From Halomicroarcula saliterrae (GTDB lineage Archaea > Halobacteriota > Halobacteria > Halobacteriales > Haloarculaceae), in the NCBI RefSeq assembly GCF_031624395.1, contig NZ_JAMQON010000002.1, positions 558,001 through 622,000 of the forward strand: a stretch of 64,000 bases of DNA, read 5' to 3'. The notes below the pieces were generated by a model. It had not been told where the DNA came from. It saw only the letters and a program-made list of their open reading frames with translations, and searched no databases. The translations under genes were made by a program, and so were the position numbers. Positions 1 through 64,000 of this stretch are shown piece after piece. Every line of letters starts with the position of its first letter. Positions within the stretch are counted from its first letter, which is position 1.

Positions 1-1157
1 CGGGCGCGGTTGACCGCGTCCTGCCCCGCGACGGCCTCGTCGACGAACAGCGTCATATCGGGGTCGATGTTGCGGTCGATTTTGGCCAGCTGGGCCATCA
101 GATCGTCGGAGGTGTGGAGGCGACCCGCCGTGTCGCCCAGCACCACGTCGATATCGTTGGCCTTGGCGTACTCGACCGCGTCGTAGACGACGGCCGTCGG
201 GTCCGACCCCTGCTCGTGGGTGATAATCTTCTTGTCGAGGTTCTGGGCGTGCTTTTCGAGTTGCTCGTTCGCGCCGGCCCGGTAGGTGTCGCCGTTGGCC
301 AGCACCGTCGAGAGCCCGCGGTCCTCGAAGTAGCGGGCGAGTTTTGCGATAGTCGTCGTCTTCCCGACGCCGTTGACGCCGGTGAAGATGATGACGACGG
401 GCTTGTCGGCCGCCTGCACCCGCTCGTCGAAGTCGAACTGGCCGACGCTGATGACGTCGAACAGGGCTTCACGCAGCGCGTCCCGGACCAAGTTGCCCGT
501 ACTGGAGAGCCGCCGGCGCGTCTCGCCGGTGAGGTTCTCCTCCACGCCGGAGAGAATCTCGTTGGCGACGCTCATCTCCACGTCGCTGGACAGCAAGGCG
601 AGTTCGAGGTCGTCCAGATGCTTCTGGAGGTCCTCCTCTTCGATGACGGTCTTCCCCGTGGCCATGATTTTGGCCTTCTCGGTGAAGCTCCGCCCACCGC
701 TGTCGTCGTCTTCCTCGTCGGGTGCCAGCGTCGGAACGTCGTCGGTGGCCTCGTCTCCGGACGCATCGTCGGCATCAGCCTCTGGGGACGCATCGTCGGC
801 GTCCGCAGCTCCGGACACCTCGTCGGCATCCGTCTCTCGGGACGTGTCGTCGGCCGGCACGTCTTCGTCGACCGATGCGTCCTCGGTCGACGCGGCCTCG
901 GCTGGCGGTTCCGGTGTCGAGTCGGCGTCGGGCGAGGTCGCGTCGTCACTGTCGGTCGACGCGTCATCGGCCTCGGCAGTCGTATCGGCTTCGGACTCCG
1001 TGTCCGCCTCGGGCTCCGAAACGGCCTCCTCGTCGTCGACCGCTTCGTCGTCGACCGCTTCGTCGTCGACCGCTTCGTCTTCGGCCGCTTCGTCGTCGAC
1101 GTCTTCTTCGACGTCGCTGGTGAACCCGCTGAGCTTGTCCTTCAGTCCGTCGAACAT
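1..1157 (-). CDS. ftsY: Signal recognition particle receptor FtsY (3' end outside window)
   Basis: SRP-family GTPase that pairs with Srp54 to bring ribosomes to the translocon at the membrane. The frame opens at ATG 1157 and runs off the left edge, so about 385 residues are visible and the C-terminus is missing. Residues 1 to about 165 are an Asp/Glu/Ala-rich acidic region with DDEAV repeats. The NG GTPase domain follows, with the P-loop GVNGVGKTT near residue 260 and DTAGR near residue 340. It starts 7 nt after the pfdA stop and is the last visible gene of the translation operon. The srp54 gene often lies nearby in haloarchaea and may be just outside the window. Confidence 0.97.
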   Translation of the reverse strand, partial: MFDGLKDKLSGFTSDVEEDVDDEAAEDEAVDDEAVDDEAVDDEEAVSEPEADTESEADTTAEADDASTDSDDATSPDADSTPEPPAEAASTEDASVDEDVPADDTSRETDADEVSGAADADDASPEADADDASGDEATDDVPTLAPDEEDDDSGGRSFTEKAKIMATGKTVIEEEDLQKHLDDLELALLSSDVEMSVANEILSGVEENLTGETRRRLSSTGNLVRDALREALFDVISVGQFDFDERVQAADKPVVIIFTGVNGVGKTTTIAKLARYFEDRGLSTVLANGDTYRAGANEQLEKHAQNLDKKIITHEQGSDPTAVVYDAVEYAKANDIDVVLGDTAGRLHTSDDLMAQLAKIDRNIDPDMTLFVDEAVAGQDAVNRA

Positions 1158-1164
1158 ATCGACC

Positions 1165-1626
1165 TTACTCGTCGGACTGCTGCTCTTCCTGCTGTTGCAT
1201 CATCTGCTGCATCTGCTGTTGTTGCATCTGCTGGGCCTGCTGTTCGAGTTCGCTCATCTCGCCCTCGACCTCGGCCTTGTCGTCCTGCAGTCCTTCGATG
1301 TGGCCGTCGAGGGTCTCTTTTTTCGTTTCGAGCGTGTCGACGGCGCCGCCCTGGTCGCGCTCCGCGGCGTAGCCGCCGCCCAGGGAGACGACGATCTCGT
1401 CGATGTCGTCGACCGTCGCGCGGACGTAGGCCTCGCCGCCGATGGGGACCTGCACCGTCGCGCCCGACTCCAGCACGTCGATGGCCTCGATGGCGTCGTC
1501 GATGTCGGATTTCTTCCCCTGCAGGCGCTCGACTTCCTCGTCGATGGCCTCCATCTCCTGTTCGAGCTGCTCGATCTCCTGCTGGAGCTGCTGCATGCCG
1601 CCGCCACCGCCACCGCCGCCCATCAT
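1165..1626 (-). CDS. pfdA: Prefoldin alpha subunit
   Basis: Subunit of the hexameric prefoldin holdase, which passes unfolded proteins to the thermosome in the cytosol. The 153 residues show the family layout: an N-terminal coiled coil (about 11-48), a central beta-hairpin stretch (about 55-90) and a second coiled coil (about 95-135). A run of eight glycines lies near the N-terminus, and the tail is Gln/Met-rich (QQQQM repeats). The start overlaps the rpl18a stop as ATGA, so the two are probably translationally coupled. The ftsY start follows 7 nt after the stop. Confidence 0.95.
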   Translation of the reverse strand: MMGGGGGGGGMQQLQQEIEQLEQEMEAIDEEVERLQGKKSDIDDAIEAIDVLESGATVQVPIGGEAYVRATVDDIDEIVVSLGGGYAAERDQGGAVDTLETKKETLDGHIEGLQDDKAEVEGEMSELEQQAQQMQQQQMQQMMQQQEEQQSDE

Positions 1627-1796
1627 GCTGCCACCTCGTCGATGGAGATCTGTGTGCGCTTGAGGTTGTGCTGGGAGCCGAAGTTACTGTAGACGCGCTC
1701 GGTGGCGACGTCCTCGTTCGGCGCCTCGACCTCCTGTTCGAACTGCTGTGGCCCGTCTCGGGCCGGGAAACTACCGCGAACAGTGTACGTGCTCAT
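1623..1796 (-). CDS. rpl18a: Large ribosomal subunit protein eL20 / L18Ae
   Basis: A 57-residue archaeal ribosomal protein of the L18Ae (LX) family, starting MSTYTVRGSF. The length and the ending (RTQISIDEVAA) fit haloarchaeal members. ATG is at 1796 and the TGA at 1623-1625 overlaps the pfdA ATG. It sits in the rpl39e-rpl31e-eif6-rpl18a-pfdA-ftsY cluster, but a small plus-strand gene (1889-2278) lies between it and the upstream zinc-ribbon gene. It may therefore have its own promoter. Confidence 0.93.
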   Translation of the reverse strand: MSTYTVRGSFPARDGPQQFEQEVEAPNEDVATERVYSNFGSQHNLKRTQISIDEVAA

Positions 1797-1888
1797 ATCC
1801 TCCGGTGCGGGCAGGACAGGGAAGTATCTTCCCCTTCAGCCTTTCTCAGTCTCGCTGACGGGGCCCGATTGTGGGGTCGACAGCGCTT

Positions 1889-2278
1889 ATGACGGTCGCC
1901 GCCGACAGTAGCGACACAGTGGGACGTGACAGGTCAGAGCGGGGCGGTAGCGGCGGGACGCTGTTCCCGGGGCAGCGCCAGCTCTCCGAGTCGCATACGG
2001 TCCTGTGGGCGGTGGTTATCCTGGCGTCGCTGTTCGACGTCGTGACCACCATGGTCGGCATCCAGCGGGGGCTCGGGGAGGGTAACGCGGTCGCCCGGGC
2101 GTTCATCGAGACCTACGGCACGCCCGGCATCGGTCTGTTGAAGTTCAGCGCGCTAGTGGTGGTCGTCATCGCGTGGGCGCGGTTCGACGACCGCCGGGCG
2201 ACGGCCGTCCTCGTCGGCTTCGCGCTCGTCTCGCTCGTCGTGGTCGCGCTGAACGCGGTGACACTCGCCGGCGTCTGA
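1889..2278 (+). CDS. DUF5658-type small membrane protein
   Basis: Protein of 129 residues from ATG 1889; an in-frame GTG at 1871 would add six residues. About 40 hydrophilic N-terminal residues are followed by three or four membrane segments, including a stretch around VLWAVVILASLFDVVTTMVG and two C-terminal ones. The pattern LFDVVTT..G...G..E.N is what I associate with haloarchaeal DUF5658 proteins, whose function is unknown. It is on the strand opposite to the flanking ribosomal genes and splits their operon. The DUF assignment is from memory of the motif, not a search. Confidence 0.75.
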   Translation: MTVAADSSDTVGRDRSERGGSGGTLFPGQRQLSESHTVLWAVVILASLFDVVTTMVGIQRGLGEGNAVARAFIETYGTPGIGLLKFSALVVVVIAWARFDDRRATAVLVGFALVSLVVVALNAVTLAGV

Positions 2279-2295
2279 GGCCGTTCGACACCTCG

Positions 2296-2427
2296 CTACG
2301 TCTCCGGCGCGTATATCATATCACCGCCACACATCGGACAGGACGTTCTGAGTATCTCCGTCGCGTACTCACACCGCCGACAGACGAGCGGTTTCGGCTC
2401 CGTTATCGATGGTTCCTTCTCTGACAT
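2296..2427 (-). CDS. 43-residue zinc-ribbon microprotein
   Basis: Very small gene with ATG at 2427 and TAG at 2296-2298. The product has two CxxC knuckles, CRRC at residues 17-20 and CPMC at 31-34, followed by GGDM, which is a minimal zinc-ribbon. Small proteins of this kind are common in haloarchaea, and a few have regulatory roles, but nothing here shows a specific function. It lies on the same strand as eif6 (stop at 2564) and rpl18a and may be part of their operon. Spacing to eif6 is about 136 nt. Confidence 0.72.
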   Translation of the reverse strand: MSEKEPSITEPKPLVCRRCEYATEILRTSCPMCGGDMIYAPET

Positions 2428-2563
2428 GTCTTACAGTTCGTCATCTATCATGATAAATGTTGACATTGGTCGGGTAGTAGCGCACTCGAACGGCGCCACT
2501 ACTCACGGTGTGACGAACAGCCCCGCCGCTGGCGGTCGGGACGCGACGCGGAAAACGGAGCGG

Positions 2564-3229
2564 TCAGTCGATGTAGCCCAGCGTGGCGTCGATACGGCCC
2601 AGTTCCGGACCGGAGGTGTCCGTGCCACAGACGTAGCCGGAGTCGTTTGCCACGAGGCCGGAACCGACCAGCGGGCCGCCGTAGTTGACGGTGCCGATGT
2701 CGGCCGGTACATCGAGCAGCTCCTCCAGCGCGTCGAGCTCGCCGTCCGTGGCCTTCGGATGACAGAGGACGCCGCTATCGGTGGCGACGGCGGCGGTGCC
2801 GACGGTGTTGACGCCGGCGACGACGCCGCGTTCGACGGGCACGTCCAGCCCGTCTCGCACCGCCTGAACGGCCTCGCGGGAGAGGTCGGGGTGGACGTAC
2901 GCCCCCGAGTCGTTACAGCAGACGACGTTCCCGGCGGCGTTGATGCGGCCGGGTAGCTCCGTCACCGGAACGTCGACGACGTCCTGGATACGTTCGATTT
3001 CGGATTCACGCACACGCGAGGAGACGAGGAGCCCGTTCTCGTTGCCGGTCGCCAGCGCGCCGACCGTCGCGGAGTGACCCACGGTGGTCGGGATGGCGGG
3101 CACTTCGAGCTCCTCGCTCAGGTCCTCGGCCAGCGATTCGTCTACGTCGGGGCGAACCAGCACGCAGTTGTCGGTCGCACGGGCGAAGACACCGACGTAC
3201 GACGACCCGGAGAATGCCGCGCGGAGCAA
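2564..3229 (-). CDS. eif6: Translation initiation factor 6 (eIF6)
   Basis: Ribosome anti-association factor that binds the large subunit and blocks premature joining with the small subunit. The 221 residues are full family length and show the repeated pentein-like units typical of eIF6, including [14 protein letters not shown] at the start and repeated GVLC/YVCG-type strands. The best start is TTG at 3229 (MLRAAFSG), just 3 nt after the rpl31e stop; no ATG gives a complete N-terminus. Being directly downstream of rpl39e and rpl31e matches the conserved haloarchaeal order. Confidence 0.96.
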
Positions 3230-3232
3230 GGG

Positions 3233-3511
3233 TTATTCCGCTGTCTCTGCTTCGACGACTGCCTCGCCCTCTTCCTCGAAGCGGGCGGCGCGCACGCGAA
3301 GCTTGCTCGGCGGGCTCGACCGGCCTCGGGCCCACGTCGTCTCGTTTATCGAGGGGTCGATACGGACGGCGTCCTCCTCGACGGAGAAGTGCTGGGCGAG
3401 GTGCTCGCGGACGAGTCGGATCGCCTTGTCGGCCTTCTTGTGGTTCGGCTCGGCTCTCGCGTCGCGGAGCGGAATCGTGACGACACGCTCCTCAAAGTCA
3501 CCGGCGCTCAT
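3233..3511 (-). CDS. rpl31e: Large ribosomal subunit protein eL31
   Basis: Archaeal/eukaryotic ribosomal protein of 92 residues located near the tunnel exit of the large subunit. It begins [19 protein letters not shown] and has the family pattern KKADKAIRLVREHLAQHF, followed by an acidic halophilic tail. Its ATG overlaps the rpl39e stop as TAATG, and eif6 follows 3 nt after its stop, so the three genes are almost certainly co-transcribed. Confidence 0.97.
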   Translation of the reverse strand: MSAGDFEERVVTIPLRDARAEPNHKKADKAIRLVREHLAQHFSVEEDAVRIDPSINETTWARGRSSPPSKLRVRAARFEEEGEAVVEAETAE

Positions 3512-3663
3512 TATTCGTCAGTGTCGCCCCGGCGCCAGTGTCGGCGCTTCGGGTTGCGCTGGACTTCGCGGTCGGTCTTGAGCATGACCCAAGACGGGAC
3601 GCGACTGTTCTGCTTGTCGAGTTTGGCCAGACGCTTCTTCTTGGCCTTCGACTTCTTGCTCAT
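3511..3663 (-). CDS. rpl39e: Large ribosomal subunit protein eL39
   Basis: A 50-residue basic ribosomal protein with the hallmark sequence [20 protein letters not shown] and the conserved [21 protein letters not shown] region in its second half. It is unusually basic among the acidic proteins around it, as expected for a protein buried in the ribosome. ATG is at 3663. It is the first gene of the minus-strand translation operon and has a TATA-like element about 29 nt upstream. Confidence 0.97.
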
Positions 3664-3686
3664 GGTGTCGGCACTTCTGTGCCACG

Positions 3687-3697
3687 GCTTAAATTCC
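3687..3697 (-). promoter_or_regulatory. TATA box of the rpl39e operon
   Basis: On the minus strand the sequence reads GAATTTAAGCC, centred about 29 nt before the rpl39e ATG. This is the haloarchaeal spacing for a leaderless transcript. No other TATA-like element is closer. Confidence 0.5.
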
Positions 3698-3802
3698 TTC
3701 CTTTTCCGCTCGCCGTGCGTCGACTGTGATAGGCGGCTTTCGTTATCATGGTGTGTAATCGGGCACGAAGCGTTAAGTGCGGAAATCGGCAGATAGCCAC
3801 AC

Positions 3803-4318
3803 GTGAATCGTCGGTCCGTACTACAGGCGGTCGGAGCGGGACTGGGAGCCGCTAGTTCCGGCTGTCTCGGTGGTGGTGGCGAAGTCATCGTGACCGTCAA
3901 GCGAGACGTCACCGTCGACCCCGGGACGGCGTGGATGGAGACGGGGATTCCGGATCTCTCGGAGTCGGGCGGCGCTATCGAATACATCGTTCGCGCGGAG
4001 ACGCCGTTCGACGTCTACTTCTTCAGCGACGAGGCCGACTTCCGCAAGTACGACGCCTACATCAAGGGCGACGACCCCGACGAAACCCCGCCCGGGAACG
4101 ACGAGTTCAGCCAGGCGGCAGTGCCAAAAGAGGGCTCCGGGATGTACGAGGCGGCGACGGACGACGGTGGGGGTCGCCAGTCGGTTGGGGCCTCGGGTCC
4201 GTACTACTTCGCCGTGGACCACTCGAACTACCGCATGGAGAACCGCGTCGAGGCGTTCGACGACCCGCTGACGGCCTTCGTGGACCTGGAGGTCGTCCGG
4301 AAGCGGTCGCTGCTCTAG
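3803..4318 (+). CDS. Tat-exported lipoprotein, unknown function
   Basis: Protein of 171 residues starting at GTG 3803. The N-terminus has the twin-arginine motif ([11 protein letters not shown]) and a lipobox-like SSGC at about residues 18-21, so it is probably folded, exported by Tat and lipid-anchored outside the cell. The remainder is an acidic soluble domain with beta-strand-like segments ([31 protein letters not shown]) that recalls haloarchaeal secreted beta-sandwich proteins. I do not recognise a specific family. A TTAAG element about 28 nt upstream fits a leaderless promoter. Its stop overlaps the convergent ZIP gene stop by 4 nt. Confidence 0.8.
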
Positions 4319-5127
4319 ACGAACGCGAGCGGCACCATCGCCAGCACGCCGGCGAGGACCCCGGTCAGTAGTTCCCGCTTGCCGCCGCCGGCGAGGTTCT
4401 GGCCGTACTCCAGCGCCTCGGGAACGAACTCCGTCGCGACGAGGTAGATCATCGCACCGGCTGCAAAGCCGAATCCAAAGGGGAGGAACTCCCGCGCCAG
4501 CGTCACGAAGTAGTAGGCGATGACCGCGCCGACGGGCTGGGGCAGCGAGGAGAAGACGGCCCACCACACCATCTTCGGCTCGCTGACGCCGAGTGACCGC
4601 AGCGGGATGGCGATAGCCGTCCCCTCCGGGACGTTGTGGATGGAGATAGCCACCGTCATGAACACCGCAAGCAGCGGGACGGCGAGGCCCGCGATAGCGA
4701 CCGAGTCGCCCGCCCCGGCCCCGTCCAGCCCGAGCTCCGCGAAGGAGACGCCGACGGCGACCCCCTCGGGGAAACTGTGGACCGTCAGGATGCCGAGGAT
4801 GAGCACCAGCTTCTTGAAGTCGGCCTGCTCGAACTTTTTGGGCCCGTGGTCGAAGCCCTCCAGGGCCTCGTGACCGACGACGACGAGGACGACGCCGGTG
4901 AGCAGGCCCGGCACCAGGAGAATCGGTGAACCGTAGTTGAGCCCTTCCCGCACCAACCCGAACACCGACGCAGCGACCATGATACCCGAGGCGAGCCCCC
5001 ACAGCAACACGTTCCATCGGTCCGAGAAGTCGTCGACCAGAAAGAACGGAACGGCCCCCAGACCGGTCGCCAGCGCCGTCAGCAACCCGGCGACGAAGAC
5101 GAAGGCGACGTTCTCGAAGGCGACCAT
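4315..5127 (-). CDS. ZIP-family divalent metal transporter
   Basis: Integral membrane permease expected to import Zn(II) or a related divalent cation. The 270 residues form about eight membrane segments. Segment 4 carries HSFPEGVAVG and segment 5 carries HNVPEGTAIA, the two His-x-x-x-Glu metal-binding signatures of ZIP proteins. A hydrophilic loop with HGPKKFEQADFKK comes before segment 4, and a Glu in TEFVPEALE is also typical. The length is normal. An inverted repeat in its promoter region (5154-5178) may bind a metal-responsive regulator. Confidence 0.93.
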   Translation of the reverse strand: MVAFENVAFVFVAGLLTALATGLGAVPFFLVDDFSDRWNVLLWGLASGIMVAASVFGLVREGLNYGSPILLVPGLLTGVVLVVVGHEALEGFDHGPKKFEQADFKKLVLILGILTVHSFPEGVAVGVSFAELGLDGAGAGDSVAIAGLAVPLLAVFMTVAISIHNVPEGTAIAIPLRSLGVSEPKMVWWAVFSSLPQPVGAVIAYYFVTLAREFLPFGFGFAAGAMIYLVATEFVPEALEYGQNLAGGGKRELLTGVLAGVLAMVPLAFV

Positions 5128-5153
5128 GAGAACCCTACTGGACTCCGACGCAT

Positions 5154-5178
5154 AACAATTATCATTTTTCTGATTGTT
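5154..5178. promoter_or_regulatory. Inverted repeat upstream of the ZIP transporter gene
   Basis: AACAAT at 5154-5159 and ATTGTT at 5173-5178 form a 6-bp inverted repeat with a 13-nt AT-rich spacer. It lies 27-51 nt before the ZIP start codon, where the TATA box should be. It could be an operator, but short AT-rich repeats also arise by chance. Confidence 0.3.
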
Positions 5179-5208
5179 TTTGGTCGGCCTAGAGCTGCGT
5201 ACTACCTG

Positions 5209-5772
5209 TCAGAGCGCAATCGAGTCTACGGTACGGTACACCGGACCGTCGTCCCGCAGGACGCTCTCCGTGAGACGGAGTTCCTCGACCGGCAGTCGGC
5301 CCACGTCAGGGTCGTCGTGCTCGACGACGCGGCGGACCTGCGCTTTCCCGCCGGCGTGGTCCAGCCGGGCAATGGTGGCGTGGGGCGTGAACTCGTGTTC
5401 CTCGGCCTCGAACCCCATCGCCGTGGTTCGGTCCTCGACGGTCTCGTGGAGCGCCGTCAGTTCCCGGTCACCGTGGTCCTCCCGGACGCCGACCCAGACG
5501 ACGCTGATGTAGTCGAGCGACGGGAAGACGCCGAGCCCTCCGAAGTGGGCCTCGAACGGGTCGACACCGCTGTCCTCGACGGCCGTTTCGAGCGCGTCCA
5601 CGAGGTCGTCGACGCGCTCCGGGTCGGTGTCACCGAGGAATTTGAGGGTGACGTGGGCCTGCTCCGGGTCGGTCAGTCGCAGGCCAGCGGTGTCCTCGAA
5701 CCGCTGTTGTACGTCGGCTACGGCGTGGGCCAGACCGTCGAGGTCGACGCTGACGAACAGTCGTTTGCTCAT
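5209..5772 (-). CDS. thpR: RNA 2',3'-cyclic phosphodiesterase (LigT/ThpR family)
   Basis: Enzyme of the 2H phosphoesterase superfamily that hydrolyses 2',3'-cyclic phosphate RNA ends to 2'-phosphates. The 187-residue product starts MSKRLFVSVDLDG and has the two catalytic H-x-T/S-x motifs, HVTLKF near residue 45 and HATIAR near residue 137. Length and N-terminus are standard. The start at 5772 was chosen because it gives the family N-terminus MSKRLFV; an in-frame start further upstream adds only charged residues. It is divergent from the TPR gene at 5857. Confidence 0.93.
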   Translation of the reverse strand: MSKRLFVSVDLDGLAHAVADVQQRFEDTAGLRLTDPEQAHVTLKFLGDTDPERVDDLVDALETAVEDSGVDPFEAHFGGLGVFPSLDYISVVWVGVREDHGDRELTALHETVEDRTTAMGFEAEEHEFTPHATIARLDHAGGKAQVRRVVEHDDPDVGRLPVEELRLTESVLRDDGPVYRTVDSIAL

Positions 5773-5856
5773 ACCGTGGGTCCGCTTGCCACGCACTTGG
5801 AACTGACTGAGCCGGGGACGCAGCCCTTAACCCGCCTGACCGCCAACCGTGGGGCA

Positions 5857-6588
5857 ATGACAGACCGAGAGCCCGAGGACCACCAGTTCTCAGAGGGACA
5901 GGGGTTCGACGACCCCTACGAGGGGTTCGACCTCGAACCCCCGGAGTTCGAAGTCGACCCCGACAAGGTCGATCCCGTCGACTCCCGTGTCCTGACTGAC
6001 ATGCTGGACCGGCGCAACGTCACGTCCGACGCCGTCGACCCCGGAAAGCTGCTCGACGTTGGGCTGGAGTACATGCATATCAACCGCCACGAACAGGCCG
6101 CCGAGACGTTCGAGCGGGTCGCCCAGTTCACCGACGACGAGCGACTGAAACAGGAAGCGTGGACGAACAAGGGCGCGGCCCACGCGCAACTGGAGGAGTG
6201 GGACGCCGCCATCGGCGCCTACAAAGAGGCGCTCAACTTCGACGACGAGTCCGACCACGCGGCGACGGCCGAGACGAACCTCGCGTACGCGCTGTGGGAG
6301 TCGGGCCGCACCGAGCAGGCGCTCGAACACGCCGAGCGAGCCGTCGAGATCGACCCGCGCTTTGGCGAAGCGTGGTACAACCGCGGTTTCTTCCTGCTCG
6401 AACGCGGGCTCGCCGAGGACGCCCTCGACGCGTTCGACAACGCCATCCGCCTGAGCTTCCGGAACGCCGACGTGCTAGAGGAGAAAGCCCGCGCCCTGGA
6501 AGAGCTGGGCGAGTACGACCGCGCCGAGGAGCTCGCAGAAGAGGTAGACGAGATGCGCGAAGACGCCGAACAGCAGCTGCTGGAATGA
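5857..6588 (+). CDS. Tetratricopeptide repeat protein
   Basis: A 243-residue cytosolic protein, probably a scaffold for protein-protein contacts. About 70 acidic N-terminal residues come before four or five TPR units (about 78-235), seen as repeated A..F..A pairs such as AWTNKGAAHAQLEEWDAAIG and AWYNRGFFLLERGLAEDALD. No enzyme domain is visible. The CCCTTAACCC stretch about 28 nt upstream of ATG 5857 fits a leaderless promoter. Its stop overlaps the start of the DUF424 gene (ATGA), so the two proteins are likely made together. Confidence 0.9.
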   Translation: MTDREPEDHQFSEGQGFDDPYEGFDLEPPEFEVDPDKVDPVDSRVLTDMLDRRNVTSDAVDPGKLLDVGLEYMHINRHEQAAETFERVAQFTDDERLKQEAWTNKGAAHAQLEEWDAAIGAYKEALNFDDESDHAATAETNLAYALWESGRTEQALEHAERAVEIDPRFGEAWYNRGFFLLERGLAEDALDAFDNAIRLSFRNADVLEEKARALEELGEYDRAEELAEEVDEMREDAEQQLLE

Positions 6589-6875
6589 TACTCAACGAGC
6601 GCGACACCGACGAGGGGCTGCTCGTCTCCGTCTGTGACCCCGATGTCGTCGGCGAGACGTTCGAAGACGGGCCCGTCTCGCTGACCGTCACCGAGGAGTT
6701 CTACGGCGGCGAGACTGTCTCCGAATCGGAGGTCGTCGACAGCCTCGCGCGCTGTTCGGTCGCGAACATCGTCGGCACGGAGAGCGTCGACGTGGCCGTC
6801 GAGCACGGGTTCGTCGACGAGGAGAACGTCCTCGACGTGGACGGGACCCGCCACGCCCAGTTGCTCTGGCTCTGA
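6585..6875 (+). CDS. DUF424 family protein
   Basis: Archaeal-specific protein of 96 residues with the DUF424 signature: MILNERDTDEGLLVSVCDPDVVG at the start, the central EEFYGG, then CSVANIVGTESV. The family has been structurally characterised but has no settled function; a role linked to translation or RNA is only a suggestion from its conservation in archaea. ATG overlaps the TPR gene stop (ATGA), a sign of translational coupling. Confidence 0.88.
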   Translation: MILNERDTDEGLLVSVCDPDVVGETFEDGPVSLTVTEEFYGGETVSESEVVDSLARCSVANIVGTESVDVAVEHGFVDEENVLDVDGTRHAQLLWL

Positions 6876-6955
6876 GTGTCGTCGCCGTCGAAAACCCCCG
6901 GCTATCCTACTCGGGCGAGCGCGTGGCCTGCGCGCACGTCGTTTCGATCGGGACG

Positions 6956-7489
6956 CTAGCGGAACTCCAGTTGCTTTAGCTTCCAGCCGCCCTCGAACAC
7001 GACGAGGCGAACGGTGTGGATGCCCCGCGGCAGGTCAACCGCGGTCGTGACCTCTTTCCAGTCGTACCAGCCGCCAGTCGACCCGAACTCGAACCGTCGG
7101 AGCGGGTCGTCGTCGACGACGACACCGAGGTCGCCGCCGCCGAAGCTGTCGGCCGCGGCGACGTGGATGGTCAGTTCGTACGTCCCGGCCTCCTGGATGT
7201 AGACGTCGTAGGCGAGCCACTCGTCGCTCGCGAGCCAGTCGATTTCGCCGTCGCCGCTGAGCGGGGTATCGACCGCGTTCCACCGGTCGGCGTGGTGGTA
7301 CTGGTGGTAGGCACCCACGCTGATGGTCCCGGGGACCTCGTGGCGCTCGATACCGGGCTGTTCGTGCGCCCCGTGGACCCGCCGGTCGCGGCCGCGACGC
7401 TCGCCGCCGCGCTGAACTACGCCGCCGTCAGGCTGTCTCGTCACTTCGGAGCGGCGGTCGTCTGGGTCCCCCATCGCTGAACTGTACAT
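6956..7489 (-). CDS. Lone CBM6-like carbohydrate-binding module
   Basis: Protein of 177 residues whose C-terminal 120 residues look like a family 6/35-type carbohydrate-binding beta-sandwich: EWLAYDVYIQEAGTYELTIH, a central FGGGDLGVVVDDD, then GGWYDWKEVTTAVDLPRGIHTVRL. The first 50 or so residues are Arg/Gly-rich, have no signal peptide, and do not look like folded sequence. So the module has neither an export signal nor a catalytic partner. It may be the remnant of a longer glycan-active enzyme, with the N-terminal part read out of its original frame. The start at 7489 is uncertain. Confidence 0.6.
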   Translation of the reverse strand: MYSSAMGDPDDRRSEVTRQPDGGVVQRGGERRGRDRRVHGAHEQPGIERHEVPGTISVGAYHQYHHADRWNAVDTPLSGDGEIDWLASDEWLAYDVYIQEAGTYELTIHVAAADSFGGGDLGVVVDDDPLRRFEFGSTGGWYDWKEVTTAVDLPRGIHTVRLVVFEGGWKLKQLEFR

Positions 7490-7525
7490 ACAGCCACTAC
7501 CATAAAATATTTGTCACTATTTCAG

Positions 7526-7568
7526 CTATTGATAAATAGACCTCGTATCTGCCCTAATTTATCAGTAG
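7526..7568. promoter_or_regulatory. 12-bp inverted repeat in AT-rich gap before sufS
   Basis: CTATTGATAAAT (7526-7537) and ATTTATCAGTAG (7557-7568) are inverted copies matching at 11 of 12 positions with a 19-nt spacer. They lie in an AT-rich stretch between the divergent CBM gene and sufS. An operator or an RNA hairpin are both possible. The rest of 7490-7717 shows no open frame. Confidence 0.35.
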
Positions 7569-7668
7569 CCGGGTCGAAATTGAGCTGCGTGGCTATCTCC
7601 GGCGATAACGACGGCGGGCGGAGTCCGGCAGCGCGGGGACGACCCGTTTCGGTCGAGACGAATCGTGG

Positions 7669-7684
7669 TTTTGGTGAACCAAAA
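7669..7684. promoter_or_regulatory. Perfect palindrome in sufS promoter, DtxR-like
   Basis: TTTTGGTGAACCAAAA is a perfect 7-2-7 palindrome ending 33 nt before the sufS ATG, where the core promoter should be. Its GGT-NN-ACC core resembles sites of DtxR-family iron and manganese regulators, including the haloarchaeal Idr-type consensus as I recall it. A role in iron-dependent control of sufS is inference. Confidence 0.5.
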
Positions 7685-7717
7685 GAAAGTTCACTGCCCG
7701 ACCCTTCGATATAGCCA

Positions 7718-8965
7718 ATGGGACAAACCGATATCGAACACCTCGACGTGGCGGCCATCAGGGAGGAGTACCCCATCCTCCAGCGGGAGTTCGGTGGCGA
7801 GCAACTCGTCTATCTCGACAACGCGGCGACGACGCAGACGCCCGACCGAGTCGTCGACACCATCGCGGACTACTACCGACACACCAACGCCAACGTCCAC
7901 CGCGGCCTCCACCAGCTGAGCCAGGAGGCCTCCGTCGCCTACGAGGACGCCCACGACCGCGTCGCCGACTTTATCGGCGCCTCCGGCGGGCGTGAGGAGA
8001 TCGTCTTCACGAAGAACACCACCGAGAGCGAGAACCTCGTCGCCTACGCCTGGGGCCTGAACGAACTCGGCCCGGAGGACGAGGTCGTCCTCACCGAGAT
8101 GGAACACCACGCCTCGCTCGTGACGTGGCAGCAAATCTGCAAGAAGACCGGCGCCACCTGCCGCTACATCGAGGTTCAGGACGACGGCACGCTCGATATG
8201 GACCACGCCCACGAGCTCATCGGCGACGACACCGCCATGGTCAGCGTCGTCCACGTCTCGAACACGCTGGGGACGGTGAACCCCGTCTCCGAACTCGCGG
8301 ACATCGCCCACGACCACGACGCCTACATCTTCGTCGACGGCGCCCAGTCGGTGCCGAACCGACCCGTCGACGTGGAGGCCATCGACGCCGACTTCCTCGC
8401 GTTCTCCGGCCACAAGATGGCCGGACCGACCGGTATCGGCGTCCTCTACGGCAAGAAACACATCTTGGAGGAGATGGAGCCGTATCTGTTCGGCGGGATG
8501 ATGATAAACAAGGTCACCTTCGAGGACTCGACGTGGCACGAGCTCCCGTGGAAGTTCGAGGCCGGCACGCCCGTCATCTGTCAGGGCATCGCGCTGGCGG
8601 AGGCCTGTGACTACCTCGACGATATCGGCATGGATGCGATTCGCCGCCACGAGAACGAACTCGCCCAGTACGCCATCGAACAGCTGGAGGGCGAGGGCGA
8701 CATCGACATCCTCGGCCCGCCCGCCGGCGTCGAACGGGGCGGTCTGGTCTCTTTCAACCTGAACTCCGTCCACGCCCACGACCTCTCCTCGATTCTGAAC
8801 GACTCGGCCGTGGCCATCAGAGCGGGCGACCACTGTACCCAGCCGCTGCACGACAAGCTCGGCGTCCCGGCCTCCGCGCGAGCGTCCTTCTACGTCTACA
8901 ACACGAAAGAGGAAGTCGACAAGCTCGTGGAAGCGATAGACGACGCTCGGCAGCTGTTCGCGTAA
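7718..8965 (+). CDS. sufS: Cysteine desulfurase SufS
   Basis: PLP enzyme that removes sulfur from cysteine as a persulfide for Fe-S cluster assembly. The 415 residues are full length for group II (SufS/CsdA) desulfurases. K233 in SGHKMAGPTG is the Schiff-base lysine, and C373 in RAGDHCTQPLHDKLG is the persulfide cysteine. VYLDNAATTQ near residue 31 is the usual N-terminal motif. Its natural partner sufU (12284) is downstream on the same strand but separated by a minus-strand gene. A strong palindrome sits in the promoter. Confidence 0.96.
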   Translation: MGQTDIEHLDVAAIREEYPILQREFGGEQLVYLDNAATTQTPDRVVDTIADYYRHTNANVHRGLHQLSQEASVAYEDAHDRVADFIGASGGREEIVFTKNTTESENLVAYAWGLNELGPEDEVVLTEMEHHASLVTWQQICKKTGATCRYIEVQDDGTLDMDHAHELIGDDTAMVSVVHVSNTLGTVNPVSELADIAHDHDAYIFVDGAQSVPNRPVDVEAIDADFLAFSGHKMAGPTGIGVLYGKKHILEEMEPYLFGGMMINKVTFEDSTWHELPWKFEAGTPVICQGIALAEACDYLDDIGMDAIRRHENELAQYAIEQLEGEGDIDILGPPAGVERGGLVSFNLNSVHAHDLSSILNDSAVAIRAGDHCTQPLHDKLGVPASARASFYVYNTKEEVDKLVEAIDDARQLFA

Positions 8966-9072
8966 GGCGAGGGACGCGACTGTACGGAGCGGCCCTCGAA
9001 AGGAGCGGTGGAACCGCGAGCAGGGAGTGTCGTCGCCCATCGACGACGTTCTCGGTGAACGGAGTGAGCCGA

Positions 9073-9110
9073 GAGCCAGCGAGACGAGTGAAACGAGTCT
9101 CGCCAGGCTC
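9073..9110. terminator. Stem-loop between convergent sufS and G8 gene
   Basis: GAGCC (9073-9077) and GCGAGAC (9079-9085) pair with GTCTCGC (9097-9103) and GGCTC (9106-9110), giving a 12-bp interrupted stem with an 11-nt loop GAGTGAAACGA. It lies in the 198-nt gap between two converging genes and could end transcription from both sides. There is no T-run. The loop word GAGTGAAACGA resembles hairpin repeats scattered in haloarchaeal intergenic DNA. Confidence 0.45.
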
Positions 9111-9163
9111 GGCAGCCGTTCGCGTCGCCGTCTGCAGTCGTCATTGGCCTGAGAGACCGTAAC

Positions 9164-11935
9164 TCACCGAACGAACACGGTGTACATCTTGTACGTGTCC
9201 GGACAGCCGCCGAGCCACGTCGTCCCAGCGTCGACCGATTTCCTGAACACCTGTCGGGTGCCGTCGTCGGTACCGATGGAGTCGCCGGTGTCGGTCCAGT
9301 CGTCGAGCCACGCCGGCCTCGACTCGGCGTCGTAGGCGACGAACACGTCGGCCGGCTCGGCGAGGTCGAGCCGGTAGCCCGACGGCCGCTCGATGCCGTT
9401 GTCCCCCTTCTCCGGGCGGAGGTAGGTGAGCCCGGTGTACTTGCCGGGCACGGCCCTGAACCGGGCGTCGTCGTAGACGTAGAGCCGTTCGCCCTGGTCG
9501 AGGGTCCCGAATTCGTAGACGGAGCCCTCGGCCGACTCGACCGCGCGGAGCGGGCCCTCCGTCTCGGTGCTGCCCGAACTGCCGCCGGCGAAGCCACCGA
9601 CCACGTCCGACCGACGGCCCGCGTCGTCGGGCAGCGGTTGCCCCTCGACGGCGAGGCCGAACTCGTTCGACAGCTCGCGGTTCGATTTCCCGACGAACTC
9701 GGCCGGCGAGGCCTCCGTCAGGTCGCCCATGGCGTCCGTCCCGGCGTCACCGAGGTCGGCCTCGGTCGGATACGGGACGACGTCGGGGCGCTGGCTGTCG
9801 AAGTAAAGGGGCGTGCCGTCGAGTTCGACGCCGCCCGCCGGCGAGAAGACGCCGTAAATGTCGTCGTCAAGGTTCGTCCGCATGAACACCGAGGCGCGGC
9901 CGCCCTCGCCGAAGGTCACGTCCTCGATACGGACGTGCTGGGCGGGCGTCCAGCGGCGGTCCGTGCCGCCGCCGATGACGTGGACGTCGACGTCGTTGTC
10001 GAGCCGGCCGCCGGTGATGGGGCTCTCCCCGCGCGGTGGCGCGCGGATGCCGGTGAACCACCCCTCGATATCGGGGTTCTCGACACGGAGGTTCTGCGGG
10101 GCGTGGTTGCGGTTGATGCCGACGCCGCGGTGGCCGCCGGCGCCGTCGACGAGCGTCGGGTTCCGGACGACGACGTTTGCGCTGTACCGTATCGAGATAC
10201 CGTTCTGGCCGCCCTGCGCGCCCCGGCCGTTGGGCACCCGGCGGCTGTCCCACGGGCTGTAGTGGGCGCCGACGTTGAACGCGGTGAACTCGTCGACGAC
10301 GCTGTAGTGCTCGACCTCGTCGTGGGCGTCGGCGAAGCGGTGCCGGGAGATGTCTACGCCGCCGCCCGAGGCGAACGCGGTGTTGCCCGAGAACGAGCGG
10401 AGCTTCACCAGCGTGGAGGGGACCGCGCCGTCGGTGACCGCGTCGGACTGCAGCAGGCGGTCCTGCCCCGAGACGTTCTCGACGGGGAAGTTCGCGAAGT
10501 CGACGGTGATGCCCGAGAACCGTTCGGGCGCCATCTGCTCGTCAGGTTTCGGTCGGGTCCACCAGACGAAGCCGTGGTGGCGGTGGCCGGCGGCGACGTT
10601 GTCGTCGACGGCGACGCCCGGGCTCTGGAGCCAGAAGCCGTAGCCGCCGTGGCCGAAGTCGTCGGTGGCGCCCTCGCGGCCCTCGTGGAACTGCCGGCCG
10701 TCGGGGACGCCGCCGGTGCCGGTCGAGCGCAGCGCGAAGTTGCGCTCGAAGGAGCCTATCTCGTTGCCGACTTCGGCGACGAAGCCCGCGCCGAACACGT
10801 CGTGAGAGACGTTGTCGCGGAAGGCGACGTTGCTATGGTGGTTGACGTAGCCCCAGCCCGGGCTGCCGTCGACGACGCAGCCCTCGACGACGCGGGGCGC
10901 AGTGCTCGCATCGATGCCCGTCCGGTGGAAGTGACAGGCGTAGCGGGCCTTCGGGTTCGGCGTGTCGGGCTCCGGTGGCGTGCCGTTTTCCGGGTTCGTC
11001 ACCGGGCGGGACTTGTCGGTCCGGCCCAGCGAGTCGAAGGCGGCGTGCTGGACCCGCACGTCCGTCGTCATGAACATCACGTGGCCGCGCCGTTTCGTCG
11101 CCTCCGAGGCCGACCGGAGGGTCACGTTGCGGTCCATCGCGGCGACGTAGGCGTCGAACTCCTCGCGCGGCGGCACGTGGTCGTGGGTCAGCGCCCCGTC
11201 GAGGTCGACCGTCGAACCCGAGACGCCGGCGACGGTCACCGACTCGTCACGGTTCTCGTCGGGCGTGACACCGGCGACCACGAGCGAATCGCCCTCGGCC
11301 CAGTCGGTCGGGCGCTCGGCGAGCGTTAGCGAGCTATCGCCGGCCGACGGCGGTGTCGCCCGCGCCCACGGCGTCCGTTCGGCGCCGGCGATTCGCACCG
11401 TCGACCCGGGGAGCGCGAGCAGGCCGCGGCTCACCCGTTCGGGGTCCCACGCTTCGTCGATCGCGCCGTCGTCGGTGAACTCGACGACGGCGCCGGCGCC
11501 GCGCTGGACCGGCTGCTCCGGCGTCCCGAGTTCGAGCGTCCCGGTCCCGGCGACGACCATCGTATCGACCAGCAGTCGCGTCGGCGCCGACGGGTCGACC
11601 CGCAGCCGGCCGTCGACCCGGACGGTCTTGAGCGCGGCGTCGAGCTCGCCCGCGAGTGTGACGGTCGTCCCCTCCGGAATCAGGACGCGGGCGCCGTCGC
11701 CCGGCACCGACGCGTTCCAGCTCCCGCCCTCGGCCCAGTTGCCGCCGGTCGCGCGGTGGGTGACCTGGTCGTCGGAAACGAGCCGTGCGATGTGGTCGTG
11801 GTCCGACAGTGAGTTCGCGCCAGCGCCCAGTAGCCGCTCTCGCTGCGTGTACGCTCCGCCCGCGAGCGTGACGCCGACGCCGCCGGCCGCAGCGCCTTTC
11901 AGAAACGTCCGTCTGGACGACCCCTTCTCCGACAT
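9164..11935 (-). CDS. Secreted G8-domain / parallel beta-helix protein, CEMIP/TMEM2-like
   Basis: Protein of 923 residues starting MSEKGSSRRTFLKGAAAGG, a Tat signal (start chosen at 11935; an in-frame ATG 18 nt upstream only adds six residues). Residues about 65-190 match the G8 domain: W-x-x-x-x-W, VPGDGARVLIPEGTTVTL, then a beta-rich stretch. The segment DWAEGDSLVVAG, NVTLRSAS, GHVMFM, VRVQHAAFDSLG and RYACHFHRTG (H335, H337) follows the motif order of animal CEMIP and TMEM2 (compare RYPIHFH), which depolymerise hyaluronan. Beta-helix repeats run to about 690. A C-terminal domain (about 805-923) is unassigned. Polysaccharide cleavage is inferred, not shown. Confidence 0.85.
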   Translation of the reverse strand: MSEKGSSRRTFLKGAAAGGVGVTLAGGAYTQRERLLGAGANSLSDHDHIARLVSDDQVTHRATGGNWAEGGSWNASVPGDGARVLIPEGTTVTLAGELDAALKTVRVDGRLRVDPSAPTRLLVDTMVVAGTGTLELGTPEQPVQRGAGAVVEFTDDGAIDEAWDPERVSRGLLALPGSTVRIAGAERTPWARATPPSAGDSSLTLAERPTDWAEGDSLVVAGVTPDENRDESVTVAGVSGSTVDLDGALTHDHVPPREEFDAYVAAMDRNVTLRSASEATKRRGHVMFMTTDVRVQHAAFDSLGRTDKSRPVTNPENGTPPEPDTPNPKARYACHFHRTGIDASTAPRVVEGCVVDGSPGWGYVNHHSNVAFRDNVSHDVFGAGFVAEVGNEIGSFERNFALRSTGTGGVPDGRQFHEGREGATDDFGHGGYGFWLQSPGVAVDDNVAAGHRHHGFVWWTRPKPDEQMAPERFSGITVDFANFPVENVSGQDRLLQSDAVTDGAVPSTLVKLRSFSGNTAFASGGGVDISRHRFADAHDEVEHYSVVDEFTAFNVGAHYSPWDSRRVPNGRGAQGGQNGISIRYSANVVVRNPTLVDGAGGHRGVGINRNHAPQNLRVENPDIEGWFTGIRAPPRGESPITGGRLDNDVDVHVIGGGTDRRWTPAQHVRIEDVTFGEGGRASVFMRTNLDDDIYGVFSPAGGVELDGTPLYFDSQRPDVVPYPTEADLGDAGTDAMGDLTEASPAEFVGKSNRELSNEFGLAVEGQPLPDDAGRRSDVVGGFAGGSSGSTETEGPLRAVESAEGSVYEFGTLDQGERLYVYDDARFRAVPGKYTGLTYLRPEKGDNGIERPSGYRLDLAEPADVFVAYDAESRPAWLDDWTDTGDSIGTDDGTRQVFRKSVDAGTTWLGGCPDTYKMYTVFVR

Positions 11936-12283
11936 TCTGTTCGCCCAATCCACGGACGGAAAGATAAGTGTGTGGGCCGGCGGCAGCGCTGTCCAGACGC
12001 GTCCGACAGAGTGGTTCCAGCGCTATCCAGACACGTCCGACAGAGTGGTGGCCGGGAGCGGCCGACATGGCCGCGACCCGGGGAAGGGCAGGGTAACAGT
12101 GACCAGCATACTGCGCTTCACGCGCAGTTTCCACGGCCGCGAACGCGATGGGCGGCCGCCTCTATCGCCCGCGTTTTTGCCGCCAGGGTGCCCGCAGCGA
12201 GCCTACGGCTCGCGAGCGCACCCGACGAAGGGAAAGGTGGAAGCGAACGCTTTTCAGCGTCTGCGCCGTATGATGGTTCAACA
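11936..12283. other. Intergenic region between G8 gene and sufU
   Basis: This 348-nt gap has no convincing gene. It holds a pair of 32-bp direct repeats (11984-12049) and a perfect 7-bp hairpin GCGAGCC-TAC-GGCTCGC at 12197-12213. It must also contain the divergent promoters of the G8 gene and sufU. Confidence 0.6.
11984..12049. repeat. Two tandem 32-bp direct repeats
   Basis: Copies at 11984-12015 and 12018-12049 begin CAGCGCT and end GACAGAGTGGT. They differ at two positions and have a period of 34 bp, close to three helical turns. They lie just upstream of the G8 gene start (11935). Similar helical phasing would suit a protein that binds two sites on one face of DNA. Confidence 0.75.
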
Positions 12284-12712
12284 ATGGGTATCGGAGGCTC
12301 CGACATGTACCGGCAGCAGATTCTCGAGCACTACAAGAACCCCCGCAACACCGGGGAGATCGAGAATCCGACGTTCACCCACGTGGGCGAGAACCCGATG
12401 TGCGGTGACGAAATCCGGATGGACGTGGTGTTGAGCGAGGACGAGGAGACCATCGAGCGGGTCGCCTTCCGCGGGGACGGCTGTGCCATCTCCCAGGCCT
12501 CGGCGTCGATGCTCAGCGAGCGGCTCCACGGGATGGGCGTCGAGGAGCTGCGGGCGCTGGACCGCGACGACATCGTCGACATGCTCGGGGTCGACATCTC
12601 GCCGATGCGTATCAAGTGCGCAGTCCTGGCGGAGAAGGTCGCCCAGGACGGCGCGGACATCTACTTCGACGAGTTGGACATCGACCGGACGACCACCGAA
12701 GACGACGACTGA
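12284..12712 (+). CDS. sufU: Fe-S assembly sulfurtransferase SufU
   Basis: IscU/NifU-type protein that takes persulfide sulfur from SufS. The 142 residues carry the zinc/cluster ligands C40 (NPMCGD), D42, C67 (GDGCAIS) and C112 (RIKCAVLA). The spacing between C67 and C112 includes the extra loop typical of SufU rather than IscU, which suggests sulfur transfer through zinc rather than a classical scaffold. The N-terminus MYRQQILEHYKNPRN is diagnostic; ATG 12284 precedes it by seven residues, and an internal ATG at residue 8 is an alternative start. Confidence 0.94.
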   Translation: MGIGGSDMYRQQILEHYKNPRNTGEIENPTFTHVGENPMCGDEIRMDVVLSEDEETIERVAFRGDGCAISQASASMLSERLHGMGVEELRALDRDDIVDMLGVDISPMRIKCAVLAEKVAQDGADIYFDELDIDRTTTEDDD

Positions 12713-12767
12713 GACGACATCACATACCCGCGATAGCTTTTACAGCCACTCGCTCCTCGCTGCACGC

Positions 12768-13532
12768 ATGCCCGACAACGAGTGGGACGCCGACGACTAC
12801 GACGACGGCCACGGCTTCGTCGCCGAGTACGGCGAGGACGTCGTGGGACTGCTCGACCCCCAGCCGGGCGAGCGGATTCTCGACCTCGGCTGTGGCACGG
12901 GTACGCTGACAGCCGAGATAGCCGGCAGCGGGGCCGACGTGGTCGGTATCGACGCCGCCGAGCCGATGGTCGCGCAGGCCCGCGAGGCCTACCCCGACCT
13001 GACGTTCGCGGTGGCCGACGCCCGCGAGTACACTCCCGAGGGCACGTTCGACGCCGTCTTCTCGAACGCCGCGCTCCACTGGATACCCGGTCCCGACCAC
13101 GACGCCGTCCTCGCGACGGTCGCGGACGCGCTGGCCGAGGACGGCCGGTTCGTCGCGGAGTTCGGCGGCCGCGGCAACGTCTCGCGGGTCGAGACAGCGG
13201 TGCGGGCCGAGCTGGCCGAGCGCGGCTACGACACCGACCACTCGTGGTACTTCCCGAGCGTCGGTGAGTACGCGCCCCGGCTCGAATCACACGGGCTCGA
13301 AGTGACCAGCGCGTGGCTGTTCGACCGCCCGACCGAACTCGACGGCGGCGAGGCGGGGCTGCGCGAGTGGGTCGGGATGTTCGGCGACGAGCTGCTGGCC
13401 CCCGTCTCCGAGACGGACCGCGAAGCCGTCGTCAGGGGCGTCGAGGAGCGACTGCGCCCGGCGCTGTTCGACCCGGAGACGGAGACGTGGACGGCCGACT
13501 ACCGGCGCGTTCGGTTCGTCGCCCGACGGTAA
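12768..13532 (+). CDS. SAM-dependent methyltransferase, trans-aconitate methyltransferase-like
   Basis: Class I methyltransferase of 254 residues. The SAM-binding motif ILDLGCGTGTLTAEIA is at about 38-53, an acidic motif II (VVGIDAAEPMVAQA) follows, and the post-motif FDAVFSNAALHWIPGPD near 100 is typical of the Tam/UbiE-like group. The substrate cannot be told from sequence. ATG 12768 has a TTTTA element about 28 nt upstream. It is convergent with the histidine kinase; the two stop codons abut. Confidence 0.85.
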   Translation: MPDNEWDADDYDDGHGFVAEYGEDVVGLLDPQPGERILDLGCGTGTLTAEIAGSGADVVGIDAAEPMVAQAREAYPDLTFAVADAREYTPEGTFDAVFSNAALHWIPGPDHDAVLATVADALAEDGRFVAEFGGRGNVSRVETAVRAELAERGYDTDHSWYFPSVGEYAPRLESHGLEVTSAWLFDRPTELDGGEAGLREWVGMFGDELLAPVSETDREAVVRGVEERLRPALFDPETETWTADYRRVRFVARR

Positions 13533-15236
13533 TCAATCCTCGACGGTGAGCGGCGCATGCTCGCCCAGCGACACCTCGAACCGAGCGCCGCCCGCGTGGC
13601 TCTCCGCCACCGATATTGACCAGCCGTGGGCATCGACGACGCGCTCGACGATGGCCAGCCCGAAGCCGGTGCCATCGGCGTCGGTGGTCATCCCGAGGTC
13701 GAAGACGGTATCGCGTTCGGCTTCGGGAATCCCCGGGCCGTCGTCCGCGATGGCGAACCCGTCCTCGGTGTCGGTGACCGTGATGGTCACGCCGGTGCCC
13801 CCGTGGTCCAGTGCGTTCCGAAAGAGGTTCTCGAACACCTGCTGGAGCCGCGATGCGTCCGCGACGAGGGTCCGGTCGGTCTCGACGGTAAGCGCGGCGT
13901 CGGGCGCCGCTATCGAGGCCCACGCGTCGGCCACGCAGTCCGCGAGGGCCACCTCGTTCGTCTCGTCGAGGACCCGCCCCTCCCGGGCGAGGTCGAGGAG
14001 ATCGTCGAGCAGCGTCTCCATCCGCTGTGTCGCCTCGCTCGCGTCGTCCAGATGGGAGAGGTCGCCGGTCTGTCGGGCCAGTTCGATGCGGCTGTCGATG
14101 ACCTGCAGGGGGTTGCGGAGGTCGTGGCTCACGACGCCGGTGAACTCCTCTAAGCGCTCGTTTTGCGTCTCCAGCGCGCGTTTGCGCTCCTCCTGTTCGG
14201 TGATGTCCCGCAGGACGACGGCGTGGCCCCTGACGACGCCGTAGCGGTCCGGAATCGCCGTCGTTCGGACGTCGAACGTGACACGCTCCGGTCGGCCGTT
14301 CCGGGTGGCGGTCGTCGTGACCGTCGGGGTGGGGGACTCGGCGCCGCCGTCCGTGGACGCGAGCGCGGCCGAGAGCTCCGGATGTCCGATGTCGTCGATA
14401 GCGGGATACGCGTCGTCGGTGTCGATGTGCGCCGCAGCCGCGCGGTTCCAGTCGGCGATTCGGCCGTCGGTGTTGACCACGAACACCGGGTCTTCCATCT
14501 CCGCGAGGAGCGTGTGTGCGGCCATCGGCGAGACGTCGAGGAAGTCGTACCGGTACAGCGCGATGCCGATGCCTACCGCCTGAACGACCAGGAAGACAGG
14601 CGTCAGGACGAGCTGTGGGTGGAGGCTGAAGCCGGCGACGTAGAAGACCGTCGAGAGCGTCACTACGATAGTCGCGCCGAATATCAGCGCGGCCTGCTTA
14701 CGGTAGAGGTTCCGAGTCCGGAGCAGGAACCGCCCCAGCAGGCCGAACGTGACCGCCAGCAGGACGTAGGTGAACAGCGTGTAGCCGAGCAAGACCGGGC
14801 CGGGCTCCGGATAGGGGAGCCGGAGGAGCCCGTAGCGGCCGACACCGCTCGCCGCGTGGACGACGCCGCCGGGGTTGAGTGCGAACAGCGTCACGTACAG
14901 CGCGGCGAGGCCGAACAGCGCTCGTTCGACGGCGACAGGAATCCACTCGCTGTCGGCGGTGTATCTGGTGACAAAGATGAACCAGGCAACGGTGCCAAAC
15001 GACGAGGCGGCGGTCGTCGGCACCGGCCACAGCAGGGCGATGGCGTCCGTCGGGCTGATGTAGCCCAGAAAGCTAAACAGCGCCCAGAGCCCGTCCGCGA
15101 GCATCAGCAGGGCGAACGTCTCGGAGATAGGGTGGTCGGCTCGGAACCAGGAGTACCAGACGAACACGAAGCTCACACCGGCAGCGGTGACCATCAGGAG
15201 GGCGATGATTACACTTGTTCCGGCCGCGTCGACCAT
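13533..15236 (-). CDS. Membrane sensor histidine kinase (7TM-PAS-HisKA-HATPase)
   Basis: Protein of 567 residues from ATG 15236. Residues 1 to about 220 form seven membrane segments of the N-terminal 7TM kinase sensor type. A PAS domain follows (about 225-345, with VFVVNTDGRIADWNRAA), then HisKA with phospho-acceptor His in VVSHDLRNPLQ (about 370), and the HATPase domain with N box (NLFRNALDHGG) and G boxes (DDGPGIP, GTGFGLAIV). No response regulator gene is adjacent, as is usual in haloarchaea. The signal sensed is unknown. Confidence 0.92.
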   Translation of the reverse strand: MVDAAGTSVIIALLMVTAAGVSFVFVWYSWFRADHPISETFALLMLADGLWALFSFLGYISPTDAIALLWPVPTTAASSFGTVAWFIFVTRYTADSEWIPVAVERALFGLAALYVTLFALNPGGVVHAASGVGRYGLLRLPYPEPGPVLLGYTLFTYVLLAVTFGLLGRFLLRTRNLYRKQAALIFGATIVVTLSTVFYVAGFSLHPQLVLTPVFLVVQAVGIGIALYRYDFLDVSPMAAHTLLAEMEDPVFVVNTDGRIADWNRAAAAHIDTDDAYPAIDDIGHPELSAALASTDGGAESPTPTVTTTATRNGRPERVTFDVRTTAIPDRYGVVRGHAVVLRDITEQEERKRALETQNERLEEFTGVVSHDLRNPLQVIDSRIELARQTGDLSHLDDASEATQRMETLLDDLLDLAREGRVLDETNEVALADCVADAWASIAAPDAALTVETDRTLVADASRLQQVFENLFRNALDHGGTGVTITVTDTEDGFAIADDGPGIPEAERDTVFDLGMTTDADGTGFGLAIVERVVDAHGWSISVAESHAGGARFEVSLGEHAPLTVED

Positions 15237-15318
15237 TATCCTAGCTAGCGAGACGACAGTGAAAACCGTTGTTGATAACAACCGTCGGTGGCCAGAGACC
15301 GCGCTCCGGTCGCTCGCG

Positions 15319-17313
15319 TCAGGCCAGGAACACGTGGCGCGGTCGGTCTGCCAGCACGTCCCGACCCCAGCTGACGGTGTCGGAGAAGGCGTCCGACCGG
15401 AAGAACGCCATCGCGTCCTCCTTGCTGTCCCACTGGCTGGCGATGAACATGTCGTTCTCGTCGTCGCGGTTAGCCAGCAACGCGGTCTCGCGGTGGCCGT
15501 CCATATCGGCCAGCAGGCCGCCGACGGTGTCGAACTTCTCGACGAACTCCTCGCGGTGTTCCGGTTTGACCGTGTAGAACATCCCCATCGTCCCGAAGCC
15601 GTCGCCCTCGCCCTGCCGGCGGACGATGCCCGGGAGGTCGGTGAGGTAGTCGCTCGCGGTGCCGGCGGCGTCCTCGGTGTCCCACAGCGAGGCGACGGCG
15701 GTGGTCGCCGAGTCCGGGTCCCGATAGATAGTCGTCCGGACGTGCGTGTCGTAGCGGTCGAAGGCGCTCCGGAGGTCGGCTACGTCGTCGGCCAGCGTCT
15801 CTGTGTCCGCCTCCGAGTAGACGACCAGGGCGTACACGTCCTCGCCGTGTGGCTGGCCGGCGTAGACGCCTTCGGCGTCCAGTTCCTCGCGGATGGACTG
15901 GGAGGAGGCGGCGGTCTGTTCGCCGCTGCTGTCCGCCTCGTCCTCGCTCGGTTCGCCCAGCTGCCCGCCGACGCGCTCCTCGATACCATCGAGGTCCCCG
16001 AGGAAGCCGGCGGCGGTCTCGGCGGCCTCCTTGGCGGTCCAGATGCTGACGACGTAGCTCTGGCCGCTCTGTGCGCGGACCGTCGTGGCGACGTGGCGGT
16101 CGTAGTGGTCGAAGCTCTCGGCGAGTTCGCCGACCGCCTCGACCAGATCCTCGGCGTCGGCCGATGAGTGGAAGACGAGCGCGTAGTCGCCCGCGTCGTA
16201 GGCCTCGCCCGCCTGGAGCCCGAGCCGGCCGAGCCGGCCGGCGGCGTCTTCGACCTCCTCGAAGTCGCCCGAAACGTCCGGCCGGCCGCCGCTGTGACCC
16301 GACGAACTGTCCTCGTCGGTGTGGTCCGAGCCGTCGGTGTCCCGTCCCGTCGGGTGGTCGGCGTCGGCGGTCTCCTCGGTGTGAGGGTGGTCACCCTCGC
16401 CGGGGCGTCCGGGGTGGGCGTTCCCGTGGCCGTCGGCGTCGCCCGCGTGGCCGCTCCCGTGGTCGGTGCCGGCCTCCGTCGCGGTCGCGTGGGCCGACGC
16501 CTCGTGGCCGCCGGCCGTCGACTCGGTCGGGACCCGGTGGCCGGAAAGCACCGCGGGCAGGTCGGCCGGGTCGAACCGGCGGCCGACGTAGAACTGACCG
16601 AACTCCGCGAACTTCGAGGTCGAGGGGTCGAATCGCATCTCCGTCAGCAGCTCCTTGATATGTGTCATCTGGTCGCTCCACAGCGTGATACCCCACTCCC
16701 AGTCGTCGAAGCCGATGGAGCCGCCGATCATCTGGTTCACCTTGCCGCCGTACCCCCGGCCGATGTCGCCGTGGCGCTTGATGTGGGCGGCCCGTTCCTC
16801 GAAGCTAGTGTCGTACCAGTTCTGGTCGGGCTCGCGGCGCTTGCTCATCGGGTAGAAACAGACGAACTCCGCGTCGGGCACGTCGGGGTGGAGCCGCGAC
16901 TGGATGTACTGTGCCAGGCCGGAGTCGTCGTCGACGTCGCCCTCGAAGTACTCCCGTGCCTTCTCGGTGTAGCCCGACGCCTCCGTGACCGAGACGTACG
17001 AGTAAGCCCGTTCGGTGAAGGCCGCGAACTCGGTCTGCTCGAAGTGGCGCTCGGCGGCGTCGAGGTCGGCCATCGTCGGCCGGAGATGGAGAATCATGAT
17101 GTCGGCCTTGTGGCCCATAACGGTGTAAACGGCCGTCTGACCCGCCTCGGAATCCGCCAGCGATTCGTATCCCTCGAGGAAGTCGATACCCTCGGAGAGC
17201 GCCCGGTCCCGCGTCCGGTCGGGGGCATCGCGCCAGGCGTCCCAGTCGATGCGCCGACAGTCGTGGAGCACGTACCAGCCCTCCTCGGTCTGGGGCGGCG
17301 TCCGTTGGTCCAT
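15319..17313 (-). CDS. pitA: PitA-type fusion: chlorite dismutase family plus ABM-like domains
   Basis: Protein of 664 residues. Residues 1-250 are a chlorite-dismutase/HemQ-family haem-binding domain with the HemQ-like YPMSKRR (Y154), H181 in KRHGDIGRGYGGKV (expected proximal haem ligand) and GFDDWEWG (201-208). A His/Asp/Gly-rich linker covers about 264-345. Two similar 75-80-residue modules follow (about 370-445 and 485-563), and an ABM-like ferredoxin-fold domain ends the protein (about 575-664). Haloarchaeal Cld-ABM fusions are called PitA. Coproheme decarboxylation or haem handling is likely from the retained residues, but not proven. Confidence 0.85.
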   Translation of the reverse strand: MDQRTPPQTEEGWYVLHDCRRIDWDAWRDAPDRTRDRALSEGIDFLEGYESLADSEAGQTAVYTVMGHKADIMILHLRPTMADLDAAERHFEQTEFAAFTERAYSYVSVTEASGYTEKAREYFEGDVDDDSGLAQYIQSRLHPDVPDAEFVCFYPMSKRREPDQNWYDTSFEERAAHIKRHGDIGRGYGGKVNQMIGGSIGFDDWEWGITLWSDQMTHIKELLTEMRFDPSTSKFAEFGQFYVGRRFDPADLPAVLSGHRVPTESTAGGHEASAHATATEAGTDHGSGHAGDADGHGNAHPGRPGEGDHPHTEETADADHPTGRDTDGSDHTDEDSSSGHSGGRPDVSGDFEEVEDAAGRLGRLGLQAGEAYDAGDYALVFHSSADAEDLVEAVGELAESFDHYDRHVATTVRAQSGQSYVVSIWTAKEAAETAAGFLGDLDGIEERVGGQLGEPSEDEADSSGEQTAASSQSIREELDAEGVYAGQPHGEDVYALVVYSEADTETLADDVADLRSAFDRYDTHVRTTIYRDPDSATTAVASLWDTEDAAGTASDYLTDLPGIVRRQGEGDGFGTMGMFYTVKPEHREEFVEKFDTVGGLLADMDGHRETALLANRDDENDMFIASQWDSKEDAMAFFRSDAFSDTVSWGRDVLADRPRHVFLA

Positions 17314-17412
17314 GGCCGCGGGTTATGCGTCGAACGTAACGAACTTTCCCATGTCCGTCGCTGCGTTGCACCGGTGGGTATCTGCCAACAAGATAGCCAT
17401 TAGATTCATATA

Positions 17413-17421
17413 CTTTTATTA
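17413..17421 (+). promoter_or_regulatory. TATA box of the sppA-DUF4350 pair
   Basis: CTTTTATTA lies about 36 nt before the sppA ATG in an otherwise GC-rich setting, and is the only AT-rich element near it. It predicts a transcript with a short leader of about 10 nt. Confidence 0.4.
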
Positions 17422-17453
17422 TCCAGACGTGTAACCGGGGAAACGTAGGCGAT

Positions 17454-18380
17454 ATGAATAACCCAATTGATAACTATGTGGCGACTGCCTTGCAGTCGTA
17501 CACAGTCCTCGCGATCGTCGCCCTCCTCATCGGCGCGGCCGTAGCGCCGTACGCGGTGACATTCGCGGAAAGCAACGAACAGCACGTCGCTGTCGTCAGT
17601 GTCGACGAACCAATATCCGGCTCCTCCGCCGAAGATACGGTCAGAGAACTCCGCTCGCTGCGGAACAACGACTCCGTCAAAGCCGTCGTTCTCAACGTCA
17701 ACAGCCCCGGCGGTGGCGTCGCGGCGAGTGAGTCGATGTACATGGCGGTCAAGCGGCTGGCGAACGAGAAGCCGGTCGTCACGAGCGTCACGGGAACCGC
17801 CGCATCGGGTGCGTACTACACGGCCATCCCCAGTGACCGCATCTTCGTCACACCGGGCAGCGTCGTCGGCAGTGTGGGTGTCAGAGCGAGCGCCCCCGCC
17901 GGTGGCCTGCCCAGCACCACGACCACCGGCCCCGACAAGGCCTCCGGGCTGACTCAGGACGAGTACTACGCCGCCGTCGAGTCGATGAAACGGTCTTTCG
18001 TCGGCTCCGTGATGCAGGAACGCGGTGAGAACCTCACAGTCTCCCGGGAGACGGTCGCAGAGGCGACCCTCTACTTCGGCGGCCGAGCGGTCAACAACGG
18101 CTACGCCGACGAAATCGGTGATACTGAAGACGCCATCTCGGCAGCCGCCGAGTCCGCCGGCGTCTCGAACTATCAGGTGACGTACCGTGACCCCGCACAG
18201 CAGCAGGGACTCAGTCTGCTGGGTGTGAACGGGGCTGCTGCGAACGACACAGGCGCCGAACAGGTAGCGGCGGACTCCGACGGCGTCCAGCGAGTCAGAT
18301 TCCTCATGTTGTACGGCACACTCGAAAACGAGCGAGTCATTGTCAACAGCACCGACAAGGGAGGTGTTCAGGATGAGTAG
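17454..18380 (+). CDS. sppA: Signal peptide peptidase SppA (S49 family)
   Basis: Membrane-anchored serine protease expected to degrade signal peptides or other membrane-released peptides on the outer face. The 308 residues have one membrane anchor (about 15-37). NVNSPGGGVAASE (81-100 region) precedes the catalytic serine S118 in TGTAASGAYY; K162 in GPDKASG is the probable catalytic lysine of the Ser-Lys dyad. The Ser-Lys spacing of 44 is a little shorter than in the well-studied archaeal enzyme. The last 60 residues are not typical of SppA. It overlaps the DUF4350 gene by 8 nt. Confidence 0.88.
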   Translation: MNNPIDNYVATALQSYTVLAIVALLIGAAVAPYAVTFAESNEQHVAVVSVDEPISGSSAEDTVRELRSLRNNDSVKAVVLNVNSPGGGVAASESMYMAVKRLANEKPVVTSVTGTAASGAYYTAIPSDRIFVTPGSVVGSVGVRASAPAGGLPSTTTTGPDKASGLTQDEYYAAVESMKRSFVGSVMQERGENLTVSRETVAEATLYFGGRAVNNGYADEIGDTEDAISAAAESAGVSNYQVTYRDPAQQQGLSLLGVNGAAANDTGAEQVAADSDGVQRVRFLMLYGTLENERVIVNSTDKGGVQDE

Positions 18381-19404
18381 CGCTGTGAAACGAGTCGGCG
18401 TCTTCCTCGGCGCGCTCGTGCTCGCGATCGCCGTCGGGTCGCTGTTCCTGGGCGTCGGGGGCCAGTCGGCCCCGACGGTCAACGAGGCGAACGCCTCGGC
18501 GTTCAACGCCGACGACAGTGTCGCGAGCGTCCCCGAAGAGACCGGTGAGCTCTCGATGTCGGCCAACGGAGACGGCAAAGTCGTCGTCATCGATACGGCC
18601 CGCAGCTCGAGTGTCACGCCCGAGACGGTCGCACCCATGGCAGCCGAACTGACCGAGAGCGGTGCGACGGTCAAGTACAACACCGGTTCGTCCAGCTTCG
18701 GAAGTAGTGGCCTGAACGCCACGCTGCAGGAGGCCGATGCCTACATCGTCTTCGGCACCCAGCAGGAGTACACCGACTCGGATATCGCCGGCATACAGGC
18801 GTTCAGCGACGCCGGTGGCCGCGTCATCCTGATGAACGAGCCACAGGGACAGGTGGCCGGCCTCGGCGGCCTGTTCGGCGGTGGTTCGATAGGTGCTCCG
18901 AGTCCGCTGCTCCCGCTGACCAGCCAGTACGGGTTCACCTACGACAACGGCTACCTGTACAACATGGCGGACAACTCCAACAACTACCGGAACATCTACG
19001 CGACGCCGTCGGGCGACTCGACGCTCACCGACGGTGTCAACCGGGTCGTCCTCCACGAGGCGGTCAGCATCAACGGTGGCGAGTCGGCCCTGACCGCGAC
19101 CGAGGGGACGACGCTGTCCTCGACCCGACGGGCCGAAACGTACGGCGTGCTCGTCCGTGAGGGCAACGTCGTCGCCGTCGGCGACACGAGCATCATGGAC
19201 CAGGAGTACGTCTACCGGGCTGACAACGAGGTGCTGGTCAGCAACCTGCTCGACTTCATGGTCTCCGGCGACAAGTCGCCCGAAGACGTCCCCCGGACGA
19301 GCGGCGGCTTCGGTGGCGGTGGCGGTGGCGGCGGCTTCGGCGGTGGTGAGTTCGGGAACACGACGCCCGACAGTCCGACCAACGACACGGAACCGATTCC
19401 GTAA
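18373..19404 (+). CDS. DUF4350-containing membrane-anchored exoprotein
   Basis: Protein of 343 residues beginning with a membrane anchor or signal (about 8-28), then an exterior domain with the DUF4350 pattern: KVVVIDTARSSSVTPE, ATLQEADAYIVFGTQQEYTDSD and GRVILMNEPQGQV, a Rossmann-like glutamine-amidotransferase-type fold with no obvious catalytic Cys. A (Gly)8-rich low-complexity stretch and an acidic, Pro-rich tail end it. ATG 18373 lies inside the 3' end of sppA (8-nt overlap), so the two are translationally coupled and likely act together at the membrane. Confidence 0.75.
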   Translation: MSSAVKRVGVFLGALVLAIAVGSLFLGVGGQSAPTVNEANASAFNADDSVASVPEETGELSMSANGDGKVVVIDTARSSSVTPETVAPMAAELTESGATVKYNTGSSSFGSSGLNATLQEADAYIVFGTQQEYTDSDIAGIQAFSDAGGRVILMNEPQGQVAGLGGLFGGGSIGAPSPLLPLTSQYGFTYDNGYLYNMADNSNNYRNIYATPSGDSTLTDGVNRVVLHEAVSINGGESALTATEGTTLSSTRRAETYGVLVREGNVVAVGDTSIMDQEYVYRADNEVLVSNLLDFMVSGDKSPEDVPRTSGGFGGGGGGGGFGGGEFGNTTPDSPTNDTEPIP

Positions 19405-19420
19405 CCACCGGCCGACGCGG

Positions 19421-19427
19421 TTTTTTT
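19421..19427 (+). terminator. T-run after the sppA-DUF4350 operon
   Basis: A run of seven T follows GCCGACGCGG, 17 nt after the DUF4350 stop. Poly-T is enough for archaeal intrinsic termination. It overlaps the stop codon of the convergent gene. Confidence 0.6.
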
Positions 19428-19746
19428 AGGCCTCGACGCCGAAGATGTCGTGCAGTTCGGTCTCGAGCTGTTCGACGTACTCCGAGAGCACCACGTCGAG
19501 TTTCTCGTCGTCGACGATGACCGCCGTGAGCCGCTCGCTCGGTGAGTCGGGGAGTTCGACGTAGAAGCCCGTCTCGTCGTCGTAGAACGGTTCTGACTCG
19601 TTGAGCACCTGCTGGTCGATGGCGTGGACCAGTTCCGAGTCGTACCGGTCGTTCATCACCTCGAAGGCTTGCTGGTACGCTTTCTGCAGTTCCGGGAAGT
19701 AGTTAGCGTACTTGTCCTCGAACTGTTCGGGGTCGAAATCAGTCAT
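19426..19746 (-). CDS. Haloarchaeal DUF5783-type protein
   Basis: Soluble acidic protein of 106 residues starting MTDFDPEQFEDKYANYFPELQ. The pattern FEDKYANYFPELQ..Y..AFE.MN..YDSELVHAIDQQVL is what I know as the DUF5783 family, conserved in haloarchaea and of unknown function. Start 19746 was preferred over an upstream ATG that adds 20 unconserved residues. No enzyme motif or membrane segment is visible. Confidence 0.75.
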   Translation of the reverse strand: MTDFDPEQFEDKYANYFPELQKAYQQAFEVMNDRYDSELVHAIDQQVLNESEPFYDDETGFYVELPDSPSERLTAVIVDDEKLDVVLSEYVEQLETELHDIFGVEA

Positions 19747-19802
19747 TGGGCGGGACGAGGGCGGCCGGGAATAAAGGTGGTGCGGAGTCGTCGGCGCGGC
19801 GC

Positions 19803-20036
19803 TCACGGCCGGATTGTCCGGGCGTCTCGCTGTGGCAGGTACACGACGAGATAGCCGACGAAGACGATGCCAAAGAGGCCGGAGAGGACGAGATAGACCC
19901 GGACGTCCAGCGTCGATAGGATCGTCAGAATCTCCCGAATCGTCGCTCGCGGGTCCGCGAAGCCGAAGGTCTCGGTGTAGGCCAGCAGCCCCCCGACGAC
20001 GACCAGCGCGAGGTCGAACAGTTCACGCGAGTCCAT
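19803..20036 (-). CDS. Small two-span membrane protein, unknown function
   Basis: Protein of 77 residues from ATG 20036 (MDSRELFDLALVVVGG). Two hydrophobic segments (about 7-25 and 48-70) are joined by a polar loop containing DPRATIREI. The C-terminus is basic (PQRDARTIRP). I do not recognise it. It lies 49 nt after the stop of the DHH gene on the same strand and may be co-transcribed with it. Confidence 0.65.
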   Translation of the reverse strand: MDSRELFDLALVVVGGLLAYTETFGFADPRATIREILTILSTLDVRVYLVLSGLFGIVFVGYLVVYLPQRDARTIRP

Positions 20037-20085
20037 TCGCCCGGGTATCGGATATGCGAGCGTATAGCTCTTTTTGCCGACCACG

Positions 20086-21540
20086 CTAGCCCAGCTGGTC
20101 GGCGACGATGTCGTCCGCCGCGGCGACGAAGGCGTCCTCTTTGCCGGCCGGGACGGTCGCGCCGGCGGCGATATCGTGGCCGCCGCCGTCGCCCCCGACC
20201 GAGCGGGCCGCCTCGCCCATCACCACCGAGAGGTCGACGCCCCGTCCCACGAGCGGGGCCGTCGCCCGCGCCGAGACCTTCGTCTCGCCGTCGGCGTCGG
20301 CGAAGGCGATGATGGGCTTGTCGGCGTCGACGCCGGCAGTCCCCAGCGCCATCCCGGCGACGATACCGACGATGGTCTCGCGGATGGCGTCGCCGGCGTC
20401 GAAATACTGGACGTGGTCGGCGTGGGAGATGCCGCGCTCTTTCACCAGGTCCAGCCCCTGTGAGAGGTTCCGGCGGTGGTTCGCCAGCAGCTTTCGGGCC
20501 TGCTGTAGGGGCGCCTCGCGGTCGCCCAGACAGACCGCGAGTCCCACGTCGGCCCGCTCGTAGCGCGCCGTCGCGTTCAGCAGCGTCGAGAACTCGCTGG
20601 CGTCGCGGAGCTCCGTCCCCGTTGGCTCGGCGGTCAGCGTGTAGGTCGTGCCCACGAGCGTCTCTATCTTCCCGGCCGGGACGCCGCGTTTGACGGCCCG
20701 CTGGACCAGCGCGCTGGCGACCGTCCGGCGTTCGTCGTCGGAGAGGTCCGCCCAGGTGCGCCACTCGCCCTGTCTTTTCAGGTCCAGCCCCAGCTCTTCC
20801 AGAAAACGTGTCGCCCCGGCCTGGTCGTTCGAGATGCCCGGGATGGGGACCTCGGTCGCGTACTCCAGCAGTTTCGGGAGCGGCCGCGTCTGCTTGCCGT
20901 ACAGCGAGAGGTCGGTCCCCTCGGTCAGCACCTCGGCGGCGACCCCCTCCTCGACGATTCCGCTGTTTGCCCCCATCAGTTCGCCGCCGACGGCCTGCAT
21001 GTCGCCGACGGCGCCGACGACGGCCAGCGCGGCCAGGTCGCGGTTGTCGCCGCCGTCGGGTTCGAGGGCCCGGGCGAGGACGTACGCCGCCCCGGCCCCC
21101 GACAGCTCCGAGGCCCCGTTTATCCCCACGAGCAGCGGGTTACAGTGGTAGTCGAAGTCGGCGTAGCCGTCGGTGTCGACCACGGCGTCGCCGTGGCAGT
21201 CCTCGGGGGCCGACGGCTGGTGGTGATCGGCGACGACGGCGTCGAAATCGCCCGCCGCGACGTGTTCGGAGATGACGTCGAGCTGTCCGGAGCCGAAGTC
21301 GGTGAAAAACACCGTCTCCTCGTCTCTGGCGGCGATGCTCGCTATCTCGTCGGCGTCGAGTTGCTTCTTGAACACCGTCTCGACGGGGATGCCCGCCCGC
21401 GAGAGCGCCGAGGTGGCGATTGCGGCGCTCGTCAGGCCGTCGGCGTCGATGTGGGAGGCGAGCAGGACGCGGTCGGCCGCTCGGAGCCGGTCGGCACACG
21501 CGCTCGCGCGGTCGGCCAGCGCGGGGACGGGGGAACTCAT
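20086..21540 (-). CDS. DHH-family phosphoesterase, RecJ-like
   Basis: Protein of 484 residues with the metal-binding motifs of DHH exonucleases: SHIDADGLTSAAIA (about 30-43), FTDFGSG (about 79), the DHH motif itself in VVADHHQPS (about 104-106) and NGASELSGAG (about 143). A DHHA1 substrate-binding domain ends it with GGGHDIAAGATVP. Archaeal RecJ-like (GAN-related) proteins degrade single-stranded DNA or short RNA and associate with the replisome in some species; which activity applies here cannot be told. Length is normal and all motifs are intact. Confidence 0.92.
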   Translation of the reverse strand: MSSPVPALADRASACADRLRAADRVLLASHIDADGLTSAAIATSALSRAGIPVETVFKKQLDADEIASIAARDEETVFFTDFGSGQLDVISEHVAAGDFDAVVADHHQPSAPEDCHGDAVVDTDGYADFDYHCNPLLVGINGASELSGAGAAYVLARALEPDGGDNRDLAALAVVGAVGDMQAVGGELMGANSGIVEEGVAAEVLTEGTDLSLYGKQTRPLPKLLEYATEVPIPGISNDQAGATRFLEELGLDLKRQGEWRTWADLSDDERRTVASALVQRAVKRGVPAGKIETLVGTTYTLTAEPTGTELRDASEFSTLLNATARYERADVGLAVCLGDREAPLQQARKLLANHRRNLSQGLDLVKERGISHADHVQYFDAGDAIRETIVGIVAGMALGTAGVDADKPIIAFADADGETKVSARATAPLVGRGVDLSVVMGEAARSVGGDGGGHDIAAGATVPAGKEDAFVAAADDIVADQLG

Positions 21541-21584
21541 CGTGCCGAGGTAGGAGCGCCCCCGGATAAAAACTTTCAGACGCG

Positions 21585-22121
21585 TCAGCCGACCTGCTGT
21601 CGGTCGGTGACTGTCACGTTGTTCTCCTCGCTCTCGACGGTCGTGCGTATCGTCACCCAGCCGTCGGCCTCACGGATGGCGAGGGCCGCATCGAGGGAGA
21701 GTTCCACCTGCCGGGTCGCGACGTAGGTCTCGCCGGGGCCGAGCGTTCCCACCTGCTCGGTCCGGCGCCAGCGAACGTCGCCGTCCGTGTCGTTACCGGC
21801 GTAGAGCCGCGTCTGAATCGTCACGTTCGTGGCCGTCACGGACTGTTCGTTGGTCACCGTCGAGGTCACGTTCCGACAGAGCATCCCGCACTCTTCTACG
21901 TCGCGGGTCGCGAGGCTGAACGCCGGCCCGTCGGTCGTCGGTGTCTCGGGGGTCGCCGTACCGTTCGGCGTCGTCGGCTCGGCGCTCGTCGATTCCGTCG
22001 GGGCCTCCGTCGCGCCGGTTCCGAAGACCCCGGTGGCGCCGGTGAGCGCCAGTCCCGCCGTGACCAGCAGCAGGACACTTATCACGCCGAGAAAGCCGAC
22101 GACCGGTAGGTCCTCGGGCAT
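21585..22121 (-). CDS. Membrane-anchored extracellular beta-domain protein
   Basis: Protein of 178 residues with an N-terminal membrane segment (about 8-30), a Thr/Pro/Glu-rich linker (about 38-68) and one beta-sandwich domain with VEECGMLCRNVTSTVTNEQSV and LGPGETYVATRQVEL. This is the pattern of CARDB/FxLYD-like domains that haloarchaea place outside the membrane. Two Cys in CGMLC may form a disulfide. Function unknown. Confidence 0.7.
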   Translation of the reverse strand: MPEDLPVVGFLGVISVLLLVTAGLALTGATGVFGTGATEAPTESTSAEPTTPNGTATPETPTTDGPAFSLATRDVEECGMLCRNVTSTVTNEQSVTATNVTIQTRLYAGNDTDGDVRWRRTEQVGTLGPGETYVATRQVELSLDAALAIREADGWVTIRTTVESEENNVTVTDRQQVG

Positions 22122-22473
22122 CAGTCCTCGTGGGTTCCGCCGCTGTCAGTTACCGACGCTGCCGTCTCCTCACCGAGCGAACGTGCGCGGGCCGATAGAC
22201 GTTCGACGGCCGCTGGGAGTCGTACCATCCGTGGCCGACTGTTCTCTCGTCTATCATATCAAACAACGGAGATTGACAAGAACCACGCATATATCCTGAA
22301 TGTGAATAGTACGTTATTTGTCCTGAAGTGGTTTACCGGCCGTTTTATCGTCGACTGCGTTTAGCGATACCGCAGTCAGTCACAGCACCCGATGGCATTA
22401 TCTTGTTGTCAATCCTACAGTGTCGTATGTATCTCCACTGGGTCGCGGGCCGGCACGGCAGGGTGATGGGCCG
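22122..22473. other. 352-nt gap upstream of the PspA-like gene
   Basis: No gene is seen. The stretch 22250-22420 is much richer in A and T than its surroundings and contains several TATA-like words and a pair of inverted 12-mers (22271-22282 and 22403-22414). It probably holds the divergent promoters of the two flanking genes. Confidence 0.5.
22271..22414. repeat. Possible small element with 12-bp inverted ends
   Basis: GATTGACAAGAA at 22271-22282 and TTGTTGTCAATC at 22403-22414 are inverted copies matching at 11 of 12 positions, delimiting 144 bp of relatively AT-rich DNA. The size and ends would suit a miniature inverted-repeat element, but no target-site duplication is clear and a chance match is possible. 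Confidence 0.25.
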
Positions 22474-23196
22474 ATGAGCCTGCTGGGCCGACTCGCCTTC
22501 ACGATCCGTGCGAAGCTCTCGGCGCTGTTGAACCGGAGCTCGGACCCGTCGAGCGAACTCGACTACTCGTACGAGCAGCTCCGTGACGAGCTCCGGAACG
22601 TCACGCGCGGCATCGCGGACGTGACCACGCAGAAGAAACGACTGGAGATTCACCGTCGACGGCTCCGCGAGAACGTCGAGAAGTACGACGCACAGGCCCG
22701 CGAGGCGATGCGTCAGGACCGCGAGGAGCTCGCCCGGCGCGCGCTGGAGAAGAAACAGGCTCACGTCTCACAGATCTCCGAGCTCACCGGGCAGATATCG
22801 ACGCTGCAGGGGACACAGGACAGTCTGGTCGGCAAGCGCGCCGAGCTCAGCAGTCAGATAGAACAGTTTCGCACGCACAAGGAGACGGTCAAGGCCCGCT
22901 ACGAGGCCGCCCAGGCCTCGGCACGCGTCTCGGAGGCGTTCACCGGCGTCGGCGAGACGATGGCGGACGTGGGCCGGACCATCGAGCGGGCGACCGAGCG
23001 CACCGAGCGGATGGAGGCCCGCGCCGCGGCCCTCGAAGAGCTCGAGGAGACCGGCCAGCTTGAGAACGTCCTCGACGAGGGCGACGATATCGACCGCGAA
23101 CTGAACCGGCTGTCGACAGAGCGCTCTATCGAGCACGAACTCGACTCGCTGCGGGCGGAAGTAGACGGCGAGCAGGCGACGGAGCGGGCGGACTGA
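22474..23196 (+). CDS. PspA/IM30-like coiled-coil protein
   Basis: Protein of 240 residues, almost entirely helical with long coiled coils (about 35-150 and 185-235) and an amphipathic N-terminal helix (MSLLGRLAFTIRAKLSALLN). This is the plan of phage-shock-protein A / Vipp1 membrane-stress proteins, which bind stressed membranes. The match rests on architecture and the N-terminal helix more than on motifs. ATG 22474 was chosen because it begins the amphipathic helix; an upstream frame adds only unlike sequence. Confidence 0.75.
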   Translation: MSLLGRLAFTIRAKLSALLNRSSDPSSELDYSYEQLRDELRNVTRGIADVTTQKKRLEIHRRRLRENVEKYDAQAREAMRQDREELARRALEKKQAHVSQISELTGQISTLQGTQDSLVGKRAELSSQIEQFRTHKETVKARYEAAQASARVSEAFTGVGETMADVGRTIERATERTERMEARAAALEELEETGQLENVLDEGDDIDRELNRLSTERSIEHELDSLRAEVDGEQATERAD

Positions 23197-23216
23197 GGCC
23201 GTCGCTCGTGGCGGGA

Positions 23217-23969
23217 CTACTCGTGGTGGGTGGGTCCAGCGGCTTCGACGACCTCGCAAGCAAGCGCCTCGAAGTCGGCCCGTTCGGGGACGATATCGAC
23301 GCTGATGCCGGTGCTCTCGGCTGTTTCCTTCGTAGGCGTTCCGATGGCGCCGACCGTCGCGTCACACAGCCCGTCGCGGGCGGCGTCGCGGACGCCGCGC
23401 TCCTCGGCCGCCGCGAGGAAGTGCTCGACGGTAAGCGAGGAGGTAAACAGCGCGGCGTCGAGTTCGCCCGCGGCAGCGAGTTCGGTCGACTCCCCGGCCT
23501 CGGGCGGTCTGACGAGTCGGTAGAGCACGGTCTCGTGGACGTACGCGCCGGCGGCTTCGAGACCGTCGGTCAGCACGGCCGACCCGTGGTCCGAGCGGGC
23601 GACCTCGACGCGGGCGCCGGCCACCTCGGCGCCCAGCGCCTCGACCAGCCCCGTCGAGGAGAACTCCTCGGGGACGACGTCGACGGCGTAGCCCGCGTCG
23701 CGGAGGGCGGCGGCGGTCGACTCGCCGATGGCGCACACGGTCGCCTCGCCGGGGTCCCAGCCCGAACCGGCGGCCAGTTCGACACCGGTCTTGCTCGTCA
23801 GGATACTGTAGGTCGAATCCCCGCGGGGCGTCGCTCCCGTGGGCTCGACCGCGAGCATCGGGTCCGGGACGGGGTCGGCGCCCAGCGATTCGAGGAGCGC
23901 GACCGCGTCGGCGAGTCGCTCGTCGTCGGGTCGGAACGCCGCGACCCGGAGCCGCGGTGCCTCCCGCAT
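23217..23969 (-). CDS. hemD: Uroporphyrinogen-III synthase
   Basis: Cyclises hydroxymethylbilane to uroporphyrinogen III. The 250 residues give two alternating alpha/beta domains with the loose family motifs: STYSILTSKTGVE near residue 60, VCAIGESTAAALRDAG near 88, and ALFTSSLTVEHFL and AIGTPTKETAE in the second half. Start 23969 gives MREAPRLRVAAFRPDDER, and its ATG shares a base with the cobA stop (TGATG). It is last in hemC-cobA-hemD. Confidence 0.9.
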   Translation of the reverse strand: MREAPRLRVAAFRPDDERLADAVALLESLGADPVPDPMLAVEPTGATPRGDSTYSILTSKTGVELAAGSGWDPGEATVCAIGESTAAALRDAGYAVDVVPEEFSSTGLVEALGAEVAGARVEVARSDHGSAVLTDGLEAAGAYVHETVLYRLVRPPEAGESTELAAAGELDAALFTSSLTVEHFLAAAEERGVRDAARDGLCDATVGAIGTPTKETAESTGISVDIVPERADFEALACEVVEAAGPTHHE

Positions 23970-24754
23970 CAGGCCCCCTCCAGGAACTCGACCACCCGCT
24001 CGCGCTCGCCGGCGACCTCGCCGATGACGGTGATGGCGGGCGGTTCGATACCCTCGCTGTCCCGGACGTCGACGATGGTGTCGAGCGTGCCGGTGGCGAC
24101 GCGCTGGTCGGGCCACGTCGCGCGCTCGATGAGCGCGACGGGGGTCTCGGGGTCCATGCCGTATTTCAGCAGTTCACCGGTGTAGCCGGGCAGTTTGCCG
24201 ACGCCCATCAGAACGACGATGGTGCCGCCGGTGTTCGCCAAGGCCTCCCAGTCGACCGCCGACTCGTCTTTCGTGGGGTCCTCGTGGCCCGTGACGAAGG
24301 AGACGGAGGAGACGTAGTCGCGGTGGGTGACGGGGATGCCCGCCACCTCCGGCCCGGCGATGGCGCTCGTGATACCGGGGACGACCTCGAACGGAATCCC
24401 GCTCTCCGCGAGGTGGACCATCTCCTCGCCGCCGCGGCCGAACACCGTCGGGTCGCCGCCCTTGAGCCGCACGACCGTGTTCCCCTGCCGGGCGAGTTCG
24501 ACCAGTCGGTTGTTGGTGTACTCCTGGGGCGTCCACTCGCCGCCCGCCCGCTTGCCCACGTCCTCGCGTTTCGCCTCGGGAATCATCCCCAGAATCTCGG
24601 GGCCCGGGAGCTTGTCGTGGAGCACCACCTCGGCCGATTCGATGAGGCGTTTTGCCTTCACCGTCAGCAGGTCCGGGTCGCCCGGTCCGGAGCCGACGAG
24701 ATACACCTTCCCGACCGTCGACTCCTTCTTGCCTTCGTGTGAGTCGTCGCTCAT
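23969..24754 (-). CDS. cobA: Uroporphyrinogen-III C-methyltransferase (SUMT)
   Basis: Adds methyl groups from SAM to C2 and C7 of uroporphyrinogen III to make precorrin-2, entry to siroheme, cobalamin and the archaeal haem route. The 261 residues have VYLVGSGPGDPDLLTVKA (about 17-34), the SAM-loop VVRLKGGDPTVFGRGGEE (about 93-110) and VVPGITSAIAGP (about 123-134), all full matches to the family. ATG overlaps the hemC stop (4 nt, ATGA). Confidence 0.96.
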   Translation of the reverse strand: MSDDSHEGKKESTVGKVYLVGSGPGDPDLLTVKAKRLIESAEVVLHDKLPGPEILGMIPEAKREDVGKRAGGEWTPQEYTNNRLVELARQGNTVVRLKGGDPTVFGRGGEEMVHLAESGIPFEVVPGITSAIAGPEVAGIPVTHRDYVSSVSFVTGHEDPTKDESAVDWEALANTGGTIVVLMGVGKLPGYTGELLKYGMDPETPVALIERATWPDQRVATGTLDTIVDVRDSEGIEPPAITVIGEVAGERERVVEFLEGA

Positions 24755-25890
24755 TCGTCTTCCTCCCGGGCCGTCGCGGCGTCCTCGTCGGCGCCCTCGC
24801 TGTCGCGCCGCGCGGACTGGATGAGCTCTCGGGCCCCCCGGTCGGCCAGCTCCGCGGCGAGCTCCCGGGCCGCGTCGATGTGGCGTTCGGCCGGGAGGTC
24901 ACGGGAGACCTGTATCGTCTCGGTGCCGTCCTGTGAGAGCACCCGGACGACGGTGCGGACCACGCCGCCCGCGAGCGTCGCGTAGATGCCGATGGGGGCG
25001 ACACAGCCGCCGCCCAGTTCGGCCAGGATAGTCCGCTCGACGGTGGTCTCGACGCGGGCCCGGCGGTCGTCGAGACGCTCGTTGATGGTCGCGGCCACCT
25101 CGCCGTCGACGGCAGTGATCGCCAGCGCGCCCTGGCCCGGCGCCGGGACGAACTGCTCGGGGTCGAGTTCCACGGTGCCGACGTGGTGGGTCAGCCCGGC
25201 GCGGTCCAGCCCGGCCCTCGCCAGCACGATGGCGTCGTACTCGGTGTCGGGCTCGCGTTCGAGGGCGCGCCGTTCCAGCTCCGCGAGCCCGTTGAACCAC
25301 GCCTCGACGTCCTGGTCGTAGGGGAACTCGTAGTCGTCGTCGTCCACGTGCTCCTTTCGCTCCTGCTCGGCCTCGTGGCGCTCCTGGTGTCGTTCCTGCA
25401 GCGACGGCGCCAACAGCTTCTCCAGACGGGTGTCGACGTTGCCCCGTAGCGGCTCGACGGTCAGGTCGGGTCGCTCGGCGAGCAGCTGGGCCTTCCGGCG
25501 CAGGCTCGACGTGCCGACGACGCTCCCCTCGGGCAGCTCGTCGAGTTCGGCGCCGTCGGGGGTCACGAGCACGTCCACGGCCGCCGCGCGCTCGGGGACC
25601 CCGGCGACGACGAGCTCCTCGGGTCGCTCGGTCGGCATGTCCTTCATCGAGTGGACGGCGGCGTCCAGTTCGCCGGCCAGCACCTTCTCGTCCAGACTGT
25701 GGACGAACGCGCCGGTCTTGCCCAGCCGGTGGATGAGCTCGTCGGTGAGCTCGTCGCCGGTCGTGGTTACGGTTTCGAGTTCGACCGCCAGCCGTCGGCT
25801 CGCGAGGCTGTCCCGAACCGTCGCGGCCTGTCGCATGGCGAGGTCGGAGCCGCGTGTCGCGAGTCGCAGCGTCTCCGCGGAAGTAGTCAT
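24751..25890 (-). CDS. hemC: Hydroxymethylbilane synthase
   Basis: Polymerises four porphobilinogens into hydroxymethylbilane. Start at ATG 25890 gives 379 residues with LRLATRGSDLAMRQA, VHSMKDMPTE (about 81-90), GTSSLRRKAQ and the cofactor cysteine in GGGCVAPIG, the dipyrromethane attachment site. A charged insertion of about 40 residues (ERHQERHEAEQERKEHVDDDD and on) separates the first two domains; I take it to be a halophilic insertion. A palindrome lies directly upstream of the start. Confidence 0.95.
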   Translation of the reverse strand: MTTSAETLRLATRGSDLAMRQAATVRDSLASRRLAVELETVTTTGDELTDELIHRLGKTGAFVHSLDEKVLAGELDAAVHSMKDMPTERPEELVVAGVPERAAAVDVLVTPDGAELDELPEGSVVGTSSLRRKAQLLAERPDLTVEPLRGNVDTRLEKLLAPSLQERHQERHEAEQERKEHVDDDDYEFPYDQDVEAWFNGLAELERRALEREPDTEYDAIVLARAGLDRAGLTHHVGTVELDPEQFVPAPGQGALAITAVDGEVAATINERLDDRRARVETTVERTILAELGGGCVAPIGIYATLAGGVVRTVVRVLSQDGTETIQVSRDLPAERHIDAARELAAELADRGARELIQSARRDSEGADEDAATAREEDE

Positions 25891-25891
25891 A

Positions 25892-25907
25892 CCCCTCTTT
25901 GGAGGGG
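25892..25907. promoter_or_regulatory. Palindrome CCCCTC-TTTG-GAGGGG before hemC
   Basis: A perfect 6-bp inverted repeat with a 4-nt loop sits 2-17 nt before the hemC ATG. A TTTT element about 28 nt upstream suggests a leaderless transcript, which would place the palindrome between TATA box and transcription start, an operator position. If transcribed, it would be a hairpin next to the start codon. Confidence 0.4.
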
Positions 25908-25940
25908 GCGCTGTGAAAAGCACATCACTTCGGACAGTGC

Positions 25941-26486
25941 TTACCAGGGCTCGTCTTTCAGCCCGAGCAGGTAGGCGACGACGTTCGTCACGACGTGCAA
26001 GAGCGGGGTCAACACCAGCACGGCGAGGAGTACCGGCGTCGTGAACGTCGCCGCGGTCCACTCGGGCGCCAGCACCCACACGCAGGCCAGCGCGCCGACG
26101 ACGAAGTCGAGCTGGTCCAGTCCGGGGAAGGCCGCGCCGCGCTCGCGGCCGGTGCGGCGTTTGAGGAAGGAGGCCGCGATGTCACCCAGCATCGCGCCGA
26201 AGGCCAGTCCGAGCCCGGCGACCACCGGGAACTCGGGGAGCCCGACGCCGACGAGGTCGCTCACGGCCGGCGCGAGCGCCGACAGCCCGACCGCCAGCGC
26301 GAGACCGGCCGCCGTCCCGACGACGGTCCCGCGCCAGGTCTTCCCGTCGCCGAGAATCCGGCGACCGCCCATCGTCCGACCGCCGTCTATCGGTTTTCCG
26401 CCACCAGCCAGCACGGCCGCGTTGTTGGGCACGTACGCGGGCAACATCGCCCAGACGGCTGTCACGACGACCCCGACTATGTCCAT
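25941..26486 (-). CDS. carS: CDP-2,3-bis-O-geranylgeranyl-glycerol synthase (CDP-archaeol synthase)
   Basis: Membrane enzyme that transfers CMP from CTP to digeranylgeranylglyceryl phosphate, the activated precursor of archaeal phospholipids. The 181 residues form five or so membrane segments and include [19 protein letters not shown] (about 18-36), [14 protein letters not shown] (about 44-57) and [16 protein letters not shown], which are the CarS family motifs. Start 26486 yields [21 protein letters not shown]. It is 50 nt upstream of hemC on the same strand. Confidence 0.94.
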
Positions 26487-26586
26487 GTGCCCGGCCTCAC
26501 GTGGCGCTGTCTTAATCGATGTGGCTTTCGCCCGCCGAACCGTCCGGACGACAACACTCTTGGCCTCTGGGCGGCAAATATTACCT

Positions 26587-27468
26587 ATGTTGCCGCCAGT
26601 CGCGAGCCGGTTCGTGGCCGGGGAATCGGCCGCCGCCGTTCTGGAACACGCCCGACGGGAGAACGACCGCGGCGTCGGCGTCATCTGTAACCACCTCGGT
26701 GAACACTACCACGAGCGGGCGCCCGCGGACGCCGACACCGTGGCCTACGAACGGCTCATCCGGGACATCGGGGCGAGCGAGCTCCGGGCGTGTGTCTCGG
26801 TCAAGCCCTCCCAGCTCGGCCTGTCCGTCGACGAGTCGGTGTTCCGGGAGAACCTCGCCCGGGTCGTCGCGGCCGGCGCGGAACACGGCGTCTTCGTCTG
26901 GGTCGATATGGAAGACCACACGACGGTCGATGCGACGCTCGACACCTTCGAGGAGTACGCGAGAGGGCCGCGGGGTGCTGTCCACCACGGGACCAGCGAG
27001 CGGCGGGGCCGCGAGCAGGGCGGGATGGGCCTGTGTCTGCAGTCGAACCTCCGGCGGACGGCCGACGACCTGCGACGGCTGGCCGACTGTCCCGGGAAGG
27101 TCCGACTCGTCAAGGGCGCCTACGACCCGCCGGCAGAGGTGGCCTACACCGAGAAATCGCAGGTGAACGAGGCCTATCGCGAGGACCTCGAATACATGTT
27201 CCGCGAGTTCGATGACGGCATCGCGGTCGGGAGCCACGACCCGGCGATGTTGACACGCGCGGCGGACCTCCACGCGGACTACGGCACCCCCTACGAGGTC
27301 CAGATGCTGATGGGCGTCCGGGAACGGGCCCAGAACGACCTCGCCCGCACGTGTGATGTCTGGCAGTACGCCCCCTACGGCACCTCGTGGCCAGCGTACT
27401 TCCGGCGGCGGCTGCTCGAACGCAAGGAGAACGCGCTGTTTGCGCTACGGGCGATAGCGAGCGGGTAG
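26587..27468 (+). CDS. Proline dehydrogenase
   Basis: FAD enzyme converting proline to pyrroline-5-carboxylate. The 293 residues carry the TIM-barrel motifs: [26 protein letters not shown], the flavin-binding [36 protein letters not shown] and the substrate-binding [19 protein letters not shown]. This is the monofunctional type; no P5C dehydrogenase gene is next to it. ATG 26587 follows an AT-rich stretch (GGCAAATATTACC). Confidence 0.95.
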
Positions 27469-27508
27469 AAAGGAAAGGGCTCATAATCTATCGCCGTAAG
27501 ATGGGGGT

Positions 27509-28165
27509 ATGGCAACAGGTTCGTCGTGGAAGCGGGATTTCGCCAGCGGTCTCATCATCCTGCTGCCGATACTCGTCACGACGTACGTCATCGTCTACCT
27601 CTACAGCATCCTCGCCGGCGCGTCCGTCCTGTTCCCCTCTATCGACCGGTCACTGCTGATTTCGGTCGGGTTCCCCGAGGGGACCGCCACGCCGACCGCG
27701 GTCGAGTTCGTCCGCGTCTCCGTCGCGATGATGCTTTTCGTCCTCATCGTCTTCTCCGTCGGCTATCTGATGCGGACGGCGTTTGGCGACTTCGTCGAAC
27801 AGGCTCTCGACGACGCGATGAATCAGGTCCCGGGGTTGCGGGTGGTGTACAACGCCTCGAAGATGGCGGTCGAAACGGCCGTCGGGGGGACCGACGAACT
27901 CCAGGCGCCGGTGAAACTCGAAGTGTGGGACGGGATGCGGATGACGGCGTTCAAAACCGGGCAGACGACCGACGACGGCCGCGACGTGCTCTTCTTGCCG
28001 ACCGCGCCGAACATCACCACGGGCTACGTCATCGAGGTGGAGTCCGACCAGTACGAGGAGACCGACGAGCGCGTCGAGGACGCGCTGACACGCATCCTGT
28101 CGGCCGGCTTCGGCGATACGAACGACAGGCAACAGACGATTCCGATACCGGGCGAAGACGACTAG
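27509..28165 (+). CDS. DUF502 family membrane protein
   Basis: Protein of 218 residues with two N-terminal membrane spans (about 12-36 and 68-88) and a C-terminal soluble domain. The family signature is clear: FASGLIILLPILVTTYVI near the start, then VPGLRVVYNASK and VLFLPTAPNITTGYVIEV. DUF502 proteins are widespread in bacteria and archaea and their function is unclear. The TAG stop overlaps the ilvE TAG on the other strand. Confidence 0.88.
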   Translation: MATGSSWKRDFASGLIILLPILVTTYVIVYLYSILAGASVLFPSIDRSLLISVGFPEGTATPTAVEFVRVSVAMMLFVLIVFSVGYLMRTAFGDFVEQALDDAMNQVPGLRVVYNASKMAVETAVGGTDELQAPVKLEVWDGMRMTAFKTGQTTDDGRDVLFLPTAPNITTGYVIEVESDQYEETDERVEDALTRILSAGFGDTNDRQQTIPIPGEDD

Positions 28166-29094
28166 AGGTAACGGAACCACTCCTCGCGGTCGCCCGACTC
28201 CACGAGGTCGAAAAAGGCCGTCTGGATGTCGTCGGTGACCGGTCCCTTGGTGCCCGCACCGATCTCGTTGTCGTCGACGCTCCGGATGGGCGTGACCTCC
28301 GCGGCGGTCCCGGTGAAAAACAGCTCGTCGGCGGTGTAGAGCTCGCCACGCGAGATAGTCGCCTCGTCGTGGACGGTGTACCCCATCTCCTCGGCGAGTT
28401 CGATGGCCGTCTGGCGCGTGATACCGTCGAGGATGGACTCGGCGAGCCCCGTCGTGTATATCTCGCCGTCGCGGACGAGGAAGATGTTCTCGCCGGGGCC
28501 TTCGGCGACGTTGCCCTCCTTGTTGAGAACGATGGCCTCCGCGTAGCCGTTGGCCTTTGCCTCCTGAGAAGCGAGGACGCTGTTGACGTAGGTGCCCGTT
28601 GTCTTGGCGTTGGTCGGGATCTGGCTGGAGGCGTACTTGCGCCAGGAGGAGACGGCCACGTCGACGCCGTCTTCGAGCGCCTCGTCGCCCAGATAGGCGC
28701 CCCACGGCCAGACGGCGAGGGCGACCTGCACCGGCGACTTGCCCGGGTTCAGCCCCAGCGGCCCGTAGCCGTAGAACGCGATGGGACGGATGTAACAGGA
28801 GTTCAGCTCCTCCCGGCGGATGAGCTCCTCCGTGGCCTCGGTGAGTTCGGCCTTCGAGAACGGGATGTCGATGTCGTACACCTCGCCGGAGTCGTAGAAG
28901 CGGTCGAGATGTTCCTCCCACCGGAAGATGGCCGGCCCCGCCTCGGTGCCGTAGCATCGGACGCCCTCGAAAACGCCGGTGCCGTAGTGGAGCGCGTGGG
29001 TGAGGACGTGAATCTGTGCGTCCTCGAAGTCGACGAACTCCCCGTCGAGCCAGATTTCCTCGACCCCCTCGAACATCTCCGGGCGGTCGCTCAT
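28162..29094 (-). CDS. ilvE: Branched-chain amino acid aminotransferase
   Basis: PLP class IV transaminase for the last step of Leu, Ile and Val synthesis. The 310 residues have IHVLTHALHYGTGVFEGVRCY (about 28-48), the Schiff-base lysine K164 in NAKTTGTYVNS, and EGPGENIFLVRDGEIYT. The family C-terminal motif FFTGTAAEVTPIRSVD is present. ATG 29094 is chosen; an in-frame start five codons upstream is weaker. Convergent with the DUF502 gene. Confidence 0.96.
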   Translation of the reverse strand: MSDRPEMFEGVEEIWLDGEFVDFEDAQIHVLTHALHYGTGVFEGVRCYGTEAGPAIFRWEEHLDRFYDSGEVYDIDIPFSKAELTEATEELIRREELNSCYIRPIAFYGYGPLGLNPGKSPVQVALAVWPWGAYLGDEALEDGVDVAVSSWRKYASSQIPTNAKTTGTYVNSVLASQEAKANGYAEAIVLNKEGNVAEGPGENIFLVRDGEIYTTGLAESILDGITRQTAIELAEEMGYTVHDEATISRGELYTADELFFTGTAAEVTPIRSVDDNEIGAGTKGPVTDDIQTAFFDLVESGDREEWFRYL

Positions 29095-29241
29095 GCTGGC
29101 CGCCCCCACGTCCCTCGATGACTGCCCTCGGTACCGGCGAACGGGTCGTCGTGTGTCATATCTACCCCATTGAAGTCCTCGGTTAAGAGTGTTGACGGTC
29201 CGTGCCGTCAGTTCACGCCCGCGGCTGGGGGCAGGTGAGCG

Positions 29242-29247
29242 AAAAAA
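29242..29247 (-). terminator. T-run downstream of the DUF7282-type gene
   Basis: On the minus strand, a run of six T (A on the plus strand at 29242-29247) lies 24 nt after the stop of the gene ending at 29271. It is the likely site of transcript end. Confidence 0.45.
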
Positions 29248-29270
29248 GTGCAGCTACGACAGTCGCGTCC

Positions 29271-31190
29271 TCAGTTGGGCGTCGCCTCGTCCGGCGTGTC
29301 GTCTTCCGGCGTCGCCTCGTCCGGCGTCTCCTCGTCCGGCGTGTCATCGTCCGGCGTCTCCTCGTCCGGCGTATCTTCGTCCGGCGTTTCGGTGTCGGTA
29401 TCGTCCGTGACGTTACCGTCCGTCTCGTCCGTCTCGTTACCGTCCGTCTCGTCAGTCTCGTTACCGATCGTGATTTCGGCGTCGTCGGTCACCGCTTCGC
29501 CGTTGTCGGTGTACGGGACGTCGTCGGTGCCGTTACTGCTGACGAAGTCGTAGGTCTCGTCGCCGGTCGTCTCCTCGTGGGGCATCGCGATGAGCGTCTG
29601 GTTCTCCGTCAGCTCCGACTCGTTGAACTCGGCCCCCGGCACGTCGAACAGGTCGACGGTGAGATTGTCGTACTCACCGGCTTCGAGGTAGTCACTGACG
29701 CCGACGACACTGCCGACCGCGTCGCCGTCGAGCAGGCTCTCGTTGTGGATGGTGACGTAGCCGCCACGCGGCACCGTCGCGTTCTGGACGATGACGCTCG
29801 TGCCGTCGGACGTCTGGTCATCGAAGGAGACCGTCGCGGTCTCGTTCGTCGCAGTGTCGTTGTCGGTCGTGTCGTTGTTCGCAGTCTGGGTAGCGTCGTT
29901 GCCCCCCGCCGGCACCAGCACGTTATCGAAGTCGGTGTCGAGGCCCGACTCGTTATCGTCGGCCACGGTCGTCTCGTTACCGATGGTGACGTTGGCGTCG
30001 TCAATCACCGCTTCGCCGTTGTCGGTGTACGGGACGTCGTCGGTGCCGTTACTGCTGACGAAGTCGTAGGTCTCGTCGCCGGTCGTCTCCTCGTGGGGCA
30101 TCGCGATGAGCGTCTGGTTCTCCGTCAGCTCCGACTCGTTGAACTCGGCTCCCGGCACGTCGAACAGGTCGACGGTGAGGTTGTCGTACTCGCCCGCTTC
30201 GAGGTAGTCGCTGACGCCGACGACGCTGCCGACCGCGTCGCCGTCGAGCAGGCTCTCGTTGTGGATGGTGACGTAGCCGCCACGCGGCACCGTCGCGTTC
30301 TGGACGATGACGCTCGTGCCGTCGGACGTCTGGTTCTCGAAGGAGACCGTCGCGGTCTCGTTCGTCGCAGTGTCGTTGTCGTCGGCCGCGTCACCGGCGA
30401 CATCCCCGCAGGTGCCGGCCGCTAGCTGCAGGGACTGGTTCAGTTCGAGGTCGGTCCGGTTGACGTCGTCCGTCTCGTTCGAGAGCACCTGCCACTGCTG
30501 GACAGTGCCGCTGGTGGTGTTGGTTCCGTTGGTGGTGTTAGCGAGCGCCGACGCCTCGTTGAACGCCGGGTCGATGGTCACGTTCGTGTCGTTGTCGAGG
30601 CCGGTGAAGGCGCCGCCGTCCGTCGCGGCCTCGCCCCACAGCCAGTCGACGACAGTCTCGGTCTCGCTGACGTTCCAGTTGTCCTCGTTCGTGGCGCCCT
30701 CGTAGTCGTCGTCACGGACCTCCCACTCGCCGTCTTCGGGCAGGTTCGTGATGGTGAACGTGGCCGTGCCACCGTCGGAGGAGTCGTCGGCCTCCGCGCC
30801 GTGGACGAGCACGAGACTCGTGTCGTCGTCGCTGGTCTCGTTCGTCCCCTGGGTGTCAGTGTACAGGAAGACGATGCTCGTGTTGGGCTCCTGGAGCTCC
30901 GTCGTCCCCTCCGAGCCGAACGCCTCGCCCGTCGCGTTGACGTACGGGTTGTCAGCGAACTCTTCGGGGAGCCGGTAGTCGTAGAACTCGCGCGCGGACT
31001 CCTCGCCCGTGAACGACGTTATCGGGACACACTCGCCGTTCTGTACGGCGACGTAGGACTGGTTTCCTGCCTCACCGGCCGTCTGCGCGGCTCCGAGCCC
31101 GGTCAGCGGAACCAGGGCGAGAGTTACGACCACAAGTAATGTACTGATGCGACGATACGCCGAACCGCGTTGTCTGGAATCCGTTTCCAT
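29271..31190 (-). CDS. Secreted surface protein with duplicated DUF7282-like domains
   Basis: Protein of 639 residues from ATG 31190 with an N-terminal signal peptide (SAYRRISTLLVVVTLALVP, likely cut near GAAQ). An N-terminal domain (about 40-235) precedes two almost identical repeats of about 125 residues (VSFENQTSDGTSVIVQNATV to DVPYTDNGEAV) separated by a 47-residue Asn/Thr/Asp-rich linker. I associate these with the DUF7282 family. The tail is built of (D/E)TPDE units and has no membrane helix. Many NxT/S sequons suggest N-glycosylation. No function is known. Confidence 0.8.
   Translation of the reverse strand: METDSRQRGSAYRRISTLLVVVTLALVPLTGLGAAQTAGEAGNQSYVAVQNGECVPITSFTGEESAREFYDYRLPEEFADNPYVNATGEAFGSEGTTELQEPNTSIVFLYTDTQGTNETSDDDTSLVLVHGAEADDSSDGGTATFTITNLPEDGEWEVRDDDYEGATNEDNWNVSETETVVDWLWGEAATDGGAFTGLDNDTNVTIDPAFNEASALANTTNGTNTTSGTVQQWQVLSNETDDVNRTDLELNQSLQLAAGTCGDVAGDAADDNDTATNETATVSFENQTSDGTSVIVQNATVPRGGYVTIHNESLLDGDAVGSVVGVSDYLEAGEYDNLTVDLFDVPGAEFNESELTENQTLIAMPHEETTGDETYDFVSSNGTDDVPYTDNGEAVIDDANVTIGNETTVADDNESGLDTDFDNVLVPAGGNDATQTANNDTTDNDTATNETATVSFDDQTSDGTSVIVQNATVPRGGYVTIHNESLLDGDAVGSVVGVSDYLEAGEYDNLTVDLFDVPGAEFNESELTENQTLIAMPHEETTGDETYDFVSSNGTDDVPYTDNGEAVTDDAEITIGNETDETDGNETDETDGNVTDDTDTETPDEDTPDEETPDDDTPDEETPDEATPEDDTPDEATPN
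29491..29865. repeat. Near-identical internal duplication, copy 1 (copy 2 at 30007-30381)
   Basis: A 375-bp segment inside the surface protein gene occurs again exactly 516 bp further right (30007-30381). I count about eight mismatches, so about 98% identity at DNA level, including silent sites. The copies encode the two DUF7282-like domains. Confidence 0.9.
30007..30381. repeat. Near-identical internal duplication, copy 2
   Basis: Second copy of the 375-bp segment at 29491-29865. Most differences are third-position changes (for example GAG/GAA-type), so the encoded domains are almost the same. Confidence 0.9.
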
Positions 31191-31789
31191 ACGGACCACC
31201 CAACCCCTAAATACGGTTTGTTATTGCCGCCGTAGCGAACGGTAAGCTCGTGCCAGCGCTGACTCGTCGGCCGAAAGTGAATTATATCTGATATTTCTGG
31301 GTCGGTGCTGTGACAGTGTAGAGCCACCGAGCCGGTCGACTGGACGCTGTGAGTTCAGTACGGACAGGCTAGAACACGTCGGGGGTACCGGTCTCGGACT
31401 CGCCGAGGGCGTCGTCGGTGTAAGTCCCCGTTACCCGCCCTGCGACGGGACCGGTCGGTGGCAGGGACGACCTCCGATGCGGTGCCCGGGTCGTAGTTCC
31501 GGGGGCGGTCACGACGTCTCCGTGGCCGCGAGCGTCTGTATCGACGTCTGGTCTCCCGCCGCTGGGACAGCCAGCGAGACCCCACAGCAGCCGGACCGAG
31601 CGGTTCCAGCACGTGGCGACGGGAGTATCTACGCGTGCTATGGCCGCTCACAGACGGTAGCGAAGAGATATCCCACGTGTATCGAACACGAGCCTAACGG
31701 CCCGTACAGCCCCGGACACATGTCTTTCGGGCCGTTCTTCGCCCGGTATTTCCAGTAAATTGAAGTATTGGGGCGAGTAGGAACCAACT
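31191..31789. other. 600-nt region with one probable gene remnant
   Basis: Apart from the frameshifted lipoprotein at 31369-31651, no intact gene is visible. The ends are AT-rich (GAATTATATCTGATATT at about 31279; AAATTGAAG at about 31757), which fits promoters for the flanking divergent genes. Confidence 0.5.
31369..31651 (-). pseudogene. Frameshifted Tat lipoprotein gene
   Basis: From GTG 31651 one frame encodes a twin-arginine signal (TRRYSRRHVLEPLGPAAVG). A single extra base in the C4 run at 31580-31583 (G on this strand) breaks it. Reading with one base less continues as GLAGCPSGG, a perfect lipobox, then about 60 further residues ending TGTPDVF and TAG at 31369. The restored protein would be 93 residues. 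Either a recent pseudogene or a sequencing error in a short homopolymer. Function of the intact form unknown. Confidence 0.5.
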
Positions 31790-32821
31790 GTGAAACACAT
31801 AGAGCGACGGAAACTACTCCGCACCGCCGCGGGACTGGCGTCCGTGGCTGCGGTCGGTAGTACAGCGGGCTGTCTCGATTCGGCGCCCTCCACCGCTGAG
31901 TCGTCCGATGTGCTCGACGCTATCCCCGCAGGTGCTGACGCAGTCGCCTACGCGAACGTCGATACTATCCGACAGGACGAAGGCGTGAAAACGCTGACCA
32001 ACACCCACCTCGAACAGCGGTCGCAGTACGAATACTACGACGGCCCCGAGGACTTCGACGGGCTACTCGGCCATATCGAGGACGAGTGGGAGACCGACCC
32101 GTCGAACGTCCACGAGGCGACGGTTTTCAGCGAGTTCGGCGGGACGGACGACGAACTGTTCGCCGAGTACGGCGGCGTCGTGCTTCGAGCGGACCTGGAA
32201 GCCGAGGACGTCAAACGCGGCCTCGAGAACGTCGAGAACATCGACTTCAGCGAGGTCGAACACTCCGGGTCGGTCGTCTACGAACCCGAGTCGGCGGACG
32301 GTCGGTGGGTCGGGTCGCTCTCGACGGACCGAGTCGTCGTCGGGACCGAAGACGCCGTCTACGACGCTATCGACGTGCAGAACGGCGATAGCGACACTAT
32401 CGATTCGGAGGTCGAGAACGCCTACACCGAGACCCGGGACGCGCCCGTCCGATTCGCCGGTCGGATGCCGAGTCCCAGCGACAACCCGGCGGTCCCCGAG
32501 TCGGTAGCCAAACGCAGCGACGAGCCGATCGACCTCACCCCGCTCGACGACGTCGACACCCTCAGGGGGTCCGTGTACCGCGACGACGACGTCCGGGGGC
32601 TGGAGACGACGCTGGCTGCGAGCGACCGCGACGCCGCCGCCGACGCGACGGACGTGGTCACGGAGCTGCGGGACCGCGCTCAGTCGTCGATTCCATACGG
32701 CTCGGTCGCCGACCTCGTCGGCGATATCTCCGTCGAGCAAGACGGGTCGAGCGTGAAGGCCTCGCTCAGAAAGACGGTGTCGGAACTCGATTCGGTGCTC
32801 GAAGACACCTACGGCGGATAG
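31790..32821 (+). CDS. Tat lipoprotein, unknown function
   Basis: Protein of 343 residues from GTG 31790. The signal is MKHIERRKLLRTAAGLASVAAV with lipobox STAGC (Cys about 28). The mature part starts with a Ser/Asp-rich linker and then PAGADAVAYANVDTI, a pattern seen in secreted proteins that measure out two similar halves (DUF3352-like). I am not sure of the family. It contains no catalytic motif I can name. Lies downstream of the frameshifted lipoprotein on the other strand. Confidence 0.75.
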   Translation: MKHIERRKLLRTAAGLASVAAVGSTAGCLDSAPSTAESSDVLDAIPAGADAVAYANVDTIRQDEGVKTLTNTHLEQRSQYEYYDGPEDFDGLLGHIEDEWETDPSNVHEATVFSEFGGTDDELFAEYGGVVLRADLEAEDVKRGLENVENIDFSEVEHSGSVVYEPESADGRWVGSLSTDRVVVGTEDAVYDAIDVQNGDSDTIDSEVENAYTETRDAPVRFAGRMPSPSDNPAVPESVAKRSDEPIDLTPLDDVDTLRGSVYRDDDVRGLETTLAASDRDAAADATDVVTELRDRAQSSIPYGSVADLVGDISVEQDGSSVKASLRKTVSELDSVLEDTYGG

Positions 32822-32870
32822 CGCGGCCCCGCCGGTGTCCGTTTTTCGGACGTGACTCCTCACTGCGCCG

Positions 32871-33539
32871 TCACGGCAGCGCGTCGACGAGCGACCGCCC
32901 CTCGACGTAGGGGAAGCCGTGCTCGGCCGCGTACGCCCGGGCGTCGGCGGGCGAGAGCGCGCCACCGGTCTCGCCGTCGAGCATCTCGCAGACGACGACG
33001 GCCGGTGGCTGGTCGGCGGCCGCCGCCAGCGCGATGCCCAGTTCGGTGTGGCCCTCGCGGTCGGCGAGCAGCTCCGGGGCGGCCCGGAGCAGGTGGACGT
33101 GCCCCGGCGACCGGAACGACGCGGCGAAGACGTCGGCGTCCGGGTCGGCCGCGAGCCCGGCCAGTTCACGGATGGTCAGCGAGCGGTCCTCGTCGGTGAT
33201 ACCGGTGAAGGTGTCCCGGTGGTTCACGGTCAGCGAGAACGAGGAGCGCTCGTCGTAGGCGAGGTCGTGGGCGGCGGCGGTGGGGTGGTCGAGCACCTCC
33301 TGCATGAAAGGGAGTTCGAGCGCCGCGGCGACCGAATCGGAGAGCGCGACACAGACCAGCCCGCCGGCGTCGTTGCGGAGGCGGGCGACGGCCGCCGGGG
33401 TGACCGACCCCGCCGGATAGACGATGTCGGTCTCGCCCTCCCGGTCGGCGGCGTCGTGAATCAACACGGGCTCGCCGCCGGCGAAGGCGGCCACCGCGTC
33501 GGCGGCGCTGTCGGCGTCCACGCGCTCACTCCGAGACAT
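32871..33539 (-). CDS. ribB: 3,4-dihydroxy-2-butanone-4-phosphate synthase
   Basis: Converts ribulose 5-phosphate to formate and the four-carbon unit of riboflavin. The 222 residues contain the acidic catalytic loop [16 protein letters not shown] (about 29-44), THDR-like [19 protein letters not shown] (about 100-118), and [12 protein letters not shown] (about 142-153) with REGHTELG (about 161). All key residues of RibB are present and there is no fused RibA domain. Start overlaps the rbkR stop by 14 nt. Confidence 0.95.
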
Positions 33540-34224
33540 GGACGGTCACCTCGTCGCCGTCTGCCAGCTCCAGCACGTCGCGGAGCTTCTCCGGCGCGAT
33601 AAGCTCCACCTTCTCCTCGCCGTGGTGGGTCCGCTCGGGCGCGATGATGTGGGCCGGCTCGTACTCGCCGTCGCCGCTCTCGACGGAGACGGGGTAGCAG
33701 TAGGCCGGGCCGTAAGTGCGCTCGTCGTCTTCCCATCCCTCGATGGTGACCGGCTCCAGCGCGCTCAGACGGGCGCGCTTGCGGACGCTGTCGTCGGTGA
33801 GTTCGAGGTTCAGCGTCCCGGCGAACGGCTCGTAGTCCAGCCGCTCGATGAACTGTTTCATGTAGCCCGGGAGGGTGATGTAGTGGCGCCCCTCGCCCAT
33901 GCCCGAGGTGACGATACCGTTCAGGTGGACGCTGGCGTCGGCCTCGAAGATGCGCCGGTAATCCGCGTATTCGGACTGGAGCCGGCGCTCGCCCGTGCTC
34001 GTGACGTGCACTTCCTGCCCGTCACCGAGGATGTCCCGGTCGAGCAGGTCGGCGTCCTCCAGACGCTGGAGGCGCCGTGAGGCCGTCTGGTTCGAGGCGT
34101 CGAGGCGCCCCGCCAGGTCCGCACAGGAGACCTTCGTCGGCTCGTCCAGCGCGCCTTCGAGCGCGAGCAGCTTCAGCGTCGCGAGTTCGTCGCGCCCGAC
34201 GGCCTGTCCCGATGGTTCAGCCAT
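33526..34224 (-). CDS. rbkR: RbkR: HTH regulator fused to CTP-dependent riboflavin kinase
   Basis: Bifunctional archaeal protein of 232 residues from ATG 34224. Residues about 10-90 are a winged helix-turn-helix ([23 protein letters not shown]). Residues about 98-232 are the RibK domain, with [23 protein letters not shown] and the substrate loop [10 protein letters not shown], followed by APERTHHG. RbkR is known to make FMN from riboflavin and CTP and to repress riboflavin genes. It overlaps ribB, so one promoter likely serves both, under self-control. Confidence 0.94.
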
Positions 34225-34423
34225 GACCAAAGGTACGGACTAGATTCGGATAAGCATATCGAACGTGATACCGATTCCAGATGTGGAACAGTTCGCGTGC
34301 GCCAGAAGCTATTTGTTCCGACTTCGCGGTGTACAGGCCAGTGGGACGCACTGACACGCCGGTTCGCGGCGGGACCGGAGTCTCGGAACGAGGCCCCCGC
34401 GTGCACCGCGGAGCTGAGACGGC

Positions 34424-35521
34424 GTGAGCGGCTCACGCCGAGCGCTCCTGGCTGCGGTCGGGAGCGCCGCGGCCGGTCTCGCCGGCTGTGCCGGAGACGA
34501 CCGGGACGAGACGCCGACCGCGGCGCGGCTCGGAGAGTGTGCCCGTCGGTGGCGGACCGGGACCGGTGGCGCAGTGGCCTCGTCGCCGGTGGGCCTCGAC
34601 GACCGCCTCTACGTCGCGAGCGACGACGGGACGCTGTACAGTTTGCACGCCGACACCGGCGCCGTCGACTGGGAGTTCGAGATCGGGGCCAAACTCCCGT
34701 TCAATCCGGTCGTGGACGGCGAGACGATATACGTCGGGAGCTGGGACACCGCTCTGTACGCCGTCGACACCGACGGGACCGAACAGTGGCGCTTCGAGAC
34801 CGGGGACAAACTCGGCCGGGGCGCGACGGTCGCCGACGGAACCGTCTACTTCGGGAGCGAGGACGGCCACGTCTACGCGGCCGACGCCGCGACCGGGGCG
34901 GAACGGTGGCGGTACCGGACGGGCGCCGGCGTCGTCGCGACCCCGGTAATCGCCGACGAGAGGGTCTACGTCGGCTCCCGAGACCGGACGTTCTACGCTC
35001 TCGACGCAGTCGCTGGCACCCCCGACTGGACGGTGTCGACGGACGCGAGCATCGTCGGCGGCGCACGCGTCGGCGGCGACCGCGTGTATTTCGGGAGTTC
35101 TTACGAGAGCCCGTTCTACGCGCTGCACCGAGACGACGGGACGACCGCGTGGACGATTACGAACGACACCGGGTTCTCGATGCGGCCGACGCTCGTCGAC
35201 GGGACGCTGTACTACGGCGACAACGAGTCGCGAATCCAGGCGGTCGACGCGGCCACCGGCACCGTCCGCTGGCGGACAGACCTCGGATACGGTACCATCC
35301 TGTCTGCCCCTGCGGTCGCGAACGGGCTGGTGTACTTCGGGAACGCGGGCTTCAGAGACCCGAGTGGCATGAACGCCGTCGACCGGGAGACGGGGGCGGT
35401 GCGCTGGCGGTACATCCGCGACGACTACGTCCACTCGAACCCGCTCGTGTCCGGCGACACCGTCTACTTCGGCTGTTACGACACGTACGTCTACGCCATC
35501 GACGCGACGCCGGACGGATGA
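34424..35521 (+). CDS. Tat lipoprotein with PQQ-type beta-propeller
   Basis: Protein of 365 residues from GTG 34424. The signal MSGSRRALLAAVGSAAAGLAGC gives lipidation at about Cys 22. The rest is eight blade motifs of the kind V/LY(V/F)GS.D...YA.D..TG...W (for example IYVGSWDTALYAVDTDGTE). Such PQQ-like propellers in haloarchaea are often BamB-like scaffolds without bound quinone, and no enzyme residues are obvious. Convergent with twy1. Confidence 0.85.
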   Translation: MSGSRRALLAAVGSAAAGLAGCAGDDRDETPTAARLGECARRWRTGTGGAVASSPVGLDDRLYVASDDGTLYSLHADTGAVDWEFEIGAKLPFNPVVDGETIYVGSWDTALYAVDTDGTEQWRFETGDKLGRGATVADGTVYFGSEDGHVYAADAATGAERWRYRTGAGVVATPVIADERVYVGSRDRTFYALDAVAGTPDWTVSTDASIVGGARVGGDRVYFGSSYESPFYALHRDDGTTAWTITNDTGFSMRPTLVDGTLYYGDNESRIQAVDAATGTVRWRTDLGYGTILSAPAVANGLVYFGNAGFRDPSGMNAVDRETGAVRWRYIRDDYVHSNPLVSGDTVYFGCYDTYVYAIDATPDG

Positions 35522-35554
35522 TCGGGGCGCGACGAGTCCCCTCGTCGCAGGTGG

Positions 35555-36538
35555 TCAGTACTCCGCCAGCGGGTCGTCGGCCCAGAAATCGCTGTCTTTC
35601 TGCAGTTTGGGCACCCAGGTATCGGCGTCCCGGGCCAGCATCGCCACGCGAGAGGGTTCGACCTCTTTGATGGTGCCGTGCTCCGGGAGGAACTGCTGCA
35701 TCTCCTCGGCGAACTCGACGATCTCCTCGTGGCTGGGCATCGACTCGCGGTCCAGCCGCCCCCGCGAGTGACCCACGTGCATGTACGCTTTCAGCTCCAC
35801 GAAGTCGGCGTCGGCGCGGTCACACATCGCCGCGTACCACGCCGGGCGGTGCATGTTCTCCTCGCGGACCAGCGTGCTCCGGACGACGGTTCGGGTGTCG
35901 TCTTTCTCGGCCAGCACGTCCAGGGTGTCGACGAGGTTGTGCCAGGCGTCGTCCTCGACGGCTTTGACCGTCGAATCGAACGTCTTGCGGTCGGGCGCGT
36001 CGACGGAGACGTACAGCTGGGTGGGGTCACAGCGCGACAGCATCTCCGGGTCGGTGCCGTTCGAGACGAGGAACGTCGTGATATCGCGCTCGTGGAACTC
36101 CTCGATGAGTTCCGGGAGATAGGGGTAGAGGGTGGGCTCGCCGTCCAGCGAGATGGCGACGTGGCGGGGCTCCATCGCCTGCTCGAACACCTCGCGGGGC
36201 ACCTCGTCGTTGCCGCCAAAGCCCGAGAGGAGCCGCCGCTGGAGTTCGACGGAGGCGTCCGCGACGGCGGCGGGGTCGTCCCACTCGACGTCGCCCAGTT
36301 CGTACGCGTGGCCGGCGTGGTCGCGCCAGCAGAAGACACAGCGCTCGTTGCACTTCACCACGGGCGTCATCTGGATACAGCGATGGGATTCGATACCGTA
36401 GAAGGCGTACTTGTAGCATTTCCCCTCCCCCCGAAGGGCGTTGGCCGTCCAGCCGCAGGTCTGGGCCGCCGTGTGGTTCCGGCTGTGGTAGTCGGGGTCC
36501 GAGACCTGCTTGGGCCCGCCCGAGTCGCTGTCGCTCAT
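35555..36538 (-). CDS. twy1: tRNA 4-demethylwyosine synthase (Twy1)
   Basis: Radical SAM enzyme that adds a two-carbon unit from pyruvate to m1G37 of tRNA-Phe to start wyosine synthesis. The 327 residues have the cluster motif CNERCVFCWRD (about 62-72) with CX3CX2C, plus a second cysteine set near the N-terminus (CGWTANALRGEGKCYKY) for the auxiliary cluster, and LDGEPTLYPYLPELIEEFH. The ATG 36538 start yields MSDSDSGGPKQVSDPDYHS. Confidence 0.95.
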   Translation of the reverse strand: MSDSDSGGPKQVSDPDYHSRNHTAAQTCGWTANALRGEGKCYKYAFYGIESHRCIQMTPVVKCNERCVFCWRDHAGHAYELGDVEWDDPAAVADASVELQRRLLSGFGGNDEVPREVFEQAMEPRHVAISLDGEPTLYPYLPELIEEFHERDITTFLVSNGTDPEMLSRCDPTQLYVSVDAPDRKTFDSTVKAVEDDAWHNLVDTLDVLAEKDDTRTVVRSTLVREENMHRPAWYAAMCDRADADFVELKAYMHVGHSRGRLDRESMPSHEEIVEFAEEMQQFLPEHGTIKEVEPSRVAMLARDADTWVPKLQKDSDFWADDPLAEY

Positions 36539-36604
36539 TGCTGCAATCGTTTCTCGCCGGACTGTAAGGGGCTTTCGTCCGGTCGGGGAAGCAGAGACCA
36601 CCGG

Positions 36605-36611
36605 TTATTTA
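36605..36611 (+). promoter_or_regulatory. TATA box of the pstS-like gene
   Basis: TTATTTA centred 28 nt upstream of ATG 36636 gives the spacing for a leaderless transcript. The surrounding 97-nt gap also holds the divergent promoter of twy1. Confidence 0.5.
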
Positions 36612-36635
36612 TTTCACAGGTTCGAGCGCGGTGAT

Positions 36636-37676
36636 ATGTCGAACCGACGCGAGTATCTGGGTCTCGTCGCGACCGGGCTGACGGTCGCGGTGGGTGGCTG
36701 TCTCGAAAGCGGCGTCGACAACTCGGCTGCGACCGAGGACGACGAGGCGACGACCGGCACGGACGCGACGGAGACGGAGACAGGGACGGACCCGGGTACA
36801 GCCGAGGGGACCGACACCCCGCTCAGCGGGACCGTAGACATCACCGGGAGCAGTACCGTGTACCCACTCGCACAGGCCGTCGTCGAGGGGTTCAGGCAGC
36901 GACATCCCGATGTCGACTTCGCTCTCTCGATAACCGGCACCGGCGGCGGGTTCAGCGAGCGATTCTGCGAGGGCGACGCCGATTTCAACACCGCCTCGCG
37001 GCCGATCAGCGCCGCGGAGCGGGACCTGTGTGCCGGCAACGGCGTCGAGTACCACGAGCTCACGCTCGCGAGAGACGCGGTGACAGTCGTCGTCAACGCC
37101 GACAACGACTGGGTCGACTGCGTGACGACCGGCGAACTGCGCGAGCTATGGCGCGCGGACGGCGCGACCCGCTGGGCAGACGTGCGAAGCGAATGGCCCG
37201 ACGAGGAGATAGCTCGGTTCGGCCCCGCGGACAGCTCCGGCACGTTCGACTACTTCGGTGAGGCGGTGCTCGGCGAGAACGCCGCGCACACCTCCGACTA
37301 CCAGCCGACCGAGCGGGACAACGCCGTCCTCCGGGGCGTCCAGAACGACCGGTACGGCATCGCCTATCTCGGCTTCTCGTACTATCGGGACAACAGCGAC
37401 CGCGTGAAAGCACTCGGCATCGACGCCGAGGGATGTGTCGAGCCGTCGCTCGACAGCGCCGCGAACGGCGACTATCCGCTGGCGCGGCCGCTGTACACGT
37501 ACGTCAACACCGACCGACTCGGCGAGGCGTCCGTCGCCGAGTTCGCCCGGTACCTCCTCAGACGGACCACCAGCGAGACGCGCCTGACTGAGCAGGTCGG
37601 CTACGTTCCGCTGACACAGGCGGCGATGCAGGCCGAACTGGACGCGCTGAACGACGTTATCGAGCGCGTGCAGTGA
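36636..37676 (+). CDS. PstS-like phosphate-binding lipoprotein
   Basis: Tat lipoprotein of 346 residues: MSNRREYLGLVATGLTVAVGGC with lipobox GGC (Cys 22), a Thr/Glu/Asp linker, then a periplasmic-type phosphate-binding fold: ITGSSTVYPLAQAVVEGF (about 69-86), FNTASRPISAAE (about 117-128), GPADSSGTFDYF (about 193-204). These serine and threonine residues line the phosphate site of PstS. No pstC, pstA or pstB genes follow, so the permease partner lies elsewhere or this copy is orphaned. Confidence 0.9.
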   Translation: MSNRREYLGLVATGLTVAVGGCLESGVDNSAATEDDEATTGTDATETETGTDPGTAEGTDTPLSGTVDITGSSTVYPLAQAVVEGFRQRHPDVDFALSITGTGGGFSERFCEGDADFNTASRPISAAERDLCAGNGVEYHELTLARDAVTVVVNADNDWVDCVTTGELRELWRADGATRWADVRSEWPDEEIARFGPADSSGTFDYFGEAVLGENAAHTSDYQPTERDNAVLRGVQNDRYGIAYLGFSYYRDNSDRVKALGIDAEGCVEPSLDSAANGDYPLARPLYTYVNTDRLGEASVAEFARYLLRRTTSETRLTEQVGYVPLTQAAMQAELDALNDVIERVQ

Positions 37677-37778
37677 CTGCCGATAGGCCGGCTGGCCCCG
37701 GACGGACTGTCACGAACGTCCACGCGAACGGTATCAGTCCAAAGGTCTAAGCCTCCCCGGCCCCCAATCTCAGCCACT

Positions 37779-38153
37779 ATGAGCACGGAGACCGAGGACG
37801 GGGACGACCTGCGCGAGCGAATCACGAACTTCCTGCGCCGGAACTTCCCACAGATCCAGATGCACGGCGGGAGCGCGGCTATCACGGACATCGACCGCGA
37901 AGAGGGGAGCGTCACCATCCAGCTCGGCGGCGCGTGTTCGGGCTGTGGCATCTCGCCGATGACCATTCAGGCCATCAAGACCCGCATGACCAAGGAGATC
38001 CCCGAGATCGACTCGGTCACCGCCCGCACCGGGATGGAAGGCGGCGAGGGCATGTCCGGCGGCGCCGACAGCGGCATGAACCCCTCCTTCCCCGGCGGCG
38101 ACTCCCGTGGCGGCGACGTCGGCGGCGACGAGGGGCCGGAAGCGCCGTTCTAG
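37779..38153 (+). CDS. NifU C-terminal-domain (Nfu-type) Fe-S protein
   Basis: Protein of 124 residues. The Nfu domain (about 10-85) has RRNFPQIQMHGGSAAITDID and the cluster-binding CSGCGISP (CxxC, about 53-56). A Gly-rich acidic tail of about 40 residues follows. Nfu proteins deliver Fe-S clusters. The gene stands alone here, with a strong hairpin 30 nt after its stop. Confidence 0.92.
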   Translation: MSTETEDGDDLRERITNFLRRNFPQIQMHGGSAAITDIDREEGSVTIQLGGACSGCGISPMTIQAIKTRMTKEIPEIDSVTARTGMEGGEGMSGGADSGMNPSFPGGDSRGGDVGGDEGPEAPF

Positions 38154-38183
38154 GCTCGCCGTACCGCGGGCGTCGAACGCCGA

Positions 38184-38208
38184 GTCCGCACGGGCGGTCC
38201 GTGCGGAC
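38184..38208 (+). terminator. Perfect 10-bp stem hairpin after the Nfu gene
   Basis: GTCCGCACGG pairs with CCGTGCGGAC around a 5-nt loop. It lies 30 nt past the Nfu stop and before the next gene on the same strand. No long T-run follows, so a role in RNA 3'-end stability is as likely as termination. Confidence 0.5.
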
Positions 38209-38251
38209 GGAAATCACACCGTATTAACCCAATGGCGAATTTTGACACCGT

Positions 38252-39754
38252 ATGACTGATACGGACGGGTCCAACGTTCTCTTCGTCGTCCTGGACACGG
38301 TCCGGAAAGACCGGCTATCCGTCTACGACGAGGACCGCGAGACGACACCGCACCTCGCAGAGTTCGCCGCGGAGGCGACCGTCTTCGACGGCGCCGTCGC
38401 GCCGGCCCCGTGGACGCTGCCGGTCCACGCCTCGCTGTTTACCGGGCTCTATCCCAGCGAGCATGAGGCCACACAGGAAGACCCCTATCTGGAGGGGGCG
38501 ACGACGCTCGCCGAGTCGCTGTCGGCGGCGGGCTACGAAACCGCCTGCTACTCGTCGAACGCCTGGATCACGAGCTACACGAACCTCACCGCGGGCTTTG
38601 ATCACCACGACAACTTCTTCCAGATAATGCCCAGCGAGCTCCTCTCCGGGCCGCTCGCGAGCGTCTGGAAGACGATGAACGACAACGACACGCTCCGCAG
38701 CGTCGCCGACCGGATGGTCCAGCTTGGCAACAAGATACACGAGCATCTCGCCGAGGGCGGTGGCGGGGACACGAAGACGCCACAGGTCATCGACAAGACC
38801 ATCGAGTTCATCGACGGGAGCGACGACTTCTTCGCGTTCATCAATCTGATGGACGCCCACCTCCCATACCACCCGCCCGAGGAGTACGCCGAACGGTTCG
38901 CGCCCGGCGTCGATTCGACGGACGTGTGCCAGAACTCGAAGGAGTTTAACTGCGGCGCCCGCGATATCGACGACGACGAGTGGGACGACATCAGAGGCCT
39001 CTACGACGCCGAACTGGCCCACATGGACGACCAGCTCGACCGGCTGTTCACCCACCTGAAAGAGACGGACCAGTGGGACGACACCACCGTCGTCGTCGCG
39101 GCTGACCACGGCGAGCTGTTCGGCGAACACGACCTGTACGGCCACGAGTTCGGCATCTACGACCCGCTCGTCAACGTCCCGCTCGTGGTCAAACACCCCG
39201 ACCTCACGGCCGGCCGCGACGACGAGACGGTCGTCGAACTCGTCGACCTCTATCACACCGTCCTCGACGCGGCGGGCGCGACGGGCCAGGGCGAGGCCCT
39301 GCAGTCGACCCGCTCGCTGCTGTCGGCCGACTACCGCGAGTTCGCCGGCGAGATGGGCGGCGTCCCGCGGGGTGAGGTCGGCTTCGTCGAGTACCACCAG
39401 CCCGTCGTCGAGCTGCGCCAGCTGGAAGGGAAAGCCAGCGGGGCCGGTATCGAACTCGACGAGCAGTCCCGCTTTTACTCCCGGATGGGCGCGGCACGGA
39501 CCGTCGACGAGAAGTACATCCACTGCACGCGCATCCCCGACGAGGCCTACGACGTGGGGCACGACCCGGGCGAGACCGAGAACCTGGTCGGCACCGACGC
39601 GGAGCCCGAGGCGCTCGCCGACGCCCTGTTCGAGTTCGTCGACTCGGTCGACGCCACCTGGCCCGACGAGGCCGACGGGGCCGACGGCGACGTGCTGGGC
39701 GAGATGGACGACGAGACGAAGGACCGACTGCAGGACCTCGGGTACATCGACTGA
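38252..39754 (+). CDS. Alkaline-phosphatase-superfamily protein, sulfatase-like but with Thr nucleophile
   Basis: Protein of 500 residues of the sulfatase fold: NVLFVVLDTVRKDRLSVY (D15), PAPWTLPVHASLFTGLYPSEH (about 51-71), MDAHLPYHPPEEY (about 200) and VAADHGELFGEHDLYGHE (D285, H286). In true sulfatases the second motif is C/S-x-P-x-R; here it is T55-L-P-V-H59, so the formylglycine residue and the arginine are missing. A threonine nucleophile is used by phosphoglycerol and phosphoethanolamine transferases. I suggest a phosphotransferase on surface glycans or lipids. No signal or membrane helix is visible. Confidence 0.85.
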   Translation: MTDTDGSNVLFVVLDTVRKDRLSVYDEDRETTPHLAEFAAEATVFDGAVAPAPWTLPVHASLFTGLYPSEHEATQEDPYLEGATTLAESLSAAGYETACYSSNAWITSYTNLTAGFDHHDNFFQIMPSELLSGPLASVWKTMNDNDTLRSVADRMVQLGNKIHEHLAEGGGGDTKTPQVIDKTIEFIDGSDDFFAFINLMDAHLPYHPPEEYAERFAPGVDSTDVCQNSKEFNCGARDIDDDEWDDIRGLYDAELAHMDDQLDRLFTHLKETDQWDDTTVVVAADHGELFGEHDLYGHEFGIYDPLVNVPLVVKHPDLTAGRDDETVVELVDLYHTVLDAAGATGQGEALQSTRSLLSADYREFAGEMGGVPRGEVGFVEYHQPVVELRQLEGKASGAGIELDEQSRFYSRMGAARTVDEKYIHCTRIPDEAYDVGHDPGETENLVGTDAEPEALADALFEFVDSVDATWPDEADGADGDVLGEMDDETKDRLQDLGYID

Positions 39755-39755
39755 C

Positions 39756-40781
39756 GTGAGTTCGGACAGCGCTGCCCTCGATTTCGTCGACAGGCGGACC
39801 GTCGCCCAGATACTGCTGGGTTTCGTCGTCGCGGGCGGCGTCCTCGCCCTGCTGGTCGATTTCGTCGGGACCGAGGGCGTCGTTGCGGGCCTCCGGCAGG
39901 CCGACGTGGGGTGGCTGGCGCTCGCCTGCCTCTCGACAGCGGTGTGTCTCACCGCCTGGGGGAAGGCCTGGCAGATCGTGCTGGGCGTCGCGGGCATCGA
40001 GGAGTCCTTCTCGCGACTCGTCGTCACCTACTACGCCGCCACCTTCGCGAACTACGTCACCCCGCTGGGCCAGGCCGGCGGCGAGCCCTTCATCGCCTAC
40101 GTGCTCTCGCGGGACACGGAGGCCAGTTACCAGGACAGCCTCGCCAGCGTCGTCACCGCCGACCTGCTCAATCTCTTCCCCTTTGTCACCTTCTCCGGGG
40201 TCGGCTTCGCGGCGCTGCTGTACGGGAGCGAACTCCCCGACGCCATCGAGCCACTGGCCGGCGGGCTGGTCGTCCTCTCGGTCGGTGTGCCCCTGCTTAC
40301 CGCTATCGGCTGGCGCTTTCGCGACCGGCTCCGGGCCGCGATACTCCGGTTCTCCGCGCCGCTCGTCCGGCGCGTACCGGTGTTCAGCCTCGACGGCCTC
40401 CGGGACCGAATCCACGAGACAGAGGCGGCCTTCGAGCGTATCGCCCGCGACCGCCGCGCGCTGGCGAAGGCGCTCTCGGTCTCTTACGTCGGCTGGGTGT
40501 TCTTCGCGCTCCCGCTGTACTTCTCCGCACAGGCCATCGGCGCCGACCTGACGCTGCTGCTCGTCTTCTTCATCGTCCCGGCCTCGACGCTGGCCGGGCT
40601 GGTCCCCTCCCCCGGTGGCTCGGGGGCCGTCGAGACAGCGCTCGTCGTGCTCGTCGTCGCGCTCACCGCCATCGGCCGGACCGACGCCGCGGTCATCGCC
40701 ATCCTCTATCGCGTCGCAAGCTACGTGTTCGCGCTGGTTCTGGGCGGTGTCGCGGCGCTGTACGTCGTGAAGCGGAACTAG
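39756..40781 (+). CDS. UPF0104 / LPG-synthase-TM flippase-like protein
   Basis: Membrane protein of 341 residues from GTG 39756, 1 nt after the sulfatase-like gene stop. It has eight or so membrane segments and the family motifs YYAATFANYVTPLGQAGGEPFIAY (about 88-111) and LVPSPGGSGAVETAL (about 284-298). Members include lysylphosphatidylglycerol synthase TM regions and archaeal proteins implicated in flipping lipid-linked glycans. Tight spacing suggests an operon with the preceding gene. Confidence 0.9.
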   Translation: MSSDSAALDFVDRRTVAQILLGFVVAGGVLALLVDFVGTEGVVAGLRQADVGWLALACLSTAVCLTAWGKAWQIVLGVAGIEESFSRLVVTYYAATFANYVTPLGQAGGEPFIAYVLSRDTEASYQDSLASVVTADLLNLFPFVTFSGVGFAALLYGSELPDAIEPLAGGLVVLSVGVPLLTAIGWRFRDRLRAAILRFSAPLVRRVPVFSLDGLRDRIHETEAAFERIARDRRALAKALSVSYVGWVFFALPLYFSAQAIGADLTLLLVFFIVPASTLAGLVPSPGGSGAVETALVVLVVALTAIGRTDAAVIAILYRVASYVFALVLGGVAALYVVKRN

Positions 40782-40830
40782 GAACGACGCCAGCCGCTCG
40801 GAGCACCGCAAAATCCGGATTCGACGCTGC

Positions 40831-41946
40831 CTAGGCGGTGTTGTGCTCGACGAAGGTGGGCCGCCAGTTGTCCATCACGCGAATGTCCCGGCCGGCGACG
40901 CGCCAGGAGCCGTCGGGTGGAATCGGCGAGACGACCAGTTTCGTCGGCGTCGCCACGGGACTGAAGGGGAGCGCCCGGTCGCTGTGGAATCCGAGACCGG
41001 TCAGGAGCCCGTCGGGGACGGACTGGCCCCGGACCGCGATGACGTCGGCGTCGTCGTGGTCGGCCACGAGCCGGTCGAAGATAGCCGGGAGGGCCCGGTC
41101 GCGTTCGGCGTCGCCGACCAGCGGAACCACGTCGGCGACGTTGGTGACGGTATGGTGCTCTTTCTCCCCCGTCCCGGTGACGACACCGGCGACGGGACGG
41201 CCGCCGATGCGGGCGGTGTAGGCGGTGTAGCTCCAGTTCGGGTTGCCAAACCGGTACCGGAAGAACTGCTCGTCGCGGAGGGCGTGAATCTCGGTCGGCG
41301 GCCGGCGCCGGTAGAGACTGGCCAGCGTCTCGGCGGGGATATCGGTGTGGCGGGTGACACTCACCTCGGACGGGGGGTCGAACCGCTGTTCCCGCGTGGC
41401 GAGGTAGGTACGGGCGGCCTGCGTGCCCGCCGTCTCCGCCAGCCGACTGTCGATGCCGGCGTACGCGGCGGGGTTCTGTATCCGGTAGTACGTGGTGTGT
41501 TCGCCGGCGATGTCACAGCCGAGCTTCGAGAGGCCCGCCGTCGTCTTCTGGTTCGGGTTGTTGAACGTGAACGCGGGCTGGCCCTCTGCGTAGTCGGCAA
41601 AGAGGCGCTCGCTCATGCGACTGAACAGGCCCTGCCGGCGGTGGGCCTCGTCGACCATGGTGTCACAGGACTGCAACGCCGTGTGGTAGGTGTCGCCGGC
41701 GCGCATCTGGAACGCCAGGTTGGGCCGGGCGCCGACGATGTCCCCGTCGTGTTCGGTGACGACGATGGGCACCTCCGGGAGATAGGGGTTGTCGAGGAAC
41801 TTCCACTCGAACCACGCTTCCGAGCCGTCCGGAAAGGTGTCCCGGTGTAGCTCCATGAACCCCTCGCGGTCGGCCTCGCGGAACCAGCGGATGTCGTAGT
41901 CGTCCGCGTCGGTCCGGGCAGTCGTCGTGACCGTCTCAGTCGGCAT
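40831..41946 (-). CDS. GNAT-family N-acyltransferase
   Basis: Protein of 371 residues from ATG 41946. The N-terminal 150 residues fit the GNAT fold: IRWFREADREGFMELHRDTF, SCDTMVDEAHRRQGLFSRM (acetyl-CoA pyrophosphate loop, RRQGLF) and YAEGQPAFTFNNPNQKTTAGLSKLG. A second similar half follows, as in the large two-domain GNAT proteins found in polysaccharide and surface-modification clusters. Substrate unknown. Its start overlaps the 74-residue gene by 11 nt. Confidence 0.85.
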   Translation of the reverse strand: MPTETVTTTARTDADDYDIRWFREADREGFMELHRDTFPDGSEAWFEWKFLDNPYLPEVPIVVTEHDGDIVGARPNLAFQMRAGDTYHTALQSCDTMVDEAHRRQGLFSRMSERLFADYAEGQPAFTFNNPNQKTTAGLSKLGCDIAGEHTTYYRIQNPAAYAGIDSRLAETAGTQAARTYLATREQRFDPPSEVSVTRHTDIPAETLASLYRRRPPTEIHALRDEQFFRYRFGNPNWSYTAYTARIGGRPVAGVVTGTGEKEHHTVTNVADVVPLVGDAERDRALPAIFDRLVADHDDADVIAVRGQSVPDGLLTGLGFHSDRALPFSPVATPTKLVVSPIPPDGSWRVAGRDIRVMDNWRPTFVEHNTA

Positions 41947-42160
41947 CCTGGAGCTCCAGCCCGGGGACGAGCTGGTCAGCGTCGAGATGGTGGCGCTGGA
42001 ACACCGCACAGTCGTCTTCGTGGTCGAACTCGTGGCGGTCGTTACAGAGGTCGGCCTCCATCGGGGAGACGAAAGACTCCTGGAGCTGACAGTAAGCGCG
42101 CTCGTGGTCGAACTCCTGCTCGCCGTCGGAGTCGCGGTATTCGAGGTACGGACAGGTCAT
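41936..42160 (-). CDS. 74-residue four-Cys protein
   Basis: Small acidic protein (ATG 42160) with four cysteines at 3, 24, 39 and 51 (MTCPYLEYRD, AYCQLQ, ADLCNDRH, DDCAVF). Four well-spaced cysteines and several nearby His suggest a metal or Fe-S site, but no family comes to mind. It overlaps the start of the GNAT gene by 11 nt on the same strand, so the two are translated together. Confidence 0.7.
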   Translation of the reverse strand: MTCPYLEYRDSDGEQEFDHERAYCQLQESFVSPMEADLCNDRHEFDHEDDCAVFQRHHLDADQLVPGLELQDAD

Positions 42161-42286
42161 CGACGCTAACGGAAACCGTGTTCGGGCTTGGTTATTCAGA
42201 CGTTTCCGGGGATACGCTGGGAGTAACCCCAACGGGGGGGCGATAGCTGTGTCATACCCAAGTAGCGAACGCCGCGAGTCGGAGTA

Positions 42287-43165
42287 GTGCCATACGACGA
42301 CTACCACCGGCAAAAGAAGGTCATCATCACGGTGGCCACCACCGGCGCGATCCACGGTAAAGACGTGAATCCGAACTTACCCGAGCAGCCCGAGGAAATC
42401 GCACAGCAGGTGGCCGCCTGCGAGGAAGTCGGGGCGTCAATCGCGCACGTCCACGGCCGCAACGAACACGGCGAGAACGACGCCAGCCGACTGCAGGCGG
42501 TCAACGACGCTATCCGCGAGGCCTGTGACGACATCATCATCCAGAACACCACCGGCGGCCAGGCCCAGTACGAGAGCCGCATCGCGGGCATCCGGACGGA
42601 CCCCCCGCCGGAGATGGCGTCGCTCGACATGGGGCCGTTCAAGCGGGACAAACACATCATCACGAACCACACCCGCAACAACATCGAGCGCTTGGCCGTC
42701 GAAATGCAGGCCAAGGGCATCAAACCCGAGATGGAGGTGTTCAACTCCGGCCAGCTCGCGGAGGTCCGCCGGCTCATCGACGAGGGGCTGGTCGAGGAGC
42801 CGCCGTACATCAACCTCATCTTCGGCGGGTCCTTTACCCCGGCCACCCCGCGGAACCTCCTCACGATGGTCGACAACATCCCCGAGGGCGCCGAGTTCAA
42901 CGTCCTCGCGGTCGGCCCCCACCAGCTCCCGCTGACGACGATGGCCGTCCTGCTGGGCGGACACGTCCGCGTCGGGATGGAGGACAACCTCTACTACCGG
43001 CGCGGGGAGAAAGCGGAGAGCAACCAGCAGCTGGTCGAGCGCACCGCGGAGATAATCGAGCGGCTCGACCGCGACATCGCGACCCCCGACGAGGCCCGGG
43101 AGATGCTCGGGATGGCGACCCAGTCGGTCGAAGCGGCGGCCGACGGCGGCAAGGACGCCGACTGA
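42287..43165 (+). CDS. Beta-keto acid cleavage enzyme (BKACE, DUF849) family
   Basis: Protein of 292 residues from GTG 42287. It matches the Kce/BKACE family: VIITVATTGAIHGK, SIAHVHGR with Zn ligands H54 and H56, IIIQNTTGGQA, MGPFKRDKHIITNHTRNNIERLA and GHVRVGMEDNLYYRRGE near 230. These enzymes cleave beta-keto acids with acetyl-CoA, for example 3-keto-5-aminohexanoate in lysine fermentation. Substrate varies widely across the family and cannot be fixed here. Confidence 0.93.
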   Translation: MPYDDYHRQKKVIITVATTGAIHGKDVNPNLPEQPEEIAQQVAACEEVGASIAHVHGRNEHGENDASRLQAVNDAIREACDDIIIQNTTGGQAQYESRIAGIRTDPPPEMASLDMGPFKRDKHIITNHTRNNIERLAVEMQAKGIKPEMEVFNSGQLAEVRRLIDEGLVEEPPYINLIFGGSFTPATPRNLLTMVDNIPEGAEFNVLAVGPHQLPLTTMAVLLGGHVRVGMEDNLYYRRGEKAESNQQLVERTAEIIERLDRDIATPDEAREMLGMATQSVEAAADGGKDAD

Positions 43166-44053
43166 CTAGCACCGTTCCTGTTCCGTTTCCCACGTCCGGA
43201 CCAGCCGCGACAGCGTCGTGTTGACGGGCACTGGCTCCGCAGCGACGCGCACGACGTAGCCGTTGATGGCGTCTATCTCAGTCTCGCGACCGGCTTCGAC
43301 GTCCCCCAGCATCGACGAGCGGTTCGCGGCGGTGTCACGCACGACCTGCCGAGTGCGTTCGACGGCCCGCTCGTCGGGCAGGTCGACGCCCTGCTCGCGG
43401 GCGACGCGGGCCGTCTCGCGGGCGGCGTCGGCGGCGAGGGACCGACCGGGTCCATCGACGAGCGCGCCGTTCTCGACGCGAGCCAGCGCCGTCGCGGCGT
43501 TGACGGCGGTGTTGACCGCCAGCTTCTCCCAGAGGCGACGGGGCATATCCGTCGCGACGGTGGTCTCCACGCCGGCGGCGGTGAACGCAGCGCCGACCCG
43601 GTCGGCCGTCTCGGACGGCCCGCCCTCGCGGGCGCCCAGCACCACGTCACCGCGGCCGGTAAAGGCAACAGTGCCGGGCTCCGCCAGCCGTGCGCCGTAG
43701 GTGCAAGTCCCTGCGAGCACCGGACAGGAGAGGGCCTCGGCCAGCCGTGACTCGTTGCCCATCCCGTTCTGGACCGAGAGGCAGGCGCCGAGGTCGCAGT
43801 CGGCCAACTGGGCAGCGACGGCGGCGGTGTCGTAGCTCTTGACCGCGACGACGGCGAGGTCGGCTTCCGCAGGGGGGTCGGTACGGGCCGCAGGCGAAAC
43901 GTCGAACTGCTCGACGCCGGTCACGGTCAGCCCGTCGCGGTCGACAGCCGAGACGTGTGGGTCCCGGCCGACCAGCGTCACGTCGTGCTCGCGGGCCAGC
44001 AGCCCGCCCAGCAGGCTCCCGAGGCTGCCCGCGCCGACGACGGCGATATCCAT
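43166..44053 (-). CDS. Ketopantoate reductase family (ApbA/PanE) protein
   Basis: Protein of 295 residues. The N-terminal Rossmann domain has MDIAVVGAGSLGSLLGGLLA (1-20). The family motifs AVVAVKSYDTAAVA, LSVQNGMGNE (about 93-102) and the C-terminal WEKLAVNTAVNAATAL (about 174-189) are present, including the lysine used in catalysis. It may make pantoate for coenzyme A, although other family members have different substrates. Convergent with the BKACE gene with no gap between the stops. Confidence 0.88.
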   Translation of the reverse strand: MDIAVVGAGSLGSLLGGLLAREHDVTLVGRDPHVSAVDRDGLTVTGVEQFDVSPAARTDPPAEADLAVVAVKSYDTAAVAAQLADCDLGACLSVQNGMGNESRLAEALSCPVLAGTCTYGARLAEPGTVAFTGRGDVVLGAREGGPSETADRVGAAFTAAGVETTVATDMPRRLWEKLAVNTAVNAATALARVENGALVDGPGRSLAADAARETARVAREQGVDLPDERAVERTRQVVRDTAANRSSMLGDVEAGRETEIDAINGYVVRVAAEPVPVNTTLSRLVRTWETEQERC

Positions 44054-44456
44054 GGGTCGGAGGAGGGCAGCGGGCTACAAAAGCCACCGGTCACGTGACC
44101 GATTCAGGGACGTCCGCGGGGTCGAAGTCGTCGGCGTAGTCGTCTACGACGCGCTCGGAGGCGTCCGAGACCACGAGTTCCGGGACGGAGTCGTCGTGGG
44201 ACCGTACTGCGCGCGGAGGACGCCGGCGACAACGCCCAGCGCGACTCCGACGCACCTCGGACTGGCGGACCGTCGACAAAACAGTACTTGTGGGCCGTCA
44301 GTGGCCACGTGATAGCGGATAGATAGTACGGGTGGCACAGCTTTCGAGGTCCTATCGAGACGCTCAGCCCGCGCTCCGAAGAGACCTCGGCGAGCGGTAC
44401 CACCACCCAAGTGACGGCGTGGGAACCACCAGCCACAACAGCGCCGACCTCGAACG
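44054..44456. other. 403-nt gap with a possible frameshifted small gene
   Basis: No intact gene is seen. The left part (44091-44308) may be a broken small membrane protein gene, listed separately. The right part has a TATA-like GATAGATAGTACG near 44315 and the promoter of the gene at 44457. Confidence 0.5.
44091..44308 (-). pseudogene. Possible frameshifted small membrane protein
   Basis: One frame encodes a hydrophobic helix (CVGVALGVVAGVLRAQYG) and the next frame, after the G3 run at 44198-44200, an acidic tail typical of haloarchaeal proteins (DDSVPELVVSDASERVVDDY, then DDFDPADVPESVT and TGA at 44091). One added base in that run would join them. The start is uncertain (GTG 44308 is one option). 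Not recognised, and the two-part reading could be chance. Confidence 0.3.
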
Positions 44457-44918
44457 ATGCGTATGACCGACACTGTGCCCGCCTGGCCCGACGACGAGCC
44501 GGCGTACCGCCTGCGTCCCCCGGCCGCCGACGAAGGCGCCGGCCTCGACGCGCTGGCGGCCGTGCTGGACGCGACGCCACGCGGCCCGTCGACCGCCGTC
44601 GTTCGGCTGGCCGTCGGACGCCGGACGGACGTCGTGGGACCGCGCCGAAGGGCGCTGGAGACACTGTCCGGCGTCTCGGCAGTGACCGTCCACGACGACC
44701 GGACCACCGGGATAGCGCCGCTCACGGGCGAGTGTTTCGAGGCCATCGCCACGCTGTTTACCGACGTCGACCGCCTGCTGGTGCGGGACGACGAGGACGT
44801 CGCTATCGCGGAGTGGCGCGACGAGACGCTCCGGTTCGCGCTTCCGGACGCGGCCGTCGAGGCGCTGCAGTCAGACCTCGACGGGGCACTCGTCGACCGA
44901 ATCGAGCCCCTAGAGTAG
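44457..44918 (+). CDS. Haloarchaeal protein of unknown function
   Basis: Protein of 153 residues from ATG 44457 (an ATG two codons later is equally good). It is soluble and acidic with alternating helices and strands, and contains GPSTAVVRLAVGRRTDVVGPR and IATLFTDVDRLLVRDDEDVA. Composition and codon use are typical of the neighbouring genes, so I think it is real. I do not recognise the family. The tandem 54-bp repeats begin just after its stop. Confidence 0.7.
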   Translation: MRMTDTVPAWPDDEPAYRLRPPAADEGAGLDALAAVLDATPRGPSTAVVRLAVGRRTDVVGPRRRALETLSGVSAVTVHDDRTTGIAPLTGECFEAIATLFTDVDRLLVRDDEDVAIAEWRDETLRFALPDAAVEALQSDLDGALVDRIEPLE

Positions 44919-44924
44919 TCGGCT

Positions 44925-45034
44925 CACGAGGACGAATCCGCGCTTCGCGGCTGAAACCGCTCACTGGGCGGATTAGTCTCCACGAGGACGAATCCGCGCT
45001 TCGCGGCTGCAACCGCTCACTGGGCGGATTAGTC
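44925..45034. repeat. Two tandem 54-bp repeats with hairpin potential
   Basis: Copies at 44925-44978 and 44981-45034 differ at one position (A versus C). Each contains AATCCGC ... GCGGATT, which can pair as a 7-bp stem, and within it CCGCG-CTT-CGCGG and GCGG...CCGC arms. The right copy covers the stop codon of the DUF7130-type gene. They lie between convergent genes. Confidence 0.85.
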
Positions 45035-45334
45035 CTCGGTCCAGTAGTAGATGTCCTCCTTCGGTGCGCCACAGTCGGGACACTCCTCGGGGATATCGTC
45101 GTCGATGTTGCCCATCGCGCCACACTCCCAGCAGCGCCACATCAGTTCGGCCTCGCCGGCGGCACCCGTGCTCCGGTGGTCGTCGGTCAGCGACTGGATG
45201 CCCTCCTCGACCGTGACGTAGAAGCCGTGCTGGTCGAACCCGCGGATGGTGCCGAGTTCGGTGCCGTCGTCGTCGTAGACGGTCTGTCCGAACTCCAGGT
45301 TCTCCTCGTCGGCGCTCGTGAACATATCACTCAT
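45029..45334 (-). CDS. DUF7130-type rubredoxin-like protein with PRC-barrel-like N-terminus
   Basis: Protein of 101 residues. Residues 15-55 look like a PRC-barrel strand set (VYDDDGTELGTIRGFDQHGFYV). The C-terminal 35 residues are a rubredoxin-like knuckle pair, CWEC at 68-71 and CPDC at 85-88, ending DIYYWTED. It should bind Fe or Zn through four cysteines. The family is common in haloarchaea and unassigned in function. ATG 45334. Confidence 0.85.
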   Translation of the reverse strand: MSDMFTSADEENLEFGQTVYDDDGTELGTIRGFDQHGFYVTVEEGIQSLTDDHRSTGAAGEAELMWRCWECGAMGNIDDDIPEECPDCGAPKEDIYYWTED

Positions 45335-45368
45335 ACATATTTATAGAGGAACCAACCTATGATAAGTG

Positions 45369-46565
45369 CTAGCGTGAGAAGAGACTCGTGTGGACCGGGG
45401 CGAAATCCGAGGAGTCGTCCACCGTCTCCTCGGTGTCGGAGATGGCGCTTCCGTCGAGTCCCACCTCCAGGAAGTCCGCGAGCGGCGGTCCGACGCTGTC
45501 GGGCTCGACGAGGAACGCGTCGTGACCGTAGTCGGAGTCGACGACGTGGTGGGCGACCGGCGTGTCGCTTCCGCGCAGCGCGTCGGCCAGGGCCTCGCTC
45601 TGCTCGCTGGTGAAGTGCCAGTCCCCGGTGAACGACATGACGAGGGCGTCCCCGTCGAAGGCCGCCAGCGCGTCGGCGTCGGACTCGAAGCCGCTGGCGA
45701 GGTCGTAGTTGTCCATCGCCCGCGTGAGATAGAGGTAGCTGTTGGCGTCGAAGCGCTCGACGAACTTCGAGGCGTTGTAATCGAGGTAGGACTCCACGTC
45801 CCGGTACGGGAAAAAGCGGCCGGCGGGGTCCGTGGGGAAGGCCCGCTCGGCCTCGCGGGTCGCGGCCCGGCGGCCGAACCGCCGCTCCATGCTCGACTTC
45901 GAGAAGTACATCACGTGGCCGATTTCGCGGGCGAGTGCCAGCCCCTGGTCGGGGTGGTCGCCCCCGTAGTAGTGCCCGCCCTGCCAGTTCTCGTCGGTGG
46001 TGATGGCCCGGCGGGCGATACCATCGAGGGCGAGACACTGCGGGTCGAGGCGGCCGGCGGCGGCGATGGGGACGATCTTCTCGACGTGGTCGGGGTGGCG
46101 CTTGGCCCATTCGAGGACGTTCATGCCGCCGACGCTGCCGCCGACGACGGCGTACAGCGCGGGCACCCCCAGTTCGTCGAGGAGTCGCCGCTGGGCCTCC
46201 GTCCAGTCGGCGACCGTGACGGGCGGGAAGTCGGGGCCGTAGGGCTCGCCGCTCTCGGGGTTCTCGCTCGCGGGGCCGCTCGTCCCGTAGCAGGAGCCGG
46301 GGACGTTCACACAGATCACGAAGTACTCCGTGGTGTCGATGGCCTTGCCCGGCCCGACGATGTCGTCCCACCAGGCGTAGGCCTGGTCGCCCTCCTCGAA
46401 GCGGCCACGCGAGGCGACGTGAGCGCTCCCGGTCAGGGCGTGACAGACCAGCACGGCGTTGTCGCCCTCGAACTCGCCGTACGTTTCGTAGGCCAGCTCC
46501 AGGTTCTCGATGGTCTCGCCGCACTGGAACTCGAACTCGCCGACGGAGACGGTACTGGAGTCCAT
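45369..46565 (-). CDS. metX: Homoserine O-acetyltransferase
   Basis: Alpha/beta-hydrolase that acetylates homoserine in methionine synthesis. The 398 residues have the nucleophile S144 in [14 protein letters not shown], the oxyanion region [15 protein letters not shown] and the C-terminal [11 protein letters not shown] with the catalytic Asp and His. Its ATG 46565 is 1 nt after the metY stop, so metY and metX form one operon. Confidence 0.95.
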
Positions 46566-46566
46566 C

Positions 46567-47853
46567 TCAGCTCACCCGGGACACGGCGTCGTCGATGTCT
46601 TCGATGATATCCTCGGGGTCCTCGATGCCGACGCTCATGCGGACGAGGTCCGGGCTGACGCCGCTCGCGCGCTGTTCTTCCTCGGAGAGCTGTGCGTGGG
46701 TGGTGCTGGCTGGGTGGATGACCAGCGTCTTCGCGTCGCCGATGTTGGCCAGGAACTGTGCGAGCTCGGTCTCCTCGCAGAAACGCTTGCTCGCCTCGTA
46801 GCCGCCCGAGAGCCCGAACGTGACGACGCCGCCGTACCCGCCCTCCAAGTACTCCTGTGCGAGCCCATGGGTCTCGTGGTCGGAGAGCCCGGGGTAAGTG
46901 ACCCACGCGACCTCGGGATGGTCCCGGAGGTGTTCGGCCACCGTCAGGGCGTTCGAGCAGTGCCGCTCCATCCGAAGCGAGAGGGTCTCGGTCCCCTGCA
47001 GCGTCACCCAGGCGTCGAAGGGCTTCTGGCCGTCGCCCAGCGCGCGCAGGCCGCGCTGGCGGGCCGCCACGGCGAAGGCGCGGTCGCCGAAGCGCTCGGC
47101 GAAGCTGAACCCGAAACCGGGGTTCTCCCCGCCGATTTCGGGGTACTTTTCCGGGTGTTCGCCCCACGGGAACGAGCCGCCGTCCGCGAGCACGCCACCG
47201 ACGGTCGAGCCGGAGCCGTGAATCCACTTGGTCGTCGACTCCCAGACGATGTCGGCGCCGTGGTCGAGCGGGCGACAGAGCGCGGGCGTCCCGAAGGTGT
47301 TGTCGACGAAGAGGGGGACGCCGTGGTCGTGGGCCACGTCCGCGATCTCCTGGAGGGGCGGGACCACGAGTGACGGATTGCCGATGGTCTCGCAGTGGAC
47401 GTAGGCAGTGTCGTCGTCGATAGCCTCGGCGTAGGACTGCGGGTCGAGCGTGTCGACGAAGCGCGTCTCGATACCGCGCTGACTCGCGGTGGTAGCCAGA
47501 TAGGAGTGGGTGCCACCGTAGATAGAAGAGGCCGAGACCACGTTGTCGCCCGCGCTCGCGAGCACGGTCGTCGCGGCGTCCAGCGCGGCCATTCCGGAGC
47601 CTGTGGCGACGGCGTCGACGGCGCCTTCGAGCGACGCCAGACGCGTTTCCAGCATCCGCACGGTCGGGTTGTCGAACCGCGAGTAGACGTTGCCGTCGTC
47701 CTCCAGCGCGTACCGGTCGGCCGCAGTCTCCGCGTCCTCGAAGACGTACGAGGAGGTCTGATAGATCGGGGGCGCTCGCGCCCCTGTAGCGGGGTCCGGC
47801 TCCTCCTGGCCGGCGTGGACACAGCGTGTCCCGAATCCGTAGTGGTCAGTCAT
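46567..47853 (-). CDS. metY: O-acetylhomoserine sulfhydrylase
   Basis: PLP enzyme of the Cys/Met metabolism family that replaces the acetyl group of O-acetylhomoserine with sulfide to give homocysteine. Start 47853 gives 428 residues with [37 protein letters not shown], the Schiff-base lysine K209 in [11 protein letters not shown], and the family C-terminus [15 protein letters not shown]. Its TATA box (GGTTATAG, minus strand) is about 31 nt upstream of ATG. Confidence 0.95.
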
Positions 47854-47879
47854 GTGTGGTGTGCATATATCTCCACGCA

Positions 47880-47888
47880 TCTATAACC
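47880..47888 (-). promoter_or_regulatory. TATA box of the metY-metX operon
   Basis: GGTTATAGA on the minus strand, centred about 31 nt before the metY ATG at 47853, suits a near-leaderless transcript. The 164-nt gap also holds the promoter for the MoxR gene. Confidence 0.5.
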
Positions 47889-48017
47889 ACGAGTTACGGC
47901 AAAACTCTCCCCCATACCTGCGACGGTGTGACAGCCCACGTTTCACCGCGGTCCGGGCCCACCGTGTGCAACTGCGACAGCAGCGGGATATTTCATGCAG
48001 GCACACTATCCCGGAAT

Positions 48018-48971
48018 ATGGACCACACCGCTGTCGGCGACGCGTGCGACCGCGTCCTCGACACCGTCGGAACCGCGGTCATCGCCGACGAAACGTTCTT
48101 GCAGACGGTTCTGAGCGGGGTTCTGGCCCGCGGCCACGTCCTGCTGGAGGACGTGCCCGGCACGGGGAAGACACTCACCGCGCAGTCTTTCGCTACCGCG
48201 CTCGGCCTCTCGTTCAACAGAATTCAGTTCACTCCCGACCTGTTGCCGGCCGACATCACCGGGTCGAACGTGTTCGACGAGGCCGCGGGCACCTTCGAGT
48301 TCCAGCCCGGCCCCGTCTTCGCCAACGTCGTCCTCGCCGACGAGATAAACCGCGCACCGCCCAAGACGCAGGCGGCGCTGCTCGAAGCGATGGGCGAAAA
48401 GCAGGTGACCGTCGACGGTGACACCCACGAGCTCCCGGAGCCGTTTTTCGTCATCGCGACGCAGAACCCGGTCGAACAGGAGGGGACCTTCGGGCTGCCG
48501 GAGGCCCAGCGGGACCGCTTCATCGTCAAGACGGAGATGGGCTACCCCGAGTTCGACGGCGAACGCGAGCTGCTGGACCGCCGGGCCGACCGAACGGCAC
48601 AGGCGCCGACGGTGTCGGCGGTCATCGACGGCGAACGCGTCACGGCGCTGCAAGGGGCCGTCGAGGCCGTGACCGTCGACGGGAAGCTGCGGGACTACAT
48701 CGTCGAACTCGCTCGCGCCACGCGCGAAGACGACCGGGTCAGCGTCGGCGTCTCGCCGCGCGGTATCCAGCGCCTCTTCGAGGTGAGCCGCGCGGCCGCC
48801 GTCATAGAGCACCGGGAGTACGTGGTGCCCGACGACATCAAACGGGTCGTCGAGCAGGTGTTCGCCCACCGCCTCGTGCTGACGGCCGACGCCAGCGTCC
48901 GCGGCGTCGACCGGGCGACGGTCGTCCGGGAGGTCGTCGACAGCGTCGAGGTACCGGCGGTCACCGCGTAG
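48018..48971 (+). CDS. MoxR-family AAA+ ATPase
   Basis: Protein of 317 residues from ATG 48018. Walker A is DVPGTGKT (about 45-52), Walker B VVLADEINRAPPKTQAALLEAM (about 104-125), and sensor motifs ATQNPVEQEGTFGLPEAQRDRF follow. MoxR ATPases work as chaperones that insert cofactors or assemble complexes with VWA/DUF58 partners. Here it runs on the plus strand and stops 1 nt before the stop of the DUF7519 gene, so it faces the DUF58 operon tail to tail. Confidence 0.95.
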   Translation: MDHTAVGDACDRVLDTVGTAVIADETFLQTVLSGVLARGHVLLEDVPGTGKTLTAQSFATALGLSFNRIQFTPDLLPADITGSNVFDEAAGTFEFQPGPVFANVVLADEINRAPPKTQAALLEAMGEKQVTVDGDTHELPEPFFVIATQNPVEQEGTFGLPEAQRDRFIVKTEMGYPEFDGERELLDRRADRTAQAPTVSAVIDGERVTALQGAVEAVTVDGKLRDYIVELARATREDDRVSVGVSPRGIQRLFEVSRAAAVIEHREYVVPDDIKRVVEQVFAHRLVLTADASVRGVDRATVVREVVDSVEVPAVTA

Positions 48972-48972
48972 C

Positions 48973-50568
48973 TCACCGCAGCGACACGACCAGTGCGACG
49001 GCGGCACACAGCGCGACCAGCAGGGTGAGGTAGCCGGTGTCGGGCGCCGGCGATATCGACCCACGGGCGACCCCGAGGACGGCGACCGTCAGCGCCACGC
49101 CCACGCCGCCGACCGCGACCGTCCCACCGGTGTGTGTCAGTTCCGTCCGGCGGGTCGCCGCGACTGTCCCGACCTCGCGGCGGAGCCGCGTCCCGAAGGC
49201 CCCGGCGTCCCAGACGACGACGCTCCCGACGAGCCCCGCGAGGACGACCGGGGTCGACGCACCGAGCGTCGCCGCGAAGGTGCTCGCGGCGAACAGCCCG
49301 GCCGCCGCGACGTGGACGCCGGCGTACTGCTCGTCGATGTACCGGACGACCAGCGCGAGCCAGAGGCCGCTGGTGAGGGTGCCGGCGACGCTGAGAACGG
49401 CGAGAGACGCGAACAGGAGAACCGGCCCGGCGCCGTAGCTCGCTACCAGCGGCGTCAGCTGCTGGTCGAACAGCAGACGGACCGGGGTCGGCGCGCCCGA
49501 CTGGACGAGCGTCTGCACCCGCCCGACGGCGGGCCCGGCGATAGCGAAGAGTCCGACGGCGAGCACGCTGCCCCCGACGTACGGCGCCGCGGCAGTGCCG
49601 ACTCGCTCGGTCGAACTCCGGGCGGTCCGCTGGACGACCCAGACCGCCAGCCGCGTCACGGCGCTGGCGACGAACAGCGTCCACATCGCCGTCCGGAGTC
49701 CCGGCGAGCCCGTGAGTGCCACCAGCAGGTCGTACGCCGTCGGCGCCAGCGCGCCGGCGATTTCCGGCTGCCCGAAGCGGAGTTCGACCGCGGCGGCCAC
49801 GACGCTCGCCCCGACCAGCACGAGCGCGGTCCAGCGGAGTCGCCGGGCGACCGCTTCCACTGTGGCTCCCAAGTCGGGGGAGTCGGGCGTCTCCGGCACC
49901 AATTCGGTGAGCGGCAGCGCCGTCACCGCCCGCTCGAACGCGAGCGTGACGACGGCGAGACACAGACAGAACACGGCGAGGTGGGTGTCTCCCGGCGTCG
50001 GGGCAAACAGCGGGTCGACGACCGGCGCGAGCACCGCCCCGACTGCGGTCCGCGAGCCGTCGCCGCCGTCGGTCGCAGACAGCGAGACGATACTGTTGGC
50101 GATGGCGACCCCGGCGACCACCGCGAGCGCCAGCCCCGTCCGGCCGACGACACCGAGATAGGTGGCGCTCCGGTCGCGGTCGTAGGCCCCCCGCGTCGAG
50201 ATGGCCGCCCCGAAGACGGCGAGGACACAGCCGCCGGTCACTACCAGCGCCGCCAGTGTGCCGGGGCCGCCCGTGACCGAGGACTCGCCGAGCGCCGCGG
50301 CGACGGTGCCCGCAGCGACCGCCACCAGTCCCGCGGCGATGGGGGCCACGAGGAGGCTGGCGAGGAGTCGACCGGCGGGCGTCCACTGGTCACAGCCGAC
50401 CAGCCACATCGAGAGCGCGAGCACCAGCCCGACCCCGACCACAGATGCCAGTAGCGGCGCGGTGGCGACCGTCGAGAGGAGGACGGCGACCAGTAGCCCC
50501 GTCAGGCCGAGCACGACGGCTCGGCTGGTCCCGGGCAGTCCCGTCGGGTCGTCGCTAGTATCAGTCAT
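48973..50568 (-). CDS. DUF7519-type polytopic membrane protein
   Basis: Protein of 531 residues with about 13-14 hydrophobic segments and few polar motifs. It follows the DUF58 gene after 2 nt. I associate this position and composition with the haloarchaeal DUF7519 family, though I cannot name a conserved motif. It is probably the membrane partner of the MoxR/DUF58 system. Confidence 0.75.
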   Translation of the reverse strand: MTDTSDDPTGLPGTSRAVVLGLTGLLVAVLLSTVATAPLLASVVGVGLVLALSMWLVGCDQWTPAGRLLASLLVAPIAAGLVAVAAGTVAAALGESSVTGGPGTLAALVVTGGCVLAVFGAAISTRGAYDRDRSATYLGVVGRTGLALAVVAGVAIANSIVSLSATDGGDGSRTAVGAVLAPVVDPLFAPTPGDTHLAVFCLCLAVVTLAFERAVTALPLTELVPETPDSPDLGATVEAVARRLRWTALVLVGASVVAAAVELRFGQPEIAGALAPTAYDLLVALTGSPGLRTAMWTLFVASAVTRLAVWVVQRTARSSTERVGTAAAPYVGGSVLAVGLFAIAGPAVGRVQTLVQSGAPTPVRLLFDQQLTPLVASYGAGPVLLFASLAVLSVAGTLTSGLWLALVVRYIDEQYAGVHVAAAGLFAASTFAATLGASTPVVLAGLVGSVVVWDAGAFGTRLRREVGTVAATRRTELTHTGGTVAVGGVGVALTVAVLGVARGSISPAPDTGYLTLLVALCAAVALVVSLR

Positions 50569-50570
50569 GG

Positions 50571-51926
50571 TCAGCCACTGAAGAGGTCCACAAAGGACGC
50601 GCGCAGCGCCACGTCGATGGGGCTGTCGAGGTCCCAGTCGACGACGCTCGTCCCGGTCAGTTCCGCCCGCCGGAGGCGGGCCGCGCGGTCGAGGGCGAAC
50701 ACCGACGTGCCGACGGTGTCCCGACGGGCGACGTCGGGCGCGACCAGCGTCGTCAAGTAGTCCCGCAGGGTGAGCGACTCGGCGAGTGCTACGGGCCAGT
50801 CGTCGGTCAGCGGCGAGAAGACGACGACCTGGGCCGTCGGCGGGAGCCGGGCGCGTATCGCTCGCGCGTCGTCGCACCCGCCGTCGGTCGTCGGGACGCT
50901 CGGCGGGACGGTTTCGGACGCATCGCCGGCCTCGCCTCCGACGGTCGTCGCGTCCCGGGCCGCGGCGGCCCCGACACCGTCGAAGAGACGGGCCACACGG
51001 GCGGCTGTGTGCTCGTCGGCGTCGTCGACCCAGGCGAGCCCGTCCGGACCGAGGCCGCCGGGCACGTCGGCGTCGTCGAGGCCGACGGCGGCGACGCTGA
51101 CGACGGCGTTCGCGGCCGAGAGCGCGTCGAACAGCCGCTCGGCGGCGTAGGCCGAGAGCTCGGCGCCCGTCGGGTAGCCCGCCGCCGGCGTCAGCCGGGC
51201 CGCCGGGCGGGCGTCGACGAGCAGCACCGTCCGGACCGCCTGCTCCTCGCGGTAGTCGATAGTCGTCAGCTCGCTGGTCTTGGCGTACCGGCGCCAGTCG
51301 AGGCGGTTGACGGGGTCGCCGCGCTGGTAGCTCCGGGTCGAGTGAAACTCCAGCCCGTCGCCGCCGCTGTCGGTCGGGAGCGTCCCCACACGCGGGAGCG
51401 TCGCGTCCGTCAGCGGGGCCTCGGAGACGGTGTTGGCACAGGTGAGCGTCCCGTCGCCGTCGGCCGACAGCTCGACGGTCACCTCGTCGCTGGCCGAGAG
51501 CGTCCGAACCCTGACGGCGGCGGTGTCGAAGTCGTGGGACCCGCGCTTGGCCATCACCGAGTACGTCAGCGTCGCCGCCTCGCCCGAGCGCAGCGACATG
51601 CAATCCCGCGGGCTCCCGTCGACGACGGCGAGTTCCGCCGGGACGCCGTCGATGACCCGCACGTCCGTTAGCGCGGCCGGCCCGGTGTTCTCGACCGTCA
51701 GCTCGACGCGCACCGGCTCGCCGGGAGTCGGCTCGCCGTCGGTGACAGTGCGGGTGAGTTCGAGCGCGGCGTCGGCCGGAACCCGGGAGAGCGAGCCGTA
51801 GACGACGTAAGTCAGCGGGACGACGACGGCCGCGAGGAGGGCGGCGTTACCCCACAGCAGCCCCACACAGACCAGCAAGAGCGTGCCGGCCATGCCGCCG
51901 CTCCAGCGGTGTACGCGCCGCCGCAT
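50571..51926 (-). CDS. DUF58 domain protein
   Basis: Protein of 451 residues. Two N-terminal membrane segments (about 10-45), a beta-sandwich region with PVRVELTVENTGPAALTDVRV, then the DUF58 core STRSYQRGDPVNRLDWRRYAKT and VRTVLLVDARPA. DUF58 cores resemble VWA domains and are the usual partners of MoxR. The initiator ATG shares a base with the stop of the DUF7269 gene (TGATG), so they are coupled. Confidence 0.9.
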   Translation of the reverse strand: MRRRVHRWSGGMAGTLLLVCVGLLWGNAALLAAVVVPLTYVVYGSLSRVPADAALELTRTVTDGEPTPGEPVRVELTVENTGPAALTDVRVIDGVPAELAVVDGSPRDCMSLRSGEAATLTYSVMAKRGSHDFDTAAVRVRTLSASDEVTVELSADGDGTLTCANTVSEAPLTDATLPRVGTLPTDSGGDGLEFHSTRSYQRGDPVNRLDWRRYAKTSELTTIDYREEQAVRTVLLVDARPAARLTPAAGYPTGAELSAYAAERLFDALSAANAVVSVAAVGLDDADVPGGLGPDGLAWVDDADEHTAARVARLFDGVGAAAARDATTVGGEAGDASETVPPSVPTTDGGCDDARAIRARLPPTAQVVVFSPLTDDWPVALAESLTLRDYLTTLVAPDVARRDTVGTSVFALDRAARLRRAELTGTSVVDWDLDSPIDVALRASFVDLFSG

Positions 51927-52525
51927 CACCGCCCCTCCCCGAGCCTCTCGATGGCACGGACTGTCCGTCTGAGACGGCGTTCGCGCTCGCTCTCGGGGTC
52001 CAGCCACAGCCGGAGCCGCGCCGGCAGCGGCTGTGCGGTGTCGGGGTCGAACATCGCCGTCGCGACGGCGTCGCCGGTCCACGCACCGGACTCGATGGCT
52101 CGCTCGGCCGCTTCGCGGGAGCACTCGGCGTCTATCGCGTACGCGGTCACCGCCGTCGCCCGGAGCCGGTCGACCATCGCCGTCATCGCGTTCGGGTCCC
52201 CGGCGACCGCCTCGTCGAACATCGTATCGAGGGGCGCCCCGGTCAGCGGTGTCTCCGCTGTGGTCACCGACTCCGGCGGCGTCGACACGGCGTCGTCGAA
52301 CGCGGTCTGTCCCCGATCCGACTCCGTCATCTGCCACCCGACGAAGACGCCCAGAAGGCCGATGGCGGCGACGAGCCAGGTCGGCCGAATCTGTCCGCTG
52401 AGCCGCTGCAGCAGCGGCAACACGCCGGCGAAGGCGTCCGGAGCGACGGCGAGCGCCGCGGCGGCGGCGGTGCCCAGAACGCCGAGAAAGCCGAAGCCGA
52501 ACAGCTTGAGTTCGCGGAGGGTCAC
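51926..52525 (-). CDS. DUF7269-type membrane protein
   Basis: Protein of 199 residues with two membrane segments (about 8-30 and 48-66) and a helical cytoplasmic part. It is in the usual position for the haloarchaeal DUF7269 family, between the DUF4129 and DUF58 genes. No catalytic motif is visible. Starts 4 nt inside the preceding gene. Confidence 0.75.
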   Translation of the reverse strand: MTLRELKLFGFGFLGVLGTAAAAALAVAPDAFAGVLPLLQRLSGQIRPTWLVAAIGLLGVFVGWQMTESDRGQTAFDDAVSTPPESVTTAETPLTGAPLDTMFDEAVAGDPNAMTAMVDRLRATAVTAYAIDAECSREAAERAIESGAWTGDAVATAMFDPDTAQPLPARLRLWLDPESERERRLRRTVRAIERLGEGR

Positions 52526-54729
52526 GGCGCACCGCCCTCGTCGGCCGCGTCCGTGTCGCCGGCCGTCCGCTCGATCGTCCGGATAGCCCCCTCGACGGCC
52601 GAGACGTGGTCCTGTGGGTCGTACTGGCCGTACTCGACGGCCCGGTAGGCCTCCCGGAGCGTCCCGACGGCCTCCGGCGGGATGTCGTCTTCCTCGATAG
52701 CGTGGGCCGCGATTTCACCCGGGGTCGCGGTCCGCACGTCGCGAAGCGAGACGCAACCGAGGAACCGGCCCCACGCCGCGCGGACGGTCGCTCGGTCGTC
52801 GGCCGGGTCGGTGTCGGTTCGCGGGTCGGCCGCCGTCGCCGCCGAGTCGGCCGTCGCCCTCGCCGCGGCGAGGCGAGTCCGGACCCACCCACGCAGCGCC
52901 GCCCATAGCTCGGGCAGCGTCCGCCGGCGGGCGAGAGCGGCCCGGAGGGCAGCGACTGTCAGCTCGAACCGCGTTCGCAGTCGCCCGATGGCGGTGTCGA
53001 CGGCGGCCACGAGCCACAGCAGGGCGGTCACGAGCAGTTGCCCCGCCCGCCGGAACCACACCGAGAGGGTCCGCCCGGAGACGCCGCGGCGTCGCAACAG
53101 GTATCCGACCCCGCCCGCGAGCGCGAGGGCGGTCACGAGAACGGCCGCGAGGTTCCGCAGGAGGCCGTCGACGGCAGTCTCCCTGAGCTGCCCGTACTTC
53201 CTGACGGTCACGGTGACGCTGCCGGCCAGTGGCAGTCCCGCCGTCGCGGTACCGTTGGGACCGGTCTGAGCGACCGCGTCACCGCCCAGTGCGACCGTCG
53301 CGTTCGGGACCGCTTCGCCGCCCGCTGTGACGGTCACCGCGAGCCCAGTCCCCGGCAGCGCGAGCGGGAGCGACGGGCTGGTCTCGACCGCGAGGCCCGC
53401 GAGCGACACCGTTCGCTCCCCGCTGGCCGAACCGCGCACGACGCCGAGAGTGTAGTTCCCGGGGTCGGTCGGCAGGGTCACGCTGGCGCGACCGGCGTCG
53501 TCGGTCGTCGCGATCTGCTCGCCGCCGACGGTCACCGCCGCGTCGCGAACGGGCACGTCGTCGACTGTCGCGGTGAGCGTGACGGTGCCATCGGTCACGA
53601 GCGGGCCCGACAGCGCCAGTGTCACGTTGGTGTCCACTGTGAACGTCTCGTTCGACACCTGCCGGAGCCCGGGGCCGGCGACGGCGAAGAGCCGGTCGCC
53701 ACCGCGGGGCGGCGCGAGCGACGCCCGTGTCGAGGCGTCGATCGTGACGTTGAGCCGCGACTCGTAGGGCACCCGCCCAGTGACGGTCCCCGCGTCGTCC
53801 GTCGTCCCGATAGAGTCACCGTTGAACGAGACCCGCACCCCCGCCGCCGGCGTCCCGCCGTCGGTCACAGTCACCTCGACTACCGCCCCGGCGGTGGCGG
53901 ACCGGTTCAGCGAGACGGTGTAGTCGTCCGCCGCGTCGGCCGACTCGGTCTCGTTGCTGGTCTGATTGGCGTTCGACTGGTTGCCGACTGTCCGGTCGTC
54001 GGTCTGTTCGCTCGGCCCGTCGTCGCTCGGCTGTTCACCAGTCTGGTCACCGCTCGGCTGCTCGCCCGTCCGGTCACCGCTCGATGATTCACCCGTCCGG
54101 TCACCGCTCGGCTGCTCGCTCGGCCCGTCGTCGCTCAATGAGTCACCGCTCGATGGCTCACCCGTTTGGTCACCGCTCGGCTGCTCGCCCGTCCGGTCAC
54201 CGCTCGATGATTCACCCGTTTGGCCACCGCTCGGCTGCTCGCTCGGTCCGTCGTCGCTCAATGAGTCACCGCTCGATGGCTCACCCGTTTGGTCACCGCT
54301 CGATGGCTCACCCGTTTGGTCACCGCTCGATGGCTCACCCGTCCGGTCACCGCTCGGCTGTTCACCAGTCCGGTCACCGCTCGGCTGCTCACCCGTCCGG
54401 TCACCGCTCGGCTGTTCACCAGTCCGGTCACCCGTCGGCCGGTCGCCGGCCGTCCGCTCACCGGGCATCCGCTCGCTCGTCGGTCGCTCGCCTGATGGCT
54501 GCGCCGTCGTTACCTCGCTCGTCGACTGCCCGCCGGGGGCCCTGTCGCTGCCGGAGTCGGCCGGAAAGAGTCCCGTACCGTCCCCGCCCGGACCGCTCGG
54601 GCCCGCCAGTGTCAGACCCGGGAGCGCCGCCGCCGCGACGACGACGGCGAGAATGCAGACGACGGCGAGAAACGCCCTGAGATACTCGCGTTTCGTGGAC
54701 GTGTCGGCCAGAGAGTCAGTGTCGGGCAT
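52522..54729 (-). CDS. DUF4129 membrane protein with nonapeptide stalk and Ig-like domains
   Basis: Protein of 735 residues. A signal anchor (about 18-38) is followed by an extracellular stalk of about 13 nonapeptides with consensus (R/Q)TGE(Q/P)(P/S)SGD (about 102-236), a hinge, then three or four beta-sandwich repeats (DGGTPAAGVRVSFNGDSIGT and similar). Two C-terminal membrane helices (about 530-575) and a cytoplasmic DUF4129 domain (about 655-735, EYGQYDPQDHVSAVEGAIRTIE) end it. Many such proteins also have a transglutaminase domain; none is seen here. First gene of the operon. Confidence 0.85.
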   Translation of the reverse strand: MPDTDSLADTSTKREYLRAFLAVVCILAVVVAAAALPGLTLAGPSGPGGDGTGLFPADSGSDRAPGGQSTSEVTTAQPSGERPTSERMPGERTAGDRPTGDRTGEQPSGDRTGEQPSGDRTGEQPSGDRTGEPSSGDQTGEPSSGDQTGEPSSGDSLSDDGPSEQPSGGQTGESSSGDRTGEQPSGDQTGEPSSGDSLSDDGPSEQPSGDRTGESSSGDRTGEQPSGDQTGEQPSDDGPSEQTDDRTVGNQSNANQTSNETESADAADDYTVSLNRSATAGAVVEVTVTDGGTPAAGVRVSFNGDSIGTTDDAGTVTGRVPYESRLNVTIDASTRASLAPPRGGDRLFAVAGPGLRQVSNETFTVDTNVTLALSGPLVTDGTVTLTATVDDVPVRDAAVTVGGEQIATTDDAGRASVTLPTDPGNYTLGVVRGSASGERTVSLAGLAVETSPSLPLALPGTGLAVTVTAGGEAVPNATVALGGDAVAQTGPNGTATAGLPLAGSVTVTVRKYGQLRETAVDGLLRNLAAVLVTALALAGGVGYLLRRRGVSGRTLSVWFRRAGQLLVTALLWLVAAVDTAIGRLRTRFELTVAALRAALARRRTLPELWAALRGWVRTRLAAARATADSAATAADPRTDTDPADDRATVRAAWGRFLGCVSLRDVRTATPGEIAAHAIEEDDIPPEAVGTLREAYRAVEYGQYDPQDHVSAVEGAIRTIERTAGDTDAADEGGAP
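54020..54427. repeat. 27-bp minisatellite encoding the nonapeptide stalk
   Basis: About 13 in-frame 27-bp units, read on the minus strand as TGEQPSGD-type codons, with two longer SLSDDGPSEQP insertions that themselves repeat. Runs of identical 27-mers suggest recent expansion. Confidence 0.85.
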
Positions 54730-54747
54730 ACAGAGAACGACGGATAT

Positions 54748-54775
54748 ATTCAGAACCTGAATTATCTAGGATAAT
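54748..54775. promoter_or_regulatory. Two adjacent palindromes upstream of the DUF4129 operon
   Basis: ATTCAG-AAC-CTGAAT (54748-54762) and ATTATC-TAG-GATAAT (54761-54775) are each perfect 6-3-6 palindromes, sharing two bases. They lie 19-46 nt before the start codon, across the AT-rich core promoter. Paired operators for one dimer each is an inference. Confidence 0.5.
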
Positions 54776-54846
54776 AAATCTACTGTCACGTTCGGCCGGG
54801 GACCGCACCGCAAACCCCTTTCGACCGCCGGCTGTACCCGCAACCC

Positions 54847-55122
54847 ATGACTGACTCCGAGGAGACGGTGCGGTGCTGGCTGGTCGAACGGTCGAGTTTC
54901 GGGGACGAGCGGATGGTGACGCTCGTCTACGCCCCACCCGAGGGCGACCGCCACCTCACCAAACAGCTGTCGACGAATCTCCTGCTTCGCAAGCGCGTGA
55001 CGGCGGCCATGGACGTCGAACCCGAACGGCTGGTTCCGGTCGACGACACCGAGACCCGCGAGCGCTACGCCGCCGAGGCGGCCCGGATGGCCGACACGCA
55101 CGAGCCCGACGAAGAAGTCTGA
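54847..55122 (+). CDS. Small haloarchaeal protein of unknown function
   Basis: Protein of 91 residues starting MTDSEETVRCWLVERSSFGD. The segment MVTLVYAPPEGDRHLTKQLSTNLLLRKRVTAA is striking and likely conserved, but I cannot name the family. Soluble with one Cys. It is 79 nt upstream of the ABC transporter genes on the same strand and could share their operon. Confidence 0.72.
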   Translation: MTDSEETVRCWLVERSSFGDERMVTLVYAPPEGDRHLTKQLSTNLLLRKRVTAAMDVEPERLVPVDDTETRERYAAEAARMADTHEPDEEV

Positions 55123-55200
55123 CCGCGTCCTCCCCGAACTCCCGGTCGTGTCGCCTGACAATATGAAAGACTATACCCGAGGGTGGACCAACCGACGCAT

Positions 55201-56118
55201 ATGACCGCCATCGAACTGGACGGCCTCCGCAAGGAGTACGCTGACGTCGTCGCGCTGGACGGCGTCGACCTCACCGTCGAGGAGGGTGAGGTGTTCGGCT
55301 TTCTGGGTCCCAACGGGGCCGGGAAGTCGACGACCATCAACGTGCTGCTCGATTTCGTCCGCCCGACGGCCGGGTCAGCGAAGGTACTGGGTCACGACGT
55401 TCGCGAGGAGTCGGAAGCCATCCGCGAGCGCATCGGCGTCCTCCCGGAGGGGTACGACGTGTACGAGCGCCTCACCGGCCGCGAACACATGGAGTTCGTC
55501 ATCGAGTCGAAAGACGCGGACGACGACCCCGAGGAACTCCTGGAGCGGGTCGGTGTCGCCGACGCCATCGACCGCCGGGCCGGCGGCTACTCCAAGGGGA
55601 TGAAACAGCGGCTCGTGCTGGCGATGGCGCTGGTCGACGAGCCCGACCTCCTCATCCTCGACGAGCCGACCACGGGTCTGGACCCCAACGGCGCCCGCCA
55701 GATGCGGGACCTCATCCGCGAGGAGAGCGAGCGCGGCGCGACCGTCTTCTTCTCCTCGCACATCCTCAGCCAGGTCGACGCCGTCTGTGACACCGTCGGC
55801 ATCCTCCAGAACGGACAGCTCATCGCGAAAGACACCGTCGAGGGCCTTCGCGACGCCCAGGGCGACATGACGCTCGTCGTCACCGTCGCAAACACCGACG
55901 GCATCGAGGACGCGCTCGACGAGGTGCGCAAGCTCTCTTCCGTCTCGGGCGCACAGCTCGACACCGACCGGGTGACCGTCAGCTGTGAGAGCGGCGCGAA
56001 GATGTCCGTGCTCAACACCTTCGAGGACAACGGCGTCGCCGTCGAGGACTTCGACACGCAGGAGGCGTCGCTGGAGGACCTCTTCTCCAGCTACACCGAA
56101 CAGGAGGTCGAAGCATGA
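55201..56118 (+). CDS. ABC transporter ATP-binding protein
   Basis: ATPase of 305 residues. Walker A GPNGAGKSTT (36-45), signature YSKGMKQRLVLAMAL, Walker B LLILDEPTTGLDP and the switch His in FFSSHIL are all in order. The C-terminal extension (about 215-305, ACT-like) is as in the CcmA/NosF and multidrug exporter subfamily. Start at ATG 55201. Its stop overlaps the permease start by 4 nt. Confidence 0.95.
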   Translation: MTAIELDGLRKEYADVVALDGVDLTVEEGEVFGFLGPNGAGKSTTINVLLDFVRPTAGSAKVLGHDVREESEAIRERIGVLPEGYDVYERLTGREHMEFVIESKDADDDPEELLERVGVADAIDRRAGGYSKGMKQRLVLAMALVDEPDLLILDEPTTGLDPNGARQMRDLIREESERGATVFFSSHILSQVDAVCDTVGILQNGQLIAKDTVEGLRDAQGDMTLVVTVANTDGIEDALDEVRKLSSVSGAQLDTDRVTVSCESGAKMSVLNTFEDNGVAVEDFDTQEASLEDLFSSYTEQEVEA

Positions 56119-57161
56119 GCACCGAGGCCGGCGCGCTGGCCAACTTCGACCGCGCGATGCGACGGACCTTCAGCTGGTACACCGTCTCGAAAAAGGAGTT
56201 CAAAGACGCCATCCGCTCGAAGGGGCTGTGGCTGCTCGGCGTCATCTTCACCCTGCTGTTCGTCAGCCCCGTCGCCGGGGCGCTGTATCTGGACTTCGGG
56301 GCCGGCACCAGCCAGCAGGCCCAGGCCATCCAGCAACAGGGGATGCAGTTCCTGCTGTCGAGCCTCTACACCAACACAGTGACCATTCTGGTTCCGATAA
56401 TCGCCATCTTCGTCGGCTACGCGGCCATCTCCAAGGAGCGGACCTCCGGGTCGATGAAGATTCTGCTGTCGCTGCCCCACAGCCGCCGTGACGTGCTCGT
56501 CGGCAAGGTCATCGGCCGCTGTGCAGTGCTCGGCGTCCCGCTCGTCGTCTCGCTCGCCGTCACCGCCGCCTTCCTGATGGCGTCGGAGCTCGCCTTCAAG
56601 CCGGAGCTGTTCGCGCTGTTCTCGCTGTTCTCGGTCCTGTACGCCCTCGTCTTCGTCGCGATTACCGTCTCCATCTCGGGGGCGTTCAAGAAGACCCTCT
56701 GGTCCGGGGCCGCGAGCTTCATGGTCTACTTCTACTCCACGTTCCTCTGGAACGCGACCGTCAACAGCTTCGGCCAGCTGCTCCAGCAGCGACTGGGCGT
56801 CACCGGGGCCATCCGCTGGCATCTCGTCTTGCTCCTGAAACTCGCCAACCCGAACCAGGCCTACAAGACGCTCACGACCTCGATGCTGAACACCGGTGAC
56901 ACGCCCGTGCTACGGGCCCGCCTCTCCATGTTCGGCGGGAACGCGGACACACAGACCATCTGCACCGAGGTCCTCAACGGCACCTGGACGAGCCGCGCAG
57001 TGCAGTTCGGCGGCCAGACGGTCCAGGTCCCGACGTGTAACGGCGGCGGGACGCCAGTGCCGTTCTTCTACTCCGACCCCGTCGTGGCCGTGTTCATGGT
57101 CGCGTGGATCGGCATCGCCGCGACGGTCAGCTACTACACGTTCAGCCTGGCCGACCTGTAG
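56115..57161 (+). CDS. ABC-2 type permease
   Basis: Membrane protein of 348 residues with about six segments. N-terminal KKEFKDAIRSKGLW is the amphipathic helix typical of ABC-2 permeases, and ISKERTSGSMKILLSLPHSRRDVLVGKVIG is their coupling helix region. A long extracellular loop (about 275-325) contains two or three cysteines that may pair. Substrate is unknown; such pairs export drugs, lipids or copper-site components. Confidence 0.92.
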   Translation: MSTEAGALANFDRAMRRTFSWYTVSKKEFKDAIRSKGLWLLGVIFTLLFVSPVAGALYLDFGAGTSQQAQAIQQQGMQFLLSSLYTNTVTILVPIIAIFVGYAAISKERTSGSMKILLSLPHSRRDVLVGKVIGRCAVLGVPLVVSLAVTAAFLMASELAFKPELFALFSLFSVLYALVFVAITVSISGAFKKTLWSGAASFMVYFYSTFLWNATVNSFGQLLQQRLGVTGAIRWHLVLLLKLANPNQAYKTLTTSMLNTGDTPVLRARLSMFGGNADTQTICTEVLNGTWTSRAVQFGGQTVQVPTCNGGGTPVPFFYSDPVVAVFMVAWIGIAATVSYYTFSLADL

Positions 57162-57178
57162 GTCGGCCGCGACCCGTT

Positions 57179-59380
<2,202 letters not shown>

Positions 59381-59404
59381 TCAATCACAAGACACTTATC
59401 CGAC

Positions 59405-60052
59405 ATGGGAGTCCCCGCACCCATGCAGTTCGCCCGCGGAAGCCTCCGATACGCCGCGGTTCCCGCCCTCCTGGCCGCACCGGCGGTGCTCCTGACGCCA
59501 CTCGCCAGCGCTGCCTGTCTGCTGGCTGGCGCAGGGGTACTGTTCTTCCACCGCGACCCGGAGCGGTCGACGCCGCCGACGGGCGTGGTCTCACCGGCCG
59601 ACGGACACGTCGCTGTCGTTCGCGAAGAGGACGACCGAGTACGGTTGGGCATCTACATGCGGGGCCGCGACGTCCACGTCAACCGCGCACCGATGGCCGG
59701 CGTCGTCGAGTCCGTCGACCACGTTCCCGGCGCGAACAAACTCGCCTTCCGCAAGGAGTCGGAACGCAACGAGCGCCTGCGGTTCACGTTCGAGGACTAC
59801 GACGCGGAGATGATAGCCGGCGCGTTCGCCCGCCGGACCCGGTCGTACGTCGAGCCGGGCGAGTTCGTCGAACGCGGGCAACGCATCGGCCACATCTCCT
59901 TCTCCAGTCGCTTCGACGTCGTCCTGCCGCCGGAATACGATATCGGGGATCTCACCGTCGCCGAGGGGAACCGCGTGCTGGCCGGCGAAACGGTCGTCGC
60001 ACGGCCGAGCGAGGCCGTGACCGTCGATGACTCGGCGGTCGCCGAAAAGTAG
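59405..60052 (+). CDS. Archaetidylserine decarboxylase-family protein
   Basis: Phosphatidylserine decarboxylase family, pyruvoyl-type, of 215 residues from ATG 59405 (ATG 59423 is also possible). One or two membrane-associated segments (about 15-47) are followed by FFHRDPER, DVHVNRAPMAG (about 89-99) and GHISFSSRFDVVLPP (about 162-176), which holds the self-cleavage serine. In most relatives the residue before that serine is Gly (GS); here it is Ser (SS). Haloarchaeal members take part in archaetidylethanolamine synthesis and archaeosortase-dependent surface protein anchoring. Confidence 0.85.
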   Translation: MGVPAPMQFARGSLRYAAVPALLAAPAVLLTPLASAACLLAGAGVLFFHRDPERSTPPTGVVSPADGHVAVVREEDDRVRLGIYMRGRDVHVNRAPMAGVVESVDHVPGANKLAFRKESERNERLRFTFEDYDAEMIAGAFARRTRSYVEPGEFVERGQRIGHISFSSRFDVVLPPEYDIGDLTVAEGNRVLAGETVVARPSEAVTVDDSAVAEK

Positions 60053-60057
60053 TCGGG

Positions 60058-61176
60058 TTACAGCCCAGCGACGTCTTCGATGGCGTCGGTGAGCGCCTCG
60101 ATGGACTCGACGGTGTGTTCGCCCATGTGACCGATGCGGAACGACTCCTCGCTCAGGTCGCCGTAGCCGCTGGAAAACACCATGTCGTACTCCTCGGAGA
60201 CGGCCTCGACCGTCGCGGCCACGTCGATGTCCTGCGTGTTCTCGACGCAGGTCACCGTCTGGGACTCGTACCCCTCCTCGGCGAACAGGCCGAAGTGCTC
60301 TCTGGCCCACTCGTGGGTGTACTCCTTCATGTCCTGGTGGCGCTGGTCGCGGGCCTCGTGGCCCTCTTCGAGCATGTGTTTCATCTGCTTGCGGTAGGCC
60401 AGCATGATGGGGATAGCAGGAGTAGAATGGGTCTGGCCCTTCCGGTCGTAGTAGTCCAGACAGCGCTGGAAACCGCCGTACCACGAGGCGGAGTCTTTCT
60501 CCAGTTCGCGCTCGTAGGCGGCGTCGCTGACGGTACACACCGCGAGGCCGGGCGGCATCGCGAAGGCCTTCTGGGTCGAGGTGAAGATGGCGTCGATGTT
60601 GTGGGCCTCGATGTCGATGTAGTCGCCGCCCAGACAGGAGATGGCGTCGACGACGAAGTACGTGTCCGGGTAGTCGCCGAGCAGGTCACCGATCTCCTCG
60701 ACGGGGTTGCGCACGCCCGTGGAGGTCTCGTTCATCACGACGCCGACAGCGTCGTACCCCTCGTCGCTCGACTCCAGCGCGTCACGGATGTCCTCGGGCT
60801 TGACCGCCGTGCCCCAGTCGTACTCGACGCGGTCGACCGATTTGCCGAGTCGCTCCGCGACGTTGGCCTGACGTTCGCTGAAGCTCCCGGAGGTCCCAAC
60901 CAGCATGTTGTCCTCGACGAGGTTCAGGGTCGTCGCCTCCCAGAACTCGGTGCCGGAGGCCGACAGGACGATGACGTTGTCGTCGGTGTCGAGGAACTCC
61001 TTCGTGTCCTCGACGATGGTCGTATAGAGGTCGGTCATCCGGTCCATCCGGTGGCCGAACATCGGCTGGGCCATCTCCTGAACGACGTCGTCACGAACTT
61101 CGGTCGGGCCGGGGAGATACAGCGTCTTCTCGGGATAATCGCCTGTGTATTCCTGTTTCTTGGTCACGTGAGCCAC
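60058..61176 (-). CDS. Class V aminotransferase, serine-pyruvate/alanine-glyoxylate type
   Basis: PLP enzyme of 372 residues. LYLPGPTEVRDDVVQEMAQPMFGHR begins it, NVIVLSASGTEFWEA and VMNETSTGVRNPVEEIG follow, the FVVDAISCLGG motif binds PLP, and the lysine is in TSTQKAFAMPPG. This subfamily includes alanine-glyoxylate and serine-pyruvate transaminases and phosphoserine-like enzymes. Exact substrate unclear. Convergent with the decarboxylase gene. Confidence 0.9.
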   Translation of the reverse strand: MAHVTKKQEYTGDYPEKTLYLPGPTEVRDDVVQEMAQPMFGHRMDRMTDLYTTIVEDTKEFLDTDDNVIVLSASGTEFWEATTLNLVEDNMLVGTSGSFSERQANVAERLGKSVDRVEYDWGTAVKPEDIRDALESSDEGYDAVGVVMNETSTGVRNPVEEIGDLLGDYPDTYFVVDAISCLGGDYIDIEAHNIDAIFTSTQKAFAMPPGLAVCTVSDAAYERELEKDSASWYGGFQRCLDYYDRKGQTHSTPAIPIMLAYRKQMKHMLEEGHEARDQRHQDMKEYTHEWAREHFGLFAEEGYESQTVTCVENTQDIDVAATVEAVSEEYDMVFSSGYGDLSEESFRIGHMGEHTVESIEALTDAIEDVAGL

Positions 61177-61234
61177 CTAGTACCGGCACTTTCGCGTGCG
61201 GTGGCATGGTAGTTTTGATACGGTGGCGCCCGCG

Positions 61235-61714
61235 TCAGCCGACGGCCCGGGCGACCGACGAGACCACGATAGCGTACGCGAGCGGTCCCAAGAGCGAGCC
61301 CAGCGAGAGCTGACCGGTACCCGGGAGGACCAGCGCGAGCGACCAGAGCGCCAGCGGCGCCACGGCGAGTGCGGAGCCACCACGGGAGAACGCCTCGCCC
61401 AGCGAGGGTTGTCTGGCGGCAAAGAGGCCGGCGGCGAGGGCGGCGACGGCGGCCAGAACCAGCGTGTTCGGCGGGGCGACGAAGGGCAGTGTCACCAGAC
61501 CGAAGACGGCCACGAGGAAGCCGACCGTCGTGGCGTCGCTGCTCCCGTCGTCGACCGACTCATCGTAGTCCGCCTGCTGGTCGGCACGGTCCTGAACGGG
61601 GCGCCCGCTGTCCGCGTCGATAGCGCTCGGAAAGTCCACACCGCAGTGCATACACCACGTCGCCGTCGAGCTGACCTTCCCGGCACACTCCGGGCAGCGG
61701 GGGTCAGAAACCAT
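61235..61714 (-). CDS. Zinc-ribbon membrane protein (DUF7575-like)
   Basis: Protein of 159 residues. N-terminal zinc ribbon CPEC at 7-10 and CMHC at 21-24, an acidic linker, then three or four membrane segments (about 62-158). The zinc-ribbon-plus-membrane layout is frequent in haloarchaea and has no assigned function. ATG 61714. Confidence 0.8.
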   Translation of the reverse strand: MVSDPRCPECAGKVSSTATWCMHCGVDFPSAIDADSGRPVQDRADQQADYDESVDDGSSDATTVGFLVAVFGLVTLPFVAPPNTLVLAAVAALAAGLFAARQPSLGEAFSRGGSALAVAPLALWSLALVLPGTGQLSLGSLLGPLAYAIVVSSVARAVG

Positions 61715-61792
61715 ACCGCATATCGGTACGGTGCCGTGTTAGCCGTTGGGGTCGGGGCTAGATTCATACCTGAAGACCGGACAAGGTACGCT

Positions 61793-62410
61793 ATGGACTG
61801 GGTCGCGCAGGCCGAACAGCTCCTGTACGACGGCGAGTCGATACGAGAGACGGTCCCGGTCGGAGCCAGCGGCGTCGTCGTGACGAGCCACCGCCTGCTG
61901 GCCTTTACCCCCGACCGAGAGGGTGCGAACTTCCGCCAGGTCGACCGGCCAAACGTCGAGGGAGCGACGTACCGGACCAGCGGCGAGTTCCGGTTCCTTC
62001 AGCAGGCGGTGAAGGCGCTCGTCGTGGGCGCGGTGCTGGTCGTCGCCGGAACGACCGTCAGTCTCGACGGGATGGTCTCCGGTATCTCGCTGGACAGCGG
62101 GGGCGCGGCGGGCGCCGTCGGTATCGGCGGTATGCTGGGACTGCTCCAGTCGATGCTGTCCCTGCTGGCGCAACTGGACGACCTGCTGCGGTTGTTCGGC
62201 GGACTCGCGCTGGCGTTCGGGGTGGTCGTGCTGGCGGTGTACGTCTGGAGCCGCGAGCGACTGCTCGTCATCGCCGTCGCCGGCGGCGACGACATCGAAC
62301 TGACCGCGCCCGACGACGAGGGCGCCGTCGAGCAGTTGCGGGCCGCGGTGGTCCCGGGCGACGAGGGAGCGGCGCCGCCGTCGCCCCCTGCCGACGACCC
62401 GCTGGCGTGA
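61793..62410 (+). CDS. PH-domain-like membrane protein
   Basis: Protein of 205 residues. Residues about 1-60 resemble a bacterial/archaeal PH-like fold (ETVPVGASGVVVTSHRLLAFTP). Two hydrophobic segments and a Gly-rich region (about 72-150) follow, and the C-terminus is Pro/Asp-rich. No catalytic motif is visible. ATG 61793 is preceded by AGATTCATACC. Function unknown. Confidence 0.75.
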   Translation: MDWVAQAEQLLYDGESIRETVPVGASGVVVTSHRLLAFTPDREGANFRQVDRPNVEGATYRTSGEFRFLQQAVKALVVGAVLVVAGTTVSLDGMVSGISLDSGGAAGAVGIGGMLGLLQSMLSLLAQLDDLLRLFGGLALAFGVVVLAVYVWSRERLLVIAVAGGDDIELTAPDDEGAVEQLRAAVVPGDEGAAPPSPPADDPLA

Positions 62411-62443
62411 CGTTCAACACCGCCGAGCGCCTACCGGCCCCTG

Positions 62444-64000
62444 ATGGACGCAGACGGCGTTCGCGAGCGGGCGAGTGCGCTCCCCGACGAGCCCGGCATC
62501 TACCAGTTCGAGGACGGCGACGGGCGCGTCCTCTACGTCGGCAAGGCCGTCTCGCTGCGTGAGCGGGTTCGTTCGTACGCCGACCCGCGCAGCCACCGTA
62601 TCGCGAAGATGGTCCAGCGGGCGGCGGCCATCGACTTCGCGGTCACCGACACCGAGACGCAGGCGCTCCTGCTGGAAGCCAACCTTATAAAACGCCACCG
62701 GCCGCCGTACAACGTCCGGCTGAAAGACGACAAGTCCTACCCGCTGGTCCAGTTCACCGACCACGCAGTCCCGCGCATCGAGGTGACCCGGGACCCCGAC
62801 GAAGGGGCGACCGTCTACGGTCCGTTCACCGACAAGGGCCGCGTGGAGACGGTCGTGAAGGCCCTGCGGGAGACCTACGGGCTGCGGGGCTGTTCGGACC
62901 ACAAGTACAGCAACCGCGACCGGCCGTGTCTCGACTACGAGATGGGTATCTGCACCGCGCCCTGTACCGGCGAGATCTCCCGGAGCGACTACGCCGCCGA
63001 CGTCGAGAGCGCCAGACGCTTCTTCGAGGGCGAGGTGGGCGCGCTCGCTGACCCGCTCCGACGGGAGATGGAGCACGCCGCTCAGGACCGGGAGTTCGAG
63101 CGGGCCGCGAACCTGCGGGACAAACTGGGCGCCGTCGAGGCGCTCCACGGCGAGAGCGACACCGCCGTCAGCGACGCGGGCAGCGGGGCCGCGACCGACG
63201 TGCTGGGCGCCGTCGTCGAGGGCGACAGGGCGGTCGTCGCACGGCTCCACGCCGAGGGCGGGAAACTGGTCGAACGCGACCGGTACACGCTCGATGCCCC
63301 CGACGGCGAGGGGCCGGCCGGCGTCTACCGGGCGTTCATCCCGCAGTTCTACGCCGAGCGGGAGCTCCCCAGCCGAATCCTCTGTGGGGAGGACCCGGCC
63401 GACGCGGACATCGAGCGGTGGCTCGACGGCGAAGGCGTCTCCCTGCGGGTTCCCGGGGCCGGCCGGGAGGCGACGCTCGTGGACCTGGCGCTGAAGAACG
63501 CCCAGCAGCGCGGCGGGCGCGACGACGGCGTGGCCGCGCTGGCCGACGCGCTGGGTATCGACCGCCCGACGCGCATCGAGGGGTTCGACGTGAGTCACGC
63601 ACAGGGGAAAAGCGCCGTCGGGTCGAACGTCCTCGCCGTCGACGGCGACCCCGACACGAGCGGCTACCGGCGCAAGAAGCTCACCGAGCGCAACGACGAC
63701 TACGCCAACATGCGCGAGCTCGTCCGCTGGCGGGCGGCGCGTGCCGTCGAAGGCAGGGACGACCGCCCGGACCCCGACCTGCTGCTCATCGACGGCGGCG
63801 ACGGGCAACTCGGAGCCGCCCGGGACGCGCTGGCCGAGACCGGCTGGGACGTACCCGCTATCGCGCTCGCGAAGGACGAGGAACTGGTCGTCACGCCGGA
63901 GCGGGCGTACGACTGGGCCGACGACGCCCCCCACCTGCATCTCCTCCAGCGGGTCCGGGACGAGGCCCACCGATTTGCCGTCCAGTACCACCAGACGCTG
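62444..64000 (+). CDS. uvrC: Excinuclease ABC subunit C (3' end outside window)
   Basis: Nucleotide excision repair nuclease that makes the two incisions around a lesion. About 519 residues are visible from ATG 62444 to the window edge. GIY-YIG domain with [19 protein letters not shown] (18-36), a Cys-rich loop ([25 protein letters not shown], about 150-174), UVR motif ([17 protein letters not shown]) and the RNase-H-like domain with [16 protein letters not shown] and [14 protein letters not shown]. The C-terminal HhH region lies beyond the end. Confidence 0.97.

Follow-up and report, generated by a model that had tools for sequence, protein, structure and literature searches.

The window, that is the whole 64-kb stretch of DNA analysed here, carries between sufS and sufU a gene on the opposite strand that encodes the secreted β-helix protein P0001 (Table 1). 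The reading frame was taken from an ATG codon; a GTG further upstream would extend the product by 6 residues. The N-terminal Tat signal scored 19.4 bits with the NCBIfam model TIGR01409 (cut-off 16.7) and 21.5 bits with PF10518, slightly below the cut-off of 22.7, and most homologues of P0001 also have a twin-arginine motif close to the N-terminus. The G8 domain was detected with 53.6 bits against a curated cut-off of 22.9 and the CEMIP_beta-hel domain with 40.6 bits against 27.3. The sequence-only reading had described a Tat signal, a G8 domain and a series of motifs in the order found in CEMIP and TMEM2, and all three were borne out. The motifs start at residues 212 (WAEGDSLVV), 270 (NVTLRSAS), 284 (GHVMFM) and 331 (RYACHFHRTG, which includes H335 and H337), and their order was reproduced in the profile alignment to TMEM2 described below. 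A match was found in 25 of 392 genomes of the order.

Table 1. Features of the P0001 gene and its surroundings, numbered along the window.
Feature	Position	Strand	Basis
G8/CEMIP-like secreted β-helix protein P0001, 923 aa	9164..11935	(-)	ORF, Pfam G8 and CEMIP_beta-hel
Tat signal, residues 1-30, SRRTFLK at residue 7	11846..11935	(-)	TIGR01409 and PF10518
G8 domain, residues 72-192	11360..11722	(-)	Pfam PF10162, E = 2.7e-14
Segment with WAEGD motif, E231 and H253, residues ~200-262	11150..11338	(-)	Profile alignment to 8c6i
CEMIP β-helix domain, residues 330-469	10529..10948	(-)	Pfam PF24606, E = 3.1e-10; core model
HFH motif H335-F336-H337, candidate active-site residues	10925..10933	(-)	Alignment invariance
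E388 codon, invariant	10772..10774	(-)	Alignment of 39 proteins
C-terminal domain, residues ~793-923	9167..9559	(-)	Profile match to 6hpd
sufS, neighbour outside the system	7718..8965	(+)	Aminotran_5, 1.2e-143
sufU, neighbour outside the system	12284..12712	(+)	NifU_N, 1.8e-28
Left conserved flank, downstream of sufS	9037..9123	(+)	Similarity to sufS-sufU gaps occupied by other genes in other species
Right conserved flank, upstream of sufU	12047..12092	(+)	Conservation at the edge of the variable segment

Two conserved flanks enclose the segment between sufS and sufU that varies among species. The gap between the two suf genes measured 93 to 3,683 bases in the species compared and its gene content differed, with aldo/keto reductase-like, catalase-peroxidase-like and cupin-like genes recognized when the sequences were read by eye. 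The G8 gene was missing from this site in 28 of the 30 genus members examined around sufU, and in the two genomes closest by sufU (G387, 96%, and G363, 94%) the gap is short and lacks the gene. An orthologue with 82% identity occupies the identical spot in G301, and linkage to both sufS and sufU was also seen for the orthologues of Haloferax profundi, G196, G266 and G286. The position of the gene had previously been taken to suggest an insertion. The gap is indeed a variable spot, but a recent insertion private to this genome does not agree with the linkage of six out of nine orthologues to suf genes in carriers that span two families, and the linkage is therefore probably old. Either the gene has been lost many times after an early linkage, or it is moved by recombination acting in the flanks; support inside the orthologue clade (34-66 at the deeper nodes) is too low to decide between gain and loss. 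A mobile element carrying the gene was rejected, as there is no tRNA in the window, terminal repeats were not obvious and the 100-base left flank is single copy in its own genome. Phage or plasmid origin was likewise dismissed, with no match in a phage collection and only distant relatives on bacterial plasmids. We also considered as a partner the lone CBM6 protein encoded at 6956-7489 on the reverse strand, on the far side of sufS, and rejected it because it is also adjacent to sufS in genus members that lack the G8 gene. A functional tie of P0001 to Fe-S assembly is not evident.

The relationship of P0001 to proteins of known structure was examined with sequence profiles and predicted models. 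A phmmer search with the single P0001 sequence gave no match in the PDB. A profile of 24 haloarchaeal homologues matched one PDB entry only, the ectodomain of TMEM2, also called CEMIP2 or cell surface hyaluronidase (8c6i, E = 2e-10), and the blocks G8, WxxGD, RNV, GHxM, RYxxHFH and E..GxE were aligned in identical order; judged by sequence, a match with this motif order is far beyond chance. The AlphaFold model of full-length P0001 is confident in part only (pLDDT 58.6), and its top fold match in the PDB was again 8c6i (E = 6.5e-12). A model of the core, comprising residues 52-480, had a pLDDT of 80.4 and a pTM of 0.84 and also placed 8c6i at rank 1 (TM score, TMq, of 0.65; E = 1.5e-10), while all other structures listed in this search had a TMq of 0.28 or lower. 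Phage capsule depolymerases and GH110 ranked next after TMEM2, and the β-helix epimerases AlgE4 and AlgG took low places in the fold lists. Phage capsule depolymerases, GH110, GH55, GH87 and polygalacturonases all share with P0001 a right-handed parallel β-helix, which in these proteins acts on polysaccharides, but their match to the core fold is far weaker than that of TMEM2. Membership of the pectate lyase family, named earlier as an outcome that would speak against the relationship, was not seen: P0001 gave no pectate-lyase or GH28 Pfam match at E values up to 1, the polygalacturonases did not exceed a TMq of 0.28 and TMEM2 is the nearest fold. With the G8 and CEMIP_beta-hel domains, the fold and the register of the HxH motif and the glutamate all in agreement, P0001 belongs to the G8/CEMIP β-helix superfamily.

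To place P0001 within this superfamily we built an alignment of 38 prokaryotic proteins, namely P0001 together with 27 from haloarchaea, 6 from bacteria and 4 from viral contigs, and added aligned pieces of TMEM2. A maximum-likelihood tree was computed from 405 columns, TMEM2 being represented by these pieces only. TMEM2, the Croceibacterium protein L132 and four proteins from haloarchaea with lengths of 715-847 residues (L023, L024, L026 and L027) were separated from the side of P0001 by a long branch with a UFBoot support of 100. The CEMIP_beta-hel scores of L024, L026 and L132 were 134, 141 and 268 bits, compared with 40.6 bits for P0001, and a single-sequence search with L024 matched 8c6i at 2.1e-33. 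The CEMIP-type group shares the G8 and CEMIP_beta-hel domains with P0001, and its haloarchaeal members have a twin-arginine motif. The P0001 subfamily carries the signatures LGRTDKS, SPGWG and NHHS, whereas the CEMIP-type proteins and TMEM2 have HGT and GQ instead. By these sequence comparisons P0001 is a member of a sister subfamily and not of the CEMIP/TMEM2 lineage proper. The tree placement, the scores of L024 and L026 and the match of L024 to 8c6i indicate that haloarchaea also possess true CEMIP-type proteins, of which P0001 is not one. Most of the Rhodobacterales plasmid proteins annotated as G8 domain-containing (from Leisingera, Ruegeria, Salipiger and Antarctobacter; 30-38% identity to P0001) share SPGWG and LGRTD with it; they differ in having extra domains (PA14, LamG and a type I secretion target) and in being encoded in biosynthesis clusters. 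The viral-contig relatives L034-L036 are distant, with 29-37% identity to P0001.

The archaeal proteins lack part of the TMEM2 ectodomain. Positions 197 and 205 of the profile correspond to residues 163 and 335 of the 8c6i chain, leaving out some 170 residues between the G8 domain and the WxxGD block, and lectin-like domain 1 of TMEM2 falls in this stretch. This domain holds R265, D273 and D286, and mutation there lowers the activity of TMEM2 (PMC10206443); the three residues have no counterpart in P0001. The WAEGD segment of P0001 aligns from residue 335 of the TMEM2 chain, just past the point of the lectin-like insert, from which we infer that it is the counterpart of the small β-sandwich of TMEM2. 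Domain X and the second lectin-like domain in the C-terminal part of TMEM2 were not covered, as there was no profile match in that part of 8c6i. The C-terminal domain of P0001 is different, and a profile of eight orthologues matched it to the C-terminal domain of the GH2 β-glucuronidase 6hpd (E = 1.2e-6), which was found at rank 27 in the fold search with the full-length model. The resemblance concerns the last ~125 residues of 6hpd; the GH2 catalytic domain is absent from P0001. We rejected the idea of a widespread haloarchaeal module, since the domain is limited to the orthologue clade, with short remnants and false matches besides. The earlier description of P0001 as CEMIP/TMEM2-like thus holds for homology, including the alignment of its HFH motif with the HFH of TMEM2, the G8 domain followed by a β-helix core and the order of the motifs. 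It does not extend to the subfamily, the lectin-like insert and the C-terminal parts, and P0001 has a Tat export signal whereas TMEM2 is membrane-anchored.

Eight polar residues of P0001 (E231, R269, H285, Y332, H335, H337, H366 and E388) were invariant in all 38 prokaryotic proteins and in TMEM2, and R331 (97%) and E392 (92%) were nearly so in the same alignment. In TMEM2 the equivalents of H335, H337, H366 and E388 are H550, H552, H585 and E608 by our own count, in which the human numbering was derived from the construct of PMC10206443 assuming a 23-residue tag. The core model places H285, H335/H337, H366 and E388 inside consecutive strands or at their ends, and the strand order suggests that these residues probably line up along a single side of the helix. 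Since the catalytic site of TMEM2 is not yet assigned (PMC10206443), the eight invariant residues identified by alignment are candidate active-site residues, and as such testable. The invariant histidines and glutamates could instead hold a structural metal.

Genes for carbohydrate-active enzymes do not adjoin the P0001 gene itself, and its genome gave no match for GH16, GH81, GH88 or PL8; all evidence from genomic context comes from paralogues and bacterial relatives with ~25-50% identity. Among the haloarchaeal paralogues, carbohydrate-binding modules occur in L021 (CBM6/35) and in the CEMIP-type L026 (CBM5/12), while L031 and L032 have PKD or PA14 domains. The paralogues of G246 and G315 adjoin genes for a malectin-domain GH16 and a GH81 as well as for a regulator of the TrmB type and an ABC transporter of the SBP5 type, in G315 with GH3 in addition, and the paralogue of G353 has a GH16 gene less than 1 kb away; these three surroundings look like β-1,3-glucan utilisation loci. 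The paralogues in G375, G268 and G005 are located near dTDP-sugar-type genes or glycosyltransferases. Six of the seven bacterial plasmid loci examined, all six from Rhodobacterales, have polysaccharide biosynthesis surroundings that include export proteins, glycosyltransferases or sulfotransferases, and GH16 was found in three of these. GH81 was present in 7 of 19 genomes with the P0001 subfamily and in 2 of 38 without it (Fisher p = 0.004), and the corresponding counts for GH16 were 4 of 19 and 1 of 38 (p = 0.04), in both cases with relatedness ignored.

On balance we favor the view that P0001 is a Tat-exported β-helix depolymerase, endo-acting and probably hydrolytic, for a polysaccharide that is either secreted or present in the environment, with the active site located among the invariant residues. 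Action on a polysaccharide is proposed because of the TMEM2 precedent, the carbohydrate-binding modules, the GH16, GH81 and sugar-gene neighbours, the 6hpd-like tail, the fold neighbours and the invariant residues taken together. After export by the Tat system the protein would work outside the cell. The polysaccharide would lie across the helix face on which H285, H335/H337, H366 and E388 follow on successive rungs, and the chain would be cut internally, probably by hydrolysis. The β-rich C-terminal domain may help to bind sugar or may pack against the helix. Either a foraging role or a role in processing the cell's own exopolysaccharide may apply. The precedent itself is disputed: degradation of hyaluronan by TMEM2 was described by one laboratory (PMC10474455), whereas another study could measure no hyaluronidase activity for the ectodomain (PMC10206443).

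Three other explanations were weighed against this proposal. The closest to it is an enzyme with the exopolysaccharide or surface glycan of the cell itself as its substrate, which it would trim, release or epimerise instead of serving in foraging. This explanation overlaps with the depolymerase proposal, apart from where the substrate comes from and a possible epimerase chemistry. The six biosynthesis clusters of the bacterial relatives, the three genomes with paralogues near dTDP-sugar or glycosyltransferase genes and the presence of AlgE4 and AlgG low in the fold list are consistent with such a role, but other paralogues are found with transporters in uptake-and-degradation loci and the orthologues have no such genes beside them, so that we consider it rather less probable. 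Unlikely, in our opinion, is a non-enzymatic secreted protein with a carbohydrate-binding, adhesive or structural function. Beta-helix proteins are often adhesins, and the PKD, PA14 and CBM domains on the paralogues would suit such a function. The negative result with the TMEM2 ectodomain (PMC10206443) would suit it as well, but a purely structural role can hardly account for eight invariant polar residues, several of them on consecutive rungs, in archaea, bacteria and an animal protein, and the pairing of GH16 with the family in bacterial and archaeal clusters also argues for catalysis.

The sequence-only reading had proposed an enzyme for uronic-acid-rich polysaccharides. A lyase or hydrolase for such substrates, e.g. 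hyaluronan, would be in line with the homology to TMEM2 and CEMIP and with the β-glucuronidase-like tail, and members of the haloarchaeal genera Haloarcula and Natronoarchaeum are able to grow on hyaluronan and chondroitin (PMC13260240). In that work growth on hyaluronan is credited to a PL8 lyase, and G8 proteins are not mentioned (PMC13260240). Our PL8 search returned no match in the genomes tested, and none in any control either. A tie to uronate catabolism was sought through GH88 unsaturated-uronyl hydrolases, with a negative outcome: none of the eight orthologue-bearing genomes tested had a match above the cut-off, with Haloferax volcanii positive as a control. Above the cut-off, GH88 was also absent from all 12 tested genomes with the P0001 subfamily, whereas 8 of 18 genus members that lack the subfamily have it (p = 0.01). 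The lectin-like insert with the residues whose mutation lowers TMEM2 activity (PMC10206443) is missing as well. Because the relatives are found in β-1,3-glucan (with β-1,3-glucanases beside paralogues), dTDP-sugar and exopolysaccharide loci and not with uronate-degradation genes, the proposal is unsupported. We regard a uronic-acid substrate as improbable, less likely than had been held, and hyaluronan is probably not what the enzyme acts on.

The G8 and CEMIP_beta-hel families are already known, as is the annotation of bacterial proteins as G8 domain-containing. As far as our tools show, it is new that the haloarchaeal proteins fall into two lineages, that absence of the lectin insert is combined with a 6hpd-like tail, that the subfamily is tied to β-glucan and exopolysaccharide loci and that the invariant residues form a short list. 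A literature search that lay mostly outside subscription journals returned nothing relevant on archaeal G8 domains or on those of bacterial exopolysaccharide clusters. We tentatively suggest that TMEM2 and CEMIP might descend from widespread prokaryotic secreted polysaccharide depolymerases with an unrecognised common His/Glu catalytic center (H335, H337, H366 and E388), in which case the lectin-like insert could be an animal addition that grips hyaluronan. With relatives that lack lectin domains in two separate prokaryotic subfamilies, the candidate residues are narrowed to eight, and the lectin-free proteins offer simpler objects for testing the active-site question of TMEM2 and CEMIP. For the haloarchaea, the results show two lineages of the superfamily, one of the true CEMIP type and the other, that of P0001, occurring in contexts of polysaccharide degradation and surface sugars.

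Haloarchaea encode true CEMIP-type proteins, which group with animal TMEM2 and apart from the subfamily of the G8 protein located between sufS and sufU in the window. Four such proteins of 715-847 aa (L023, L024, L026 and L027) resemble TMEM2 much more closely than the window protein does, and they are better archaeal kin of the animal proteins than it is. In a single-sequence search L024 matched the TMEM2 ectodomain structure (PDB 8c6i) at 2.1e-33. L026 additionally carries CBM5/12 modules.

The sufS-sufU gap (window 8966-12283) is a variable spot in the genus. Among loci L087-L106 its size ranged from 93 bases to 3.7 kb and its cargo differed between genus members. The genomes G378 and G301, of which G301 has an orthologue at the same spot, carry two or three copies of the roughly 100-base flank that lies 3' of sufS. 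Short pieces comprising only the C-terminal domain of the window protein were found in G240 (L025) and G211 (L028) and look like decayed gene copies. The CBM6 protein adjoining sufS is kept in much of the genus and also in G286, where an orthologue is linked to suf genes; both the site and the stand-alone form are odd for a carbohydrate-binding module. The H. saliterrae genome contains eleven PF00884 matches, including the sulfatase-family gene of the window.

Coordinates of features in the window and in compared loci
Feature	Location	Remark
Small stand-alone CBM6 protein	window 6956-7489	no evident signal sequence
Sulfatase-family gene	window 38252-39754	PF00884, 1.2e-45
Tandem G8 proteins	L035 7599-13754	viral-labelled contig
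Split G8/calcium-binding gene pair, duplicated	L133 2260-8951	Leisingera plasmid

On Rhodobacterales plasmids (L127-L131, L133) G8 proteins were repeatedly included in exopolysaccharide biosynthesis clusters, often accompanied by GH16 and sulfotransferases. A literature search mostly outside subscription journals gave no description of G8 proteins in such Rhodobacterales clusters. In the haloarchaeal loci L054 and L055 a G8 protein occurs with GH81, GH16-malectin, TrmB and an SBP5 ABC transporter, with GH3 additionally present in L055; these are probable haloarchaeal beta-1,3-glucan utilisation loci.
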